Program-made: the position numbers and the translations under genes
NCBI GenBank assembly: GCA_002783205.1
Contig: PFEY01000101.1
Location: 14,101-70,159 of the forward strand
Source: Rhodobacteraceae bacterium CG17_big_fil_post_rev_8_21_14_2_50_63_15
GTDB taxonomy: Bacteria; Pseudomonadota; Alphaproteobacteria; Rhodobacterales; Rhodobacteraceae
Length of the DNA stretch: 56,059 bases
Direction of reading: 5' to 3'
The notes under the pieces: generated by a model
Databases searched by the model: none
The model's input: the letters and a program-made list of their open reading frames with translations, nothing else
Told to the model about the DNA's origin: nothing
In this document: one piece after another, positions 1 to 56,059 of the stretch
How positions within the stretch are numbered: position 1 is the first letter of the stretch
Layout of the letters: every line of letters begins with the position of its first letter

Positions 1-68
1 ACCCCTTTCAACCAAAACGTCGTGCCCGATCCAGCTGGTTCAGGATAGCGCTGTTGGTCTGTCACATG

Positions 69-1301
69 TCATGATCCGGCAAGCTCTCGCCTGATCGCCA
101 TGACGGCGTTCTGAACTTCGATGGCAAAGTTGAAGATCAGATAGTCCGGCCAAGTTGACAGAACGACGACCAGAAGATCGGTTTCGTAGTCGATATAGAT
201 CAATTGCCCAAAGACGCCACGCGCCATCAAGTCACCGCGTCTGGCATCGTGGATCCACCATTGCCGACGATAGGCCCCGTTCGGCGCGCGATCCGTATAG
301 GGAGCGCCGAACTTGTCGGGCTCTCCCACGCGACAGCTTTGAACCCAAGCCTCGGGCACGACCTGAGTCTTACCCAAGCGCCCACCCTGCGCCATCATCA
401 GCCCAAATCGCCCGTAATCCCTGAGGGTGGCGTTGAATCCACCATCGGCAAGCGCCGTGCCAGCCCGATCGACGGTGAAAAACGCGTCGCGTTCGGCCCC
501 GAGTTTTGACCAGATACGGTCCGACAGCAGTTGTGCAAGTGGAGCGCCCAGAGACCGCTCGATCGCCCATGCAATCACGTCCGACTCGATGGAACGATAC
601 GAGAAACTCTTTCCATGCGGCCGTTCCTGACTCAGAGTCAGGATAACGTCGCGGATGGTAGAAACTTCTTCTCCCGGTCTTTGGGGACGCCAGCCGCTTG
701 CGATGTCGATGCGCGTCATGTCTGAATGCGGCACACCGTAATCTTCCGTAAAGCGGACACCGCTCTGCATGTCGAGAACCTGATTCAGTGACGCCCGGGC
801 ATAGCCACAGGCAGCCAGTTCCGGCACGATATCGACGAGGGGCATCTCTAAATCCAGCAACCCTTCGTGATGCAGAACGCCTGCTAGTGTCCCGACGATG
901 GATTTGGCCACGGATTGGGACAGATGCGGCGTGTGGGGTTGCATATCATTGAAATAGCGTTCCTCGATCACCTCTCCGCGATGACAGACCAGAAACCCGT
1001 CTACGTAGGTGTGGGTCAGCCCTTGGTCCACCGTCCGCTTTTCACCGTCGGCCCCGGTGTAGACGAGTCCACCTAAATCGCCGGTATTTTTCGGCAATTC
1101 GATGATCTGTCCGGCCCGACGCACATCGCTCGTTGGGAAAAGCGAGCGAATGTTCTGAAAAGACCATCTGTTGAATGGCGCAAGATCCCAATTCTCAAGC
1201 GTCGGCCGCTTCTCTGGCGGTGGAGGAAAACCCTGCATTATACCCATTTCGCGGGCCGTCAGAGGCTGCTTTGGATGTCCCGACTGAGTGATGATCGCCA
1301 T
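69..1301 (-). CDS. Serine hydrolase, beta-lactamase / 6-aminohexanoate-dimer hydrolase fold
   Basis: This 410-residue protein belongs to the serine beta-lactamase-like / class C hydrolase superfamily that includes nylon-oligomer hydrolase NylB. The nucleophile motif SVAK is visible at residues 130-133, inside SQSVAKSIVG. A second-motif tyrosine is likely Y233 in SYRSIESD. There is no obvious signal peptide, so it is probably cytoplasmic. It is the last gene of the leftward polyamine-type ABC operon, 56 bases after potD. The family cleaves amide or ester bonds. That it acts on an amide-linked compound imported by the upstream transporter is inference from context. A carboxylesterase or peptidase role is equally possible. 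Confidence 0.85.
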   Translation of the reverse strand: MAIITQSGHPKQPLTAREMGIMQGFPPPPEKRPTLENWDLAPFNRWSFQNIRSLFPTSDVRRAGQIIELPKNTGDLGGLVYTGADGEKRTVDQGLTHTYVDGFLVCHRGEVIEERYFNDMQPHTPHLSQSVAKSIVGTLAGVLHHEGLLDLEMPLVDIVPELAACGYARASLNQVLDMQSGVRFTEDYGVPHSDMTRIDIASGWRPQRPGEEVSTIRDVILTLSQERPHGKSFSYRSIESDVIAWAIERSLGAPLAQLLSDRIWSKLGAERDAFFTVDRAGTALADGGFNATLRDYGRFGLMMAQGGRLGKTQVVPEAWVQSCRVGEPDKFGAPYTDRAPNGAYRRQWWIHDARRGDLMARGVFGQLIYIDYETDLLVVVLSTWPDYLIFNFAIEVQNAVMAIRRELAGS

Positions 1302-1318
1302 GTGAGACCCTCTAAGCG

Positions 1319-1344
1319 GAGTGGCGAGCCAGGGCGCGCCACTC
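1319..1344. other. Perfect 8-bp hairpin between potD and the serine hydrolase gene
   Basis: The arms GAGTGGCG (1319-1326) and CGCCACTC (1337-1344) are exact complements around a 10-base loop. On the plus strand the stem is followed directly by TTTTT, the form of an intrinsic terminator, but that faces against the operon. On the leftward transcript the stem lies just after the potD stop without a U-tract. It may stabilise the potD 3' end or attenuate the hydrolase gene. Confidence 0.6.
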
Positions 1345-1357
1345 TTTTTGATTTCAC

Positions 1358-2395
1358 TTACTGCTTCAGCCGCGTCCAGATCTTGTTGTAGAGATCCACC
1401 GTCTCCTGCGGACAGGGTTGAACGAAGTCGGGGGTTGGCGCATCTGCTGGCATGACGATTTCCGGTGCCGAAAGCATTGCCTCATCCATGAAGGCCTCGC
1501 TCCCCTTGATGCCATTGGCGTAGCGGGCAAAGTTCGAGATCATCGCGGCATTTTCCGGTGCCATGATGAAATTCACGAAGAGCTTTGCGTTTTCCATGTT
1601 CGGTGCGTCCGATAGCACCGCCACGTTATCCATCCAGCCGGTAAAGCCTTCCTTGGGATAGGCATACTGAAGCGTCGGACGCTGCTCGCGCGCGCGCATC
1701 GCGGCACCGTTCCAGTTCTGAGACAGATCAACGTCGCCCGATGTCAGCTTTTCGATGGTGGAGTAGTCCATCGTGCGCCAGTGCTGCTTTGCGTTCAAAA
1801 GCAGTTCGGTCACTTGCTTCAGCTCTTCGACATTTCCGTTGCACCTTTCGTAACCGAGATAGCGCAGCCCGGCATTGATCACATCGTTCATGTCATTGAG
1901 CATGTTGATCCGGCCCTTCAATTCGTCAGGCGGCTCAAAGAGCAGTGCGAGTGTATTGATATCACCCTTGTAGACGGCGGTATCGACCGTAAAGGATGTC
2001 GTGCCCCATTGCCATGGAACCGAATAGCTACGGCCCGGATCCCACCAGACATCGACCCATTTGGGATCGAGGTTCTTGAAGTTTTCCATCTCGTTTGGCT
2101 TGATCTCCGCCAGAAGACCCTCACCGATCATGACCTTGATCATGTAGTCACCGGGGACGACGATATCATATCCGGTGCCGCCCTCCTTGACCTTGGCCAG
2201 CATGGTTTCATTGGAATCATAGCCGTCAAGGGTAACGTCCACATCGTATTCCGCTTTGAACTTCTCGATCAATTCGGGACTGGTGTAGTTTCCCCAGTTG
2301 TAGATGTTCAGCTTGCCTTCGGCCAATACAGGCGAGCCAGCAAGAAGACCCATGGCAACCACCACAGGTGTCAGTCGATGTCTCTTTCTTGTCAT
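1358..2395 (-). CDS. potD: Polyamine-type ABC transporter substrate-binding protein (PotD/PotF family)
   Basis: This is a 345-residue periplasmic solute-binding protein of the spermidine/putrescine family. The N-terminus MTRKRHRLTP leads into a hydrophobic signal peptide ending near VLAEG, followed by the family's opening LNIYNWGNY. Also typical are YDIVVPGDYM and SQNWNGAAM. I chose the ATG at 2395 because GAGGAGGC sits about 6 bases upstream; an in-frame start 12 codons earlier lacks this site. It is encoded after its permeases rather than before them, and hairpins flank it on both sides. The exact ligand (spermidine, putrescine or another amine) cannot be read from the sequence. Confidence 0.9.
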   Translation of the reverse strand: MTRKRHRLTPVVVAMGLLAGSPVLAEGKLNIYNWGNYTSPELIEKFKAEYDVDVTLDGYDSNETMLAKVKEGGTGYDIVVPGDYMIKVMIGEGLLAEIKPNEMENFKNLDPKWVDVWWDPGRSYSVPWQWGTTSFTVDTAVYKGDINTLALLFEPPDELKGRINMLNDMNDVINAGLRYLGYERCNGNVEELKQVTELLLNAKQHWRTMDYSTIEKLTSGDVDLSQNWNGAAMRAREQRPTLQYAYPKEGFTGWMDNVAVLSDAPNMENAKLFVNFIMAPENAAMISNFARYANGIKGSEAFMDEAMLSAPEIVMPADAPTPDFVQPCPQETVDLYNKIWTRLKQ

Positions 2396-2417
2396 TTGTG
2401 CCTCCTCTGTTGTTGTG

Positions 2418-2443
2418 GAGCGGGCGCGCACAAACGCCCGCTC
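2418..2443 (-). promoter_or_regulatory. Intercistronic 9-bp hairpin between potC and potD
   Basis: GAGCGGGCG (2418-2426) and CGCCCGCTC (2435-2443) pair perfectly around an 8-base loop. The structure begins directly after the potC stop codon and ends about 23 bases before the potD start. Such hairpins commonly protect the binding-protein segment from exonucleases or cause partial termination, giving unequal expression of permease and binding protein. That role is inferred here. Confidence 0.6.
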
Positions 2444-3265
2444 TCAGGTGCGCTTTCTTCCCAAAAAGAAGAACAGCGTGACGAAAATCAGGGTCAGACC
2501 CAGCAAAAGGGTCGAAACGGCGTTGATCTCGGGCGTAATGCCCCGACGGATCTGGCCGAGAATGTAGATCGGAAGTGTCGTTTCGCCGGGCCCCGCCACC
2601 AAAAGAGTGATGATCACGTCATCAAGCGAAACCACGAATGCCAGCATCGCCCCGGCGAATATACCTGGCAGCAGCAACGGCAGCGTGACCCTCCAAAAGA
2701 CCCTCAGAGGCGTCGCGTAGAGGTCGGCTGCCGCTTGCTCCAAGGAGAGATTCATGTCCTCCAGACGCGCCCGGATCGGCATGTAGGCAAAGGGAATGCA
2801 AAAGACCGTATGTGCCACCATCAGATAGCCGATCCCTGTGACCCCGGTCAGCCGCTTGAGGATCGCAAAGAACGACAGCGTCGCCACCGCCGTCACGATC
2901 TCTGGCACCATCAGCGGCTGGTTGATGATGGCATAGGCCGCAGTCTGACCACGAAATGCTGGTGTGCGTGTGGTGGCAAGCGCAGCCATCGTCGCAAATA
3001 TCACGGAAAAGAAGGTTGCGAACGCAGCGACCTGAAACGATACGAGTGTTGCATTGCGGATACCGTCATTGCCGAAGGCCGCCGCATACCAACGGAAGCT
3101 GAACTCTGTCCACCGCACGACCGAGCGGTTGTCGTTGAAGGAAAAAACGACCAGCACCACGATCGGCGCATAGAGCACGAACATGCACGCGATGGCGATC
3201 TGATCAAAGCCGGGCTGCTTGCGCAGATCCTGCATTCGGCGGCGGCGAAAGGACAGATCAACCAT
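2444..3265 (-). CDS. potC: Polyamine-type ABC transporter permease (PotC/PotI family)
   Basis: A 273-residue inner-membrane permease with about six hydrophobic helices. The first is near residues 24-43 (IAIACMFVLYAPIVVLVVFSF). The EAA loop that docks on the ATPase is present as EQAAADLYATPLRVFWRVTLP. Its start overlaps the end of the preceding permease gene by 8 bases, implying translational coupling. The short basic N-terminus MVDLSFRRRR fits the cytoplasmic side. It should form the channel heterodimer with the PotB-type protein. Confidence 0.92.
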   Translation of the reverse strand: MVDLSFRRRRMQDLRKQPGFDQIAIACMFVLYAPIVVLVVFSFNDNRSVVRWTEFSFRWYAAAFGNDGIRNATLVSFQVAAFATFFSVIFATMAALATTRTPAFRGQTAAYAIINQPLMVPEIVTAVATLSFFAILKRLTGVTGIGYLMVAHTVFCIPFAYMPIRARLEDMNLSLEQAAADLYATPLRVFWRVTLPLLLPGIFAGAMLAFVVSLDDVIITLLVAGPGETTLPIYILGQIRRGITPEINAVSTLLLGLTLIFVTLFFFLGRKRT

Positions 3266-4208
3266 GGTGCGCGCCTTGCTTGCCAGCGTTACGGACGTAA
3301 ATGAGCAACGCCGCCATCACGACCACCATCAGGATCAGCGCCGCCGCCGACCCGAAGGGCCAGTTTCTTGAAGAGCCGAACTGCAATGCGATCATGTTGC
3401 CGATCATCAGCTTCTTGCCGCCGCCCAAGAGTTCGGGCGTGATGTAGGCACCAAGCCCAGGAATGAACACCAGGATGCAGCCTGCCACTATTCCGGGCTT
3501 GGCCATCGGAATAATGATCCGTCGCAACACCTGAAAGCGGTTTGCATAAAGATCATACGCCGCCTCGACCAGTTTGAAATCAAGCTTTTCGAGAGAGGCA
3601 TAGAGCGGCAACACCATGAAGGGCAGATAACTGTAGATGAGCCCTATGAACACGGCGCCGTCGGTATAAAGAATATTGAGCGGAGTCTCGATCACCCCGA
3701 CCGACATCAGCCCCAGATTGATGATCCCCTCGTCGCGAATGATGAGCAGAATCGCATAGGTGCGGATGAGCAAGTTGGTCCAGAATGGCAAAGTAATCAG
3801 AAACAGCCATATGTTCCGTTGCTCGCGGGGTTTGGACGCGATGAAATACGCGGTCGGAAAGCCAAGGATGAGCGCCCCGATCGTCGCGACCAGCGCAAGC
3901 CCGATCGAGCGGCCGTAAATCTGCAGGTAAGTGCTCGAAAGGCTGAGCGAGCCATCAAAAATGTCACGCTCGAACAGGAACTGGAGATACGCCTCGCCCG
4001 ACAGTTTCCAGGTGACACCGCCATAAGTGCCCGGAGTCAGGATGGAATAGAGCATGCTGATTGTCAGGGGAAACAGCCCAAAGATCCCGATCACCAAAAG
4101 TGCAGGCGCCAAAAGAAAGCGCCGGGTGCGGCGTTCTTCAACATCCCTCAATCGGCGCGCCCGCGCCAACCGGGTCTCATTGCTCGTATCTTGAACCGGC
4201 GCCAACAT
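3258..4208 (-). CDS. potB: Polyamine-type ABC transporter permease (PotB/PotH family)
   Basis: A 316-residue inner-membrane permease. A charged cytoplasmic N-terminus of about 30 residues precedes the first helix (FLLAPALLVIGIFGLFPL). The coupling loop reads VEAAYDLYANRFQVLRRIIIP, with the EAA-type alanine and later glycine of the family. The start codon overlaps the potA stop by one base (TGATG) and the 3' end overlaps potC by 8 bases. With PotC it forms the translocation pore. Confidence 0.92.
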   Translation of the reverse strand: MLAPVQDTSNETRLARARRLRDVEERRTRRFLLAPALLVIGIFGLFPLTISMLYSILTPGTYGGVTWKLSGEAYLQFLFERDIFDGSLSLSSTYLQIYGRSIGLALVATIGALILGFPTAYFIASKPREQRNIWLFLITLPFWTNLLIRTYAILLIIRDEGIINLGLMSVGVIETPLNILYTDGAVFIGLIYSYLPFMVLPLYASLEKLDFKLVEAAYDLYANRFQVLRRIIIPMAKPGIVAGCILVFIPGLGAYITPELLGGGKKLMIGNMIALQFGSSRNWPFGSAAALILMVVVMAALLIYVRNAGKQGAHHG

Positions 4209-5338
4209 CAGTCCACCAGGACCTGAACATGCTCTTCGGGGATTTCCACCCCGGTTCGTGCGTCCAGCGCACCTATGCTGTCAGAGGTCCGCACAACGAC
4301 TGTGGTGCCATTTTCCAAGCGCACATGCACATTGCTGCCCGATCCGAAATAGACCACGTTCTCGATCTGTCCGATGACCGAAGCCGCGGCGTCATCGGGA
4401 GCGACGAGTCGCAGGTTCTCGGGTCGAAAGGCGATGCTCACCGCCCCTTGGGAAATGCTGCTGTCGGAAAGGTAAGCGGTCAGGCTAGCGCCACCGGGCA
4501 AAGTCACCTGCCCCTTTGCGCCTGTGACATTGCCGAGAGTCGCATCAATGATGTTGATATCCCCGATGAAGTCCGCCACGAACCGCTTGGCGGGCCGGTT
4601 GTAGATCTCTTTCGGCGCTCCAATCTGAAGAATGTTTCCTGCCTGCATCACCGCGACCCGGTCCGACATGGTCAGCGCCTCTTCCTGATCATGTGTCACG
4701 AATACAAAGGTTATGCCGGTTTCATTTTGTAGGCGCTTCAATTCGATCTGCATGTCTTTACGCAACTTCAGATCGAGCGCCGATAACGGTTCGTCCAGAA
4801 GAAGCACCTTGGGGCGCGGCGCCAGGGCCCGAGCCAGAGCGACGCGCTGCTGCTGCCCACCTGAAAGTTGATCGGTCCGACGGTTGGCCAAAGCCTCCAT
4901 GCGCACCAGCGACAACATGGCTCTGGTCGTCTGCTCGATTTCAGCATCAGGCTTGCGCAACATTTCAAGACCAAAGCGGATATTCTGCGAAACAGTCATA
5001 TGGGGAAAGAGCGCATAGCTCTGAAACACGGTGTTCACAGGTCGCTTGTAAGGCGGCAAATGACCGATCTCTTGCCCATCAAGCAGAATCTGCCCGCGCG
5101 TCGGCAACTCGAATCCTGCAATCAACCGCAAAAGTGTCGTCTTTCCGCAACCTGAAGGTCCCAGTAGCGTGAAAAACTCGTTCTCCAGAATCCTGACAGA
5201 TACCGCATCCAGCGCTGTGACCGCTTGTTCTCCACGGCCGAATTCCTTGGTCACCCGATCAACAAGGACCATGTCGCGCCCCTGTTCGGCCTCGTCTAGA
5301 CCTGTGCCCTTCATCGGTGACAAAGCTGCATCTGCCAT
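4208..5338 (-). CDS. potA: Polyamine-type ABC transporter ATPase (PotA family)
   Basis: A 376-residue cytoplasmic ATPase. From the chosen start, Walker A GPSGCGKT is at residues 60-67, the Q-loop glutamine near 106, the signature LSGGQQ at 158-163, and Walker B LLLDEP at 179-184. The H-loop lies in [11 protein letters not shown]-terminal TOBE-like region of about 130 residues, as in PotA and PotG, follows. The ATG at 5338 ([10 protein letters not shown]) gives the usual family length; a start 23 codons upstream adds sequence without homology. It is the first gene of the leftward operon. Confidence 0.92.
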
Positions 5339-5825
5339 GTCTGGCCACCCCGTTGATTTTTCATGAAAGCCTAAGCCTTTGCAGCACCTGCGGTAAATAC
5401 CCCTCAAGGGATAGGCTGGACCAGCCGCGCTCTGGCGTCCTGATGGCCGTCAGAGACGCCGAAAAAAGTGACGCTTCGATGCCATTCCGAGCGTCCTGTC
5501 AAGCCTCGACAGCGGATCACGAAGGCACCGAACAACGCGGACAGATGGGAAACCTTGGGGTGAACGTCCATGTCCGCGCGTTCAGGGCGTTCTCCCGGCA
5601 AGGCGCCTTCGCCACATCGCTCACTGTGACCCCTTTCGTCGGGACATCGCTGCAAGGACCGCGAACAGAAGGCACAACCCGCCCTCTATCAGACCAGCCA
5701 TGGCAGCGGCCCTCATTCATACAAGATCCGAAAAGGTAGGGCTGGACAAATTAACGGCTGTAGTGTCCTTCTGGTCAGAAATGCGGGAAAAGTTTCCCCA
5801 ATGAACAAAACCGGGAGGAAGAAAC
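5339..5825. promoter_or_regulatory. 487-base divergent control region between potA and dctP
   Basis: No convincing gene lies here. Both importers must be transcribed outward from this region. Close to dctP there is a dyad GGGAAA-AG-TTTCCC at 5785-5798, a TTAAC half-site about 35 bases upstream of it, and a strong ribosome binding site GGGAGGAAG before the dctP ATG. Neither operon has its own regulator gene in view, so the controlling factor is unknown. The middle (about 5400-5720) contains only short open frames without family resemblance. Confidence 0.5.
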
Positions 5826-6845
5826 ATGCAGAAGTATCTGAATTATACGGCCGTGGCTGCGTTGAGCCTTGCCTTTGCCAGCGAAGCGATGGCGACGGAG
5901 TGGAACGTGTCACTCTGGGGCAAGCGCCGGGCCTTTACCGAACATGTCGAGAAACTGGCCGAACTGGTGAGCGAAAAGACTGGAGGCGCATTCACCCTCA
6001 ATATTAGTTATGGCGGGCTGTCGAACGAAAAGGAAAACCTTGACGGGATCTCTATCGGGGCGTTTGAAATGGCGCAGTTCTGCGCAGGATATCATGCCGA
6101 CAAGAATCCGTCGCTCACCGTTCTCGAACTGCCCTTCCTCGGGGTAGAGACCCTGGAAGAAGAAACCGCACTGTCGATGGCGCTTTATGCTCAGCCGGCA
6201 GTCAAGGCCGACCTCGGGCGCTGGAACGCCACACTTCTGATGCCCTCGCCAATGCCGCAGTACAATTTCGTGGGATCGGGCGACGCACCCACCACACCCG
6301 AGGCGTTCAAGGGCATGAGTGTGCGCGCCCTTGGCGGGATCGGTGACGCCATGAAAGCGGTTGGGGCGGTTCCCACATCCATGTCCGCCACCGAAGTGCG
6401 GCAAGCAATGGACAGTGGCGTGGTGAGGGCCGTCAGCTTTGCGCCGCATGCGCATATGTCGTATGGCACGATAGAGAGCGCGAAATGGTGGACCAGCAAC
6501 CTGAACCCCGGCACGGTGAATTGCCCGGTGGTGGCAAACACCGACGCTTTGAACGCCCTGTCAGACACTGAGCGCGAGGCGCTGATTGGCTCGATCGACG
6601 AGGCGCTCGCATATTATATCGACTATTACGAAAACGAAACGATGAAGGCCTGGGGTCCGGCGCTTGAGGAACGTGGAATAGAGGTGATCACCTTTGACGA
6701 CGCCTCGCTCAAAGCCTTCAAGGACGTCGCTGCCGGTCCCGCCGCAGCAAGCTGGATCGAATCCAACGCCGCGCGCGGCCTTCCTGCGCAGGAACTCTAT
6801 GACTTCGTGACCAGCAAGCTGGCCGAGATCAAAGGCGGTTCCTGA
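5826..6845 (+). CDS. dctP: TRAP transporter substrate-binding protein (DctP family)
   Basis: A 339-residue periplasmic binding protein. A signal peptide (MQKYLNYTAVAALSLAFA, cleavage likely near AMA-TEW) precedes the mature chain. DctP features include GLSNEKENLDGISIGAFEM near residues 65-83 and the VRALGG segment near 161. The conserved arginine in this segment usually salt-bridges a carboxylate ligand, suggesting an organic acid substrate. GGAGGAAG lies 5 bases upstream of the ATG. A hairpin separates it from the membrane genes downstream. Confidence 0.88.
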   Translation: MQKYLNYTAVAALSLAFASEAMATEWNVSLWGKRRAFTEHVEKLAELVSEKTGGAFTLNISYGGLSNEKENLDGISIGAFEMAQFCAGYHADKNPSLTVLELPFLGVETLEEETALSMALYAQPAVKADLGRWNATLLMPSPMPQYNFVGSGDAPTTPEAFKGMSVRALGGIGDAMKAVGAVPTSMSATEVRQAMDSGVVRAVSFAPHAHMSYGTIESAKWWTSNLNPGTVNCPVVANTDALNALSDTEREALIGSIDEALAYYIDYYENETMKAWGPALEERGIEVITFDDASLKAFKDVAAGPAAASWIESNAARGLPAQELYDFVTSKLAEIKGGS

Positions 6846-6853
6846 TCTCAGTC

Positions 6854-6884
6854 TGGCCCGTTGCACACCAGCGGTGACGGGCCA
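6854..6884 (+). promoter_or_regulatory. Intercistronic hairpin between dctP and dctQ
   Basis: TGGCCCGT (6854-6861) pairs perfectly with ACGGGCCA (6877-6884). An inner stem CACC (6866-6869) with GGTG (6873-6876) closes an AGC loop, leaving a TGCA bulge. No U-tract follows, so it looks more like an RNA-stability or attenuation element than a full terminator. It would keep the binding protein more abundant than the permease. Confidence 0.6.
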
Positions 6885-6916
6885 CTTCATTCCAAAGACG
6901 TGCAGGGGGATACCCG

Positions 6917-7549
6917 ATGGCCGGCGCAGCGTCAGTCTTGACTGACGAAAGTATTCTCAGCCATCTCGACCGCAGGCTTTACCAGTTGGAGCGAATGTTT
7001 GCCCTGCTGAGCGGGCTTGCAGTGTTTTCACTCATGATTCTTGCGGTCGTCTCGGTCGGCGGGCGCAATTTCTTCAACCAACCCCTGCCCGGTTATGTGG
7101 ACTGGATCCAGCAGATCATGCCGCTGATTGCATTCATGGGCGTGTCCTATGCACAGCGCGATGGCGGGCATATTCGGATGGACATCGTCGTGGGGCTCCT
7201 CAAGGGCCGTGGATTGTGGCTGGTCGAATTCATCATCACGCTGATCGCTCTGTTGTTGATGCTGCTGATGGTCTGGGGCAGTTGGGCGCATTTTCAGCGC
7301 AGTTTCGACTGGACGGCACCCTTCTGGAGCCGCGACAGCACGATCGACATCAGTCTTCCGATCTGGCCGGCCAAGATCCTCGCCCCGATTGCTTTTGCCG
7401 TTCTTTCGCTGCGGTTGATGCTGCAACTCTGGGCCTACGGCCGCGCGTTCACCAGCGGTGTCGAAAATCCGGTGGCGGTGCCTTTGATCGAGGATGTGGC
7501 AACCCAGGCCGCGCGCGAAGCAATGCATGTGGCGGGTCACGATGACTGA
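6917..7549 (+). CDS. dctQ: TRAP transporter small membrane subunit (DctQ family)
   Basis: A 210-residue inner-membrane protein with four hydrophobic helices, at about residues 31-53, 68-84, 103-124 and 152-172. Typical DctQ features are RNFFNQPLPGYVDW and the stretch MGVSYAQRDGGHIRMD, the usual 'A...GGHI.vd' signature of the family. It lies 71 bases after dctP and 12 bases before dctM and should form the permease together with DctM. Confidence 0.9.
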   Translation: MAGAASVLTDESILSHLDRRLYQLERMFALLSGLAVFSLMILAVVSVGGRNFFNQPLPGYVDWIQQIMPLIAFMGVSYAQRDGGHIRMDIVVGLLKGRGLWLVEFIITLIALLLMLLMVWGSWAHFQRSFDWTAPFWSRDSTIDISLPIWPAKILAPIAFAVLSLRLMLQLWAYGRAFTSGVENPVAVPLIEDVATQAAREAMHVAGHDD

Positions 7550-7561
7550 AATGCGGGTCTG

Positions 7562-8962
7562 ATGGAACCGATCGAGATCGGAATAATCGTCACCGGCCTC
7601 ATGCTGGTGGTTGTCCTTCTGGGGATGCGGGTGGCCTTTGCCGCCGCACTGGCGGGGATGGTCGGACTGATCTGGATCTTCTGGTCCAAGAAGGGCTATG
7701 ATGGCGATCAGTTTTTCTGGGCCTTGACCGTCGCCGTCAAGACCGCCGGACAGGTGCCGCATTCCAAGGTCAGCTCACAAGCGCTCAGCCTGATTCCAAC
7801 GTTCATCCTGATCGGGTATCTGGCCTATTATGCCGGTCTGACGCAGGCGCTTTTCGAGGCGGCAAAACGCTGGATCGCATGGGTGCCAGGCGGCTTGGCC
7901 GTGTCAACCGTTTTCGCCACCGCAGGGTTTGCCGCCGTGTCCGGGGCAAGCGTGGCCACCGCGGCAGTTTTTGCGCGGATCGCGATCCCTGAAATGTTGG
8001 CTATCGGCTATGACAAACGGTTTGCCGCAGGAGTCGTGGCGGCGGCAGGCACACTGGCCAGCCTCATACCACCTTCCGCCCTCTTGGTGATTTATGCGAT
8101 CATCGTCGAGCAGGATGTCGGCAAGCTATTGCTCGCAGGGTTCGTTCCAGGTGTTTTCTCGGCCATTGTCTATGCTCTGCTGATTGTTGGTATGGCAATG
8201 ACAATCAAGGGCTTTGGGCCACCGGTTAGGGGCTTCAGCTGGCGCGAACGTTTCGTTTCCCTGCCGCCAGCATTACCCATCGTGTTTGTCGTCGTGACCA
8301 TCATTTTCTTTATCTACAACCCGTTTGGAGGCGACGCCTGGGGCACACCCACCGAGGGCGGCGCGATCGGAGCCTTCGTGGTGTTCCTGATGGCGCTCTG
8401 GCGCGGCATGCGCTGGCCCGATCTGAAGGACGCGCTCTTGGAAACCGCGAAGCTGAGCGTGATGATCTTTACCATCATCTGGGGCGTGCTGATCTATGTG
8501 CGCTTTCTGGGTTTTGCCGATCTGCCTCATGCGTTTGCCAACTGGATAACATCGCTCACCATGTCGCCGATGCTGATCCTGATCTGCATCCTGCTGGCCT
8601 ATGCCGTGTTGGGCATGTTCATGGATGCCATCGGAATGCTGCTTCTGACCCTACCGGTGGTTTACCCGGCGGTCATGGCGCTCAATGGCGGGATCGGGGT
8701 CAGCGCCGCAGAAAGTGCATTTGGCATGAATGGCCAGATGTGTGCGATCTGGTTCGGAATTCTGGTCGTCAAGATGGCGGAGTTCTGTCTGATTACGCCA
8801 CCCATTGGGCTCAACTGCTTTGTTGTGGCCGGCGTGCGAGAAGATCTCAGTGTGCAGGACGTGTTCCGGGGCGTTATGCCGTTCTTCTTTGCCGATGCTG
8901 TCACGATTGCCTTGCTGGTCGCCTTTCCGGCGATCATTCTGTGGCTTCCTTCGCAGGCTTGA
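7562..8962 (+). CDS. dctM: TRAP transporter large membrane subunit (DctM family)
   Basis: A 466-residue inner-membrane protein with roughly 12-13 helices that carries the ion-coupled transport path. Family hallmarks are VSGASVATAAVFARIAIPEM near residue 125, followed by GTLASLIPPSALLVIYAI near 163. The C-terminal half has EFCLITPPIGLNCFVV near 412. Length and order (P-Q-M) are standard. It ends 91 bases before motB, so the transporter and flagellar clusters abut without a clear strong terminator; a weak GTCTC/GAGAC hairpin lies at 8972-8989. Confidence 0.92.
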   Translation: MEPIEIGIIVTGLMLVVVLLGMRVAFAAALAGMVGLIWIFWSKKGYDGDQFFWALTVAVKTAGQVPHSKVSSQALSLIPTFILIGYLAYYAGLTQALFEAAKRWIAWVPGGLAVSTVFATAGFAAVSGASVATAAVFARIAIPEMLAIGYDKRFAAGVVAAAGTLASLIPPSALLVIYAIIVEQDVGKLLLAGFVPGVFSAIVYALLIVGMAMTIKGFGPPVRGFSWRERFVSLPPALPIVFVVVTIIFFIYNPFGGDAWGTPTEGGAIGAFVVFLMALWRGMRWPDLKDALLETAKLSVMIFTIIWGVLIYVRFLGFADLPHAFANWITSLTMSPMLILICILLAYAVLGMFMDAIGMLLLTLPVVYPAVMALNGGIGVSAAESAFGMNGQMCAIWFGILVVKMAEFCLITPPIGLNCFVVAGVREDLSVQDVFRGVMPFFFADAVTIALLVAFPAIILWLPSQA

Positions 8963-8990
8963 TGGCGATTAGTCTCTAAAATTCGAGACG

Positions 8991-9005
8991 TTAAGAGCCG
9001 GGTAA
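8991..9005 (+). promoter_or_regulatory. CtrA-like box upstream of motB
   Basis: TTAAGAGCCGGGTAA has the form TTAA-N7-GTAA, one mismatch from the CtrA consensus TTAA-N7-TTAA. It lies 48 bases before the likely motB ATG. It is one of seven such boxes in flagellar promoter gaps of this window. Confidence 0.5.
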
Positions 9006-9053
9006 TCCCCGCCATGATAGCCGTGAAACTGGGTGAGATTGAAGGTGGTGAAA

Positions 9054-9917
9054 ATGGACGCGCGTAGCAATACGACGCCGGTCATCATCAAACGGAAAAA
9101 GGTCACTGGCGGCGGCGGTCATCATGGCGGTGCCTGGAAAGTGGCATACGCCGACTTCGTTACCGCCATGATGGCATTTTTCCTGCTGATGTGGCTCTTG
9201 GGTGCGACAACAGAACAACAACGCAAGGGGATCGCCGATTATTTCAGCCCGACTTTGCCTATCAGCCGGATTTCTGGCGGCGGCGATGGAGCCTTCGGCG
9301 GCGACACCATGTTTTCAGAGGATGCCCTACCGCAGAATGGCACCGGAGCCACGGACCTGTACACGACAGAAAGCAGACAGGCACGGGGCGAGATGGGCCT
9401 CACGCTCGACGACACTCAAACCGCCACGACGCAGAAAGATGCCAACAGCTTTGCCACCATCGAGGACGCCCTGCTGGCCTTGAAGGGTGACAGTATGGTG
9501 GCAGATGAAATGCTCCGCCATATCCTCACCAAAGTAACCGATGAAGGATTGGTGATCGAGATTTCCGATCTCGAGGGCGCAGAAATGTTCGCCGCGCAGA
9601 CGTCAGAAGCAACACCTCTGCTTCAGGACATCGCGGCATTGATCGCAAATGTCAGCGATCTCGTTGAGAACGACATCGCTCTGGCCGGGCATATCCGCGC
9701 CCAACCGATAACACTTGCGCGCAACCCGGTCTGGGATCTCTCTATGGCGCGCGCCAATCAGATACGTCTTTTGCTGGAAAACGCCGGTGTGAATCGAAAG
9801 AGGATGCGCCGCGTCACGGGGCACGCTGACAAATCACCCGTGACGCGCGATCCGATGGCGCTGCGAAACAACCGTCTGGAAGTGATCTTGCTGCGATCAG
9901 ATTCCCGCAGGAAATAG
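9054..9917 (+). CDS. motB: Flagellar stator protein MotB
   Basis: A 287-residue stator subunit with one transmembrane helix and a C-terminal OmpA-like peptidoglycan-binding domain. From the ATG at 9054 the segment HHGGAWKVAYADFVTAMMAF places the proton-conducting aspartate at D34. The helix runs to about residue 52. The OmpA-like core includes RANQIRLLLENAGV and GHADKSP. GTG codons at 9033, 9045 and 9048 are alternative in-frame starts, but the ATG with GAAGGTGG upstream gives the normal N-terminus. motA lies 11 kb away in another operon, so the stator genes are split. Confidence 0.92.
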   Translation: MDARSNTTPVIIKRKKVTGGGGHHGGAWKVAYADFVTAMMAFFLLMWLLGATTEQQRKGIADYFSPTLPISRISGGGDGAFGGDTMFSEDALPQNGTGATDLYTTESRQARGEMGLTLDDTQTATTQKDANSFATIEDALLALKGDSMVADEMLRHILTKVTDEGLVIEISDLEGAEMFAAQTSEATPLLQDIAALIANVSDLVENDIALAGHIRAQPITLARNPVWDLSMARANQIRLLLENAGVNRKRMRRVTGHADKSPVTRDPMALRNNRLEVILLRSDSRRK

Positions 9918-9932
9918 ATCAAATTCTAACTG

Positions 9933-9947
9933 TTAGTCGTCCGTTAA
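9933..9947 (+). promoter_or_regulatory. CtrA-like box upstream of flgE
   Basis: TTAGTCGTCCGTTAA (TTAG-N7-TTAA) lies 56 bases before the flgE start and overlaps a CTAAC-T-GTTAG dyad at 9926-9936. It probably drives flgE-flgK-flgL-flgI. Confidence 0.55.
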
Positions 9948-10002
9948 AGCCATGCGCCTATGGCTGGTCCTCGACTTGGTTGATGCAGCAAAGGGTGTAT
10001 CC

Positions 10003-11304
10003 ATGACGATTTCCTCCTCTCTCAATGCAGGCGTCGCGGGTCTGAGCGCGAATGCAAGTCGTCTGGCAGCGATCTCAGACAACATCGCAAACTCCGCCAC
10101 CTTTGGCTATCGCCGGGTCGAAGCCGACTTTGAGTCCATGGTCCTTTCAACGAATGGTGGGAGCTATTCCGCCGGTGGGGTACGCGCCACCACCCAACGC
10201 CTGATAGATCAGGGCGGCTCGTTGGTCAGCACGTCGAACCCTACGGATCTGGCGGTGCGCGGACGCGGCTTCCTACCGGTCGCGCAGACGAGTGAAGTCG
10301 CGGTCAGCAACGGTAATCCGCAAATGCTGCTGACTTCGACCGGCTCTTTCCGTACCGATTCCCTCGGGCGCCTGGTCACTGAATCCGGTCTTGTGCTGCT
10401 GGGTTGGCCCGCTGCTCCCGACGGCACGGTACCCGCCTTTCCGCGTGACACGAGTTCAGGATTGATGCCGGTCCAGATTAACGTCAATCAATTGACAGGC
10501 GAACCGACGACGTCGGTCAGCCTTGGGGTGAACCTTCCGGCCACGGAAACCGATGCCCAAGCGAGCGGTGCGCCACAATCCTTGTCAGTCGAGTATTTTG
10601 ACAATCTTGGCCGATCCGAAACAATTCAGGTGACCTTCACCCCAACGGTTCCCGCCATCGGATCGTCTAACGCATGGACCTTGACGCTCGCGGATTCGGC
10701 TCAGGCTGGCGCGGTGATCGGTGAATACCAATTGACCTTCGACGATGCTCGGACCACCGGTGGCACTTTGCTGTCGGTCAATGCCCTCTCGGGTGGCGCC
10801 TATGATCCCGCCACCGGTCAGGTGATTGTCTCGGTCGATGGCGGACCGATCGAGGTCGGCATTGGCCGGATCGGGACGTCGGAAGGTCTTACCCAACTGT
10901 CCAACAGCTTCGCGCCACTTTCCATCACCAAGGATGGCTCGCCGGTTGGCAACATGGTGTCTGCGCAGGTGGATGAGAATGGCTTCGTCAGGGCCCTGTT
11001 CGACACCGGGGTGACACGCACCATCTATCAGGTGCCGCTGGTCGATCTGCCCAATCCCAACGGTTTGGTCGCTCTGGACCAGCAGACCTACAGACCATCG
11101 CCCGAGAGCGGATCGTTCTTTCTCTGGAATGCGGGTGACGGGCCGACCGGTGACATCGTGGCCTTTGCACGCGAGGAATCGGCGACCGATGTGGCCGGTG
11201 AACTGACCGCGATGATCCAGACCCAGCGGGCCTATTCCTCTAATGCCAAGGTCATCCAGACCGTCGACGAGATGTTGCAGGAAACCACCAACATAAAACG
11301 CTGA
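10003..11304 (+). CDS. flgE: Flagellar hook protein FlgE
   Basis: A 433-residue hook protein. The N-terminal rod/hook motif is SSLNAGVAGLSANASRLA followed by ISDNIANSATFGYRR. The C-terminal helix with TAMIQTQRAYSSNAKVIQTV completes the conserved D0 coiled coil. Start at ATG 10003, supported by AAAGGG upstream; an in-frame ATG 17 codons earlier lacks a ribosome binding site and would displace the conserved N-terminus. It heads flgEKLI, all hook, junction or ring components. Confidence 0.93.
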   Translation: MTISSSLNAGVAGLSANASRLAAISDNIANSATFGYRRVEADFESMVLSTNGGSYSAGGVRATTQRLIDQGGSLVSTSNPTDLAVRGRGFLPVAQTSEVAVSNGNPQMLLTSTGSFRTDSLGRLVTESGLVLLGWPAAPDGTVPAFPRDTSSGLMPVQINVNQLTGEPTTSVSLGVNLPATETDAQASGAPQSLSVEYFDNLGRSETIQVTFTPTVPAIGSSNAWTLTLADSAQAGAVIGEYQLTFDDARTTGGTLLSVNALSGGAYDPATGQVIVSVDGGPIEVGIGRIGTSEGLTQLSNSFAPLSITKDGSPVGNMVSAQVDENGFVRALFDTGVTRTIYQVPLVDLPNPNGLVALDQQTYRPSPESGSFFLWNAGDGPTGDIVAFAREESATDVAGELTAMIQTQRAYSSNAKVIQTVDEMLQETTNIKR

Positions 11305-11340
11305 GAGCGCTACACCCGCATGTGAGAGAAGGGGCATGGA

Positions 11341-12795
11341 ATGACCATATCAGGAGCGCTCTCGAATGCGTTGAGCGGGTTGACCGCCACGTCTCGCCTT
11401 GCCGACATCGTGTCAAGCAACCTCGCCAATGTACTGACCGATGGTTATGCGCTGCGCGACGTGACGCTTGTGGCCCGGAGCGACGGTGGGGGAGTGTCTG
11501 TTCAAGGCGTGACACGTCAGGTCGATGCGGGCCTCCTGGCCGATCGGCGCCTCGCCGAGAGCGGTCGTGCAGCAGCAGAGACGCGCGCAGGCTTCGCCGC
11601 GTCGTTGCAACGCGTGATCGGCTCCCCCGAGACCTCCGGATCGCTCTCGGCACGGCTCGCTACTTTCGAGGCCAGTCTCATCACCGCGGCCGCCCGTCCA
11701 GAAGAACCGAACCGCCTGCAAGCTGTCGCCTTCGCCGCGTCGGATCTCGCAGAGGGGTTAAACGGCATCTCTGCTCAGATCAGCAAGCTGCGCACACAAG
11801 CTGATGGTGATATTGCCCGCACCGTCGAGAGCCTCAATCGGGGTCTGGTGAATGTCGGTGCGCTCAACAAGCAGATAACCGCTGCACAGATCAACGGTCG
11901 CGAGTCGGCAGCGCTGGAAGATCAACGCCAGAAAGTGATCGACGGTCTATCCGCGCTTTTACCGCTCCGTGAGGTGCCGCGCGCCAATGGCGCCGTGGCG
12001 CTTGTCACTACTGGTGGCGCCATGCTTCTGGATGGGCGTGCAAGCCGCATCGAGTTTACGACCTCAGCAGTCGTTGCGCCTCACATGACGACCGCCAACG
12101 GCCTCTTGTCCGGCCTGAACATCAATGGCCAGACCATCAGTATCGGCGAGGACAAGGGTCCACTGTCAGGAGGGCAACTAGCAGCGCTTTTCGACATTCG
12201 CGACGACCTGGCAATCGAGGCACAATCGAACTTCGATGCCCTGGCGCGCGACTTGATCGAGCGATTTCAGTTGCCCGGCCTCGATCCCAGCCTCGGGGTC
12301 GGCGATCCGGGCCTCTTTACCGATTCAGGGACTTTCTTTGATCCAACAAATGAAATCGGGATTTCAGGACGCATTGCCTTGAACACCGCCGTTGATCCTG
12401 ACCGGGGCGGTGCCCCGTATCGTTTGCGCGACGGTCTTGGCGCGGTCGGACCTGGCGCCGTGGGAAATGCTGGGTTGCTGTTGGCCATGAGCGATATCTT
12501 GAAAACACCACGCAGTCTCGGCACCGGCCCATCGAGTGGCACCGCGCGCGCATTTTCGGGGCATATCGCGAGTGTCCTCTCAATCACCGCCCAGACCCAA
12601 TTGGCAGAAGATCAAAGGCTTGGCTTTCAATCAAGCCGGGCTCAAGAGCTGCGCAGTCTGGAACTGACCAACGGTGTGGACAGCGATGCCGAACTTCAGC
12701 GTCTCCTCGTGATCGAGCAGGCCTTTGGTGCAAATGCACGCATGATCCAGACGATTGATGACATGATGCAAACCCTGTTGAGGATCGGACAATGA
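11341..12795 (+). CDS. flgK: Hook-filament junction protein FlgK (HAP1)
   Basis: A 484-residue hook-associated protein. The N-terminus MTISGALSNALSGLTATSRL and the C-terminal IEQAFGANARMIQTIDDMMQTLL are the conserved D0 helices. The middle is variable, as usual. It starts 36 bases after flgE and overlaps flgL by 4 bases (ATGA). It joins the hook to the filament together with FlgL. Confidence 0.92.
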   Translation: MTISGALSNALSGLTATSRLADIVSSNLANVLTDGYALRDVTLVARSDGGGVSVQGVTRQVDAGLLADRRLAESGRAAAETRAGFAASLQRVIGSPETSGSLSARLATFEASLITAAARPEEPNRLQAVAFAASDLAEGLNGISAQISKLRTQADGDIARTVESLNRGLVNVGALNKQITAAQINGRESAALEDQRQKVIDGLSALLPLREVPRANGAVALVTTGGAMLLDGRASRIEFTTSAVVAPHMTTANGLLSGLNINGQTISIGEDKGPLSGGQLAALFDIRDDLAIEAQSNFDALARDLIERFQLPGLDPSLGVGDPGLFTDSGTFFDPTNEIGISGRIALNTAVDPDRGGAPYRLRDGLGAVGPGAVGNAGLLLAMSDILKTPRSLGTGPSSGTARAFSGHIASVLSITAQTQLAEDQRLGFQSSRAQELRSLELTNGVDSDAELQRLLVIEQAFGANARMIQTIDDMMQTLLRIGQ

Positions 12796-13802
12796 CCTTG
12801 CAAACCATCGGTGACATGACGCGGAGCTTTGCGCTGGTTCGCCAAAGCACCAACCTCAAGCAGCAATTGGGCCGTCTCACACAGGAACTGTCAAGCGGTC
12901 AGGCCAGCAATCTCACTGACCACCTGTCCGGCAATCTTTTGCGGCTTTCTCAGATCGAACATGACTCCGTCACGCTCAGAAGCCATCAGATTGCAGCCAG
13001 AGAGGCCGCTCTGGATGCGGCCGCCATGCAGGTTGCACTTGGACAGGTTCAAACCCTTTCGACTGGCCTAGCAGGAACGGCGATCACCATCGGATCGGCT
13101 CCGGGTGGCGCACAGATGGACAACCTTGCGGTTGAGGCACGCGGCACCTTGGGATCCATCATCGGGGCTCTCAACACCCAGGCCGCGGGGCGGGCCCTGT
13201 TCTCGGGAACACAGACCGACCGTGCTCCGCTCGCATCAGTAGAGACTCTGTTGGGTGATCTTCGTGTGGCAATCCATGGCGCGCACGGCCCTGCCGCGGT
13301 GCGCACAGCGGTGGACGACTTCTTTGACACCCCGGGCGGTGGCTTTGAAACTACAATCTATCTGGGTGGTACGGAGAATCTCTCGGCCTATGATCTTGGG
13401 GCTGGCGAGTCTGTTGCCCTGACGATCCGAGGGGACGATCCGGTTCTGCGCAATCAATTGAAACACGTGGCTCTGGTGGCTCTTTCAGACGACCTGGGCG
13501 CACTGCTTTCAGATGAGGATCGCCGCGATCTTGCGCGTGGTGCCGGTGAATCGCTGTTGGCTGGGCAGCAGGGTCTTGCTGCGTTGCGCTCCAATCTGGG
13601 ATTTGCAGAGGCGCGAATCGATCATGCCACAAGCCGCGTTTCCGCAGAGATCACGGCAGTGCAGATAACCCGCAACGATCTGGTGTCGGTTGACCCCTTC
13701 GAAACCGCTGCAAATCTGGAAAAGGTGCAGATCCAGATCGAGACGCTCTATACACTGACCGCACGATCCGCGCGCCTTAGTCTGGTGAATTTCCTGCAAT
13801 GA
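12792..13802 (+). CDS. flgL: Hook-filament junction protein FlgL (HAP3)
   Basis: A 336-residue flagellin-like junction protein. The N-terminal QSTNLKQQLGRLTQELSSG matches the flagellin N-domain pattern, and the C-terminal helix ends TLYTLTARSARLSLVNFLQ. It overlaps flgK and flgI by 4 bases each, so translation is coupled through the operon. Its position right after flgK separates it from flagellin itself, which lies at 36356-37231. Confidence 0.9.
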   Translation: MTLQTIGDMTRSFALVRQSTNLKQQLGRLTQELSSGQASNLTDHLSGNLLRLSQIEHDSVTLRSHQIAAREAALDAAAMQVALGQVQTLSTGLAGTAITIGSAPGGAQMDNLAVEARGTLGSIIGALNTQAAGRALFSGTQTDRAPLASVETLLGDLRVAIHGAHGPAAVRTAVDDFFDTPGGGFETTIYLGGTENLSAYDLGAGESVALTIRGDDPVLRNQLKHVALVALSDDLGALLSDEDRRDLARGAGESLLAGQQGLAALRSNLGFAEARIDHATSRVSAEITAVQITRNDLVSVDPFETAANLEKVQIQIETLYTLTARSARLSLVNFLQ

Positions 13803-14911
13803 GAGCGCAGTTCGCCCTCGCAGGTTGCTTTCTCAGCCTCGTCCTGACGGTTGTCCCTGTTCATGCCAGCCCGATCCGGATCAAGGATCTGGTTGAGTTC
13901 GACGGGGTGCGAGGCAATGATCTTGTCGGCTACGGCCTTGTCGTAGGCCTCAATGGCACGGGCGACGGGCTCCGCAACGCGCCCTTTACAGAAGAGATCA
14001 TGTCGAACATCCTTGAACGCCTGGGCATCAATGTGTCCGGAGAGCAGTTTCGACCAAAGAATGTTGCAGCTGTGTTCGTCACCGCTGAATTGCCGCCCTT
14101 TGCACGCGCAGGCGGCCAGATCGACGTAACCGTTTCTGCGATTGGCGACGCCAAAAGCCTGTTGGGTGGCACCTTGATCATGACGCCGCTCAATGCGGCG
14201 GATGGTCAGATCTACGCTGTTGCGCAGGGAGCGATCCTCGCCGGCGGGGTTGCCGCCAAGGGGGAAGCGGGCGGCGTGGTACAGGGCGTTCCCACAGCCG
14301 GAACCATCCCGGCTGGGGCCCGGATCGAGCGTGAAGCCGATTTCGAGCTTGCCAGCCTTGAAACCGTGCGTCTGGCTCTTCGCGAGCCCGATTTCACGAC
14401 CGCATCCCGCATCGAGAACGCGATCAACGATGCCGTCGGCGGAGGCGTGGCCGTCATGCTCGACTCCGGGACAGTGCGACTCAGTGTTTCGGAAATGCGC
14501 ACCACGTCACCTGCTCACGTTCTTGGCCAAATCGAGAACCTGCTGGTCGAACCCGAGCAAAGGGCGAGAGTGGTGGTCGACCAAAGGTCTGGCACGATCG
14601 TGATTGGGCAAGATGTGCGCATATCGCGCGTTGCTGTATCGCAGGGCAATCTAACGCTCCGGATCGAGGAAGCACCGCTCGTGGTGCAACCCAACCCGTT
14701 TGCGCGCGGCGAAACTGTTGTTGTGCCGCGTTCGAATACCCAGATTACCAAAGAGCCTGGAATTGCCCTTGCAGAAGTTCCGTCGGGCGCTTCGCTGTCA
14801 GAGGTCATTTCAGGACTGAATGCGCTGGGTGTCGCGCCGCGCGACATGATTGACATCCTCAAGAGCATCAAAGCTGCGGGTGCGCTGCATGCTGAATTTG
14901 TGGTGCGTTGA
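13799..14911 (+). CDS. flgI: Flagellar P-ring protein FlgI
   Basis: A 370-residue periplasmic P-ring subunit. A signal peptide (AGCFLSLVLTVVPVHA) precedes SPIRIKDLVEFDGVRGNDLV and GYGLVVGLNGTGDG, both highly conserved in FlgI. The middle has TVSAIGDAKSLLGGTLIMTPL. The end DMIDILKSIKAAGALHAEFV is the family's C-terminal signature. It is last in flgEKLI and faces fliP convergently. Confidence 0.95.
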   Translation: MRAQFALAGCFLSLVLTVVPVHASPIRIKDLVEFDGVRGNDLVGYGLVVGLNGTGDGLRNAPFTEEIMSNILERLGINVSGEQFRPKNVAAVFVTAELPPFARAGGQIDVTVSAIGDAKSLLGGTLIMTPLNAADGQIYAVAQGAILAGGVAAKGEAGGVVQGVPTAGTIPAGARIEREADFELASLETVRLALREPDFTTASRIENAINDAVGGGVAVMLDSGTVRLSVSEMRTTSPAHVLGQIENLLVEPEQRARVVVDQRSGTIVIGQDVRISRVAVSQGNLTLRIEEAPLVVQPNPFARGETVVVPRSNTQITKEPGIALAEVPSGASLSEVISGLNALGVAPRDMIDILKSIKAAGALHAEFVVR

Positions 14912-15058
14912 GCAGAAGCACGGCAAGAAGGGACGCCCAAGCAACGGCGGTTGGTCCGTGTCGCGCCCTCAAGATTTCGATGGGCAAAGCTGCTAATCCT
15001 GACAGGGCGCAAGTTTGCGCGCGAAGGGCAGCATGGACAGATTCGGGATAAGCCTGAA

Positions 15059-15082
15059 GGCGGTGCCCAATCAGGCACCGCC
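15059..15082. terminator. Bidirectional 9-bp hairpin between flgI and fliP
   Basis: GGCGGTGCC (15059-15067) and GGCACCGCC (15074-15082) pair perfectly around CAATCA. It sits in the 218-base gap between two convergent operons, where a shared terminator is expected. There is no clear T-run on either side, so rho assistance may be needed. The rest of the gap holds nothing I recognise. Confidence 0.6.
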
Positions 15083-15129
15083 ATAGCCCGTTCCCTCCTC
15101 AGAGACCGATCGACACAGCAACACATGCA

Positions 15130-15867
15130 TCAGAGATAACCACGCACCAGACTGTCAGCAAGCAGGGTCCAGCCATCGGCAATCACAAAGAAGGCCAGCT
15201 TGAACGGCAAAGATACAGTTGCGGGCGGCACCATCATCATGCCCATCGACATGAGGATCGCTGCGACGACGAGATCGATGATCAGAAACGGGAGAAAGAT
15301 CAGAAATCCGATTTGAAAGGCACGGGCTATCTCGGACAGCATGAAACTGGGAAGCAGTACCGAAAGTGGCGCATCAGGCCCGGATGGGACCAGCGCAGAA
15401 TCTGGCCGCAGCGCTGCCATGGCGGCAAATGTTTCCGCGTCAATTCGCCCGGCCATGAAAGCCCGGAACGGTACAAGGGCACGCTCCATTGCCAGGTCGA
15501 GCGGCAACTGCTCCTTCAACAACGGCTCGATACCATCGGCCCAGGCCTGATCAAAGACCGGCGCCATCACGAAATAGGTGAGAAAGAGAGAGAGACTGAC
15601 AATCAGCATATTGGGGGGCGATTGTTGCAGGCCAATCCCCTGACGCAGGATGGAAAGAACCGTCACGATGAACGGAAAGCACGTAACCATGATCGCAAGT
15701 CCAGGCGCGAGACTGAGCAAGGTAACAAGGGCGATAAGATGCAGGGTGCGTTCCGCCAAGGATCCTCCGTCGCCGAATGAAATCGATATCTCCTGCGCCA
15801 GTGCAGGCGTGCCACCAAGGCACCCCCAGAGCAAAGCGGCCGTGGCCACAAGGAAGATCGACCTCAT
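15130..15867 (-). CDS. fliP: Flagellar export gate protein FliP
   Basis: A 245-residue inner-membrane subunit of the type III export gate. The signal-peptide-like N-terminus ends near ALAQ. The hallmark ALVTLLSLAPGLAIM-type segment (LVTLLSLAPGLAIMVTCFPF) is near residues 47-66, followed by VLSILRQGIGLQQSPPN. The C-terminal helices include FLIFLPFLIIDLVVAAILMSMGMMMVPP. It is last in fliF-fliH-fliN-fliP and overlaps fliN by 4 bases. Confidence 0.95.
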   Translation of the reverse strand: MRSIFLVATAALLWGCLGGTPALAQEISISFGDGGSLAERTLHLIALVTLLSLAPGLAIMVTCFPFIVTVLSILRQGIGLQQSPPNMLIVSLSLFLTYFVMAPVFDQAWADGIEPLLKEQLPLDLAMERALVPFRAFMAGRIDAETFAAMAALRPDSALVPSGPDAPLSVLLPSFMLSEIARAFQIGFLIFLPFLIIDLVVAAILMSMGMMMVPPATVSLPFKLAFFVIADGWTLLADSLVRGYL

Positions 15868-16166
15868 TCCAGACCGTCTTGCAAATTGGCCACTTCGGTC
15901 AGCCGTACCGAAAGTTGACCTTTCTGATCCCCATCCAGTTCCTCAAGTTGACCCCGGGCAATCAACTTGTCGCCAACGTAAAGCTCTACGGCATCGTCGA
16001 CTCTCCGATCGAGCGGCAAGACTGCATCCTTGCCCAGTTTCAGCAGATCACGGATCAGGGGCCGCGCTTTGCCCACGGAAATCGTGATCTCGATCGGAAC
16101 GGATGAAAACGGATTGTTAGGAGCACTTCCCAGACTGTGGGTTTGATCCGGCACATTTTCCGTCAT
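15864..16166 (-). CDS. fliN: Flagellar motor switch protein FliN
   Basis: A 100-residue C-ring protein consisting mainly of one SpoA domain. Diagnostic segments are VPIEITISVGKARPLIRDLLKL and LPLDRRVDDAVELYVGDKLIARGQL. It overlaps fliH upstream and fliP downstream by 4 bases each. No fliM is recognised next to it, which is unusual because FliN normally binds FliM in the C-ring. Confidence 0.9.
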   Translation of the reverse strand: MTENVPDQTHSLGSAPNNPFSSVPIEITISVGKARPLIRDLLKLGKDAVLPLDRRVDDAVELYVGDKLIARGQLEELDGDQKGQLSVRLTEVANLQDGLE

Positions 16167-16750
16167 GCAGAGACCCTCCTGTTCTGCTCAAAGAATCCGG
16201 AGATCGCATCGTCGATCCCCTGCAACACATCCTGCATGTCAATTTGCTGTTCAGCTTCACCGAAGCGCAGATAGATCTGGCCACTGACCAGCGTGTCATC
16301 CTCCGTCAAATCGACAGAAGGGTCCCCGAGATCCGTCAGGATGCTCTCAAGAGCCAAGATATCGGCAGGTGCGCCCACGATCTGTATTGGCTGACGGCCA
16401 TGCTTGCGGGCGAGGTCATGCAGAATTTCGATCAGGCGTTGTCCCAGTGTCGCGGCGCTGAGCCGGGGCAAAACTGTGGCCGTCACCTGCTCAAAGAGCG
16501 GTCTCAGCGCTGCCAGGACGGAGGCGAAAGCCTCTTCATAGGTAAAGTGCAGATCCTGCAAATTCTGAGCAAGATCTGCTGTGATCCGCCGCGCATCCTC
16601 AGTCTGGGATTTCATCGAATCGTCCCAACCGGCCTGATATCCCTTTTCGAAGGCCTCAAGCCGCGCATCCTCGAGCGCAACATCGGATATCGCCAGAAAA
16701 TCACCGCGCGCATAGGCCCCAAAATCATCAAGCAAATGGGCAATCGACAT
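16163..16750 (-). CDS. fliH: FliH-type regulator of the flagellar export ATPase
   Basis: A 195-residue cytoplasmic protein, placed where FliH is expected: after fliF and before fliN. The middle (about residues 30-95) is predicted helical, with AFEKGYQAGWDDSMKSQ. The second half fits the FliH/V-ATPase subunit E fold (FASVLAALRPLFEQVTATVLPRL). Homology is diffuse, as usual for FliH. The call leans on position and helical pattern; FliI, its partner, is encoded at 33205-34569. Confidence 0.7.
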   Translation of the reverse strand: MSIAHLLDDFGAYARGDFLAISDVALEDARLEAFEKGYQAGWDDSMKSQTEDARRITADLAQNLQDLHFTYEEAFASVLAALRPLFEQVTATVLPRLSAATLGQRLIEILHDLARKHGRQPIQIVGAPADILALESILTDLGDPSVDLTEDDTLVSGQIYLRFGEAEQQIDMQDVLQGIDDAISGFFEQNRRVSA

Positions 16751-18378
16751 CAGACCTTCTCCTCTTCGCCTTCAAGCCAGCTGCGAAGGATTTCAACGGT
16801 TTCTTCCTGCCTTTGGCCGATCATGGTGCGCAAGCGGGCGACCGGGTCCTCGGTGCTGCGCTCCAGCGCCGGCGAGTCTCGCTCGGGCTTGTGCACCGCC
16901 ACTTCATCGGGGATCACAGAAAGCCCTGTCGCATCAAAATCGCCATCGTCGATCTCGCCGGTCAGCGCGTTGGAGGCCGGAGCCGGGGCACCCTGAACAC
17001 CAGGTCGGGCGAGCGCCACAAGGCGTGCCGGGGGCGGATCAGCCGGACGCATGATCAACGGACGAATTACAAAGAGACCAAGGATGAGCGAGACGAGAGC
17101 GAGCACGCCAACCTGGATCAGAGACATCAAATCAAACGCCAAGCGATCAAGAAGGCTGCTTTCCGCCAGTGTGCCCTCGGGCGCCTGGGTCTCGAACTGC
17201 ATGGTTCTGACCGTGATGACATCCCCGCGTGTCTCATCAAATCCGACCGCGGACGCAACGAGATCCCGCAAAGCTGAAAGTTCTTCATCAGAGCGAGGCT
17301 CAAAGATGGTGGTGCCGTTGGCATTTTTCGTCGTCGTCCCATTGACCAACACGGCCACAGTCAGGCGCTTGATCGCCCCAGGGGCATGGGTGATTTCGCG
17401 CTCGGTCTCGGAGACCTCGAAATTGACGCGCTCGCGGGTCTCATTTGCATTGCTCGCGGAGTTGCCTCCCTGCGCTGCATCACCTTCCGGAAGGTTTGAC
17501 GCCACGGTGACATTGGGCCCCGCTGTGCCAGACGACGATTTGATGCGTTCCTCGGTGTCTGTGCTTATCGCGACGCGACCTTCGGGGTCGAGGCGCCTTT
17601 CACGGATGGATTCGGTCTGCATCACGGTATCCACAGCCACCTCCACAACGGCGTTGCCCGGACCAACACGGGCGGACAAGAGCCGCTCTGCTCGGGACCG
17701 CAACATCTCTGCCCGATCATCGGAGGTGTTGCTCGGAGCCTCATCTGCCGCGCCGATCAGCCCCCCCTCGGCATCAATGACGGAGACATTCTCCGGTGCC
17801 AGACCGGCAACAGCGGAGGCCACGAGAAACTGCAACGCGCGCGCATGTTTTGGGGTAATGCTGCCACGAGCCGCAGTGATCGAAACTGACGCAGACTGTT
17901 GCACGTTCCGCTGAAACGGATTTGACCCGGTCGACGAGATATGAACTCTGGCGGCGCTGATGGCAGGGTGAGAGACGATTGTTCGCGCCAGTTCGCCTTC
18001 CTTTGCGCGCCAGTAGGCAGCATTGAACATCTGTGACGTGGTGCCGAAACCGGAGAGCCCATCGAGCAGTTCATAGCCCTTGATCGATGCGCTAGGCAGT
18101 CCCTCGCCTGCGAGGGTCAAACGCAATTCATCGCGTTGCGCTGCATCGACAAAGATTGCGGTCCCACGCACTTCATAAGGTGCGCCGATCTGCTCCAGCG
18201 CAGTGACCACTTCGCCTGCCGCACCGCTTTCGAGACCGGAAAAGAGCAGCGCCATGCTGGGCTCTGAAGCCATCCGGGCAAGGGCCAGAACCGCCCAGAA
18301 CATGGCTGCCGTCGCGCCCAGTACAAGAAGGCGACGGCGGGTGTCGAACGCTCGCCAGAGCTGAAAGATCTGCTGCAA
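16750..18378 (-). CDS. fliF: Flagellar MS-ring protein FliF, TTG start
   Basis: A 542-residue MS-ring subunit with transmembrane helices near residues 17-37 and 417-437. Core motifs include GEGLPSASIKGYELLDG and SAARVHIS near the ring-building domain. The tail RLRTMIGQRQEETVEILRSW resembles the FliG-binding end of FliF. I place the start at TTG 18378 because AGGAGG lies 7 bases upstream. The ATG at 18423 would put the start only 16 bases from the CtrA-like box and has no ribosome binding site. It is the first gene of the leftward fliF-H-N-P operon. Confidence 0.9.
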   Translation of the reverse strand: MQQIFQLWRAFDTRRRLLVLGATAAMFWAVLALARMASEPSMALLFSGLESGAAGEVVTALEQIGAPYEVRGTAIFVDAAQRDELRLTLAGEGLPSASIKGYELLDGLSGFGTTSQMFNAAYWRAKEGELARTIVSHPAISAARVHISSTGSNPFQRNVQQSASVSITAARGSITPKHARALQFLVASAVAGLAPENVSVIDAEGGLIGAADEAPSNTSDDRAEMLRSRAERLLSARVGPGNAVVEVAVDTVMQTESIRERRLDPEGRVAISTDTEERIKSSSGTAGPNVTVASNLPEGDAAQGGNSASNANETRERVNFEVSETEREITHAPGAIKRLTVAVLVNGTTTKNANGTTIFEPRSDEELSALRDLVASAVGFDETRGDVITVRTMQFETQAPEGTLAESSLLDRLAFDLMSLIQVGVLALVSLILGLFVIRPLIMRPADPPPARLVALARPGVQGAPAPASNALTGEIDDGDFDATGLSVIPDEVAVHKPERDSPALERSTEDPVARLRTMIGQRQEETVEILRSWLEGEEEKV

Positions 18379-18439
18379 GTCTCTGCCTCCTGATCCGTGG
18401 CCTTCTGCCCTTGGATGGCCCATCCTTCGCTGATCAGGC

Positions 18440-18454
18440 TTAACAATCGGTTAG
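18440..18454. promoter_or_regulatory. CtrA-like box between divergent fliF and fliL
   Basis: TTAACAATCGGTTAG is TTAA-N7-TTAG, one mismatch from consensus, and also fits the extended form TTAAC-N5-GTTA. It lies 61 bases from the fliF TTG and 46 bases from the fliL ATG and could serve both directions. Confidence 0.6.
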
Positions 18455-18500
18455 TTCCTCACAGGTATTGCTGCATTTGCCATCCGCTGGGAGAAACGCC

Positions 18501-19007
18501 ATGTCAGGGACAGATGTCACCGTCGAGCCACCTACAAAAAAGACCTTTGGTCGATCCTTGATTCTCGGTCTTGTGCTGGCTCTCCTGGGTGCAGCCGGAG
18601 GCTTCTATGGCGTCCAGTCTGACCTTTTACCCATTGGAAATAAATATAAATCAGATGAGTCTGGCGCGCCCCCGGCCACCGCGGGGAACTCTGTCGGAAC
18701 CCTGCCGGATCTGGCGTTTGTTCCCCTCGAACCGCTGATTGTATCAATGGGCCAAGGAAGTCAGATGCGTCACCTCCGATTCCGTGGCGAACTCGAAGTG
18801 ATCCCGCGCCACAAGGCAGAAGTCGAAAGGCTGCTGCCGCGTGTTGTCGATGTGCTCAACACCTATCTGCGGGCCCTCAGAATCGAGGATATCGAGGACA
18901 GCTCAGGTCTCATGCGTCTTCGCGCTCAGATGTTGCGCAGAGTGCAGATCGTGACGGGCGCAGACCGCATCAACGATCTGCTGATCATGGAATTCGTTAT
19001 AAACTGA
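18501..19007 (+). CDS. fliL: Flagellar basal-body protein FliL
   Basis: A 168-residue single-span membrane protein. A cytoplasmic N-terminus is followed by a helix at about residues 19-36 (ILGLVLALLGAAGGFYGV) and a periplasmic domain. The C-terminal INDLLIMEFVIN is the classic FliL ending. The ATG at 18501 has GGAGAAA upstream and replaces a longer frame starting at 18468. FliL works with the stator; here motE and motA follow. A second, more distant FliL-like protein is encoded at 28552-29058. Confidence 0.88.
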   Translation: MSGTDVTVEPPTKKTFGRSLILGLVLALLGAAGGFYGVQSDLLPIGNKYKSDESGAPPATAGNSVGTLPDLAFVPLEPLIVSMGQGSQMRHLRFRGELEVIPRHKAEVERLLPRVVDVLNTYLRALRIEDIEDSSGLMRLRAQMLRRVQIVTGADRINDLLIMEFVIN

Positions 19008-19019
19008 AGGAAGAGCTTG

Positions 19020-19409
19020 ATGGAAATGATTGCAGATATCCTGCTTGTGGCCGGAGCGATCGGTGCCGGGTTCTACTGTTTCATACTCGCCCGGCGGCTG
19101 GGGCGGTTCAACGATCTGGAAAGCGGTGTCGGCGGAGCAGTTGCGGTCCTGTCCGCGCAGGTGGACGATCTGACGCAAACCCTGCGCGCCGCACAGACGA
19201 CGGCGAGCGAATCGACGGTCTCACTCGATCACCTGACGGAACGCGCCGAGCATGTTGCCCGACGGCTCGAATTGCTTGTGGCGTCGATGCATGATCTGCC
19301 GGAAGCAACCTGTGATCACAAGCCAGAGCAGCATGACAGGATGCAGGACATCACCATGACGCCGATGTTCAAGCGACATCAGGACATGCTTGGAGGATCA
19401 GCAGGATGA
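19020..19409 (+). CDS. Uncharacterised flagellar-cluster membrane protein, N-terminal helix plus coiled coil
   Basis: A 129-residue protein with one N-terminal transmembrane helix (residues 4-23, ADILLVAGAIGAGFYCFILA). A helical, coiled-coil-like stretch follows (LSAQVDDLTQTLRAAQTTA and LTERAEHVARRLELLV). It sits between fliL and motE and overlaps motE by 4 bases. The pattern recalls the alphaproteobacterial DUF6468 proteins found in flagellar clusters, but I am not sure of that assignment. Function is unknown; the context suggests a stator or export accessory. Confidence 0.75.
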   Translation: MEMIADILLVAGAIGAGFYCFILARRLGRFNDLESGVGGAVAVLSAQVDDLTQTLRAAQTTASESTVSLDHLTERAEHVARRLELLVASMHDLPEATCDHKPEQHDRMQDITMTPMFKRHQDMLGGSAG

Positions 19410-20011
19410 GCATCCCCACGGTTCGCTCAAAACCCAAACCGCGTGGGGCAAGACGGGGAACCTTGTTCATGATCTCCGGGCTTCTGCTGGCCTCGGCGCT
19501 GATCAGGTTTGGCGATGGGGCAGGGCAGGCGTTTGCGCTTGCCATGGGTGACGGCACAACAACCGCGCCGGATGAAACCACCAACAAAACTTGCACGACG
19601 CCTGAGGATTTCCAGACCATGCTGACGGAATTTCAGGAACGCGATTCCCGGCTCATGGTGCAGGAAAAGGCGCTACGAGACCGAATGCAGGCATTGCGGA
19701 TCACCGATCAGGAGGTCAGCCGCAAACTCGAGGCCCTGACGCGCGCAGAGGACGCGTTGCGCCAGATGATCGCACTCGCCGAGACCGCCTCCGAAGATGA
19801 CCTGAGCCGCCTGACCAAGGTCTATGAAAACATGAAACCGAAACAGGCCGCTGCCCTCTTCGAGGAAATGGACCCCAGCTTTGCCGCCGGGTTTCTGGCT
19901 CGTATGCGACCCGAGTCCGCCGCTGCGCTCATGGCAGGTCTGAGCCCGCAGGCAGCTCATACGTTCAGCGTCATTCTGGCCGGGCGAAATGCAAATGCAC
20001 CTGTCGAATAA
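19406..20011 (+). CDS. motE: MotE-type protein with MgtE-N-like domain
   Basis: A 201-residue protein. Residues about 19-40 form a hydrophobic signal anchor. A coiled-coil region covers roughly 75-125 (LMVQEKALRDRMQALRITDQE). The C-terminal MgtE-N-like repeats include YENMKPKQAAALFEEMDPSFAA and LARMRPESAAALMAGL. In Sinorhizobium meliloti MotE is a periplasmic chaperone for motility protein MotC. Here it precedes motA, and a large secreted protein follows motA, a possible client. The assignment rests on domain layout and context. Confidence 0.8.
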   Translation: MSIPTVRSKPKPRGARRGTLFMISGLLLASALIRFGDGAGQAFALAMGDGTTTAPDETTNKTCTTPEDFQTMLTEFQERDSRLMVQEKALRDRMQALRITDQEVSRKLEALTRAEDALRQMIALAETASEDDLSRLTKVYENMKPKQAAALFEEMDPSFAAGFLARMRPESAAALMAGLSPQAAHTFSVILAGRNANAPVE

Positions 20012-20032
20012 AGCGCGCGTCATCAGGCTTTC

Positions 20033-20047
20033 TTAACCCGGCGCTGA
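20033..20047 (+). promoter_or_regulatory. Possible CtrA-like half-site upstream of motA
   Basis: TTAACCCGGCGCTGA has a perfect left half-site TTAAC but a degenerate right half (CTGA). It lies 35 bases before the motA ATG in a 71-base gap. It is the weakest of the seven boxes. Confidence 0.3.
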
Positions 20048-20082
20048 CAGAGTGAAAATCATACTCTCGTGCGGAGAACACG

Positions 20083-20952
20083 ATGTTTGGCATTCTTGGC
20101 ATTGCGGTCATTTTCATCATGGTGTTCGGCGGTTATCTGGCGGCTGGCGGCAAGATCGGGATCATTCTGCATTCCCTTCCATTCGAACTGATGATGATCG
20201 GCGGTGCCGCAATCGGGGCATTCCTGATCGGTAATGACGGTCCCGCGATCAAGCATACGATAAGGGATGTCGGCAAGGTCTTCAAAGGTGCGAAATGGAA
20301 ACCTGACGATTACCGCGATCTTCTATGCCTGCTGTTCGAGCTCATCCGCCTTGGTCGCCAGAACCCGGTTGCGATCGAAGAACATATCGAGGAACCTGAG
20401 GCGTCCTCGATCTTTGGAAAATACCCGAAGATCCTCGCCGACAAGGAAGCAATTGCGCTGATCAGCGACACATTGCGGGCCGCTTCGATGAACTATGACG
20501 ATCCCCATCAGGTCGAGGAAGTGCTCGAAAAACGGATGGAAGCGAGCCAGCATCATGCGCTTCATTCTAGCCACGCCTTGCAAACCATGGCTGACGGTCT
20601 GCCCGCGCTCGGGATTGTCGCTGCCGTTCTGGGGGTGATCAAGACCATGGCGTCGATTGACCAGCCTCCCGAGATCCTTGGCAAGATGATCGGTGGGGCC
20701 CTTGTCGGAACCTTTCTCGGGGTTTTTCTATCCTACGGGTTGGTCGGACCTTTTGCCGCCAAGGTCAAGGATGTGGTCGATGAGGATGCCCATTTCTACA
20801 CGCTGATCCGTGAGGTGCTGGTCGCAAATCTGCACAACCATACCGCCAACATCTGCATCGAAGTAGGACGGCAAAACGCTCCGCTGCACAATCGCCCGAG
20901 TTTCAACGATCTCGAAACCGCACTCAAGAGCTTGAGACAGGATGCAGCATGA
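20083..20952 (+). CDS. motA: Flagellar stator protein MotA
   Basis: A 289-residue inner-membrane stator subunit. Helices lie near residues 2-20 and 28-46, with a large cytoplasmic loop that should contact FliG. The last two helices follow: DGLPALGIVAAVLGVIKTM near 167-185 and GGALVGTFLGVFLSYGLVGP near 205-224. A ribosome binding site GGAG precedes the ATG. It overlaps the next gene by 4 bases, tying the stator to the large secreted protein. Confidence 0.95.
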   Translation: MFGILGIAVIFIMVFGGYLAAGGKIGIILHSLPFELMMIGGAAIGAFLIGNDGPAIKHTIRDVGKVFKGAKWKPDDYRDLLCLLFELIRLGRQNPVAIEEHIEEPEASSIFGKYPKILADKEAIALISDTLRAASMNYDDPHQVEEVLEKRMEASQHHALHSSHALQTMADGLPALGIVAAVLGVIKTMASIDQPPEILGKMIGGALVGTFLGVFLSYGLVGPFAAKVKDVVDEDAHFYTLIREVLVANLHNHTANICIEVGRQNAPLHNRPSFNDLETALKSLRQDAA

Positions 20953-23255
20953 TCAAACGCGTTGTAGTGGCCCCGTTCCTTTGTCTGCTTGCCCAGATTG
21001 CGGCCGCCCAGACGGTCCAAATTCGATCGGGCGAGCACGATAGCTTCACACGGCTGGTGATGACGCTGCCTGCTCGCACGCAAGTGCGGTCCGAGCCAAG
21101 AGCGCATGGTGTATCCTTGATTTTCGCGGCACCCGGTCTTGTGTTCGACACCACTCAGGTCTTTGAGCGGATTACCCGCACCCGCCTTTCCGATATCACA
21201 TCTTCCACGGGAGAGGCCCGTCTTGACCTCAGTTTTGCCTGCGATTGTGGCCTCAACACGTTCTGGAATGACCGCAACATGCTGGTGATCGACATCATGG
21301 CAGATCCGGAGCAGAACCGCACCGGGACACAACGACCACGACCGCGGCCTCTGTCTCTCTCTGGGAGTGGAATCGAACATGCCGATGTGAGAAATCACGC
21401 CTCGCCCGCGTCAAAACTCCTGGCGCCGCCGTTGGACGCGGGTTTCCTGCATGCGCCAGACCCATTCGGGAAACCATCGCGCCCCGGTGATCCTTACAGA
21501 CCCTTTGCGCCCAAAGACATCGATCTTGCGGAAATGCAGTCGACTCTGACCCGCCAACTCGGCGATGCGGCCAGTCGTGGCTTCCTGACACCCAATCCCA
21601 GAAGACGGCCAGGCCCCGACAGACCGAAAGGTGTTGCCACGACGTCTCCATCCGAAACGCAGCGTGCGCGCACAGAAATGCCTCCTGCACCGAACCGTCC
21701 GAGACATCACAACATCCGTGTGCGGTCGGCATTTCTCGACGAAAACGCTTCGCAAATCAGGACCGTTCTGGAATCGAACAAGGACGAGGTCTGCGTTCCT
21801 GATAACTGGATCGACATTGTCGCCTGGGGACAAGAGACGCCATTCGAGACCCAGGTCGGCCCGCTCATTGGCGACTTGCTAGGTGAGTTCGACGTGATCA
21901 GCCAAAACAAGGCTATTCGACTCGCCCAACTGTATCTCTATTTCGGGCTCGGTCTTGAGGCTCGTCAAATACTGAGCCTGGTCAACCAGGATAACAGGCA
22001 GGCGGAGGTCATGAACGAACTTGCCCAGATCCTCGACGAGGGGCAGGCGGAGAACGGATCACTCTTGAGAACCCAGATCGACTGCGATACGCCGGCCGCG
22101 CTCTGGAGCCTGCTGAGCCATGACAGGTTGCCCGATGACCTCATCTTCGATCATCAGCTGATCCAGCGCAGTTTCGTCGCTCTGCCGGACCACCTTCGCA
22201 AACACCTCGGCCCGATTCTGGCGCGAAGGCTCATTGCGGCGGGTCACAGGGTGACGGCTGACGGAATTTTGCGCGCAATCGATCGGAGCAATCAAGCGAC
22301 ACCACCCGCCACAACACTGGCTCTGGCTGAGTTGGCGCAGAACAAGGGACAGACAGAAATCGCCGAAGCCGGTTTCCAGGCAGCGATCGACAGCAACACA
22401 GCGACCTCTGCGGAGGCTACGATCGAACTCATCGAGCAGTGGCTCGCAACTGGTCAACCGGTCCCCTTCGATCGCGCAGAACTTGCAGGCGCCTTTGCCC
22501 AGGAACATCGCGGCACTTCGCTCGGCCGTCGCATGGCGCTGACCTATGTCGAAGCCCTCGCAGCTTCGGGCGCTTTTGAACAGGCATTTTCCGAGTATGA
22601 CCGGATACGACCGGATCTCCCAAAAGAGGATGAAGTCATCCTTGGAAATCGCCTGGTCAAGCATTTGACCGCGACCGCAAGTGATCTGGATTTTCTGCGT
22701 TACACGCTCTCGGCCCGCGCTGGAAGATCCCAGAATCTCGCACCAGAGGTCGCCCTCTCTGTCAGTCAAAGATTACTGGAAGCCGGGTTTGCAGAGGCGG
22801 CAGAGACCTATCTAAAAGAACCGGAATCTGGCCCGGATGGGCGGAAACAACGTCTGTTGCGCGCAGATATAGCGCTGGCGTTGAACCGCCCGCGACAGGC
22901 CACAGTCGCGGTGCAGAACATCGAGGGCGCCGATGCCGAATCACGGCGTGGCAAGGCGCAAAGCCTCTCAGGTGAGTATGATTCGGCTTTTGAACACTTT
23001 GCCGCCGCCGGCGATTCGACAGCAATGCATGACGCCGCCTGGATGGCCGCCGACTGGTCCAAGATGCAGGAAGCAGAGGATCAGGTGCTGCGCGAGGTTG
23101 CCGACCTCATGCTTTCAACGGACCCATCCTCAAGCCAGTCGGAACCCGGGATGCTCACCGCAACGCGACTCCTGCTGGATGAGAGCATGCACGCGCGACA
23201 GACATTCGGGCGGTTATTGGACGAAATGCAGATGCCAGAGATACCCGAAGGCTAG
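20949..23255 (+). CDS. Large secreted protein, N-terminal AMIN-like domain plus helical repeats, coupled to motA
   Basis: A 768-residue protein with signal peptide VAPFLCLLAQIAAA. Residues about 21-118 form a beta-rich segment resembling AMIN domains (GEHDSFTRLVMTLP and ERITRTRLSDI), which target cell-wall proteins. A Pro/Arg-rich linker of about 120 residues follows. From about 250 on, the chain is helical with TPR/SEL-like repeats (ALAELAQNKGQTEIAEAGFQ). Its start overlaps motA by 4 bases. It is too long for a normal flagellar part, and I know no named counterpart. A periplasmic stator-support role, analogous to MotC, is inference. Confidence 0.8.
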   Translation: MIKRVVVAPFLCLLAQIAAAQTVQIRSGEHDSFTRLVMTLPARTQVRSEPRAHGVSLIFAAPGLVFDTTQVFERITRTRLSDITSSTGEARLDLSFACDCGLNTFWNDRNMLVIDIMADPEQNRTGTQRPRPRPLSLSGSGIEHADVRNHASPASKLLAPPLDAGFLHAPDPFGKPSRPGDPYRPFAPKDIDLAEMQSTLTRQLGDAASRGFLTPNPRRRPGPDRPKGVATTSPSETQRARTEMPPAPNRPRHHNIRVRSAFLDENASQIRTVLESNKDEVCVPDNWIDIVAWGQETPFETQVGPLIGDLLGEFDVISQNKAIRLAQLYLYFGLGLEARQILSLVNQDNRQAEVMNELAQILDEGQAENGSLLRTQIDCDTPAALWSLLSHDRLPDDLIFDHQLIQRSFVALPDHLRKHLGPILARRLIAAGHRVTADGILRAIDRSNQATPPATTLALAELAQNKGQTEIAEAGFQAAIDSNTATSAEATIELIEQWLATGQPVPFDRAELAGAFAQEHRGTSLGRRMALTYVEALAASGAFEQAFSEYDRIRPDLPKEDEVILGNRLVKHLTATASDLDFLRYTLSARAGRSQNLAPEVALSVSQRLLEAGFAEAAETYLKEPESGPDGRKQRLLRADIALALNRPRQATVAVQNIEGADAESRRGKAQSLSGEYDSAFEHFAAAGDSTAMHDAAWMAADWSKMQEAEDQVLREVADLMLSTDPSSSQSEPGMLTATRLLLDESMHARQTFGRLLDEMQMPEIPEG

Positions 23256-23346
23256 CATCTTCGAGACCGCAGCTATCAAATCTGAAAAACCTTTCCGCCA
23301 TCATGGTGACGTATCGGCCGAAAGCCGAGTAACACAGGAGACAACC

Positions 23347-24165
23347 TTGACGCGGATCCTCTCGTTCCGTTTGACACGCCATCTGGATTGTCACGATGTC
23401 AGCATCCGCCCTGCCAGGGTACGATCTGTAAGAACCGCCGCCGCGACACGCGGGCTGATCAGGATCGGTATCGTGTTTCTGCTGTCATGTTCCGTCTTTT
23501 TGCCGTGCGCGGTCACTGCATCGCCCGCCCTGATGTGTGACGCAGCAGCTCGCCTAGCTGCGGCACAACTTGACCTGCCGCCATCCATTCTTCGCTCTAT
23601 CACACGAACGGAAACGGGCCGCGCGCGCGGTGACAAGCTTGAGCCCTGGCCCTGGACCGTAAACATGGAGGGTAAGGGCCATTGGTTCGAGACTGAAAGT
23701 GCTGCGAAAGCCTTTGTTGAAAAAGAACTTAGACGTGGGGCCCGCAGCTTCGACGTGGGCTGCTTTCAGATCAATTACAAATGGCACGGCCATGCATTTC
23801 GGTCGATAGACCAGATGTTCGATCCCACTGAAAATGCGCTCTACGCCGCAACATATCTGGCCGATCTCTTTGCGGAAAGCGGTGATTGGTCCAAGGCGGC
23901 AGGGGCCTATCATTCGCGCACGCCCCAGAATGCCGAGAAGTATCGTGCGCGTTTTGACCGGATCCGGCAAAGCCTGAACGAACAGCCCGGCCCCCTCGCC
24001 GAACTCGCAAACCTCCGGGCCCCGCTACCGCAACGGGACAAACCCAACGGGTTTCCGTTCCTGCATCAGAGCGACGCCAAACGCAGCAATGGTTCACTGG
24101 TCCCGCTTGATCGCCTATCACGCGGCGCTCTGATCTCGCTTGGATCGACAATGAACGGATCCTGA
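23347..24165 (+). CDS. Flagellar-cluster lytic transglycosylase (SLT domain), TTG start
   Basis: A 272-residue secreted SLT-domain enzyme that opens peptidoglycan. The catalytic glutamate is in RSITRTETGRA, and the substrate-groove motif VGCFQINYKWHG follows. A hydrophobic signal segment GIVFLLSCSVFLPCAVTASP lies before the domain. No ATG or GTG suits the N-terminus; TTG at 23347 has AGGAG 6 bases upstream and is in frame. The single-domain FlgJ of this cluster lacks an enzymatic domain, so this protein probably supplies it, like SltF of Rhodobacter sphaeroides. Confidence 0.88.
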   Translation: MTRILSFRLTRHLDCHDVSIRPARVRSVRTAAATRGLIRIGIVFLLSCSVFLPCAVTASPALMCDAAARLAAAQLDLPPSILRSITRTETGRARGDKLEPWPWTVNMEGKGHWFETESAAKAFVEKELRRGARSFDVGCFQINYKWHGHAFRSIDQMFDPTENALYAATYLADLFAESGDWSKAAGAYHSRTPQNAEKYRARFDRIRQSLNEQPGPLAELANLRAPLPQRDKPNGFPFLHQSDAKRSNGSLVPLDRLSRGALISLGSTMNGS

Positions 24166-24168
24166 GTC

Positions 24169-26253
24169 ATGAAATCCCTTTCGATCGGTGACTTCTATCA
24201 ACCCACGGTGCTTCTCGCGCTAGCCTTGATGGCGATCATCGTCATGATGATCCTCCCCGTCCCGTCCTGGATCCTTGATATCGGGCTCGCGGCGTCTTTC
24301 GCGCTTGCCATCCTGATCTTTACGATCACGCTGTTCATCGAACGGCCCCTGGATTTTTCGGCCTTTCCGACAATCCTGCTGGCCTCGCTGATGCTGCGGC
24401 TGTCGCTCAATGTCTCCTCCACCAAGCTGATTATCGGCCAAGGTCACACCGGGACCGATGCGGCGGGCGACGTGATAGAGGGCTTTGCCAATTTCATCAT
24501 GGGCGGAAGTGTGTTTCTCGGGCTGGTCGTATTTGGCGTCCTCCTGATCGTGAATTTCATCGTGATCAACAAAGGTGCCGCCCGGATGGCCGAAGTTGGT
24601 GCGCGATTCGCTCTGGACGGAATGCCTGGCAAGCAAATGGCCATTGACAGTGACATGTCAGCCGGGGCGATCACGCATCAGGAGGCGAAGGATCGCCGCG
24701 AGCGGGAACAACAGGAAACCACCTTCTTTGGCTCGCTGGACGGGGCCTCGAAATTTGTCAAAGGCGATGCGATCGCGGGCCTCCTGATCACCCTGCTCAA
24801 CCTAGTGATGGGTCTCATAATGGGGGTTGTCGTCCACGACATGCCGGTTGCCAAAGCCTTTGAAACTTATACGATTCTCACGGTGGGCGATGGCCTGGTC
24901 ACGCAGATTCCGGCGGTCATCATCTCGATTGCTTCGGCCTTGCTGCTGGCGCGGGGCGGGGCGCGGGGGGCAACCGATCTGGCCATCTCGACACAACTCG
25001 GGCGGCACCCGGCGGCGCTGTCCACAGTAGCCGTATTGATGGTCCTCTTCGCAATTGTCCCCGGCTTGCCGTTCTTGCCCTTCATTTTGGGCGGTCTCGC
25101 CCTGGGGGGGCTTGCATGGCTAAGCTTCACCCGGCAACCATCGGTTTCGGACGCGGCAAAGCCCATCGATCACCCGCTGGCAATGCCCGAAAAATCGCTT
25201 GGCGACATTCTCGAACTGGACGACATCCATATCGAATTTGCACCAGATCTGGTGAACATGATCCTTGATCCCGGCCTTGGTCTGGATGCCCGGATCGCAA
25301 ACATGCGCACTTATGTCGCCACACAGTTCGGCCTGATTCTGCCGGAAATCCGCCTCACGGACGATCCCGGCATGCCACAAGGGGCCTATTCGATCCGCAT
25401 CCAAGGCGTCGAACAGGCGCGCGCCGTGCTGCGTCCCGACCGCATACTGGCGCTTGATCCGGGCCATAATTCTGACCTTCCCCCCGGCGAGCCGGTCAAA
25501 GAGCCGGTCTATGGCGCGCCGGCGCGATGGATTTCTGTCTCCGATCAGGAGCGGGCGGCGTTGTCCGGGACGACCCTCGTGGCCCCGACGGAGGTGCTCG
25601 CGACGCATCTGCTCGAGGTGATACGCCGCAACCTGAGCCGCCTCCTGACCATGAAAGCCATGCGCCGCTTGCTTGACGAGATGGTCAATCTGTCCGACAA
25701 GGCCAGAGCCGAAGCTAACCGCAAGCTCTTGGACGAAATGATTCCGGATCGCGTTCCTCCGGATCTTCTGCACGCAATCCTGCGCCTGCTGCTGGCCGAA
25801 CAGGTTTCGATCCGCAACCTTCCGCTGATCCTCGAAGCCACCGCCGAAGGCCGTCACGGCCAAAGCCACCCTGAAGTGATCTGCGAGCATGTCCGCCAGA
25901 GGTTGGGTTTTCAACTCGTTGCCGCGTTGCAGCGCGCGGACGGCACGCTGCCACTCATTCAACTGGCACCCGACTGGGAGGAAACGTTTGCGACGCATCA
26001 GATCGATGGCGACCGCGGGCGCATCGACGTGGCCTTGCCCCCCGAGCTCTTCAATACGCTCACCAGTGCTGTGGCCGAGCAGGTCCGGCGCGCCAGCGAA
26101 CAGGGCCTTTCACCCGCGATCATCACCTCTACGTTGCGTCGCAGATTTCTCCGAACGGTCCTGTCGGCCAGAAACATCACCGCGCCGGTTCTGTCCTTTG
26201 AGGAAATCGGCATAGACGCCCGGCCGTCGCTTGTCGGGGTCGTACCGGCGTGA
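24169..26253 (+). CDS. flhA: Flagellar export gate protein FlhA
   Basis: A 694-residue export gate protein. About eight transmembrane helices fill the first 330 residues, including the FHIPEP-family signature RMAEVGARFALDGMPGKQM near 143-161. The cytoplasmic C-terminal half has the ring-forming domains (IHIEFAPDLVNMILDP, DARIANMRTYVATQ). It follows the transglycosylase by three bases and overlaps fliR by 4 bases. It is full length. Confidence 0.96.
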   Translation: MKSLSIGDFYQPTVLLALALMAIIVMMILPVPSWILDIGLAASFALAILIFTITLFIERPLDFSAFPTILLASLMLRLSLNVSSTKLIIGQGHTGTDAAGDVIEGFANFIMGGSVFLGLVVFGVLLIVNFIVINKGAARMAEVGARFALDGMPGKQMAIDSDMSAGAITHQEAKDRREREQQETTFFGSLDGASKFVKGDAIAGLLITLLNLVMGLIMGVVVHDMPVAKAFETYTILTVGDGLVTQIPAVIISIASALLLARGGARGATDLAISTQLGRHPAALSTVAVLMVLFAIVPGLPFLPFILGGLALGGLAWLSFTRQPSVSDAAKPIDHPLAMPEKSLGDILELDDIHIEFAPDLVNMILDPGLGLDARIANMRTYVATQFGLILPEIRLTDDPGMPQGAYSIRIQGVEQARAVLRPDRILALDPGHNSDLPPGEPVKEPVYGAPARWISVSDQERAALSGTTLVAPTEVLATHLLEVIRRNLSRLLTMKAMRRLLDEMVNLSDKARAEANRKLLDEMIPDRVPPDLLHAILRLLLAEQVSIRNLPLILEATAEGRHGQSHPEVICEHVRQRLGFQLVAALQRADGTLPLIQLAPDWEETFATHQIDGDRGRIDVALPPELFNTLTSAVAEQVRRASEQGLSPAIITSTLRRRFLRTVLSARNITAPVLSFEEIGIDARPSLVGVVPA

Positions 26254-27023
26254 CCGATCTAGCAGAGGCTTTCGATCTTTCGTCGGGCATCTTGTGGCTG
26301 CACCTTGCCGTTTTCCTGCGAGTTGGTCCTGTGATCGCACTGTTCCCGGGCTTCGGCGAACAATCCGTGCCAGTGCGCATCAAGCTGGCACTGGCCCTTG
26401 CCATGACCGCGATCATTGCGCCGGCCATTGCACCCGACATTCACGGCGCAATGGGGGCGCCTGTAACCCTCGTCTGGCTTATCTTCACAGAATCGACGAT
26501 TGGCATCATTCTGGGCATCGCCACGCGGCTCTTTCTTCTGGCGCTGCAAACCGCCGGTTCGATTGCCGCTCAATCTACCTCATTGTCGCAGATCCTTGGC
26601 AGCGCAGGTGCAACCCCTCTGCCCGCCATGGGCCATCTTCTGGTTTTCGGCGCGGTGGCGTTCGCGATGATGTTGGGTCTGCATGTTCGCCTGGTGGAGA
26701 TGGCGGTGCTGAGCTACCGGGTCTTTCCGGTTGCGCGCATGCCCGAAGCGGCAATCATCACACAATGGGGCGTTGCACAGGTTGCCGAGAGCTTCGGGTT
26801 TGCTTACACGCTCGCCGCGCCGTTTGTCATCGTTTCGATCCTCTACAATCTGACGCTCGGGATTATCAATCGCGCCATGCCGCAATTGATGGTCGTCTTT
26901 GTTGGCGCCCCGGCCATTACCGGCGCCGCGCTCTTCCTGTTGATGCTGCTCGCACCGACGATGATCGGCATCTGGGTCGAGGCCCTACAGACCTTCCTTC
27001 TCAACCCGTTCGGAGGACGCTGA
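26250..27023 (+). CDS. fliR: Flagellar export gate protein FliR
   Basis: A 257-residue inner-membrane gate subunit with about six helices. FLRVGPVIALFPGFGEQSVP near residues 24-43 is the FliR opening, and RLFLLALQTAGSIAAQSTSL follows near 93-112. The GTG start overlaps the flhA stop (GTGA), and the stop overlaps the flhB ATG by one base. With FliP and FliQ it forms the export channel. Confidence 0.93.
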   Translation: MTDLAEAFDLSSGILWLHLAVFLRVGPVIALFPGFGEQSVPVRIKLALALAMTAIIAPAIAPDIHGAMGAPVTLVWLIFTESTIGIILGIATRLFLLALQTAGSIAAQSTSLSQILGSAGATPLPAMGHLLVFGAVAFAMMLGLHVRLVEMAVLSYRVFPVARMPEAAIITQWGVAQVAESFGFAYTLAAPFVIVSILYNLTLGIINRAMPQLMVVFVGAPAITGAALFLLMLLAPTMIGIWVEALQTFLLNPFGGR

Positions 27024-28111
27024 TGGCTGACACGGATGACGATGGCGAAAAATCCCACGAGGCCACACAACACAAGCTCGATGAGGCCCGCAAGAAAGGA
27101 GAGTTGGCGCGATCTGCAGATCTCAATACGGCAGGTTCTTACGCCGGATTGCTGCTGGCCGCGCTCGCCACCGGCGCCGGATCTCTCGACCAGATCGGCT
27201 CGGCCATGATGGAACTGATCGACCAACCTGAACGCCTCGCCGATCTGATCTTTGACGACGGCGCCAGCGGACCCGCGCTTGGCGGATTCTTGGCTGCGAT
27301 GATGCTTGGGCTGGCAACGTGGTTTCTGATCCCCGCGGTCGGCGCCTTGCTGTCGGTGATTGCTCAACAAAGTCTTGTGGTTGCTCCAGAAAAGCTCGCA
27401 CCAAAATTCTCTCGCCTCAGTCTGGTTCAGAACGCCAAGAACAAATACGGCCCTTCGGGTCTCTTCGAGTTTGCCAAGAGCTTGGTCAAGCTCTTGCTCT
27501 ATGGCTTTCTGCTGGGTGGATTCCTGAATTATCGCCTGTCCGATATGGCCGGCGCTCTGCATTCGGAACCGCGTGCCATCGCGGCCCTTATGGCCGAGAT
27601 GCTCGTCGAGTTCCTGTTCGTGGTGCTGATGATCGCCCTGAGTGTCGGCGCGGTTGATTTTCTCTGGCAGCGTCTCGACCATCTGCGACGTCATCGCATG
27701 TCGCACAAGGAAATCCGCGACGAGCACAAGCAGAACGAGGGCGATCCGCATATGAAGCAACAACGCCGTCAGCGTGGCATGCAGATTGCCGCACAACAAA
27801 TGATGGCAGCAGTTCCGGGGGCTGACGTGGTGATTGTGAACCCGACCCATTATGCAGTCGCCCTGAAATGGAGCCGCAAGCCGGGTTCCGCCCCGATTTG
27901 CGTGGCCAAGGGCATGGACCACATGGCGCTCGCCATCCGCGATCTGGCCTTTGAGCATGGCGTTCCAGTGCACCGCGATCCGCCAACGGCACGCGCACTT
28001 CATGCCGGCACCGAAATCGGCCAAGAGATCGACACGGCACAGTACCGCGCCGTTGCCGCCGCTATCCGGTTTGCCGATGCCCTGCGTCGCAAGGCAAGGC
28101 ATTTTGGATGA
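27023..28111 (+). CDS. flhB: Flagellar export switch protein FlhB
   Basis: A 362-residue membrane protein. The N-terminus KSHEATQHKLDEARKKGEL is the FlhB signature. Four helices follow, and the cytoplasmic autocleavage site NPTH is at residues 273-276 in VVIVNPTHYAVALKW. The conserved linker MSHKEIRDEHKQNEGDP precedes it. I start at ATG 27023; a longer frame beginning at 26231 is antiparallel noise over fliR. Cleavage at NPTH switches export from hook to filament proteins. Confidence 0.95.
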   Translation: MADTDDDGEKSHEATQHKLDEARKKGELARSADLNTAGSYAGLLLAALATGAGSLDQIGSAMMELIDQPERLADLIFDDGASGPALGGFLAAMMLGLATWFLIPAVGALLSVIAQQSLVVAPEKLAPKFSRLSLVQNAKNKYGPSGLFEFAKSLVKLLLYGFLLGGFLNYRLSDMAGALHSEPRAIAALMAEMLVEFLFVVLMIALSVGAVDFLWQRLDHLRRHRMSHKEIRDEHKQNEGDPHMKQQRRQRGMQIAAQQMMAAVPGADVVIVNPTHYAVALKWSRKPGSAPICVAKGMDHMALAIRDLAFEHGVPVHRDPPTARALHAGTEIGQEIDTAQYRAVAAAIRFADALRRKARHFG

Positions 28112-28593
28112 GTCGAAATTCCTCACCCGATCTCACCGCGTTGACTGATGCCCTGTATCAGAGAGAGCGCATGAAACTGCGGAACGTGCTCCAGCAAGAA
28201 GCCCATCTACGCGCCAATCTGACCGCACTCGACGCGCAACGACAGGCCAGTCAACACCTCTCCGAAACCGAAATGCACGGGGTGCGTGAAATCGGGGCGG
28301 ATCTGCTCTGGCTTGCATGGCTCGGTCGCAACAGGGCAGATCTGCAAATGCAGTTGGCGCGGGTCTTGGCCCGCAAAGGTCACATGATGCAAGGGCTTCG
28401 TCGGGCCTTTGGCAAGCACCAGGCGGCTTTGAAGCTAAGGGCCTTGGACATGGACCAAGACCGGCTCAATACGCGATCCCGGCAGGAGCGTGATCTCGCA
28501 GAACTTGCGATTCTGCGCCGAACAAACGGCCCCTCACAGGTGCGCTGCGCCTCAGACATCCTGACGGGCGATGTCCGTGATCAGAACACTTAA
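28108..28593 (+). CDS. FliJ-like helical protein downstream of flhB
   Basis: A 161-residue protein without membrane segments. It is almost wholly helical and rich in Gln, Arg and Leu, with YQRERMKLRNVLQQEAHLRA near the start and RADLQMQLARVLARKG in the middle. Charge pattern and size recall FliJ, the coiled-coil export chaperone, for which no other candidate exists in the window. It overlaps flhB by 4 bases, and its last 42 bases overlap the convergent FliL-like gene. The name is tentative. Confidence 0.65.
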   Translation: MSRNSSPDLTALTDALYQRERMKLRNVLQQEAHLRANLTALDAQRQASQHLSETEMHGVREIGADLLWLAWLGRNRADLQMQLARVLARKGHMMQGLRRAFGKHQAALKLRALDMDQDRLNTRSRQERDLAELAILRRTNGPSQVRCASDILTGDVRDQNT

Positions 28594-29058
28594 GGCCATG
28601 TCACCCACCACCCTGCGCGCCACATCGGTCAATGACTTGCGCAACACGTCCATGTTACCGGCATTCGTAAACGCCCCCTCGAAGCCACCCATGTTTGCAT
28701 GATCAAAGAGCACCTGCAGGAAGGCATCGCGCAATTTCGGCTCTCGGTCATAAATCGTCTGGGACGTGCCCGGCACAATTTCGACGGACAACGACAACAC
28801 GATCATGGCACTGATCAGATCCCGGGTGACAACCGGGACGACGAATTGATTGTTAAATTTGACATATTCCGGAGCCTCCGCGGTGGCATGGCTGTCATGG
28901 GACACGCTGTGCTGGCCTGCGGTGAGATCTGCCTCCGCTGCACCATCAGACGGTTCTTTGATCTGTGTCTCAGCTTCGGGTCTCTGCATCAGGCCGGCAC
29001 CTACCCCTCCGGCAATACCCAAAATCAACAAAAGAACCGGAAGCAGAATTCTGATCAT
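28552..29058 (-). CDS. FliL-like protein, second copy
   Basis: A 168-residue single-span protein. The helix ILLPVLLLILGIAGGVGAGLM is at the N-terminus, then a polar linker, then a periplasmic domain starting EYVKFNNQFVVPVV. That region and the helical end FLQVLFDHANMGGFEGAF fit the FliL family, though more loosely than the copy at 18501-19007. The ATG at 29058 has GAGCGAG upstream; TTG at 29079 is the alternative. It closes the flgB...flgH operon and overlaps the 3' end of the FliJ-like gene. Confidence 0.7.
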   Translation of the reverse strand: MIRILLPVLLLILGIAGGVGAGLMQRPEAETQIKEPSDGAAEADLTAGQHSVSHDSHATAEAPEYVKFNNQFVVPVVTRDLISAMIVLSLSVEIVPGTSQTIYDREPKLRDAFLQVLFDHANMGGFEGAFTNAGNMDVLRKSLTDVARRVVGDMALSVLITDIARQDV

Positions 29059-29081
29059 CGGTTTCTCGCTCTTGATCAAAG

Positions 29082-29810
29082 TCAGAAGGGCAGGATAGCA
29101 TCGAGCACTTGCTGGCCTATTCGGGGCTGCTGGACATCCGTGATCTGACCGCGACCACCATAGGAGATCCGCGCCGCCGCAATCTTGTCATAGGTAATCT
29201 CGTTCTGTCGCGAGATATCCTCGGGCCGAACGAAGCCGTTGACCAGCAATTCACGCAATTCAAAGTTCACCCGCACCTCTTGTGAGCCCTCGATTTCCAG
29301 CACCCCGTTGGGCAATACCTGCAAAACGGTTGCGGCGACACGCAGGGTCAGCACCTCGCTGCGGCTGACCGATCCGTCGCCCCCGGACCGGCTGCTGGAA
29401 TTGAGATCGACAGCAGGATCCAGACTGGCCCCATCCGGCAGTTTCTGGTTGAGCCGCTGCGGCAGGCCAAACAGATCCGGAATTGACAGATTCTCGGATC
29501 CCGTACGCGAACGAGACGTGGAGTTTGAAATCTGCGCCCCTTCATCAATCTCGATCACAACAGTCAGGATATCGCCGCGCCGCGCCGCGCGCCGATCCCC
29601 CAAAAGCGAGTGTTGACCACCGCTCCAGAGCGACGCTCGGGTCAGCGGCGTATTCAACTGCGTGGTCAGCGGCAAGCCAGGATCGAGCATGGCAAGTTGT
29701 TCGGTTGAGTTCACCGTCGGCGTGAAGGACGGTGGCCTCCCGATATGATCCATCCTGCCACATGCACAAAGCGCCAGGATCAGACCGACTGTCATATGCG
29801 CCGATCTCAT
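29082..29810 (-). CDS. flgH: Flagellar L-ring lipoprotein FlgH
   Basis: A 242-residue outer-membrane L-ring lipoprotein. The lipobox lies in VGLILALCACGRM near the start. Family signatures are GDILTVVIEIDEGAQISNSTS and the C-terminal VRPEDISRQNEITYDKIAAARISYGGRG region. GGGAGGG sits 6 bases upstream of ATG 29810 and decides this start over the ATG at 29828, which would give a 4-base overlap with flgA. With FlgI it forms the outer bushing of the rod. Confidence 0.9.
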   Translation of the reverse strand: MRSAHMTVGLILALCACGRMDHIGRPPSFTPTVNSTEQLAMLDPGLPLTTQLNTPLTRASLWSGGQHSLLGDRRAARRGDILTVVIEIDEGAQISNSTSRSRTGSENLSIPDLFGLPQRLNQKLPDGASLDPAVDLNSSSRSGGDGSVSRSEVLTLRVAATVLQVLPNGVLEIEGSQEVRVNFELRELLVNGFVRPEDISRQNEITYDKIAAARISYGGRGQITDVQQPRIGQQVLDAILPF

Positions 29811-29824
29811 GCCCATCCCTCCCG

Positions 29825-30241
29825 TCATTGCGATACAAGTATTTGACCGTCGGATGTCACCCGGCCCGTTATGGTCGCGCGGGACGCCAGATTCATGACC
29901 CGGACATACTCGCCCGCCCCGGCCCGAACGAGAGCCCGGCCCTCGGTCACGATCAAAAGCCCATCACGCGCATAGACCAGCGGCACGATCTGATTTCGGT
30001 CGACCAGAGCAGGTGGTCCGACATCTGCATCGCTGACCGGACGACCCGGATAAAGAGCGATCAATGCCTCCTTGCCGATGAGATCTTGCAAAGACACATC
30101 ACCGGGACCGCTGTCGGGTTTGAGCAGGAGATCCTCGGCGGTCAGGATCTCCTGCGCGCGGATCTTGCGAGCCGCGACGATCATGTCCGCCCAAGCGGGA
30201 AGCGGCGCGAGGAACACAAGGATGAAGGCGGGCCATTTCAT
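29825..30241 (-). CDS. flgA: P-ring assembly chaperone FlgA
   Basis: A 138-residue periplasmic chaperone, short for the family but with the essential SAF-type domain. A signal peptide (ILVFLAPLPAWA) precedes VAARKIRAQEILTAEDLLL. ALYPGRPVSDADVGPPALV is the classical FlgA stretch. The C-terminal domain ends RATITGRVTSDGQILV. It lies between flgG and flgH and touches flgG by one base. Confidence 0.9.
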   Translation of the reverse strand: MKWPAFILVFLAPLPAWADMIVAARKIRAQEILTAEDLLLKPDSGPGDVSLQDLIGKEALIALYPGRPVSDADVGPPALVDRNQIVPLVYARDGLLIVTEGRALVRAGAGEYVRVMNLASRATITGRVTSDGQILVSQ

Positions 30242-31026
30242 CAGCGAACCTGTGTGGTCGCACTGAGCATTTGATCTGCTGCGGTGATGACCTTGGCATT
30301 GAGCTCATACCCGCGTTGCGCCTCGATCAGTTCGGTGATCTCACGCACCGGGTCGACTGAACTGTTCTCGAGATAACCTTGCCGTAACCTTCCGAGGCCG
30401 TCCTGCCCTGCCGTGGTCACATTGGCCGGGCCAGACGCTTCTGTCTCAGCAAACAGATTGCTTCCAATGGCCTCCAGCCCCTTGGGGTTGGTAAACCCGG
30501 CAAGGTTCAGCTGTCCGATGGATTGCGCCTCGGCGGTGTCCTGAAAGAAGACAAAGATCTCACCCTCGGCATTGATGCTGAGACTTCGGGCATCTTCGGG
30601 AATGGTGATCTCGGGAGCGACCGGAAAGCCGTCCGAGGTCACGATCAGCCCCTCGGAGGATCGTTTCAGTGCGCCGTCACGGGTATAGGCGGACTGACCC
30701 GAGGGCAGCGTCACTTCGAGATAGCCGTTTCCCTCGATTGCAAGGTCGAGATCACCGTTGGTTTCGGTCAGCGACCCTTGTGCCAGATGGACAGAAACTG
30801 CCGCAGGCCGCACCCCAAGACCAAGTTGCACGCCGGTCGGCAGCACCGTGCCATCAGCCGAGGTGATCGTTCCAGCCCGGGTCAGTTGCTGGTAATGCAG
30901 ATCGGCAAACTCGGCACGCCGGGCATTGTAGCCGGTGGTCGACATATTTGCGAGGTTGTTCGAAATTGTCTCTACTCGCATCTGTTGGGCCGCCATTCCG
31001 GTGGCGGCAATCTGAAGGGCTCGCAT
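30241..31026 (-). CDS. flgG: Flagellar distal rod protein FlgG
   Basis: A 261-residue distal-rod protein. The N-terminus MRALQIAATGMAAQQMRVE is followed by TISNNLANMSTTGYNARR. The C-terminal helix carries ITELIEAQRGYELNAKVI. ATG 31026 is chosen because GAGGAGAG lies 5 bases upstream; an upstream frame start at 31062 lies within flgF. The gene follows flgF by 16 bases. Confidence 0.94.
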   Translation of the reverse strand: MRALQIAATGMAAQQMRVETISNNLANMSTTGYNARRAEFADLHYQQLTRAGTITSADGTVLPTGVQLGLGVRPAAVSVHLAQGSLTETNGDLDLAIEGNGYLEVTLPSGQSAYTRDGALKRSSEGLIVTSDGFPVAPEITIPEDARSLSINAEGEIFVFFQDTAEAQSIGQLNLAGFTNPKGLEAIGSNLFAETEASGPANVTTAGQDGLGRLRQGYLENSSVDPVREITELIEAQRGYELNAKVITAADQMLSATTQVR

Positions 31027-31042
31027 TGCGCTCTCCTCTGCG

Positions 31043-31756
31043 TTATCGGGTGAAGGTATCAAGCGCGGTCATCACGCGCTCATTCTCGGCATCGAGAAAT
31101 CTCTGACCCAGTTCATAGGCGCGCTGCACCTCGATCATGCGGGCGATCTCGCTGATCGGATCGACATTTGCACCCTCGAGGAAGCCCTGAAGAATACGCG
31201 GGTTCTCAACGGGCTCGACACCGCCCGGGGCACGAAACATCACCCCGTCCTCACGCAACAGATCGGTCCGCGCAGCGGGCTGGACCAACCCGATCTGCGC
31301 CAGCGGGCGCCCCTGACTGCTCAGCGTCCCATCGGCTGAGAGGCCAAGATCGCTGGAATCAGGCGGTACGAAAATCGGCGCGCCGCCGGAATCGAGCACT
31401 CGAAATCCATCATTGGTGACAAGATCGCCCTCGGCGGAAAGTGAAAAACTGCCGGCCCGGGTCAATCGCTCTCCTGCAGGCGTCTCGATCAGAAAAAACC
31501 CCTCGCCTTCGATCGCCATGTCGAGCGCGCCACCGGTTTGGGTCAGCGGCCCCTGCATCATCGAGGTATTGCGTGTGTTGGCCCGTGCCATGGAGAGCGA
31601 TTCACCAGCCTCCAGAGTCTTGACAAATTCGGAAAAGATCAAGCCTTCCTGCCGATAGCCTGTGGTGGCAGCGTTGGCGATGTTGTTGGCCACCATCTGC
31701 ATTTCTCTCAAGAGTCCCGATTGGCGACTCAGGGTTGTGTAACCTGCGGCTTCCAT
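31043..31756 (-). CDS. flgF: Flagellar proximal rod protein FlgF
   Basis: A 237-residue rod protein. The conserved N-terminus is ETTLSRQSGLL-like (YTTLSRQSGLLREMQMV) with NNIANAATTGYRQEG. The C-terminal helix has EIARMIEVQRAYELGQRFL. It sits between fliQ (one base upstream) and flgG. Length is typical for alphaproteobacterial FlgF. Confidence 0.93.
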   Translation of the reverse strand: MEAAGYTTLSRQSGLLREMQMVANNIANAATTGYRQEGLIFSEFVKTLEAGESLSMARANTRNTSMMQGPLTQTGGALDMAIEGEGFFLIETPAGERLTRAGSFSLSAEGDLVTNDGFRVLDSGGAPIFVPPDSSDLGLSADGTLSSQGRPLAQIGLVQPAARTDLLREDGVMFRAPGGVEPVENPRILQGFLEGANVDPISEIARMIEVQRAYELGQRFLDAENERVMTALDTFTR

Positions 31757-31757
31757 C

Positions 31758-32027
31758 TCAGCCTCCTGTTATCAACGGCACCAGCCGGTTCTGAAAGAAT
31801 GTCACCAATGTCTCGGTCATGAAGCCCATGCTCAACCAGAACACGACAACAATCGCCCCCAGTTTTGGCACAAAGGTCAGGGTCATTTCCTGGATTGAAG
31901 TGAGTGCCTGAAAGAGCCCCACCACAAGCCCGGCCAGCAGCGCGACGGTCAGGATCGGAAAGGCAATGATCACCGAAATCCAAAGCCCTTCGCGCAGCGT
32001 GTCAAAGAATATGACTTCATCCAGCAT
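31758..32027 (-). CDS. fliQ: Flagellar export gate protein FliQ
   Basis: An 89-residue protein with two transmembrane helices (VIIAFPILTVALLAGLVVGLF and IVVVFWLSMGFMTETLVTFF). The link ALTSIQEMTLTFVPK is the FliQ signature. ATG 32027 lies four bases after the fliE stop; a longer frame from 32069 would only overlap fliE. It completes the FliP-FliQ-FliR gate, whose genes are spread over three operons here. Confidence 0.94.
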   Translation of the reverse strand: MLDEVIFFDTLREGLWISVIIAFPILTVALLAGLVVGLFQALTSIQEMTLTFVPKLGAIVVVFWLSMGFMTETLVTFFQNRLVPLITGG

Positions 32028-32031
32028 CGGG

Positions 32032-32313
32032 TCAGACCGGCATGCGCAGGATTTCCTGGTAGGCCTCAACTACCCGGTCACGAACGGTAACGGCGGTCTC
32101 GACGGCCAACTCGGTTTGTGCCAATGCCTGAACCAGAGCGTGCGGATCCGCAGAACCGGTCATGGCAGCCTTTGCAACCTTCTCGCCCTCCCTCAGAGTG
32201 GCGGCAAAGTCACGGGCAAGGTTTTGAAACGCCCCGCCCGGACCGGGGGCAGGTTCGGTCGCAGGGCGGGATGCTGCATATTTCTGTGCAGCGTGAAAAG
32301 AGGTGATATCCAT
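32032..32313 (-). CDS. fliE: Flagellar MS-ring/rod junction protein FliE
   Basis: A 93-residue helical protein that joins the MS ring and the rod. The pattern FQNLARDFAATLREGEKVAK followed by LVQALAQTELAVETAVTVRD and VVEAYQEILRMPV is typical of FliE. It is placed between flgC and fliQ, as in many proteobacteria. Confidence 0.93.
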   Translation of the reverse strand: MDITSFHAAQKYAASRPATEPAPGPGGAFQNLARDFAATLREGEKVAKAAMTGSADPHALVQALAQTELAVETAVTVRDRVVEAYQEILRMPV

Positions 32314-32324
32314 TCTGGAACTCC

Positions 32325-32717
32325 TTATCGACGTAACAGATCCATCAGGCTCGCCGACATTTGCCGCGCCTGATCGAACATTTTCAGATTTGCCTCATAG
32401 CTGCGTTGCGCTTCGCGCGCGTCCGCGATCTCGATCATCAGATCGACATTTGATCCATCATGATATCCGGTTTGATCAGCGAGGGGATGACTCGGATCAT
32501 AGATTCGCTCTGGTGCACGTGGGTCCAGACTGACCCGCCCGGTGCTTACTTCGCCGTTATGCTCTGCACCTCCGATATCGGTTTCGAAGGATACCGTTTT
32601 GCGGCGATAGCCTGGTGTGTCGACATTCGCGATATTCTCGGACAGATGCCGCAAACGCTGCGCCTGCGCCCGAAGTCCACTGGCGGAAACGGAAAGGGCG
32701 TTTGAAAATTCGTTCAT
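32325..32717 (-). CDS. flgC: Flagellar proximal rod protein FlgC
   Basis: A 130-residue rod protein. The N-terminal SNALSVSASGLRAQAQRL and RHLSENIANVDTPGYRRK are diagnostic. The C-terminal NVDLMIEIADAREAQRSYEA completes the D0 helix. It lies 12 bases after flgB and 11 bases before fliE. Confidence 0.95.
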   Translation of the reverse strand: MNEFSNALSVSASGLRAQAQRLRHLSENIANVDTPGYRRKTVSFETDIGGAEHNGEVSTGRVSLDPRAPERIYDPSHPLADQTGYHDGSNVDLMIEIADAREAQRSYEANLKMFDQARQMSASLMDLLRR

Positions 32718-32729
32718 TTCTGGTGCCTC

Positions 32730-33119
32730 CTACCGACGGCTGACGACAAGGCGCAAAACGTCAAGAGACGATTTGTAGATCGCCAGAGCACGATCATGTT
32801 GGTTTTTGATATCGACCGCCTTGAGCATCTCTGATTCGAGCGACACGGAATTCCCGTTGGGATCAGCAACCGCAATCGGATCATCGATCAAGACAAGGCC
32901 GGGCTGCGTCCTGTCATCCAAGAGATGTCCGGTCCGTGTGGTATGCGTGCTATGGGATGCAGAGTGAGTCTGATAGAAAGTTTGGAACGACTCGATGTCT
33001 TGCGCCCGGTATCCCGGCGTATCCGCGTTTGCCATGTTCTGAGCCACAACGGATTGACGTGCACCTGCATGCATGGCCATGGCCTGCGCCATGCGAAAAA
33101 TTTCCAGTTTTTCAAACAT
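32730..33119 (-). CDS. flgB: Flagellar proximal rod protein FlgB
   Basis: A 129-residue rod protein. QSVVAQNMANADTPGYRAQD is the family signature, and the C-terminal helix reads LKAVDIKNQHDRALAIYK. ATG 33119 has GAGGGAGAAG upstream; the frame continues to 33146 without support. It is first in the leftward operon flgB-flgC-fliE-fliQ-flgF-flgG-flgA-flgH-fliL-like, diverging from fliI. Confidence 0.93.
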   Translation of the reverse strand: MFEKLEIFRMAQAMAMHAGARQSVVAQNMANADTPGYRAQDIESFQTFYQTHSASHSTHTTRTGHLLDDRTQPGLVLIDDPIAVADPNGNSVSLESEMLKAVDIKNQHDRALAIYKSSLDVLRLVVSRR

Positions 33120-33142
33120 CGGGGCTTCTCCCTCGATCAGCT

Positions 33143-33157
33143 TCAATCAAGGCTTAA
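33143..33157. promoter_or_regulatory. CtrA-like box between divergent flgB and fliI
   Basis: TCAATCAAGGCTTAA is TCAA-N7-TTAA, one mismatch from consensus. It lies 23 bases from the flgB ATG and 47 bases from the fliI ATG. A GATTC site (33162-33166), the GANTC target of CcrM methylase in alphaproteobacteria, is 4 bases away. Confidence 0.5.
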
Positions 33158-33204
33158 CTCTGATTCCTTTAGAAATTGTTGTCAGGAGATGATTGGAGGC
33201 TGCG

Positions 33205-34569
33205 ATGGAAAGAAATGGCTTGGGTGGCTTGAAAGCCGAGATCTCGTCGCTGCACGCGCTACGGCCTGTCGGGCGGGTCTCGGCCGTTCTTGGCAACACG
33301 CTTCGGGTCATTGGCCTGTCAGCCGTCGCACGACTGGGGGATCGCGTAAGGGTCCGGACTCGGGCCAAGGAAGACGTGACCGGAGAGGTCCTGCAAATGG
33401 ACCTCGCATCGATTCTGGTCATGCTGGATCACAGCCCGGAGGGCCTGGCGCTCGGGGATCGCGTCTTGTTGTTTGATGCCTCGCAGATCGCACCGTCGCA
33501 GAATTGGATCGGACGGGTGATCGATCCCTTTGGCGCACCGCTCGATGGCCGTCCTCTGCTGCGCGGCGCGACGACGCGTCCATTGCAAGCAGACCCGCCG
33601 GCTCCGGCCCGCAGACGCGCTCTGGGGCCGCGACTTGAGACGGGAATGGCGGCGTTCAACACAGTGCTGCCAATCGTTCGCGGTCAACGTCTGGGCCTGT
33701 TCGCGGGGTCCGGCGTTGGCAAATCCATGTTGCTCGGTCATCTCGCCCGACACATGGCGGCAGATGTCGTTGTGATTGCGCTGATCGGAGAACGTGGACG
33801 TGAATTGCGCGACTTCGTCGAGAACGTGCTTGGGCCAGATGGGATGAAACGCGCGGTGATCGTCACGGCAACCTCGGATCGCTCCCCAATGATCAGGCGC
33901 CGCTGCGCCTGGACGGCTATGGTGGTGGCAGAATACTTTCGCGATCAGGGGCTTCAGGTTTTGTTCCTGGCCGATTCGATTACTCGGTTTGCCGAAGCGC
34001 ATCGCGAAGTGGCAACTGCTATCGGAGAGATGCCGGTCCTGCGAGGATTTCCCGCTTCGACCGCACAAATGATAATGTCACTTTGTGAACGCGCCGGGCC
34101 TGGTGAAGGCAATGCCGGCGACATCACCGCGATTCTCACCGTTCTGGTCGCGGGATCTGACATGGACGAACCTGTAGCAGACATACTGCGCGGCGTGCTC
34201 GATGGGCATGTGGTGCTCGATCGCCAGATTGCCGAGCGCGGGCGTTATCCAGCCATCGACCTGTTGCGTTCGGTCTCGCGAAGCCTGCCTGGCGCGGCAA
34301 CCGACTCGGAAAACCAGTTGATCGCCAACGTCCGCAGGCTGCTTGCGCTCTATGCCAGATCCGAGACGATGATCAAGGCAGGGCTTTACACCGATGGAAG
34401 CGATGCCGAACTGGATCAGGCAATCCGGATATGGCCAGAGCTTGACGGGTTTCTTGCGACAATCGAATCCATATCGACCCAAAACAGTTTCGCACGTTTG
34501 GGCGTCATTTTGCGGCGCGCGGGGGGGGCCGGTTCCCCAAACGGACATCCGCTCGCCCGCGCGCTCTAA
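33205..34569 (+). CDS. fliI: Flagellar export ATPase FliI
   Basis: A 454-residue F1-beta-like ATPase that powers export together with FliH. Walker A GSGVGKS is at residues 168-174. Walker B lies in VLFLADSITRFAEAHREV near residue 250. The FliI/YscN hallmark GERGREL is near residue 197. ATG 33205 has GGAGG 5 bases upstream; an in-frame TTG at 33193 is less likely. It stands alone, facing away from flgB and converging on the DUF1217 gene. Confidence 0.95.
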   Translation: MERNGLGGLKAEISSLHALRPVGRVSAVLGNTLRVIGLSAVARLGDRVRVRTRAKEDVTGEVLQMDLASILVMLDHSPEGLALGDRVLLFDASQIAPSQNWIGRVIDPFGAPLDGRPLLRGATTRPLQADPPAPARRRALGPRLETGMAAFNTVLPIVRGQRLGLFAGSGVGKSMLLGHLARHMAADVVVIALIGERGRELRDFVENVLGPDGMKRAVIVTATSDRSPMIRRRCAWTAMVVAEYFRDQGLQVLFLADSITRFAEAHREVATAIGEMPVLRGFPASTAQMIMSLCERAGPGEGNAGDITAILTVLVAGSDMDEPVADILRGVLDGHVVLDRQIAERGRYPAIDLLRSVSRSLPGAATDSENQLIANVRRLLALYARSETMIKAGLYTDGSDAELDQAIRIWPELDGFLATIESISTQNSFARLGVILRRAGGAGSPNGHPLARAL

Positions 34570-34682
34570 GGCTCTCTGGCCTTCAGCGGGCTGCATATGT
34601 TGACCTCGACAGGACAGGGGAGGAGAATGAACGTTCACATCCTGATCCCACGTCAAATCCATTTCACGGCCAAGCAGATCCC

Positions 34683-35486
34683 TCAAAAGGCGCGCGGAGC
34701 CGCTTGCAAAAGGCTCAAGGCGATAGCCTGCGAAGACTGGATTGCAAAGCTGTTAATCTGGTCCTGCAACAGAAATCTGCGAACCAGTTTGTCCTGTATG
34801 ATCGGGTCGGCAAGCTGCGCCGGGTCGGAAACTTCAAGGTGACGCGCGGCACGTGTTTTCAGGGTCTCGAACTGACGATCGAGATCGAGTTGTGCAAAAC
34901 TTTGCGGCAGCCCAAGCGCCGTCTCAAAGACGCGGCGCAAAGGTGGTGTCCCAAGAATCCGAAGCCATTTCGTGTTGGGACCAACATCCTCAGCGCCGAT
35001 TTCACTCAGATCCCGTTGTGCATTCATTGCGAGCCGCAGCGCCTGATTGGTTTGGCCGACGGCCACTTCAAATTCCTGGCGACGATATTTCTGGGCAATC
35101 TCCTTGCCGAATCCCGCGCGTTGCGTGCGTGGTGTTGACGTTTCCGCAAAGCCAAACGTTTCTGCCAATTGCCGGTATCGACGATCCGTCAGCCGGTTTG
35201 CCAAGGCAGAGTCGCGGTCAACCCCATCTTCAAGAACCTTGCGGATCAGGGCTCTGCTGTTGATATCTTCCGCCAGCCCGAACGCACCGAGCGCCACACG
35301 CAACAAGCGACGATCAGATACCAGTTCCTCGGCTGTCCTGACCTTTTGGATATTACTCTCGAAATAGTCCGTATCGCGCAGAATCGAGGGGGAGCTGTCG
35401 AACAGCACCGTCTGACGTTCGATCGTTTTGTTCAACAACACCCAGCCCGCAAGGCCACCAACAGGGACAACCGGCTGAAAGTTCAT
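34683..35486 (-). CDS. DUF1217 flagellar-cluster protein
   Basis: A 267-residue, mostly helical soluble protein that I recognise as the DUF1217 family of alphaproteobacterial flagellar clusters. An N-terminal hydrophobic stretch VVPVGGLAGWVLLNKT is followed by helical repeats such as SDRRLLRVALGAFGLAED and RYRQLAETFGFAE. The segment TPPLRRVFETALGLPQSF marks the second half. The ATG at 35486 overlaps the flbT stop by 4 bases. It closes the flagellin-flaF-flbT operon; its biochemical role is not established to my knowledge. Confidence 0.85.
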   Translation of the reverse strand: MNFQPVVPVGGLAGWVLLNKTIERQTVLFDSSPSILRDTDYFESNIQKVRTAEELVSDRRLLRVALGAFGLAEDINSRALIRKVLEDGVDRDSALANRLTDRRYRQLAETFGFAETSTPRTQRAGFGKEIAQKYRRQEFEVAVGQTNQALRLAMNAQRDLSEIGAEDVGPNTKWLRILGTPPLRRVFETALGLPQSFAQLDLDRQFETLKTRAARHLEVSDPAQLADPIIQDKLVRRFLLQDQINSFAIQSSQAIALSLLQAAPRAF

Positions 35487-35887
35487 GACTTGCGGTGCGC
35501 CAGAAGCCGATCCTCGCGCGGCAGCAGCGCGCGCAGGGACTTGAGACATCTGTAGTGATCATTGGCCAGCAGCGCTGCTGTTGCTTGTGCAAGATGTGCC
35601 CGGCTGTCAGGATCCCGCAGCACCTGACTCAGCTCTTCGATCCGGCGCAGAAGATGCTGGCGAAGCTCATCCGGACTGCGATCCCCGGACAGAACGAGTT
35701 GCGTTGCGTAGCAGACGCTCCGCACAGGCGTATCGGCCTCCTCGGGGTGGATGGCGTCTCGCAGCCGCAGAATCTTCGCGTTGGGCGTCATAATCGACAA
35801 GCGTGAGCGCCGGTCACCATTCTCGACCACCGCACCATTGATCAAGACACGCTCCCGCGGGCTCAGTTTCAGAACCAGCCCGGTCAT
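35483..35887 (-). CDS. flbT: Flagellin translation regulator FlbT
   Basis: A 134-residue cytoplasmic regulator. The start GLVLKLSPRERVLINGAVVEN is the hallmark of FlbT, and ILRLRDAIHPEEADTPVRSV follows. In Caulobacter FlbT acts on the 5' untranslated region of flagellin mRNA. The flagellin gene 469 bases upstream has a long leader with a hairpin next to its ribosome binding site, a possible target. flbT overlaps flaF and the DUF1217 gene by 4 bases each. Confidence 0.95.
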   Translation of the reverse strand: MTGLVLKLSPRERVLINGAVVENGDRRSRLSIMTPNAKILRLRDAIHPEEADTPVRSVCYATQLVLSGDRSPDELRQHLLRRIEELSQVLRDPDSRAHLAQATAALLANDHYRCLKSLRALLPREDRLLAHRKS

Positions 35888-36261
35888 GCGATGTTCCTCT
35901 GGCCACCCAGGCCGCGCATGATGGCACTGTTGATTTCGACCAATACATTGACCGTCGCCTCACCCCGAAGCACTTTGCTGCTCTGAAGGCGCGTGAACTC
36001 GGCCAGGTAAATGATCCGTGCCCTCACATCTGGCGGCAAGGAATTGTTCTTGTCTGCCACATCGGTCGCGAGGACCGTCCAGAGGCGACGATTGGCGTGA
36101 AGCGCCGCCACCATTTCACGAAAGCCACCCGGCCCGAACGATCCTGCAACCTTCAACCTGTGCGTGATCCTTGCGAAGGCATCATATTCGATGCCGCGTT
36201 CGGTGCGGATAGCCTGTGTCTGTTGGCGATAGGCATCTTGTGCCCGTTGAATGGCATTCAC
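35884..36261 (-). CDS. flaF: Flagellin regulator FlaF, GTG start
   Basis: A 125-residue helical protein. The start NAIQRAQDAYRQQTQAIRT matches FlaF, and the rest contains VAALHANRRLWTVLATDVAD with EFTRLQSSKVLRGEATVNVL. The GTG at 36261 has GAAGG 7 bases upstream. A longer frame continues to 36699 but lies antisense to the flagellin gene. FlaF counteracts or complements FlbT and is needed for flagellin synthesis and secretion in alphaproteobacteria. Confidence 0.92.
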   Translation of the reverse strand: MNAIQRAQDAYRQQTQAIRTERGIEYDAFARITHRLKVAGSFGPGGFREMVAALHANRRLWTVLATDVADKNNSLPPDVRARIIYLAEFTRLQSSKVLRGEATVNVLVEINSAIMRGLGGQRNIA

Positions 36262-36355
36262 AGCATATCCTTCTCTCGGTGTTCGATATTCTTGCTCAGG
36301 GGCTGGAAACCGACGATTGGGGGCGCCATCCTGACGCCCCCGGATCCGGATCGGC

Positions 36356-37231
36356 TTACCTGAACAGCGCCAGGATCGATTGCGGTGCCTGGTTTGCGAT
36401 CGACAACGACTGTGTAGCCAATTGCTGCTGGACCTGAAGAGCCTGCAACCGAGCCGATGCTTCTTCCAGATCGGTATCAACCAAGGCACCGATGCCGGAT
36501 TTGATCGCATCAGTGACCTTGCCAACAAATCCGCTCTGATCAGAGAGCCGCTTTCCCGATGCGCCCAGTTGAGCAGCAGCATCAACAGCGGTCTGGATGT
36601 GAACCTCGAGCGCCGCCACCGAGGTGGCAGCAGCAGCTGCACTGGAGACGTCAACATCACCAAGGATGTCTGCTGCCGTGATCGGCGCATTGGCAGCAAC
36701 AGCCGTTGCCCCCCCCAGCAGCCCAGCTTCCAGGTCCACCGACTTCACAGTAATCGTCGAGGAAGTCACGGCATTCGACGAATCCCGGTCAATCGAGGAC
36801 AAAACAGCGAGATCGCTGCCAGCGGTGTCAAGCAGGTTGCTTCCGTTGAACTGCGATCCTCGAATGATCGAGCCGATTTGCTCTTTGAGAGAATTGACAT
36901 CATCTGTCAGCTTCGTGTGGTCCACATTGCCGCCGGTCGCGGCCACGACCTTCTGCTTCACTTGGTTCAGGAGGTTGGTGATCTGCTCCGCTCCTGCGGA
37001 TGCGACGGCGACCGTAGATTCACCCAGAGAGAGAGAGTCGGAGACCGCCTTGAAGCCGGCGACATCTGATTCCATGATCTTGGAGATGGCAAAAATGGCC
37101 GAGTTATCCTTTGCCGTCGCGACGGATTTGCCGGTCGAGATCATATCCTGAGTCTTGGCGAGATTTGAGTTGACGGATTTGAGTGTTTGCAGGGCCACCA
37201 TGGCGCTGTTGTTTGTCAGAATGCTGGACAT
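36356..37231 (-). CDS. Flagellin
   Basis: A 291-residue filament protein, short as usual for this group. The N-terminal domain has TNNSAMVALQTLKSVNSNLA with MISTGKSVATAKDNSA. The C-terminal domain ends LQVQQQLATQSLSIANQAPQ followed by SILALFR. The variable centre is only about 100 residues. AAGGAAA precedes ATG 37231. The gene has its own upstream region of about 210 bases with a CtrA-like box, and is followed by flaF and flbT that control it. Confidence 0.95.
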   Translation of the reverse strand: MSSILTNNSAMVALQTLKSVNSNLAKTQDMISTGKSVATAKDNSAIFAISKIMESDVAGFKAVSDSLSLGESTVAVASAGAEQITNLLNQVKQKVVAATGGNVDHTKLTDDVNSLKEQIGSIIRGSQFNGSNLLDTAGSDLAVLSSIDRDSSNAVTSSTITVKSVDLEAGLLGGATAVAANAPITAADILGDVDVSSAAAAATSVAALEVHIQTAVDAAAQLGASGKRLSDQSGFVGKVTDAIKSGIGALVDTDLEEASARLQALQVQQQLATQSLSIANQAPQSILALFR

Positions 37232-37250
37232 GGCATTTTCCTTTTGGTTT

Positions 37251-37263
37251 GGCGGTTTCCGCC
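37251..37263 (-). promoter_or_regulatory. Hairpin in the flagellin mRNA leader
   Basis: On the minus strand GGCGG-AAA-CCGCC forms a 5-bp stem with a 3-base loop, ending about 9 bases before the AAGGAAA ribosome binding site of the flagellin gene. Its place fits a site of translational control. FlbT, encoded downstream, is known in Caulobacter to act on flagellin leaders. That it binds here is inference. Confidence 0.45.
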
Positions 37264-37389
37264 GGTTACACACACCGCTTCCCTACCTTCGAAAGCGGCA
37301 TCAACAGTCCTTCTGACCTATGCAGCAAGCGATGCCTTTGCCGCTGCGCCATCCGACCCGGACGCTTGCAGACCATGAACCGCCAACTC

Positions 37390-37404
37390 CTAATGGAATG
37401 CTAA
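37390..37404 (-). promoter_or_regulatory. CtrA-like box upstream of flagellin
   Basis: On the minus strand TTAGCATTCCATTAG is TTAG-N7-TTAG, with both half-sites carrying the same A-to-G change. It lies 158 bases before the flagellin ATG, which implies a leader of more than 100 bases if the promoter overlaps the box. Confidence 0.5.
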
Positions 37405-37444
37405 GCACATCTCCGAAAAAGCCTGGTATTTGAGCTAAATGCAC

Positions 37445-37804
37445 TCACGCCCGCTTCTCGACCCTGCGTTCGACCACGCCCGGGATGGTGCGCTTTTGGC
37501 CCTCCCGATCATAGGTTTCCATTGCACGACGCACCTGCCGAAACGCCGCCAAGCGCGCCGCAACATTCCGGATACCCTGAAGCGCGCCGTCGAGAAGCGC
37601 CTGATTGCGCAGGACCTTTGCTTGAATGGCGGCAAGATCGCCGGTCGAGGCATCGGCTCTACCATTGAGATCATCAATCAGCGCCTCCTTCGATGCGACC
37701 AGCGTCGCGATCTGGCGCAGATCCCCCTGCAAGAGAGCCTCGCGCTCGCTTTCCAGAAGGGTGTCGAGGCGATGGATGATCTGCTTCCCGGCGTCAGGCG
37801 TCAT
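37445..37804 (-). CDS. flgN: FlgN-type chaperone
   Basis: A 119-residue helical protein. The opening IIHRLDTLLESEREALLQGD and the stretch ASKEALIDDLNGRAD match the FlgN pattern, in which a long N-terminal helical hairpin is followed by a variable tail. FlgN escorts FlgK and FlgL to the export gate. It overlaps flgJ by 11 bases and ends about 210 bases before the flagellin start. Confidence 0.8.
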   Translation of the reverse strand: MTPDAGKQIIHRLDTLLESEREALLQGDLRQIATLVASKEALIDDLNGRADASTGDLAAIQAKVLRNQALLDGALQGIRNVAARLAAFRQVRRAMETYDREGQKRTIPGVVERRVEKRA

Positions 37805-38081
37805 TGCTCTTCTCCATGAGTGATTTCAGGATGATCTCGGTCAGCCCAATCCCGCCGGCACGCACCATGTCTCGGGCCAGGGCATCGCGCTGGAATGACG
37901 CGAACTGGTCCTCGCCGCTACTGCCGCTAAAGGAATTGTCCTGCTCACCAAAGCGGGCGGATTTAAGCATCTCGGACAGAAAGCTGATCTCAAGACCTTG
38001 GGCAGCCTCTCGCAGCGCCACCTGGCGTGGGCTCAGGGTCTGCGGGCCCGGTTTTGGGAGAATAGGTAAAGAATCGGTCAC
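37794..38081 (-). CDS. flgJ: Rod-binding protein FlgJ, single-domain form, GTG start
   Basis: A 95-residue protein matching only the rod-capping N-domain of enterobacterial FlgJ (EISFLSEMLKSARFGEQ and SFQRDALARDMVRAGGIGL). The muramidase domain is absent, as is common in alphaproteobacteria; a separate transglycosylase gene lies at 23347-24165. The GTG start at 38081 has GAGGT 7 bases upstream. It is first in the flgJ-flgN operon diverging from fliK. Confidence 0.88.
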   Translation of the reverse strand: MTDSLPILPKPGPQTLSPRQVALREAAQGLEISFLSEMLKSARFGEQDNSFSGSSGEDQFASFQRDALARDMVRAGGIGLTEIILKSLMEKSNDA

Positions 38082-38129
38082 CGCATTACCTCGAATTGAA
38101 AGAACTGAGCATCATGAAACCTGAAAGCG

Positions 38130-38144
38130 GTAAAGAAGCGGTAA
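38130..38144. promoter_or_regulatory. CtrA-like direct repeat between divergent flgJ and fliK
   Basis: GTAAAGAAGCGGTAA contains GTAA-N7-GTAA (TTAC-N7-TTAC on the other strand), two mismatches from the CtrA consensus but with exact spacing. The wider unit AGCGGTAA is repeated directly 11 bases apart. GATTC, a CcrM-type GANTC site, lies 4 bases downstream (38148-38152). Confidence 0.4.
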
Positions 38145-38190
38145 CTAGATTCCAGCAATATGGACTCAGCAAAAAGGTTGGAGCCTGTGA

Positions 38191-39594
38191 ATGTTGTCAG
38201 CCCCTGTTTCCGCAAGCACGTCATTGATTGCCCGGCCCTTCATCTCCAGCCGTGAGAACGCGGTCGGTGACTCTTCGCGACGTCCTGATCGTGGACCCGA
38301 TGCTGGGATGGCATCGGATTTCGTCGAAATCATGCAGGGTGACACCCGATCCTCGACGGAACGCGACGGACTCGGGCAGGTGCACAGGGACGAGCCGAGA
38401 TCGCCCGACGATCCGACCATAGAGAAAGACGGCGATCTGGCTCTCTCGGAGAGCAATGATACGCTTCCTTTCCCTGGCGTCAGACTCCCGGAGCACTCCG
38501 CCGAGCCTTCCGAGCGATCACCCGAAACGGTTTTTCCACCCGACCTTGGCGCAACCACTGCGCGCGAAGAAATTTTGCGGCCAGACGGTCAAACCGCGAG
38601 CAAGACGCATGAGGCCAGCGATCAGGACATCGCAATGCCTGTCGCAGACCATCTGCTTTCACCTCGGCAGGCCACCTCTGCGCGCTCGGCAGATCAATTC
38701 GGCGGCGACCGAGCCAAGGGAATCGAGACAGACCATGCAGGCTTGGGAAGGTTCGCCTTCGCTCCGGGCGCCATTCCTGAAAGTGAGAGAGCCGCAACGA
38801 ACCTATCGACGGCATCAGAGGCACAGGCGGTCCCCTCCGGCGACGGTGCCTTGACAGACAGTCAAGCCGAAATTCTCGGAATCAGCCCAGCACAGCCATC
38901 ACCCGCAGGAGCACCAACCAGTGACAGCATGCGCAAGCGTCAAGACGGGGGAACCCCGCCGGCTGTCCAGACATCGGGCGTGAATGCCACTGGCCCGGCG
39001 CAAGCGGTGGCCCCGGTTTTGCCATCCGTTGCCCCGTTATCGTCATCTGACCCTTTGCTTCGACCCCTCGACAAAGCGGCGGCGAACACGCTTGATGCAC
39101 GCCTTGAAACAGATACCGCCACCGTTCGCTTTGACCTTCGGGGGGATGACACCCTTGCCAGCCGCCAGATGCGCAACCCTGCGGTGCTCCACCCTGACAT
39201 GCCGCGCCATATGGCGATTCAGCTTGCCACCGCCGCCCAGAACGGACAGCCAGACAGACCGGTTCTGCTTCTGCTCAACCCGGAAGAGCTTGGTCATGTG
39301 CGCATCCACATCACCTCGACCGAGGGGATGGTCAACATGTCAGTCGTCGCCGAACGTCCCGAAACCCTTGATCTCATGCGCAGACATATCGAAACCCTCG
39401 CTCAGGAGTTTCAGAAGATCGGCTATCATCATGCCGAGTTTTCGTTTGGCGGCGGGCAATCTTCGTCCGACAACGCCCCAGCTTCCCGTCCAGAGCCACG
39501 AGAGAAGGGAGACACGCCCTTCCATGTTGCGTCCGTCCCGTCGCCGAACCTCGCCGGGCAAGTGATCTCGGATCGGCTCGATCTCCGGCTCTAG
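38191..39594 (+). CDS. fliK: Flagellar hook-length control protein FliK
   Basis: A 467-residue, largely disordered, Ser/Pro/Asp-rich protein with a folded C-terminal domain. The conserved Flg-hook domain begins near residue 340 with MAIQLATAAQNGQPDRPVLL and continues LLLNPEELGHVRIHI and VAERPETLDLMRRHIETLAQ. The GGAG at the start has a 9-base spacing to ATG. FliK acts as a secreted ruler that triggers FlhB switching when the hook is complete. flgD follows after 10 bases. Confidence 0.88.
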   Translation: MLSAPVSASTSLIARPFISSRENAVGDSSRRPDRGPDAGMASDFVEIMQGDTRSSTERDGLGQVHRDEPRSPDDPTIEKDGDLALSESNDTLPFPGVRLPEHSAEPSERSPETVFPPDLGATTAREEILRPDGQTASKTHEASDQDIAMPVADHLLSPRQATSARSADQFGGDRAKGIETDHAGLGRFAFAPGAIPESERAATNLSTASEAQAVPSGDGALTDSQAEILGISPAQPSPAGAPTSDSMRKRQDGGTPPAVQTSGVNATGPAQAVAPVLPSVAPLSSSDPLLRPLDKAAANTLDARLETDTATVRFDLRGDDTLASRQMRNPAVLHPDMPRHMAIQLATAAQNGQPDRPVLLLLNPEELGHVRIHITSTEGMVNMSVVAERPETLDLMRRHIETLAQEFQKIGYHHAEFSFGGGQSSSDNAPASRPEPREKGDTPFHVASVPSPNLAGQVISDRLDLRL

Positions 39595-39604
39595 TAAGGA
39601 TTAC

Positions 39605-40291
39605 ATGATGGAATCTTCAATCGCCCCGCAACGGCCTGTCACCGGCACAACTCAGGCCGCACCCTCAAACACGGTTTTGCCTCGAAAAACCGGCGTGCTC
39701 AACTCCGACTTTGAAACATTCCTCAAGATGTTGACCACCCAGATGCGCAATCAGGATCCGCTGAATCCGGTTGAATCGTCCGATTTCGCGGTTCAGCTTG
39801 CGACCTTTTCCACCGTTGAGCAGCAGGTGCGCACCAACGACCTGCTGAGTGATCTCGGCACGCGGATCACGACGCTTGGACTGGGGCAACTCTCGGGCTG
39901 GATCGGCCTAGAGGCGCGCGCCCAGACCCCGGTCGCCTTTCACGGCCAGCCCGTGACCTTGACCGCGACCATTGACCCGCTGGCCGATGCGGCGCAGTTG
40001 GTGATTACCAACGCGCAAGGTGACATCGTTCAAACCCAGCCTATTCCGCCAAGATCCGGACGTGTCGAATGGACCGGTCTTGATGCGACCGGCCTGCCTC
40101 TGCCCGAGGGCATCTACCAGATTTCCGCCCAGTCCCTTGCGCAGGGTGACATCTTCGCACGGCAAGACGTCGAGGTCCACGGTCGCATAACCGAGGCCCG
40201 CCTCGAGGCCGGCGAGACGGTGGTGGTGCTGGAGAATGGCGAGATCGTTCGCGCCAACCAGATCCTTGGTCTGCGACCTGCTGGCAGCTGA
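39605..40291 (+). CDS. flgD: Hook capping protein FlgD
   Basis: A 228-residue protein. The N-terminal export/scaffold region has FETFLKMLTTQMRNQDPLNP followed by SSDFAVQLATFSTVEQQV, the FlgD hallmark. The C-terminal half has Ig-like strands, including PPRSGRVEWTGLDATGLPLP. An alternative ATG one codon later fits the AAGGA site slightly better. It is the last flagellar gene; the next gene, ubiB, converges on it across a 79-base gap. Confidence 0.94.
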   Translation: MMESSIAPQRPVTGTTQAAPSNTVLPRKTGVLNSDFETFLKMLTTQMRNQDPLNPVESSDFAVQLATFSTVEQQVRTNDLLSDLGTRITTLGLGQLSGWIGLEARAQTPVAFHGQPVTLTATIDPLADAAQLVITNAQGDIVQTQPIPPRSGRVEWTGLDATGLPLPEGIYQISAQSLAQGDIFARQDVEVHGRITEARLEAGETVVVLENGEIVRANQILGLRPAGS

Positions 40292-40370
40292 TGGGCCGCA
40301 ACCCGGCTCCACGTCCAGAATGGTAAGGCCAGTCAGTGTTTCAACGAAAGATCTAAGGCTCTAGCTCGCA

Positions 40371-41903
40371 TTACAGATTGAGGATCAGAAGAAGCATTGC
40401 AACCACGCCCGCACCGGCCCCAAACCCGACCCATGCCAGACGTGTGGCCCAATCCGGGCGCGGCGGGGGCTGTTGCGGCTCGGACTGTCTGATGATTGCC
40501 TCCTCCAGCAATCCCGGCAAGCGCGGGCCGAACCGCGACAGGACGGTGGCCATCCGCCCCAGATCGCGCAGCAATGCGCGCGGACCGATCGACCCCTTGA
40601 TGTAATTCTCGACCACAGGCCGCGCCACCTGCCAGATGTTGATCTGTGGGTCAAGACTGCGCGCCACGCCTTCGACCACCACCATGGTGCGTTGCAACAA
40701 AATCAGTTCCATGCGCGTTTCCATCCCGAAACGCTCTGTCACTTCAAAGAGATAGCTCAGCAGACTGCCCATCGAGATCTTGCTGGCATCCATCCCGAAG
40801 ATCGGCTCGCCCACGGCGCGCAGAGCGCGGGCAAAGGCATCGACATCGCGGTCGGCGGGCACATAGCCCGCCTCGAAATGCACTTCGGCGACGCGCCGGT
40901 AATTGCGCTTGATGAATCCATAGAGAATCTCGGCATAGACCCGCCGCGTATATTCGTCGATATGGCCCATGATCCCGAAATCATAGGCGATGATATCTCC
41001 GTTGGACGCCACCTTGAGGTTGCCCTGATGCATATCGGCGTGAAAGTAACCGTCGCGCAGTGCGTGGCTCAGGAACAGCTGCAACACGCGCATCGCCAAT
41101 TCCGCGCGATCATGCCCGGCCGCATCCAGTGCGGCATTGTCCCCCAGCGGCACGCCATCGGCCCAGCCCAACGTCATCACCCGGCGCGACGACAGCTCCC
41201 ATTTCACCTGCGGCAGCATAAACCCTGCATCGCCACTTGTATTTGCAGCAAATTCCGAAGCCGAGGCCGCCTCGAGCCGCAGATCGAGCTCGCCCATCAC
41301 CACCCCTTCGAAATGTGCAATCACATCCGTGGGGCGTAACCGCCGCGCACCGGGGGCAAGCACTTCGATCATCCTTGCGGCAAAATAGAAGGCGTCGATA
41401 TCGCGTTGAAACGCCCGTTCGATACCGGGACGCAGCACCTTGACGGCCACGTCCGTGCCATCCGCGCGCAGCCGCGCCTTGTGAACCTGTGCAATCGACG
41501 CGGCAGCCACGGGCGGGCTGAAGACGTCAAACAGCGCCTCGACCGGCTGACCCAGTTCCTGTTCGATCGACTGCTTGGCCACATCCACCGGAAATGGCGG
41601 CAGCTTGTCCTGCAACACCCGCAGCTGCGTCGCCAGATCCTCGCCCACCAGATCGGGACGGGTGCTGAGGATCTGACCGAACTTGATATAGGCCGGGCCA
41701 AGCGCGGTCAGCGCGCGCGGCGCGGGCGGGCTCGCTGGGTCGCCCTTGTATCCCAGCCACTGAAACGGCCAGGCCAGACAGCGCATCGTCGCGCGCACCA
41801 GCGGCGGGGCCTCTAAAGCGTCCATGATCACGCCCATGGCACCGGTGCGTTCCAGAGTTGCCCCCGTCTGGATCAGCCGCAGGATATTGTGCGGTCCCCG
41901 CAT
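40371..41903 (-). CDS. ubiB: Ubiquinone biosynthesis protein UbiB (atypical kinase)
   Basis: A 510-residue member of the ABC1/UbiB family needed for aerobic ubiquinone synthesis. The KxGQ motif is in LGPAYIKFGQILSTRPDLVG near residues 69-88. The HADMHQGNLK segment near 290 is the catalytic-loop region, and ISAYDFG-like IIAYDFGIMG follows. A C-terminal hydrophobic end (VGFGAGAGVVAMLLLILNL) anchors it. It starts right after the ubiE stop. Confidence 0.93.
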   Translation of the reverse strand: MRGPHNILRLIQTGATLERTGAMGVIMDALEAPPLVRATMRCLAWPFQWLGYKGDPASPPAPRALTALGPAYIKFGQILSTRPDLVGEDLATQLRVLQDKLPPFPVDVAKQSIEQELGQPVEALFDVFSPPVAAASIAQVHKARLRADGTDVAVKVLRPGIERAFQRDIDAFYFAARMIEVLAPGARRLRPTDVIAHFEGVVMGELDLRLEAASASEFAANTSGDAGFMLPQVKWELSSRRVMTLGWADGVPLGDNAALDAAGHDRAELAMRVLQLFLSHALRDGYFHADMHQGNLKVASNGDIIAYDFGIMGHIDEYTRRVYAEILYGFIKRNYRRVAEVHFEAGYVPADRDVDAFARALRAVGEPIFGMDASKISMGSLLSYLFEVTERFGMETRMELILLQRTMVVVEGVARSLDPQINIWQVARPVVENYIKGSIGPRALLRDLGRMATVLSRFGPRLPGLLEEAIIRQSEPQQPPPRPDWATRLAWVGFGAGAGVVAMLLLILNL

Positions 41904-42647
41904 TCAGATCTTCCAGCCCGAATGCAGACAGGCGATCCCCATGCTCAGATTGCGATATCCGACATTTTCAAACCCGGCATCGCGGACCATCTGCAGGAAC
42001 CTCTCCTGATCGGGAAAGCGACGGATCGACTCGACCAGATACTGATAGCTGTCGCGGTCATTTGCGATCATCTGACCCAGACGCGGGATGATGTTGAAGG
42101 AGTAAAGATCATAGACCTTTTGCATCAGCGGGCTCGGGATCTGGCTGAATTCCAGCACCATCAGCCGCCCGCCGGGCCGTAGCACCCGAAACGCCTCCGC
42201 CAGCGCGGCCTCGGGGCGGGTCACGTTCCTGATGCCAAAGCTGATGGTGTAGACGTCAAATGTGCTGTCCTCGAACGGCAGCGCCATCGCATCGCCCACG
42301 ACCCAATCAAGGCTCGCGGCCATCTGATCGGCCTCGGCGCGCTTGCGCCCTTCGATCAGCATCGGCTCGGTCAGATCGAGCACGGTGGCGTGCCCCCGAC
42401 CGGCGCGCCTGAGAAATCGATAAGCGATGTCGCCGGTGCCACCCGCCACATCAAGAAGCCTCTGCCCGGCGCGCGGGGCAAGCCAATCCATCATCGCATC
42501 CTTCCAGATGCGATGAATCCCCAGGCTCATCGCGTCGTTCATCACGTCGTATTTGCTCGCGACGCTGCCAAAGACGCCCCGCACACGCCCCGCCTTTTCC
42601 GACTCGGGCACATCCTGGAATCCGAAATGCGTCGTTTTCTCGTTCAT
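41904..42647 (-). CDS. ubiE: Demethylmenaquinone/ubiquinone C-methyltransferase UbiE
   Basis: A 247-residue SAM-dependent methyltransferase that methylates the ubiquinone ring. The SAM motif DVAGGTGD is at residues 66-73. Family signatures [18 protein letters not shown] (33-50) and [20 protein letters not shown] are present. ATG 42647 gives the canonical N-terminus MNEKTTHFG; the longer frame to 42953 runs antisense to mutM. It leads the ubiE-ubiB pair, diverging from mutM. Confidence 0.94.
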
Positions 42648-42734
42648 TGGCCTTGCCGTTTCCAACCTCTCGCTTTCCTTATAGGGCTGACCGGGCGGGA
42701 TACAATGCGCCCATTTCGCAGGAGCCCGATCCTC

Positions 42735-43586
42735 ATGCCCGAATTGCCCGAGGTTGAGACTGTCCGCCGCGGACTCGCGCCAGTGATGGAGGGGCAGGTG
42801 ATCGTGCATGCCACGATCAACCGCCCCGATCTGCGCCGGCCCTTCCCCCACGACATGGCGGCGCGACTGGCCGGGCAACGGGTGCTGGTGCTGCGGCGAC
42901 GGTCGAAATACATCCTGGCCGATCTCGCCTCGGGAGAGACATTGCTCATTCACTTGGGCATGTCAGGGAGGATTCTGGTCTCCGACGATCCGCTTGGACA
43001 ATTTGCTCATGCCCACGCCAGCTCTGAAAGACATGATCATGTCGTCCTCGACATGGCGAACGGCGCCCGCATCACCTTCAATGATCCACGCCGCTTTGGC
43101 GCGATGGACCTGATGCCGACGCAGGACGCGGAGGCGCATCCGCTTCTGGCGCGACTGGGGCCTGAACCCTTGGGAAACAGCTTTGACGGCCCCTATCTGA
43201 CAGCCGCGCTCAGGAGCCGGAACACGCCCATCAAATCCGCCCTTCTCGATCAGCATATCCTCGCCGGTCTCGGCAATATTTATGTCTGTGAGACCCTCTA
43301 TCGTGCGCGCATTTCGCCCCGCCGCCGTGCCCGGAACATTTCCGCCGCCCGTGCCGCCGCTCTGGTAGCGATCATCCGGGAGGTCCTGACCGACGCGATC
43401 GAGGCTGGCGGATCCTCGCTTCGGGATTTCCGGCATGCGGACGGCGAACTGGGCTATTTCCAGCACAGTTTCGCGGTCTATGGTCGCGAGGGGGAGCCTT
43501 GTCACTCGCCCGGATGCCCGAGCAGAATTGTCCGCATCGTGCAATCCGGACGTTCCAGCTTCTACTGTCCTCTCTGCCAAAGATAG
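42735..43586 (+). CDS. mutM: Formamidopyrimidine-DNA glycosylase MutM (Fpg)
   Basis: A 283-residue base-excision enzyme that removes 8-oxoguanine. The N-terminal catalytic proline and acid are in [14 protein letters not shown]. The zinc finger uses C256, C261, C278 and C281 in a Cx4C...Cx2C arrangement, with QSGRSSFYC between. IHLGMSGRI marks the body of the protein. ATG 42735 is the only start that leaves the required N-terminal proline; a longer frame to 42390 is antisense to ubiE. Confidence 0.95.
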
Positions 43587-43648
43587 GTTGAATGCACCGC
43601 AAAGAATGGTAATGAATCATCCGATGGAAACAACTGAAAGCAGATTTC

Positions 43649-44425
43649 ATGGCCTATGAGACGATCATCGTCGAAATAGAAGACCACGTCGCCCTGATCA
43701 AACTCAATCGTCCCGATGCGCTCAACGCGCTCAATGCGCGGCTGATGTCAGAACTGGCAGAGGCGCTTTCCGAGGCGCAGACCAACGACAAGGTGCGTTG
43801 CATCGTCCTCACCGGATCAGACAAGGCTTTCGCTGCGGGCGCGGACATCATGATGATGAGGGAAAAGAGCTTCGTCGATGTGTTCAGCGAAGATCTCTTC
43901 ACTGCGGACAGTGATGCGATCTGCCGCATCCGCAAGCCGATCATCGCCGCCGTGTCCGGCTATGCGCTGGGGGGGGGCTGCGAACTGGCGATGATGTGCG
44001 ATTTCATCATCTGCTCGGATACCGCAAAATTCGGTCAGCCCGAGATCAACCTCGGGGTCATCGCCGGCCTTGGCGGCACCCAGCGCCTGACGCGATTCGT
44101 GGGCAAATCCAAGGCCATGGACATGAACCTCACCGGACGTTTCATGGATGCGGAAGAGGCCGAGCGCGCGGGACTCGTCAGCCGTGTCGTCCCCGCCAAA
44201 AAGCTGATGGAGGAGGCGATGAACGCCGCGCAGAAGATTGCGGAGAAATCGATGATTTCGGTGATGGCGGCAAAAGAAGCGGTCAACCGCTCTTACGAGA
44301 CGACATTGCGCGAGGGCCTCTTGTTCGAACGCCGCGTCTTTCACTCGCTCTTTGCGACCGAGGACCAGAAAGAAGGCATGGCGGCCTTTGCCGAAAAGCG
44401 CGAGGCGCAGTTCCGCGACAAGTAA
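43649..44425 (+). CDS. Enoyl-CoA hydratase (crotonase family)
   Basis: A 258-residue cytoplasmic enzyme of the crotonase fold that hydrates enoyl-CoA in beta-oxidation. The oxyanion hole segments are AAGADIMMM near residue 63 and [13 protein letters not shown]. The catalytic glutamates are likely E112 and E132 ([19 protein letters not shown]). It follows mutM by 62 bases. In several Rhodobacterales I recall the next genes being rpsT and dnaA; here a highly structured gap and a convergent kinase gene follow. Confidence 0.93.
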
Positions 44426-44447
44426 ACGGGGGAGGGCGCGGGTTCAG

Positions 44448-44683
44448 GAGGGGCGTTGCCCCTCTTGGCCTTCGGCCAATTCACCCCAGGGTATTTGCTG
44501 CCAAGAAGAAGCAAGGTTTTCTTAACCTTCCTGCGCGAGACTGAATGGGCGGTACAGGCTGGGGAGCCGATGACCGCCCAAGGAGAAGCCGCGCCCGGCT
44601 CCGGCCTGCATCGGCGAGGGTCCGACCGACGCTGGACCCGGGCGCGCAACCGCTGTTTCTTCTTGGTTCAAATACCCGAATCC
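44448..44683. repeat. Palindrome-rich intergenic element with inverted copies of a family repeat
   Basis: The gap between convergent genes contains a run of perfect hairpins. GAGGGGC/GCCCCTC spans 44448-44464 and TTGGCC/GGCCAA 44465-44479. AAGGTT/AACCTT lies at about 44513-44529, TGGGCGGT/ACCGCCCA at 44546-44580 with an inner GGCT/AGCC, and GGGTCC/GGACCC at 44618-44639. A repeat with core GGGTATTTG...CCAAGAAGAAG occurs at 44489-44511 and, inverted, at 44656-44677. I recall similar GGGTATTT-CCAAGAAGAAG sequences in other Rhodobacteraceae intergenic regions. It may terminate both genes, act as a REP-like element, or be a non-autonomous mobile unit. Confidence 0.6.
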
Positions 44684-44707
44684 GACCCGTTCGCCGGGAT
44701 CGCCAGA

Positions 44708-45694
44708 TCAGGTCAGGCCTGCTGCAGCAAAGAGCGTCTTCACATCCACCTCGGGACGGGCCCCGTAATGGCCGATGACCTCGGCAGCCGCGATGCATCC
44801 CATGCGCCCGGCGACTGCAAGAGGCACACCCTTGAAAACACCATAAAGGAAGCCAGCGGCGAACTGATCACCCGCCCCGGTGGCGTCCACAGGTGTGATC
44901 TCCTGCACCGGCACGGTCACCGTATCCTCGCCTTCGACCAGCACCACATCATGTCCCGAGCGGGTGCAGACGATGAGGCCGCTCTCGGTGGCCGCCTGTT
45001 CCAGCGCCGCGCCCAGGTCCTCGGTCTGGTAGAGCGATTTCCATTCATGCTCGTTGCCGATCACGTAGTCGAGATCTTGCACCAGATGCCGGAAATCGTC
45101 GCGGTGGCGATCGACGCAGAAAGGATCCGACAGCGTGATGCCCGCCTTGCCGCCGCCTCGACGGGCGCCACGGGCGGCGGCAAGAAAGGCCGCCTTCCCC
45201 TTGGGTTTGTCAAAGAGGTAGCCTTCGAGCAACAATATCCCCGCCTGACCCGCCACCGCTTCGGGCACGTCGCCCTCGTCGAGTTCGGTTGAAATGCCGA
45301 GATAGGTGTTCATCGACCGCTCGCCATCAGGCGAGACAAAGATCATCGAGCGCGACGTGGGCAGGGTACCGTCGGCACGCGGCGGATTGACGAAATCGGT
45401 GCCGACATCGGTCATGGCCTGCGCATAGAACCGGCCCAGTTCGTCATCACTGACCCGTCCGATGAACCCGGTCGAGAGGCCGAGCGCGCCGAGGCCAGCG
45501 ATCGTATTTGCGACCGAACCGCCGGGCATCTGCCGCCGCGCCTTCATCCGGGCGTAGAGATATTCGCCACGCTCCTGCTCGATCAACTGCATGACGCCCT
45601 TCTCGATGCCCATGTCGGCCAGAAAGGCGTCATCACACTGGCTGATCACGTCCACGATGGCATTGCCGATGCCGATAGCCTGATACTTGGTCAT
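44708..45694 (-). CDS. Adenosine kinase (PfkB family)
   Basis: A 328-residue ribokinase-family enzyme. The substrate-side motif GGSVANTIAGLGALG is at about residues 58-72. The anion-hole and catalytic motif DATGAGDQFAAGFLYG gives the catalytic base D276. The overall form matches bacterial adenosine kinases that convert adenosine to AMP. ahcY at the right end of the window produces adenosine, so both may serve the same salvage route. It overlaps nth by 4 bases. Confidence 0.88.
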   Translation of the reverse strand: MTKYQAIGIGNAIVDVISQCDDAFLADMGIEKGVMQLIEQERGEYLYARMKARRQMPGGSVANTIAGLGALGLSTGFIGRVSDDELGRFYAQAMTDVGTDFVNPPRADGTLPTSRSMIFVSPDGERSMNTYLGISTELDEGDVPEAVAGQAGILLLEGYLFDKPKGKAAFLAAARGARRGGGKAGITLSDPFCVDRHRDDFRHLVQDLDYVIGNEHEWKSLYQTEDLGAALEQAATESGLIVCTRSGHDVVLVEGEDTVTVPVQEITPVDATGAGDQFAAGFLYGVFKGVPLAVAGRMGCIAAAEVIGHYGARPEVDVKTLFAAAGLT

Positions 45695-46335
45695 AAGGTC
45701 TTGTCCTCGAAGCTGCAGAGATCACGGATCAGGCAGGTGCCGCAGAGCGGCTTGCGAGCCTTGCAGGTATGGCGGCCATGCAGGATCAGCCAGTGATGCG
45801 CATGGCGCTGGAAATCCACCGGCACATGGTCCTCGATGGCGCGCTCGACCGCCACCACGTCACGACCCGGACAGATGCCGGTGCGGTTGCCGACGCGGAA
45901 AATATGGGTATCGACCGCCTGCGCCGGGTGATGCCACCACATGTTGAGCACCACATTGGCGGTCTTGCGCCCCACGCCGGGCAGCGATTGCAGCGCGGCG
46001 CGGGAATTGGGCACCTCGCCGTCATAGGCCTCGACCAGAATACGGCTGAGCGCCATCACGTTCTTCGCCTTGTTGCGATAGAGCCCGATGGTGCGGATAT
46101 GCTCGATCAGCCCCTCCTCGCCCAGATCAAGCATCCTTTGCGGCGTATCGACGATCTGAAAGAGCGCCCGCGTGGCGCGGTTCACGCCAACGTCCGTTGC
46201 CTGCGCCGAAAGGGCGACCGCGACGAGCAGCGTATAGGCGTTGACATGCTCCAACTCTCCCTTGGGGTCGGGCTCTGCCGCCTGAAAGCGGCCAAAGATC
46301 GCGCGGATCGTGTGATAATCGAGTTGCTGTGCCAT
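45691..46335 (-). CDS. nth: Endonuclease III
   Basis: A 214-residue DNA glycosylase/AP lyase for oxidised pyrimidines. The helix-hairpin-helix with the catalytic lysine is LPGVGRKTANVV (K124), and the catalytic aspartate is D142 in VDTHIFRV. The C-terminal [4Fe-4S] cluster uses C191, C198, C201 and C207 in the exact Cx6-Cx2-Cx5-C pattern. It shares the leftward transcript with adenosine kinase and diverges from the Ada-like gene. Confidence 0.95.
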   Translation of the reverse strand: MAQQLDYHTIRAIFGRFQAAEPDPKGELEHVNAYTLLVAVALSAQATDVGVNRATRALFQIVDTPQRMLDLGEEGLIEHIRTIGLYRNKAKNVMALSRILVEAYDGEVPNSRAALQSLPGVGRKTANVVLNMWWHHPAQAVDTHIFRVGNRTGICPGRDVVAVERAIEDHVPVDFQRHAHHWLILHGRHTCKARKPLCGTCLIRDLCSFEDKTL

Positions 46336-46433
46336 GATTGCTCTATGCCGGGAAACGCCGAGATGCGCAACATTCGGGTCGCGCCGCGCGTAGTGGCGCT
46401 CTATCTTAGGGTCGCAGCACGGAGACCGCGAAG

Positions 46434-47270
46434 ATGAACATGCCCCTCGAACGCAGCTATCACTACAATGTCATGCGCCGTGCCATCGACCTCATAGATG
46501 CAGGCGGCGAGGCGCTGCCGCTGGATCGGCTGGCGACCGAGATGGGCATGAGTGCGGCGCATTTCCAGCGCCTCTTTTCGGCCTGGGTCGGGGTCTCGCC
46601 CAAGCGCTATCAGCAGTATCTGACGCTCGGACATGCCAAGTCCCTGCTGGCGCAGCGCTTCACCACGCTCGAGGCGGCGGATGCGGCGGGTCTGACCGGC
46701 AGCGGGCGGCTGCACGATCTCTTTCTGCGGTGGGAGGCGATGAGCCCCGGCGAATTTGCCCGTCAGGGTGCGGGTCTCATCATCCATTTCGGCTGGTTCG
46801 ACAGCCCCTTCGGCGAGGTGCTTGCCATGGGCACGGATCGCGGGCTCTGTGGTCTCGCCTTTGTCGCGGACTGCGGCCGCATCGCGGCCATGACTGACAT
46901 GCGTTCCCGCTGGCCCCGCGCCGCCTATCGCGAGACCCCGGACAGGATCGCCCCCTGGACCGAGGCCGCCTTTGCCGGGCGGGGCGAGGCGGCGCTGCAC
47001 ATGATCGGCGCGCCGTTTCAGATCAAGGTCTGGGAGGCGCTCTTGCGGGTGCCCTCGGGCCATGTCACCACCTATTCCGAGATCGCGCAATCCATCGGCA
47101 CACCGCGCGCCGTGCGTGCCGTGGGCACAGCGGTGGGCCGCAATCCCGTCAGTTTCCTGATCCCCTGTCACCGGGCCTTGCGCAAATCCGGCGCGCTCGG
47201 GGGTTATCACTGGGGTCTGCCGGTGAAACGCGCCATGCTCGCCTGGGAAAGCGCGCGGGCCGAAGGATAG
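46434..47270 (+). CDS. AraC-type helix-turn-helix / O6-methylguanine-DNA methyltransferase fusion
   Basis: A 278-residue two-domain protein. Residues about 10-110 form an AraC-type DNA-binding domain (GMSAAHFQRLFSAWVGVSPKRYQQ). Residues 115-275 are the alkyl-transfer domain with active-site C245 in the IPCHR motif and VPSGHVTTYSEIA for DNA binding. The zinc-binding methylphosphotriester domain of true Ada is absent, so it probably repairs O6-alkylguanine but does not sense methylphosphotriesters. It lies back-to-back with nth. Confidence 0.9.
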   Translation: MNMPLERSYHYNVMRRAIDLIDAGGEALPLDRLATEMGMSAAHFQRLFSAWVGVSPKRYQQYLTLGHAKSLLAQRFTTLEAADAAGLTGSGRLHDLFLRWEAMSPGEFARQGAGLIIHFGWFDSPFGEVLAMGTDRGLCGLAFVADCGRIAAMTDMRSRWPRAAYRETPDRIAPWTEAAFAGRGEAALHMIGAPFQIKVWEALLRVPSGHVTTYSEIAQSIGTPRAVRAVGTAVGRNPVSFLIPCHRALRKSGALGGYHWGLPVKRAMLAWESARAEG

Positions 47271-47300
47271 GCGGAAATCTGCGTCCATTCGTCAACCTTT

Positions 47301-47326
47301 CCCCGCGCTTTGGCCTTGGGGCGGGG
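47301..47326 (+). terminator. Possible terminator after the Ada-like gene
   Basis: CCCCGC (47301-47306) and GCGGGG (47321-47326) pair across a 14-base loop, 31 bases after the stop codon. There is no real T-run, only TGTTATT, so confidence is low. Confidence 0.35.
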
Positions 47327-47379
47327 CGTGTTATTGCATATCATCACCCGAGATCCGATCCATCGGGGCACATCAAACC

Positions 47380-48057
47380 ATGAGGCAAAGATCCATGATT
47401 GCAGTCCGTAACTCCGTTCTCCTGATCTCTGGCGCAGCGCTTCTTCTGGCCACCGCTTGCACGGATCCGAATGCCGTGGGCGGCACCAACCCCAGGCAAA
47501 ACACACAACAGGGCGCGCTGATCGGCGGGTTGCTCGGGGCGGGCGTGGGGGCCGCGGTCAGCGATGGCAACCGGGGCCGGGGTGCATTGGTTGGTGGAAT
47601 CATCGGGGCTGCGGGCGGCGCTGTCGTTGGCAATGCACTCGATCGACAAGCCGCCGAACTGCGTCAAGAGCTTGGCAATGATGTGCAGATCGTCAACACC
47701 GGTGATCGGCTGATCCTGACCATGCCACAGGACATCCTGTTTGATGTGAACAGCTTTACCGTCACCTCCAGTCTGCGCGGCGATCTGCGCAGTGTCGCCG
47801 ACAGCCTTCAGAAATACCCGGACACCACGGTGCAAGTGGTCGGACATACCGACAGCACCGGATCGGCCAGCTACAATCAGACCCTGTCAGAGCGCCGCGC
47901 CAATGCGGTTGCAGATGTGCTGATCGACGGCGGTGTGCCTTTCAGCCGAATCCGCGCCTTTGGTCGCGGTGAGGATCAACCGATAGCCTCGAATCTTACC
48001 CCCGAAGGCCGGACTCAGAACCGCCGTGTTGAAATCGTGATCCTTCCCAACGCCTGA
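47380..48057 (+). CDS. OmpA-family outer-membrane lipoprotein with glycine zipper
   Basis: A 225-residue lipoprotein. The signal peptide ends in LLLATAC, a lipobox-like site. A glycine-zipper region (about residues 45-85, GGLLGAGVGAAVSDGNRGRG) is typical of membrane-spanning or pore-lining segments. The C-terminal OmpA-like domain contains VVGHTDSTGSASYNQTLSERR, expected to bind peptidoglycan. The in-frame ATG at 47395 has GAGG 9 bases upstream and is an alternative start that keeps the signal peptide. Pal- and YiaD-like proteins have this make-up. Confidence 0.88.
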   Translation: MRQRSMIAVRNSVLLISGAALLLATACTDPNAVGGTNPRQNTQQGALIGGLLGAGVGAAVSDGNRGRGALVGGIIGAAGGAVVGNALDRQAAELRQELGNDVQIVNTGDRLILTMPQDILFDVNSFTVTSSLRGDLRSVADSLQKYPDTTVQVVGHTDSTGSASYNQTLSERRANAVADVLIDGGVPFSRIRAFGRGEDQPIASNLTPEGRTQNRRVEIVILPNA

Positions 48058-48081
48058 GAAAGACGATTTCATACAAGAACG

Positions 48082-48107
48082 GCGCCCCTGACATTGGTCG
48101 GGGGCGC
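48082..48107. terminator. Hairpin between the OmpA-type gene and hemY
   Basis: GCGCCCC (48082-48088) and GGGGCGC (48101-48107) pair perfectly around a 12-base loop. It occupies the 50-base gap of two convergent genes, where a shared terminator is expected. It touches the hemY stop codon. Confidence 0.6.
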
Positions 48108-49622
48108 TCAAGTTTGGGAAGCGCCTTGTTTGGAGGGGTCCGTCTCAACCTCGTCCGTGACAATCTCGTCCGTGACAATCTCGGCATCAATGATCGCGCG
48201 CTCTTCGTCACCGTTCCGAGAGCCCTCCGCCTCGGTCCGATCCTCGAGAGCTCCGACGATCAGCGGCAACATCTCCAGCCCGGTCGGCGCCGATATCGGT
48301 GAACTCGGCGGAGAGCGCCAACTCAGCGTATCGAAGGAATGGCAATTCTCGCAGGCGGGTGCCCAGGAGGCATGGATGTGCTGACAGTTGTCGCATACCC
48401 ATTGCGGCCCGCGCGGCGCGTTCAGCGCCCGCGCCAGCCAGCCTTTGACCACCGCATCCGAAGCCCCCTCACCGCGCTCGATGGCGGCCATGATGGTCAG
48501 CGCGCGGGCATCCGGCTCGACCTCTGCCAATGTTCCAAGCGCACGGCGGGCGCCAGGAAAATCCTCGGCCGCCAGATGGAGTTCAGCTTCCAGCAAACGC
48601 GTTTCACGGTTTTCCGGATGCACCTTGAGCAATTTGGCAAACCGCTTGAGGCGCTGCGCGGGTGTCTCGTCAGGCTCGATCGCGGCAAAGGCAGCGGCCA
48701 GATCGGGATGTGGCTGCATCAGCCAAGCCTTGTTGATGACACGCAGTGCGTTGCGCTTGTTGCCCTGTTCGACATAACTGCGCGCCGCCAGCACGGCCGC
48801 CGGAATGAGATCCGGAGACAAGCGGTTCGCCTCGATCGCGGCCTCACGCGCCTCGATGGTCTTGCCCTCGTCCAGCACATCGCGCGCCTCTGACAGTGCC
48901 AGAACGGCGTCGCGGCGTTTGTGCACGTCTCGTGGCAGGCTGCCGTATTTCAACTTTGCCCCCAGAGTTGCACGTGCACCCTTCCAGTCGTGTTTCTCGG
49001 CCTGCAATTGCAACAGCGTATCCTGCACCGCGACATGACGTGGTTTGAGCGCAAAGGCGGTCTGCGCAAGCTTGAGCGCTGTATTGGTGTCGCCCGCCGC
49101 CAGCTTTTGCCGCAAGATGCCGCTGACGCCGACAAAGCGCGTCTTGTCGTTCTGAAGAAGTCGCTTGTAGACCTCCTCTGCCTTTTGTCGGTCGCCAGAC
49201 ATCTCCGCCGCCTGCGCGGCAATCAAATTGGTGAGTGCGGGTTTGCGCAGAAACTTCTCGGCCTTGGCAGCTTTGGCCATGGCCACGTCCCCCTCTCCCG
49301 AGGCAAGCGCCAGCATCCCCTCGCTCAGCGCGCGATACCCTTTCTCCTGACGGCTACGGTCAAAATAGCGCGACAGCGCTGTATCATCGCCGTTGATGAA
49401 TTTCAGCGTCGCGACCAGCATACCCGCAAGTTTCAGCAGCACCCAGATCAGGAAGATCAGAACCGCCAGAGCCACCACGCCCTTGAGCGGCGTAAGGTTG
49501 ATCTCGAGGCCCGCCATGACAATGCGCACACCGCCATCAAGTGCGAGCAGATAGCTCGCTCCATAGGTCGCGGCGGCCACAAGGGCTATGAAAACGGCTA
49601 TCTTGATGATCGACCAAAGCAT
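48108..49622 (-). CDS. hemY: HemY-type membrane protein with TPR repeats and C-terminal zinc ribbon
   Basis: A 504-residue protein. Two N-terminal transmembrane helices (about residues 4-28 and 43-70) are followed by TPR repeats, including ALTNLIAAQAAEMSGDRQKA and AALGAKLKYGSLPRDVHKRR-like segments. C410, C413, C424 and C427 form two CxxC pairs (CDNC...CENC), a zinc-ribbon or rubredoxin-like knuckle. HemY is associated with late heme synthesis, though its reaction is unclear. It ends the leftward hemD / mitofilin-like / hemY group. Confidence 0.88.
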   Translation of the reverse strand: MLWSIIKIAVFIALVAAATYGASYLLALDGGVRIVMAGLEINLTPLKGVVALAVLIFLIWVLLKLAGMLVATLKFINGDDTALSRYFDRSRQEKGYRALSEGMLALASGEGDVAMAKAAKAEKFLRKPALTNLIAAQAAEMSGDRQKAEEVYKRLLQNDKTRFVGVSGILRQKLAAGDTNTALKLAQTAFALKPRHVAVQDTLLQLQAEKHDWKGARATLGAKLKYGSLPRDVHKRRDAVLALSEARDVLDEGKTIEAREAAIEANRLSPDLIPAAVLAARSYVEQGNKRNALRVINKAWLMQPHPDLAAAFAAIEPDETPAQRLKRFAKLLKVHPENRETRLLEAELHLAAEDFPGARRALGTLAEVEPDARALTIMAAIERGEGASDAVVKGWLARALNAPRGPQWVCDNCQHIHASWAPACENCHSFDTLSWRSPPSSPISAPTGLEMLPLIVGALEDRTEAEGSRNGDEERAIIDAEIVTDEIVTDEVETDPSKQGASQT

Positions 49623-49641
49623 AACGCACGCCTTTTCCTGC

Positions 49642-50907
49642 TCAATTCAATGTTCCCGCCAAATCCTCGGCAGCGGCAAGCGCCGCCTTTCGACGCGTGG
49701 CAAGGTCGGTCCAATCGGAAAGCGCGGCACGCGCACCCTCGGGCAGCGAGTCGATTTCGGCAAGGGCATCGCCCAACCGGCCATCGCTCAGCGCGGCCTC
49801 GACCCGCGACAATACCGCATCGGGGTCGTCCCCGTCGCGTGGTGTCAACGAGCGCAGACCAAGCTGGCTCTTGAGAAATCCACTCACGCCAGCCATTTCC
49901 GCCCCGCTTTCCTTGCGGGCCATGGCCAGAGCAGCCCGCGCGGCATCTGGAAAACGCTCGACGAGAACAGCTTGCGTCGGCACCCCGGTCTCGGCCATGT
50001 CCGCAAGCGCAGGAGAGACATTCACCCCCGTTTCGCGCAGATCGGCAAGCGCGGCGGAGAAATCGCTGCCACTGTCGAGCGCAGTCAGAATGCGGGTCAA
50101 CGCGGCGCGGCGCAGGGTTGCCAACGCGCTGTCGCGCGCCGCCGCATCGGCGGCCTTTGCATCGCTTTGAAGCGCATCAAGGTCTGCGCGCTGCGCCGCC
50201 AGCATCGCGCGAAGCTCTTCGATGGCGGCAGAAGGCTCAGTCCCGCCCGTCTCGGGCGATGGGCGGCTTTCCAGGTCCGTGATGCGCCCCTCCAGTGCCG
50301 AAAGCTGTCCCGTCAGGGCGGTGAGGGTTTCGCTCAGTCCGCCAATTTCGCCGCTCACATCGGACGGCACATCCAACCTCTCGATCGTGGTGCTCAGATC
50401 CGTCAATCTCTGATCCTGCGCCGCCAGCCCCTGTTCAAGCCGCGCCGCGACTTCGCTATCATCGGTCCCCAACCACTGTGGCGGCAGAAGGTAGGGCGCT
50501 GCGATCACCCCGATCCCGGCCGCCAAGGCGCCACCAAACAGCATCGACCAAAAGCCGCCCTGACGCACGATCACCTGTTCGGTGGTCACGACCGACGTGG
50601 GCTTTTCGATCTGCGGATGCTCTGCCTCGGCGGGCCTTGCATCAAATTGCTCATCTCCTGCGTCAAGAGGCTCGGCCGAGGCCGCAACCTCATCTCCGGT
50701 ATCCTCAGAAGCGTTCAATGTCTCCAGAGTCTCCGGGGCCGCCTCGCTTGGTGAACTTGTGTCAATACCCCCTGTGTGTTCCCCGGATGGCGGTGCAGGA
50801 CGCGTCTCCGTTTCCGTCTCCGCCGTATCCTCGTCCAATCGGAATCCGGACTTGGACGTTGCTTCAGCCTCTGCGTCACTCTTCACAGGTTTCTTTCTGT
50901 TCGCCAC
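49642..50907 (-). CDS. Mitofilin-like inner-membrane protein (COG4223 type), GTG start
   Basis: A 421-residue protein. A long acidic, Ser/Thr/Glu-rich N-terminus of about 130 residues precedes one transmembrane helix (MLFGGALAAGIGVIAAPYLL). A coiled coil follows (LTGQLSALEGRITDLESR), and a helical C-terminal domain ends the chain. This layout resembles mitofilin/Mic60, whose alphaproteobacterial relatives sit beside hemD and hemY. GTG 50907 has AGGTGG 6 bases upstream; TTG 50913 is the alternative. It lies 19 bases before hemY. Confidence 0.8.
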   Translation of the reverse strand: MANRKKPVKSDAEAEATSKSGFRLDEDTAETETETRPAPPSGEHTGGIDTSSPSEAAPETLETLNASEDTGDEVAASAEPLDAGDEQFDARPAEAEHPQIEKPTSVVTTEQVIVRQGGFWSMLFGGALAAGIGVIAAPYLLPPQWLGTDDSEVAARLEQGLAAQDQRLTDLSTTIERLDVPSDVSGEIGGLSETLTALTGQLSALEGRITDLESRPSPETGGTEPSAAIEELRAMLAAQRADLDALQSDAKAADAAARDSALATLRRAALTRILTALDSGSDFSAALADLRETGVNVSPALADMAETGVPTQAVLVERFPDAARAALAMARKESGAEMAGVSGFLKSQLGLRSLTPRDGDDPDAVLSRVEAALSDGRLGDALAEIDSLPEGARAALSDWTDLATRRKAALAAAEDLAGTLN

Positions 50908-50955
50908 GCCCAACCACCTTTTCGAATCTCGCCACTCCCGAGTGTCAATTTGACC

Positions 50956-51690
50956 TTACTGTGGAGTGTTATATCTCTCAAGCCGCTTGGCCTCTGTCAC
51001 CAGATCATGCAGGGCCTTGATAAGGCCGGCGACATCAGGCGTTTCTGCAATCTGCAAGGCAAATGTCGCGCCTTCGGGGACCATTTGGGCGACCTTGCGG
51101 CTGATCGCCGCGACCAGCAGAGGGGCTTTGATTGCCTGGGCCTGTTCAAAAAACAGCCTCGCGCTGCGCGGTGACATCATCGGCACGATAACCGGACCGC
51201 TTTCGGCAAGACGGTCCTGTGCCGCACGGCCCATTTCCACTTCGACCTGTTCATAGACAACCACCTCGTCCGCTGTGCAATCCATTGCGCGCAGCGCCCC
51301 GGCAACATCGGCCGCCACATGCGCCCCCCGCAGATGAAGGAACGGTCCCGGTTTGCCATCCTCGGCGATACGCGACAACAACGTGTCGGCATCGCCCCCG
51401 GCCGACACCACAGCCAAGCCTGCCGCCCGCGCTGCCGCTGCCGTCGCGTCGCCCACGGCATAACAGGAAAAATCGCGGCGCGCGCTCAGACGGCAAAAGC
51501 CCGTCACGCCCTGACGCGACGTAAAGATCAAGATCTCCTGCCCGGTCAGATCGGGCAAACTGCCGCCATAGACAATCGTCATCAAGGGCGCGCTGAGCAG
51601 GCTCACCGACGTGCCAAACTCAACCCGTAACTGCGCCGCAAACCGGCTGGCCTCGGGGTCGGGCCTGGTGATGAGGATGGTGATGTTCAT
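50956..51690 (-). CDS. hemD: Uroporphyrinogen-III synthase
   Basis: A 244-residue cytoplasmic enzyme that closes hydroxymethylbilane to uroporphyrinogen III in heme synthesis. The N-terminus [20 protein letters not shown] and the segments [12 protein letters not shown] and [15 protein letters not shown] fit Hem[15 protein letters not shown] marks the second domain. ATG 51690 gives the standard start; a longer frame to 51777 runs through the intergenic dyad into tsaD. hemC is not adjacent in this window. Confidence 0.88.
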
Positions 51691-51704
51691 CCACTGTCCA
51701 GAGT

Positions 51705-51753
51705 TGTTGCCTGATGCAATCGGTGTTACCTGCCCAACAGCGATCAGGCAACA
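51705..51753. promoter_or_regulatory. Perfect 11-bp inverted repeat between hemD and tsaD
   Basis: TGTTGCCTGAT (51705-51715) and ATCAGGCAACA (51743-51753) are exact inverted copies 27 bases apart. They fill most of the 74-base gap between divergent hemD and tsaD. The right arm ends one base before the tsaD ribosome binding site region GCGAGG. It could be a DNA operator for either gene, or an RNA stem in the tsaD leader. Confidence 0.5.
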
Positions 51754-51764
51754 GGCGAGGAAAG

Positions 51765-52862
51765 ATGTCACGGCCACTGATCATCCTTGGCCTCGAAAGC
51801 AGTTGCGACGATACTGCCGCTGCCGTTGTGAGCCTTGAACGGGCTGGCAAGGCCGAAATTCTGTCGTCTGTTGTGCAGGGCCAAACAGCACTTCATGCCC
51901 GGTTTGGCGGCGTAGTGCCTGAGATCGCGGCGCGCGCGCACGCCGAAAAGCTGGATCTCTGCGTGCGCGAGGCCCTTGAGCAAGCGGGTATTCCACTTGC
52001 GCGTTTGGATGCGGTCGCCGTGACCGCCGGACCAGGACTGATCGGCGGGGTGATCGCGGGCGTGATGTGTGCCAAAGGGATCGCGGCAGGCGCTGGACTG
52101 CCTCTGATCGGCGTCAATCATCTGGCCGGTCACGCGCTGACACCTCGTCTCACGGATCAGGTGGAGTACCCCTATCTGATGCTGCTTGTGTCTGGCGGAC
52201 ATTGCCAGTTCCTGATCGTCAACGGGGCAGACGACTTCTTGCGTCTTGGCGGCACCATCGACGACGCGCCCGGCGAGGCGTTTGACAAGGTTGCCCGGCT
52301 TCTCGGTCTGCCGCAACCTGGAGGGCCGCAAGTGGAGCAAGCGGCCCGTGGAGGAGACGCAGCGCGCTTTCGTTTTCCGCGTCCGCTTCTCGACCGGCCC
52401 GGCTGCGATCTCTCCTTCTCGGGCCTCAAGACCGCACTCTTGCGCAGTCGCGACGCGATCATCAGAGAAAAGTCCGGCCTCACGCGGCAGGACCGGGCCG
52501 ATCTCTGTGCCGGATTTCAATCTGCGGTGTGCGATGTGCTGACCGAGAAAACCCGCCGGGCCTTGATCGCCTATCTGGCCAGAAACCCGGCGTGCCCGGT
52601 ATTGGCCGTCGCAGGAGGCGTCGCTGCCAACGCGGTCATTCGCGCCGGATTAGAGACTGTTGTGGCCGATATGGGGGGGCGCTTTGTTGCCCCGCCTCTG
52701 GCGCTTTGCACCGACAATGCGGCAATGATCGCCTATGCCGGAGCAGAGCGCCTTGCGCTTGGCCATCGTGATGACATGACACTCGCCGCGCGCCCTCGCT
52801 GGCCGCTCGATCAAACGAGCCCGGTCATGTTGGGCAGCGGCAAGAAGGGAGCCAAGGCATGA
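51765..52862 (+). CDS. tsaD: tRNA N6-threonylcarbamoyladenosine transferase TsaD
   Basis: A 365-residue ASKHA-fold enzyme that completes t6A37 in ANN-decoding tRNAs. The start [15 protein letters not shown] is the family signature. Metal-binding histidines lie in the HLAGHA motif (H119, H123). [12 protein letters not shown] and [10 protein letters not shown] are also present. ATG 51765 has GAGG upstream; the frame runs on to 51714 without support. It is first in an operon of four overlapping genes. Confidence 0.95.
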
Positions 52863-53815
52863 TTCTGATCTGTGGAGCAGGCGCTTTTGGCACGGCACTT
52901 GCAATCTCTCTGGCACAGAATGGCCCGGTCACGCTCTGGGCGCGTGACCCCATCCATGCCGCAGAAATGCGGACCACCCGTCAGAACGGCCGCCGCCTGC
53001 CCGGAATTTCCCTGCCAACCAATGTCACCGTCATCTCCGGCCCAGAGCCTGCAGACACGTCGCCCTGTCTGCTCGCCATGCCGATGCAGACTCTGGGCGG
53101 GTTTCTCAGAGACCACGCGACGACTCTGGTCCATCGTCCGCTTGTCGCCTGCTGCAAGGGCGTTGACCTTGCCAGCGGCCTTGGTCCAACCGGTCTCATT
53201 GCCGATACCTGCCCAACCGCAATGCCAGCAATGCTCACCGGCCCGGGCTTTGCCCATGACATTGCGATTGGCCTGCCCACTGCGCTGACGCTCGCCTGCG
53301 CAGATGACACCAGAGGCCACAAGCTGCAAACACAGCTCACAACCCGAAACCTGCGTCTCTACCGCACCACCGACACGACCGGCGCTGAACTGGGTGGTGC
53401 GCTCAAGAACGTGATCGCCATCGCCTGCGGCGCAGTCATTGGCGCAGGTCTGGGAGAGAGCGCGCGCGCGGCGCTTATGACGCGCGGATTTTCAGAGATG
53501 AGCCGCTTTGCCCTCGCACTTGGGGCACAGTCGGTGACGCTGGTGGGCCTGTCAGGTCTCGGCGATCTGGCGCTGACCTGCACGTCGGAGCAATCGCGAA
53601 ACTACCGTTTTGGCCAGAGCATCGGGCGCGGCACCACATTTGATGGCGCCATTACGGTCGAGGGCACAGCCACCGCCCGCGCGGTTCTGACCCGCGCCGA
53701 CGCGCTTGGCCTTGACATGCCGATCACCCGGGCCGTGACCGCGCTTGTCACGGGCGAATTGCGCGTGGACGAGGCCATGGATATGCTGCTCTCACGCCCA
53801 TTGAAGGAAGAATGA
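52859..53815 (+). CDS. gpsA: Glycerol-3-phosphate dehydrogenase [NAD(P)+]
   Basis: A 318-residue enzyme that makes glycerol-3-phosphate for phospholipids. The nucleotide-binding [10 protein letters not shown] is at about residues 6-15. [20 protein letters not shown] contains the catalytic lysine region. [21 protein letters not shown] marks the C-terminal domain. It overlaps tsaD and the next gene by 4 bases each. It is a little shorter than the E. coli enzyme (339 residues) but complete. Confidence 0.94.
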
Positions 53816-54084
53816 TGCTGATTGCCCTGATTGCCCGCGACAAGCCCGGTGCTCTCCAAACGCGCCTCGACACCCGAGAGGCGCATGTTGCCTACCTGAA
53901 ATCCACCGGTGTGGTCTCGCAGGCCGGGCCATTGCTCGATTCGGCGGGCGCGATGATAGGCTCGCTGGTGATCCTCGATGTCGCCGATGAGCAGGCTGCT
54001 CGGGACTGGGCGGCCAGTGATCCCTATGCCTTGGCCGGGCTCTTCGCGAACGTCGAACTGATCCCGTGGAAAAAGGTCATCTGA
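53812..54084 (+). CDS. YciI-like protein
   Basis: A 90-residue protein of the YciI fold (ferredoxin-like dimer). Key features are [17 protein letters not shown] and the histidine-containing REAHVAYL, with [16 protein letters not shown] near the end. Its biochemical role is not settled. It overlaps gpsA by 4 bases and the EVE gene by one, so it is expressed with both. The double ATG leaves one-codon uncertainty in the start. Confidence 0.85.
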
Positions 54085-54503
54085 TGCAGTATTGGCTGTT
54101 CAAATCCGAGCCTTCGACCTGGGGCTGGCAAGACCAGTTGGCCAAAGGCGAGACGGGCGAGGAATGGGACGGTGTGCGCAACTATCAGGCGCGCAACTTC
54201 ATGCGCGAGATGGCCGTTGGGGATCGCGGTTTTTTCTATCACAGCCAGAACGAAAAGGCGGTGGTCGGTATCGTCGAGGTTATTGCCAAGGCGCATCCCG
54301 ACAGCACGTCGGATGATCCCCGCTGGGACTGTGTGGACATCAAGGCGATTGAAACCGCAAAGACCCCCGTGACGCTCTCGGCGATCAAGGCTGACCCACG
54401 GCTCGCGGATATGGTTCTGGTAAGGAATGCGCGCCTGTCGGTGCAGCCTGTCACCGCGCAGGAATGGCGCATCCTCTGCGACATGGCCGGGTTGACGGGG
54501 TAG
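54084..54503 (+). CDS. EVE-domain protein
   Basis: A 139-residue single-domain EVE protein. The start QYWLFKSEPSTWGWQDQL and the segments WDGVRNYQARNFMREM and GDRGFFYHSQNEKAVVG are diagnostic. The EVE fold is related to PUA and YTH domains and binds modified bases in RNA or DNA. The ATG at 54084 overlaps the previous stop by one base. Being in the same operon as tsaD, a tRNA-modification gene, is suggestive but not proof of a link. Confidence 0.92.
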   Translation: MQYWLFKSEPSTWGWQDQLAKGETGEEWDGVRNYQARNFMREMAVGDRGFFYHSQNEKAVVGIVEVIAKAHPDSTSDDPRWDCVDIKAIETAKTPVTLSAIKADPRLADMVLVRNARLSVQPVTAQEWRILCDMAGLTG

Positions 54504-54937
54504 GGCGACCGGGCCACGGCGCAGCAGAACAGCAATACCCCAAACGGAGGATGCCGGTCATAGTGCCGACACCCTCCGTCACCCCACGTGCTCCCAACGC
54601 ACCACACGTGTGACTAGATCAGGTCTCGGCCATACTGGCCCGAACAACACCACCCTAAGCCAAGTTCGCGCCCACGCCAAACAAAGACTCCCGATCTTTC
54701 GTTTCAAATTTTTCACAGGACACGCTCGGCAGGATATTCTTCGGCAATGACACGGTGATGATGCGCCAAGAGGCAGCACAAGGCCTTGCCTCTGTGAGGC
54801 GGCGTCACCCATGGCACGGATACATGCCAGCTTTCGCGCGACCGGGCTTTCGATCTGCGGGCGGTCGTTCGGGTTGGTCAGCCCCTCTGACGTGACACTG
54901 ACAAGTTTGGTTCCGTGCCGTGAGCCAGGAACGAAAA
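54504..54937. other. Gene-free stretch of about 430 bases between the EVE gene and DUF2853
   Basis: I find no supported gene. A leftward open frame of 122 codons (54579-54947) has no recognisable domain and no good ribosome binding site. Hairpins are visible: CGGAGG/CCTCCG at about 54545-54580 and AGAGGCA/TGCCTCT at 54769-54793. The first may terminate the tsaD operon. The rest could be a decayed gene or a structured RNA. Confidence 0.35.
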
Positions 54938-54960
54938 CACCCGCCACGACGGCGGGCGTT
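54938..54960 (-). terminator. Intrinsic terminator for the DUF2853 gene
   Basis: CCCGCC (54940-54945) and GGCGGG (54951-54956) pair perfectly around ACGAC. On the minus strand a TGTTTTCG run follows the stem. It lies 24 bases past the DUF2853 stop codon. Confidence 0.7.
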
Positions 54961-54983
54961 CACCTTCAGAGTTGCTGACTGAG

Positions 54984-55325
54984 TCAGCCAAAGACCTTTT
55001 CCTTACCAAAATGCTTGGTCAGCATGTAATAGACAACCACCCGATACTTGTTGCGTTCGGATTTGCCATAGGTTTCAATTACCTGATTGATCGCATCCAT
55101 GAGCGCGGGGCCATCAGGCAAGCCCAGTTTCTTGATCAGAAAATTGTTCTTGACGGTTTCCAGTTCGGCGGGTTGGGATCCCGCAACGGTCGAGGCATCG
55201 GCATTGTAAATCGCCGGCCCGCAACCGATCGTGACCTTGGTCAGCAAGGCCATATCCGGCTCCATCCCGCATTTCTTGCGCAGGTCATCGGCATATTGTG
55301 CAATCAGGTCGTCACGTTTGCCCAT
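54984..55325 (-). CDS. DUF2853 protein
   Basis: A 113-residue soluble, helical protein. MGKRDDLIAQYADDLRKKCG and the middle MALLTKVTIGCGPAIYNADA match the DUF2853 family as I know it. The ending YRVVVYYMLTKHFGKEKVFG is basic and aromatic. ATG 55325 has GGGAGAG 7 bases upstream; a frame reaching 55400 has no support. Structures exist for the family but no function is established to my knowledge. It has its own terminator and is separated from ahcY by 197 bases. Confidence 0.85.
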   Translation of the reverse strand: MGKRDDLIAQYADDLRKKCGMEPDMALLTKVTIGCGPAIYNADASTVAGSQPAELETVKNNFLIKKLGLPDGPALMDAINQVIETYGKSERNKYRVVVYYMLTKHFGKEKVFG

Positions 55326-55454
55326 CAATTCTCTCCCAAATACGCGGCGCAGAGGCCGGATTATCGTTTCAACAAGCCCCGATACCGGTGCTGCGGGCAC
55401 GATAACGACAGATTATTCGCGCTCAAAGGGAAAATTGCCAAAGCGCTCCCCGCG

Positions 55455-55482
55455 GGCGGCGTTACAGACAGGAACGCCCGCC
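55455..55482 (-). terminator. Possible terminator after ahcY
   Basis: GGCGG-CGTT (55455-55463) pairs with AACG-C-CCGCC (55473-55482), leaving one bulged C. It lies 40 bases past the ahcY stop codon. No T-run follows, so this is a weak call. Confidence 0.4.
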
Positions 55483-55522
55483 GACCGGGGCCAACGGGCG
55501 CATCCACACGCTCCTGAACGGC

Positions 55523-56059
55523 TTAGTAGCGGTAATGCTCCGGCTTGAACGGCCCCTCTGACGCCACGCCGATGTAATCCGCCTGATCTTGCCTTAGCGT
55601 CGTCAGCTTGACGCCGATCCGCTCAAGATGCAGGCGTGCGACCTTTTCATCCAGATGCTTGGGCAGAACATAGACCTGATTGCCGTAGTGATCGCCCTTG
55701 GTCCACAGCTCGATCTGCGCCAGAACCTGATTGGTAAAGGACGCCGACATCACGAAAGACGGGTGTCCCGTGGCATTGCCAAGGTTCAAGAGCCGGCCTT
55801 CGCTGAGCAGGATGATCCGGTTGCCCGAGGGCATCTCGATCATGTCAACCTGTTCCTTGATGTTGGTCCATTTGTGGTTTTTCAGGGCGGCCACCTGAAT
55901 TTCATTGTCGAAATGACCGATATTGCCGACGATCGCCATGTCCTTCATCGCGCGCATATGCTCGATGCGGATCACGTCTCGGTTGCCGGTGGTGGTGACA
56001 AAGATATCGGCGCTGCCGACCACATCCTCCAGCAGGACGACTTCAAACCCGTCCATCGC
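55523..56059 (-). CDS. ahcY: Adenosylhomocysteinase, C-terminal part (cut by window edge)
   Basis: The visible 178 C-terminal residues belong to S-adenosylhomocysteine hydrolase, which splits S-adenosylhomocysteine into homocysteine and adenosine. Family signatures include [44 protein letters not shown] and the terminal FKPEHYRY. The last includes the lysine and tyrosine that cap the NAD site. The N-terminal two thirds lie beyond the right edge. Its product adenosine is a substrate of the kinase at 44708-45694. Confidence 0.95.

What the first reader, a model, noticed from the sequence alone, without database searches (positions are those of the whole stretch)
20949..23255. Large secreted AMIN-like plus repeat protein translationally coupled to motA
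A 768-residue secreted protein overlaps motA by 4 bases. It has an N-terminal beta domain resembling AMIN wall-targeting domains, a proline-rich linker and about 500 residues of helical repeats. No standard flagellar component has this architecture. Wall-binding plus repeat layouts (as in FimV) organise polar machinery. A periplasmic protein positioning the stators at the wall is a reasonable guess.
Basis: partly seen in the sequence, partly recalled or inferred. Interest (0 to 1): 0.7.

Follow-up and report, generated by a model that had tools for sequence, protein, structure and literature searches.

The report
MotK-type spoke protein of flagellar motor
This flagellar gene cluster encodes a protein predicted to be periplasmic, with a predicted wall-binding-type (AMIN-like) domain and helical-repeat arm; it belongs with the already described motor protein MotK and likely ties the motor's periplasmic ring to the torque-generating stators at the cell wall.

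Summary

Added here: (1) motA is directly upstream in 40 of 41 motK-bearing genomes of the family. (2) MotK is the short form of a class-wide family (mostly 850-1400 aa) co-linear over AMIN and TPR (hhalign 99%); among listed hits, motE lies within 10 kb upstream in 106 of 108 genomes with both on one contig (24 more have them on different contigs). (3) For MotK and one large relative, the best PDB match is the Campylobacter jejuni flagellar scaffold (9hmf_K, probably PflA), so a spoke from the MotE ring to stator and wall is the likely mechanism. (4) Elsewhere in the class the gene often follows an orphan pair of MotB-like genes, one lacking the proton-carrying Asp; two literature searches showed no report.

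The parts
20949..23255 (+). motK-type gene, 768 aa
   Evidence: gene order as published for C. sphaeroides fla2 (PMC10954123)
20949..20952 (+). ATGA overlap of motA stop and motK start (predicted translational coupling)
   Evidence: possible start at -4 in 28 of 34 loci
20949..21008 (+). putative Sec signal peptide, residues 1-20
   Evidence: sequence inspection; helix 3-17 in the model; no predictor run
21006..21302 (+). AMIN-fold domain, residues 20-118
21240..21248 (+). C98-x-C100 in the AMIN domain
   Evidence: each Cys in 47 of 49 sequences of A2
21303..21788 (+). Pro-rich, mostly disordered linker with three predicted helices, residues 119-280
21789..23114 (+). TPR-type superhelix, residues 281-722
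21792..21794 (+). C282, invariant; possible disulphide partner of C379 (inferred)
   Evidence: 49 of 49
22083..22085 (+). C379, invariant
   Evidence: 49 of 49
23151..23225 (+). C-terminal helix, residues 735-759
20083..20952 (+). motA
   Evidence: Pfam MotA_N 9.5e-36 and MotA_ExbB 1.2e-13
19406..20011 (+). motE (MgtE_N-type C-terminus; single Cys, residue 63)
   Evidence: MgtE_N 6.8e-6; alignment with MotE of 22 other loci
19017..19409 (+). pflI-type gene (weak DUF6468 match, below its cut-off)
   Evidence: position as published
18501..19007 (+). fliL (likely start ATG 18501; ORF listed from TTG 18468)
   Evidence: FliL 1.1e-12
18440..18454 (+). CtrA-like site TTAA-N7-TTAG between divergent fliF and fliL (suggestive only)
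   Evidence: 4 such sites in the window against 2.08 expected, so not above chance by number
9033..9917 (+). motB, the stator partner, elsewhere in the cluster
   Evidence: MotB_plug 4.5e-20, OmpA 1.6e-7

Best explanation
By sequence family, gene order and predicted fold this is a MotK-type protein, which likely works as a periplasmic spoke that joins the MotE ring around the rotor to the MotA/MotB stators at the cell wall. Shown here: the overlap with motA and the conserved company of motE and stator genes; predicted with good confidence: the AMIN fold, the linker and the TPR superhelix. Shown by others in C. sphaeroides, not in this organism: MotK is periplasmic, is needed for rotation but not for filament assembly, binds MotE and MotB2, and needs MotA2/MotB2 to reach the flagellated pole. 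Inferred: the TPR arm docks on the MotE dimers (the E-ring), the AMIN domain on its flexible leash holds the wall next to MotB or MotB itself, and the assembled spoke recruits stators or keeps them in the active, wall-bound state. The overlap with motA would couple MotK synthesis to that of the stator.
For: Gene order fliL-pflI-motE-motA-motK equals the published fla2 operon. 48 further homologues, mostly matched over the full length, 23-55% identical. AMIN fold. TPR superhelix. motA directly upstream in 40 of 41 motK genomes, a possible start at -4 in 28 of 34 loci. Class-wide relatives: hhalign AMIN 99.0%, TPR 99.4%; 18 of 20 single members score above eight other TPR ORFs of the own genome; motE upstream within 10 kb in 106 of 108 genomes with both listed hits on one contig. 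Both models give the C. jejuni flagellar periplasmic scaffold chain 9hmf_K as first PDB match, E 2.2e-6 and 1.3e-10. PflA, by published description, is an AMIN-like beta-sandwich + unstructured linker + TPR superhelix forming spokes. Published mutants of C. sphaeroides motK and Caulobacter CC_2058/fssB are both flagellated but do not rotate.
Against: The C. sphaeroides MotK sequence itself (Q3IY86) was not found, so orthology rests on order and architecture. The 9hmf match has a low whole-chain TM-score (0.20) and is not among the 50 VIA-align rows of either model; that chain K is PflA is my inference from its length. The review says no cryo-ET has been done on the C. sphaeroides or S. meliloti motors, so spoke geometry is by analogy. 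The published work did not detect binding to FliL2, and I saw no test of peptidoglycan binding. Two of 20 class members (L085, L086) do not score above the TPR controls. motE and the large gene are on different contigs in 24 genomes, some of them in assemblies of few contigs, and in 12 named loci, ten of them Azospirillum, over 7 kb of upstream DNA holds no motE hit. One family genome (G023) keeps fliL-pflI-motE-motA-flhA without motK, and one (G039) has only a 348-aa copy, so the module is not indispensable everywhere.
Confidence: 0.78

Rival explanations
1. MotK is chiefly a stabiliser or chaperone of MotE (or of MotB) in the periplasm and is not itself a structural spoke.
For: In C. sphaeroides MotE is severely reduced without MotK; S. 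meliloti MotE was proposed as chaperone of MotC.
Against: MotK-sfGFP forms polar foci that co-localise with the hook and need MotA2/MotB2, and MotK binds MotB2 in vitro. MotB2 stability showed no evident change in the motK mutant. MotE-sfGFP still localises without MotK; whether that strain swims was not in the parts I read.
Confidence: 0.12
2. The AMIN domain recruits or activates a wall hydrolase at the motor (for example the SLT transglycosylase encoded immediately downstream), so that MotK clears or remodels peptidoglycan for stators.
For: An SLT-domain gene lies between motK and flhA (23347-24165, SLT 1.8e-7); AMIN domains occur in amidases.
Against: motK mutants make filaments, and the published partners are MotE and MotB2, not a hydrolase. 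No interaction data.
Confidence: 0.06
3. It is a FimV-like polar organiser that positions flagellar or chemotaxis machinery.
Against: No LysM found by Pfam at E up to 1; published MotK localisation depends on MotA2/MotB2, and filaments form without it.
Confidence: 0.03

Closest known systems
MotK of Cereibacter sphaeroides Fla2 (RSWS8N_12065, UniProt Q3IY86; PMC10954123)
   Same: Same operon order, AMIN-like N-domain, low-complexity linker, TPR-like region; the paper states that Roseobacteraceae carry homologues.
   Different: 652 aa there, 768 aa here (longer repeat part); there the C-terminus has a second disordered, proline-rich stretch, here it ends in a helix. Direct sequence comparison not done.
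CC_2058 / FssB of Caulobacter crescentus (PMC7885107, PMC10954123, PMC13023049; passages)
   Same: Secreted TPR protein beside the motE homologue CC_2059; mutant flagellated but nonmotile; proposed distant MotK homologue.
   Different: No similarity to MotK in a BLAST search according to PMC10954123; not compared by me.
PflA of Campylobacter jejuni (PMC11870540, PMC12222027; passages and one section; PDB 9hmf)
   Same: AMIN-type beta-sandwich, unstructured linker, TPR superhelix; spoke that meets the E-ring (FlgY, a MotE relative according to PMC13023049).
   Different: About 9% identity in the fold match; PflA binds PflB through its linker; whether a PflB counterpart exists here was not searched.
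MotC of Sinorhizobium meliloti
   Same: Periplasmic TPR protein, partner of MotE.
   Different: No AMIN domain according to the review PMC13023049; not compared here.

Membership tests
MotK | N-terminal AMIN-like fold | tested here: met
MotK | TPR-type helical C-terminal region | tested here: met
   Pfam TPR_19 in 7 of 37 homologues though not in this protein
MotK | Gene order fliL-pflI-motE-motA-motK | tested here: met
   motA upstream in 40 of 41 motK genomes
MotK | Sec signal peptide / periplasmic | tested here: inconclusive
   seen by eye and as helix 3-17 in the model; no predictor run
MotK | Sequence orthology to Q3IY86 | not tested
   none of the 52 proteins returned is 652 aa long or named Cereibacter/Rhodobacter sphaeroides
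MotK | Required for rotation; binds MotE and MotB | not testable with these tools
   published for C. sphaeroides only
PflA-type spoke | AMIN beta-sandwich + linker + TPR superhelix | tested here: met
   against the description
PflA-type spoke | Encoded with an E-ring protein (MotE/FlgY type) | tested here: met
   window; class-wide 106 of 108 with both on one contig, 24 more on different contigs
PflA-type spoke | Structural homology to PflA | tested here: inconclusive
   9hmf_K first in PDB (E 2.2e-6) but TM 0.20; not listed among the VIA rows
PflA-type spoke | Radial spoke position in the motor | not testable with these tools
   needs cryo-ET
FimV | LysM domain | tested here: not met
   no LysM at E up to 1 in Pfam; that FimV is defined by LysM is recalled

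The most novel reading that the evidence does not exclude
MotK is the reduced Rhodobacterales remnant of an ancestral alphaproteobacterial stator-docking module: MotE hub, a multi-beta-domain AMIN-TPR spoke and an orphan, asymmetric pair of MotB-like proteins (one without the proton-carrying Asp, no MotA beside them) that forms an extra wall-anchored ring. In Rhodobacterales the pair and the extra beta domains were lost, and motA itself took the pair's place in the operon.
Probability: 0.3. Interest if true: 0.68.

Novelty: new member of a known kind. Interest (0 to 1): 0.4.

Why it matters
It places an unannotated 768-aa protein (no NCBIfam match at E up to 1, no significant Pfam match) in a recently described motor module and ties MotK by sequence profile, not only by fold, to a family with hits in 162 of 289 sampled class genomes. 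Together with MotE (155 of 289) this predicts E-ring-plus-spoke motors in much of the class, including culturable genera such as Azospirillum, and makes the question of how stators are held at the wall testable by domain deletion and cryo-ET. An ancient, widespread E-ring with PflA-like spokes has already been proposed (PMC11870540, PMC13023049), with MotK, MotC and CC_2058 used there as queries, so the distribution may partly be in their supplements, which I could not see. The protein itself is of a published kind.

Tried and rejected
Rejected: a novel flagellar component (published as MotK); FimV-type organiser (no LysM); generic TPR similarity as the reason for the link to the class-wide family (control: eight other TPR ORFs of the own genome give hhalign 0.2-27%, while 18 of 20 class members give over 50%; the two exceptions are L085 at 0.7% and L086 at 33.7%; MotE as a non-TPR control gives 0.1-1.2%); a random neighbour (linkage counts). 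MotK's AMIN does not align well with the second beta domain or the third of the class member (8.2% and 1.6%); only with the first.

Led nowhere: NCBIfam (no family); Pfam on the protein itself (only DUF6013 at 0.12); PDB sequence search with A2 (only weak repeat proteins); plasmids (one weak partial match); finding C. sphaeroides MotK by sequence. 9hmf does not appear in the 50 VIA-align rows of either model, nor 4bin in those of the second model. The MotK profile did not match the own genome's AMIN amidase L032. The CtrA-like site is not above chance by number. In a simple motif count without alignment, 7 of 77 first-type MotB-like ORFs seemed to show D; the alignment gave D in 1 of 77; I trust the alignment.

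Rows dropped: A1 used 37 of the 49 hits; A2 used all 49 (window sequence in place of P0001). A3 (MotE) has 23 rows; L070's MotE was left out because its start was uncertain. A4 is 20 large ORFs chosen from high-scoring hits for spread of families, so not a random sample (L070 runs off its contig). Profiles A3 and A4 were built largely from genomes that searches then searched. A5 used 42 of the 60 hits. In one search only listed rows were used: MotE 149 of 155 genomes, large family 141 of 162; of 132 with both, 24 had them on different contigs and 2 far apart on one contig.

Full report
OBSERVATION. ORF 20949-23255 (+) encodes 768 aa and overlaps motA (20083-20952) by four bases. The order in the window is fliL, a DUF6468/PflI-type gene, motE, motA, this ORF, an SLT-domain gene, flhA (flhA, and fliF divergent upstream, are named by recall from the translations, no scan was run on them). 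motB lies at 9033-9917.

WHAT IT IS. NCBIfam gives nothing and Pfam nothing significant. A protein search returned 49 hits including the window's own entry P0001; the other 48 are 23-55% identical in alignment A2. Those named by their sources are Roseovarius, Rhodovulum, Pelagimonas, Antarctobacter, Octadecabacter or unclassified Pseudomonadota; the order name Rhodobacterales used here is recalled from these genera. Scanning 37 of them singly at E up to 0.01, Pfam finds TPR_19 in 7 and AMIN-like (PF24837) in 3. A 2024 paper on C. sphaeroides describes this protein kind as MotK (PMC10954123; abstract, most of the introduction, two of three parts of the Results, and Discussion read): operon fliL2-pflI-motE-motA2-motK, AMIN-like N-domain, TPR-like rest, homologues in Roseobacteraceae; mutants are flagellated but paralysed; MotK is periplasmic, binds MotE and MotB2, and forms polar foci that need MotA2/MotB2.

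CONSERVATION IN THE FAMILY. In 61 genomes of the window's family (one per genus, own genome included), 41 have motK, 45 have MotA_N, and 40 of the 41 have MotA_N directly upstream; the exception, G040, has an in-frame stop in its motK match and no MotA_N hit. Five have MotA_N without motK: in two no motE or fliL lies in the 12 kb fetched (G006, G044), two are weak MotA matches (G027, G045), and one, G023, is a true exception: fliL-pflI-motE-motA-flhA with a short ORF in place of motK. G039 has a 348-aa copy that keeps AMIN but not the full repeat array. In 34 inspected loci a possible motK start lies at -4 in 28, -1 in 4, +3 in 1; one is unclear.

CLASS-WIDE FAMILY. Outside the family the profile hits mainly the N-terminal part of large ORFs. 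Twenty such loci, chosen from the high scorers, were fetched; motE was upstream on the same strand in 20 of 20. Pfam, on these 20 singly, finds TPR_16 in 13, AMIN-like in 12 and AMIN in 3. A profile of the 20 finds relatives in 162 of 289 class genomes, mostly in open frames of 850-1400 aa (the hits in the window's own family are MotK itself), and a MotE profile in 155 of 289. Among rows listed by both, 132 genomes have both; 108 have them on one contig, and in 106 of these they lie within 10 kb, all 106 with motE upstream on the same strand; 2 are far apart and 24 have them on different contigs, some in assemblies of few contigs and so truly apart. Profile-profile comparison gives 99.0% for MotK AMIN against the first AMIN of the large protein (97 columns) and 99.4% for the repeats (427 columns); the first and second beta domains of the large protein align at 98.8%, which suggests a tandem duplication. 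Control: eight other TPR ORFs from the own genome reach 0.2-27%, while 18 of 20 large proteins, taken singly, exceed 50% and two do not. The model of one (P0057, 988 aa, source name Minwuia sp.) shows by its secondary structure three beta domains, the first two separated by a disordered linker, and a solenoid. A scan of named genomes kept 80 loci of 367 relatives; the MotK profile hits 79 of 80, and motE is upstream in 52 of 80. Of the other 28, 16 have under 3 kb of upstream DNA; 12, ten of them Azospirillum, have over 7 kb without a motE hit.

LINK TO PFLA. The best PDB match of both models is 9hmf chain K, the C. jejuni periplasmic scaffold (E 2.2e-6; 1.3e-10), at about 9% identity and low whole-chain TM (0.20-0.25); VIA-align does not list it. 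Published descriptions of PflA (passages of PMC12222027; a section and passages of PMC11870540) give the same layout and a spoke role; that chain K is PflA I infer from its length of 773 (PflA without residues 1-15; total length recalled). The review PMC13023049 (passages) already proposes MotK, MotC and CC_2058 as PflA-like partners of E-ring proteins. Caulobacter CC_2058 is fssB, whose deletion gives flagellated nonmotile cells and loss of stator-dependent surface signalling (passages of PMC7885107).

MECHANISM. Most likely a spoke: MotE ring, TPR arm, flexible linker, AMIN at the wall beside MotB. Shown or well predicted: architecture, linkage, gene overlap. Published in a relative: paralysis, periplasmic location, MotE and MotB2 binding. 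Inferred: which end touches what, wall binding, and the effect on stator recruitment. MotE here has a single Cys (residue 63), as C. sphaeroides MotE has; MotK itself has conserved Cys pairs (98/100 in 47 of 49, 282/379 in 49 of 49), which suggest disulphides, untested.

SIDE FINDING. Directly upstream of the large gene, outside the window's family, there is often a pair of MotB-like genes (13 of 20 and 63 of 80 loci, sets that share at least three loci; the commonest junction with the large gene is again a 4-base overlap, 7 of 13 and 30 of 63). The second type has the proton-carrying Asp in 79 of 80 aligned ORFs; the first lacks it in 75 of 77 (S 56, G 15, A 4; one D, one gap). Many of these loci are from Azospirillum, so the counts are not independent. 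Of four pairs scanned with Pfam, the four second-type members match MotB_plug clearly, the first-type ones weakly (three) or not at all (one). Of sixteen class genomes checked, 14 have at least one MotB_plug match in the module (11 have two; not G219 and G097); all 16 have a MotA_N gene, none within 10 kb of the module by the listed coordinates, and in 13 a MotB_plug match lies beside that MotA_N (not in G088, G234, G330). My searches (three papers, 10 of 65 listed; listings only, open-access papers only) showed no paper on such a pair.

VERDICT.

Noticed in passing
L069:3228-4588; L082:4310-5733; L088:3522-5239; 76 of 100 loci (at least three loci counted in both sets): An orphan pair of MotB-like genes lies directly before the large AMIN-TPR gene in many class members outside the window's family; the first lacks the proton-carrying Asp in 75 of 77 ORFs, the second keeps it in 79 of 80, and no MotA gene was found beside them.
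   Followed up: partly
window 21240-21248, 21792-21794, 22083-22085: The four Cys of the mature protein form two conserved sets (C98/C100, each in 47 of 49; C282/C379 in 49 of 49), possible disulphides.
   Followed up: partly
L066:5219-6265 and L064:5629-6330: Natural variants: a 348-aa MotK with AMIN but no full TPR array (G039), and a fliL-pflI-motE-motA-flhA cluster in which a short ORF replaces motK (G023).
   Followed up: partly
window 23347-24165: A lytic transglycosylase (SLT) gene, probably with a TTG start, sits between motK and flhA; possible wall-opening enzyme of this flagellum.
   Followed up: no
L061:1495-2685 (-): A 396-aa protein with a MotK-like AMIN domain at its C-terminus, low-complexity rest and no Pfam family at E up to 0.001.
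   Followed up: no
window 8991-9005, 9933-9947, 18440-18454: Three of four one-mismatch TTAA-N7-TTAA (CtrA-like) sites lie in intergenic gaps of the flagellar cluster (before motB, between motB and a flgE-type gene, between fliF and fliL); the number alone is not above chance.
   Followed up: partly
L082:3620-4306, L073:4952-5641: A CheZ-family gene lies between motE and the MotB-like pair or the large gene in these two clusters.
   Followed up: no
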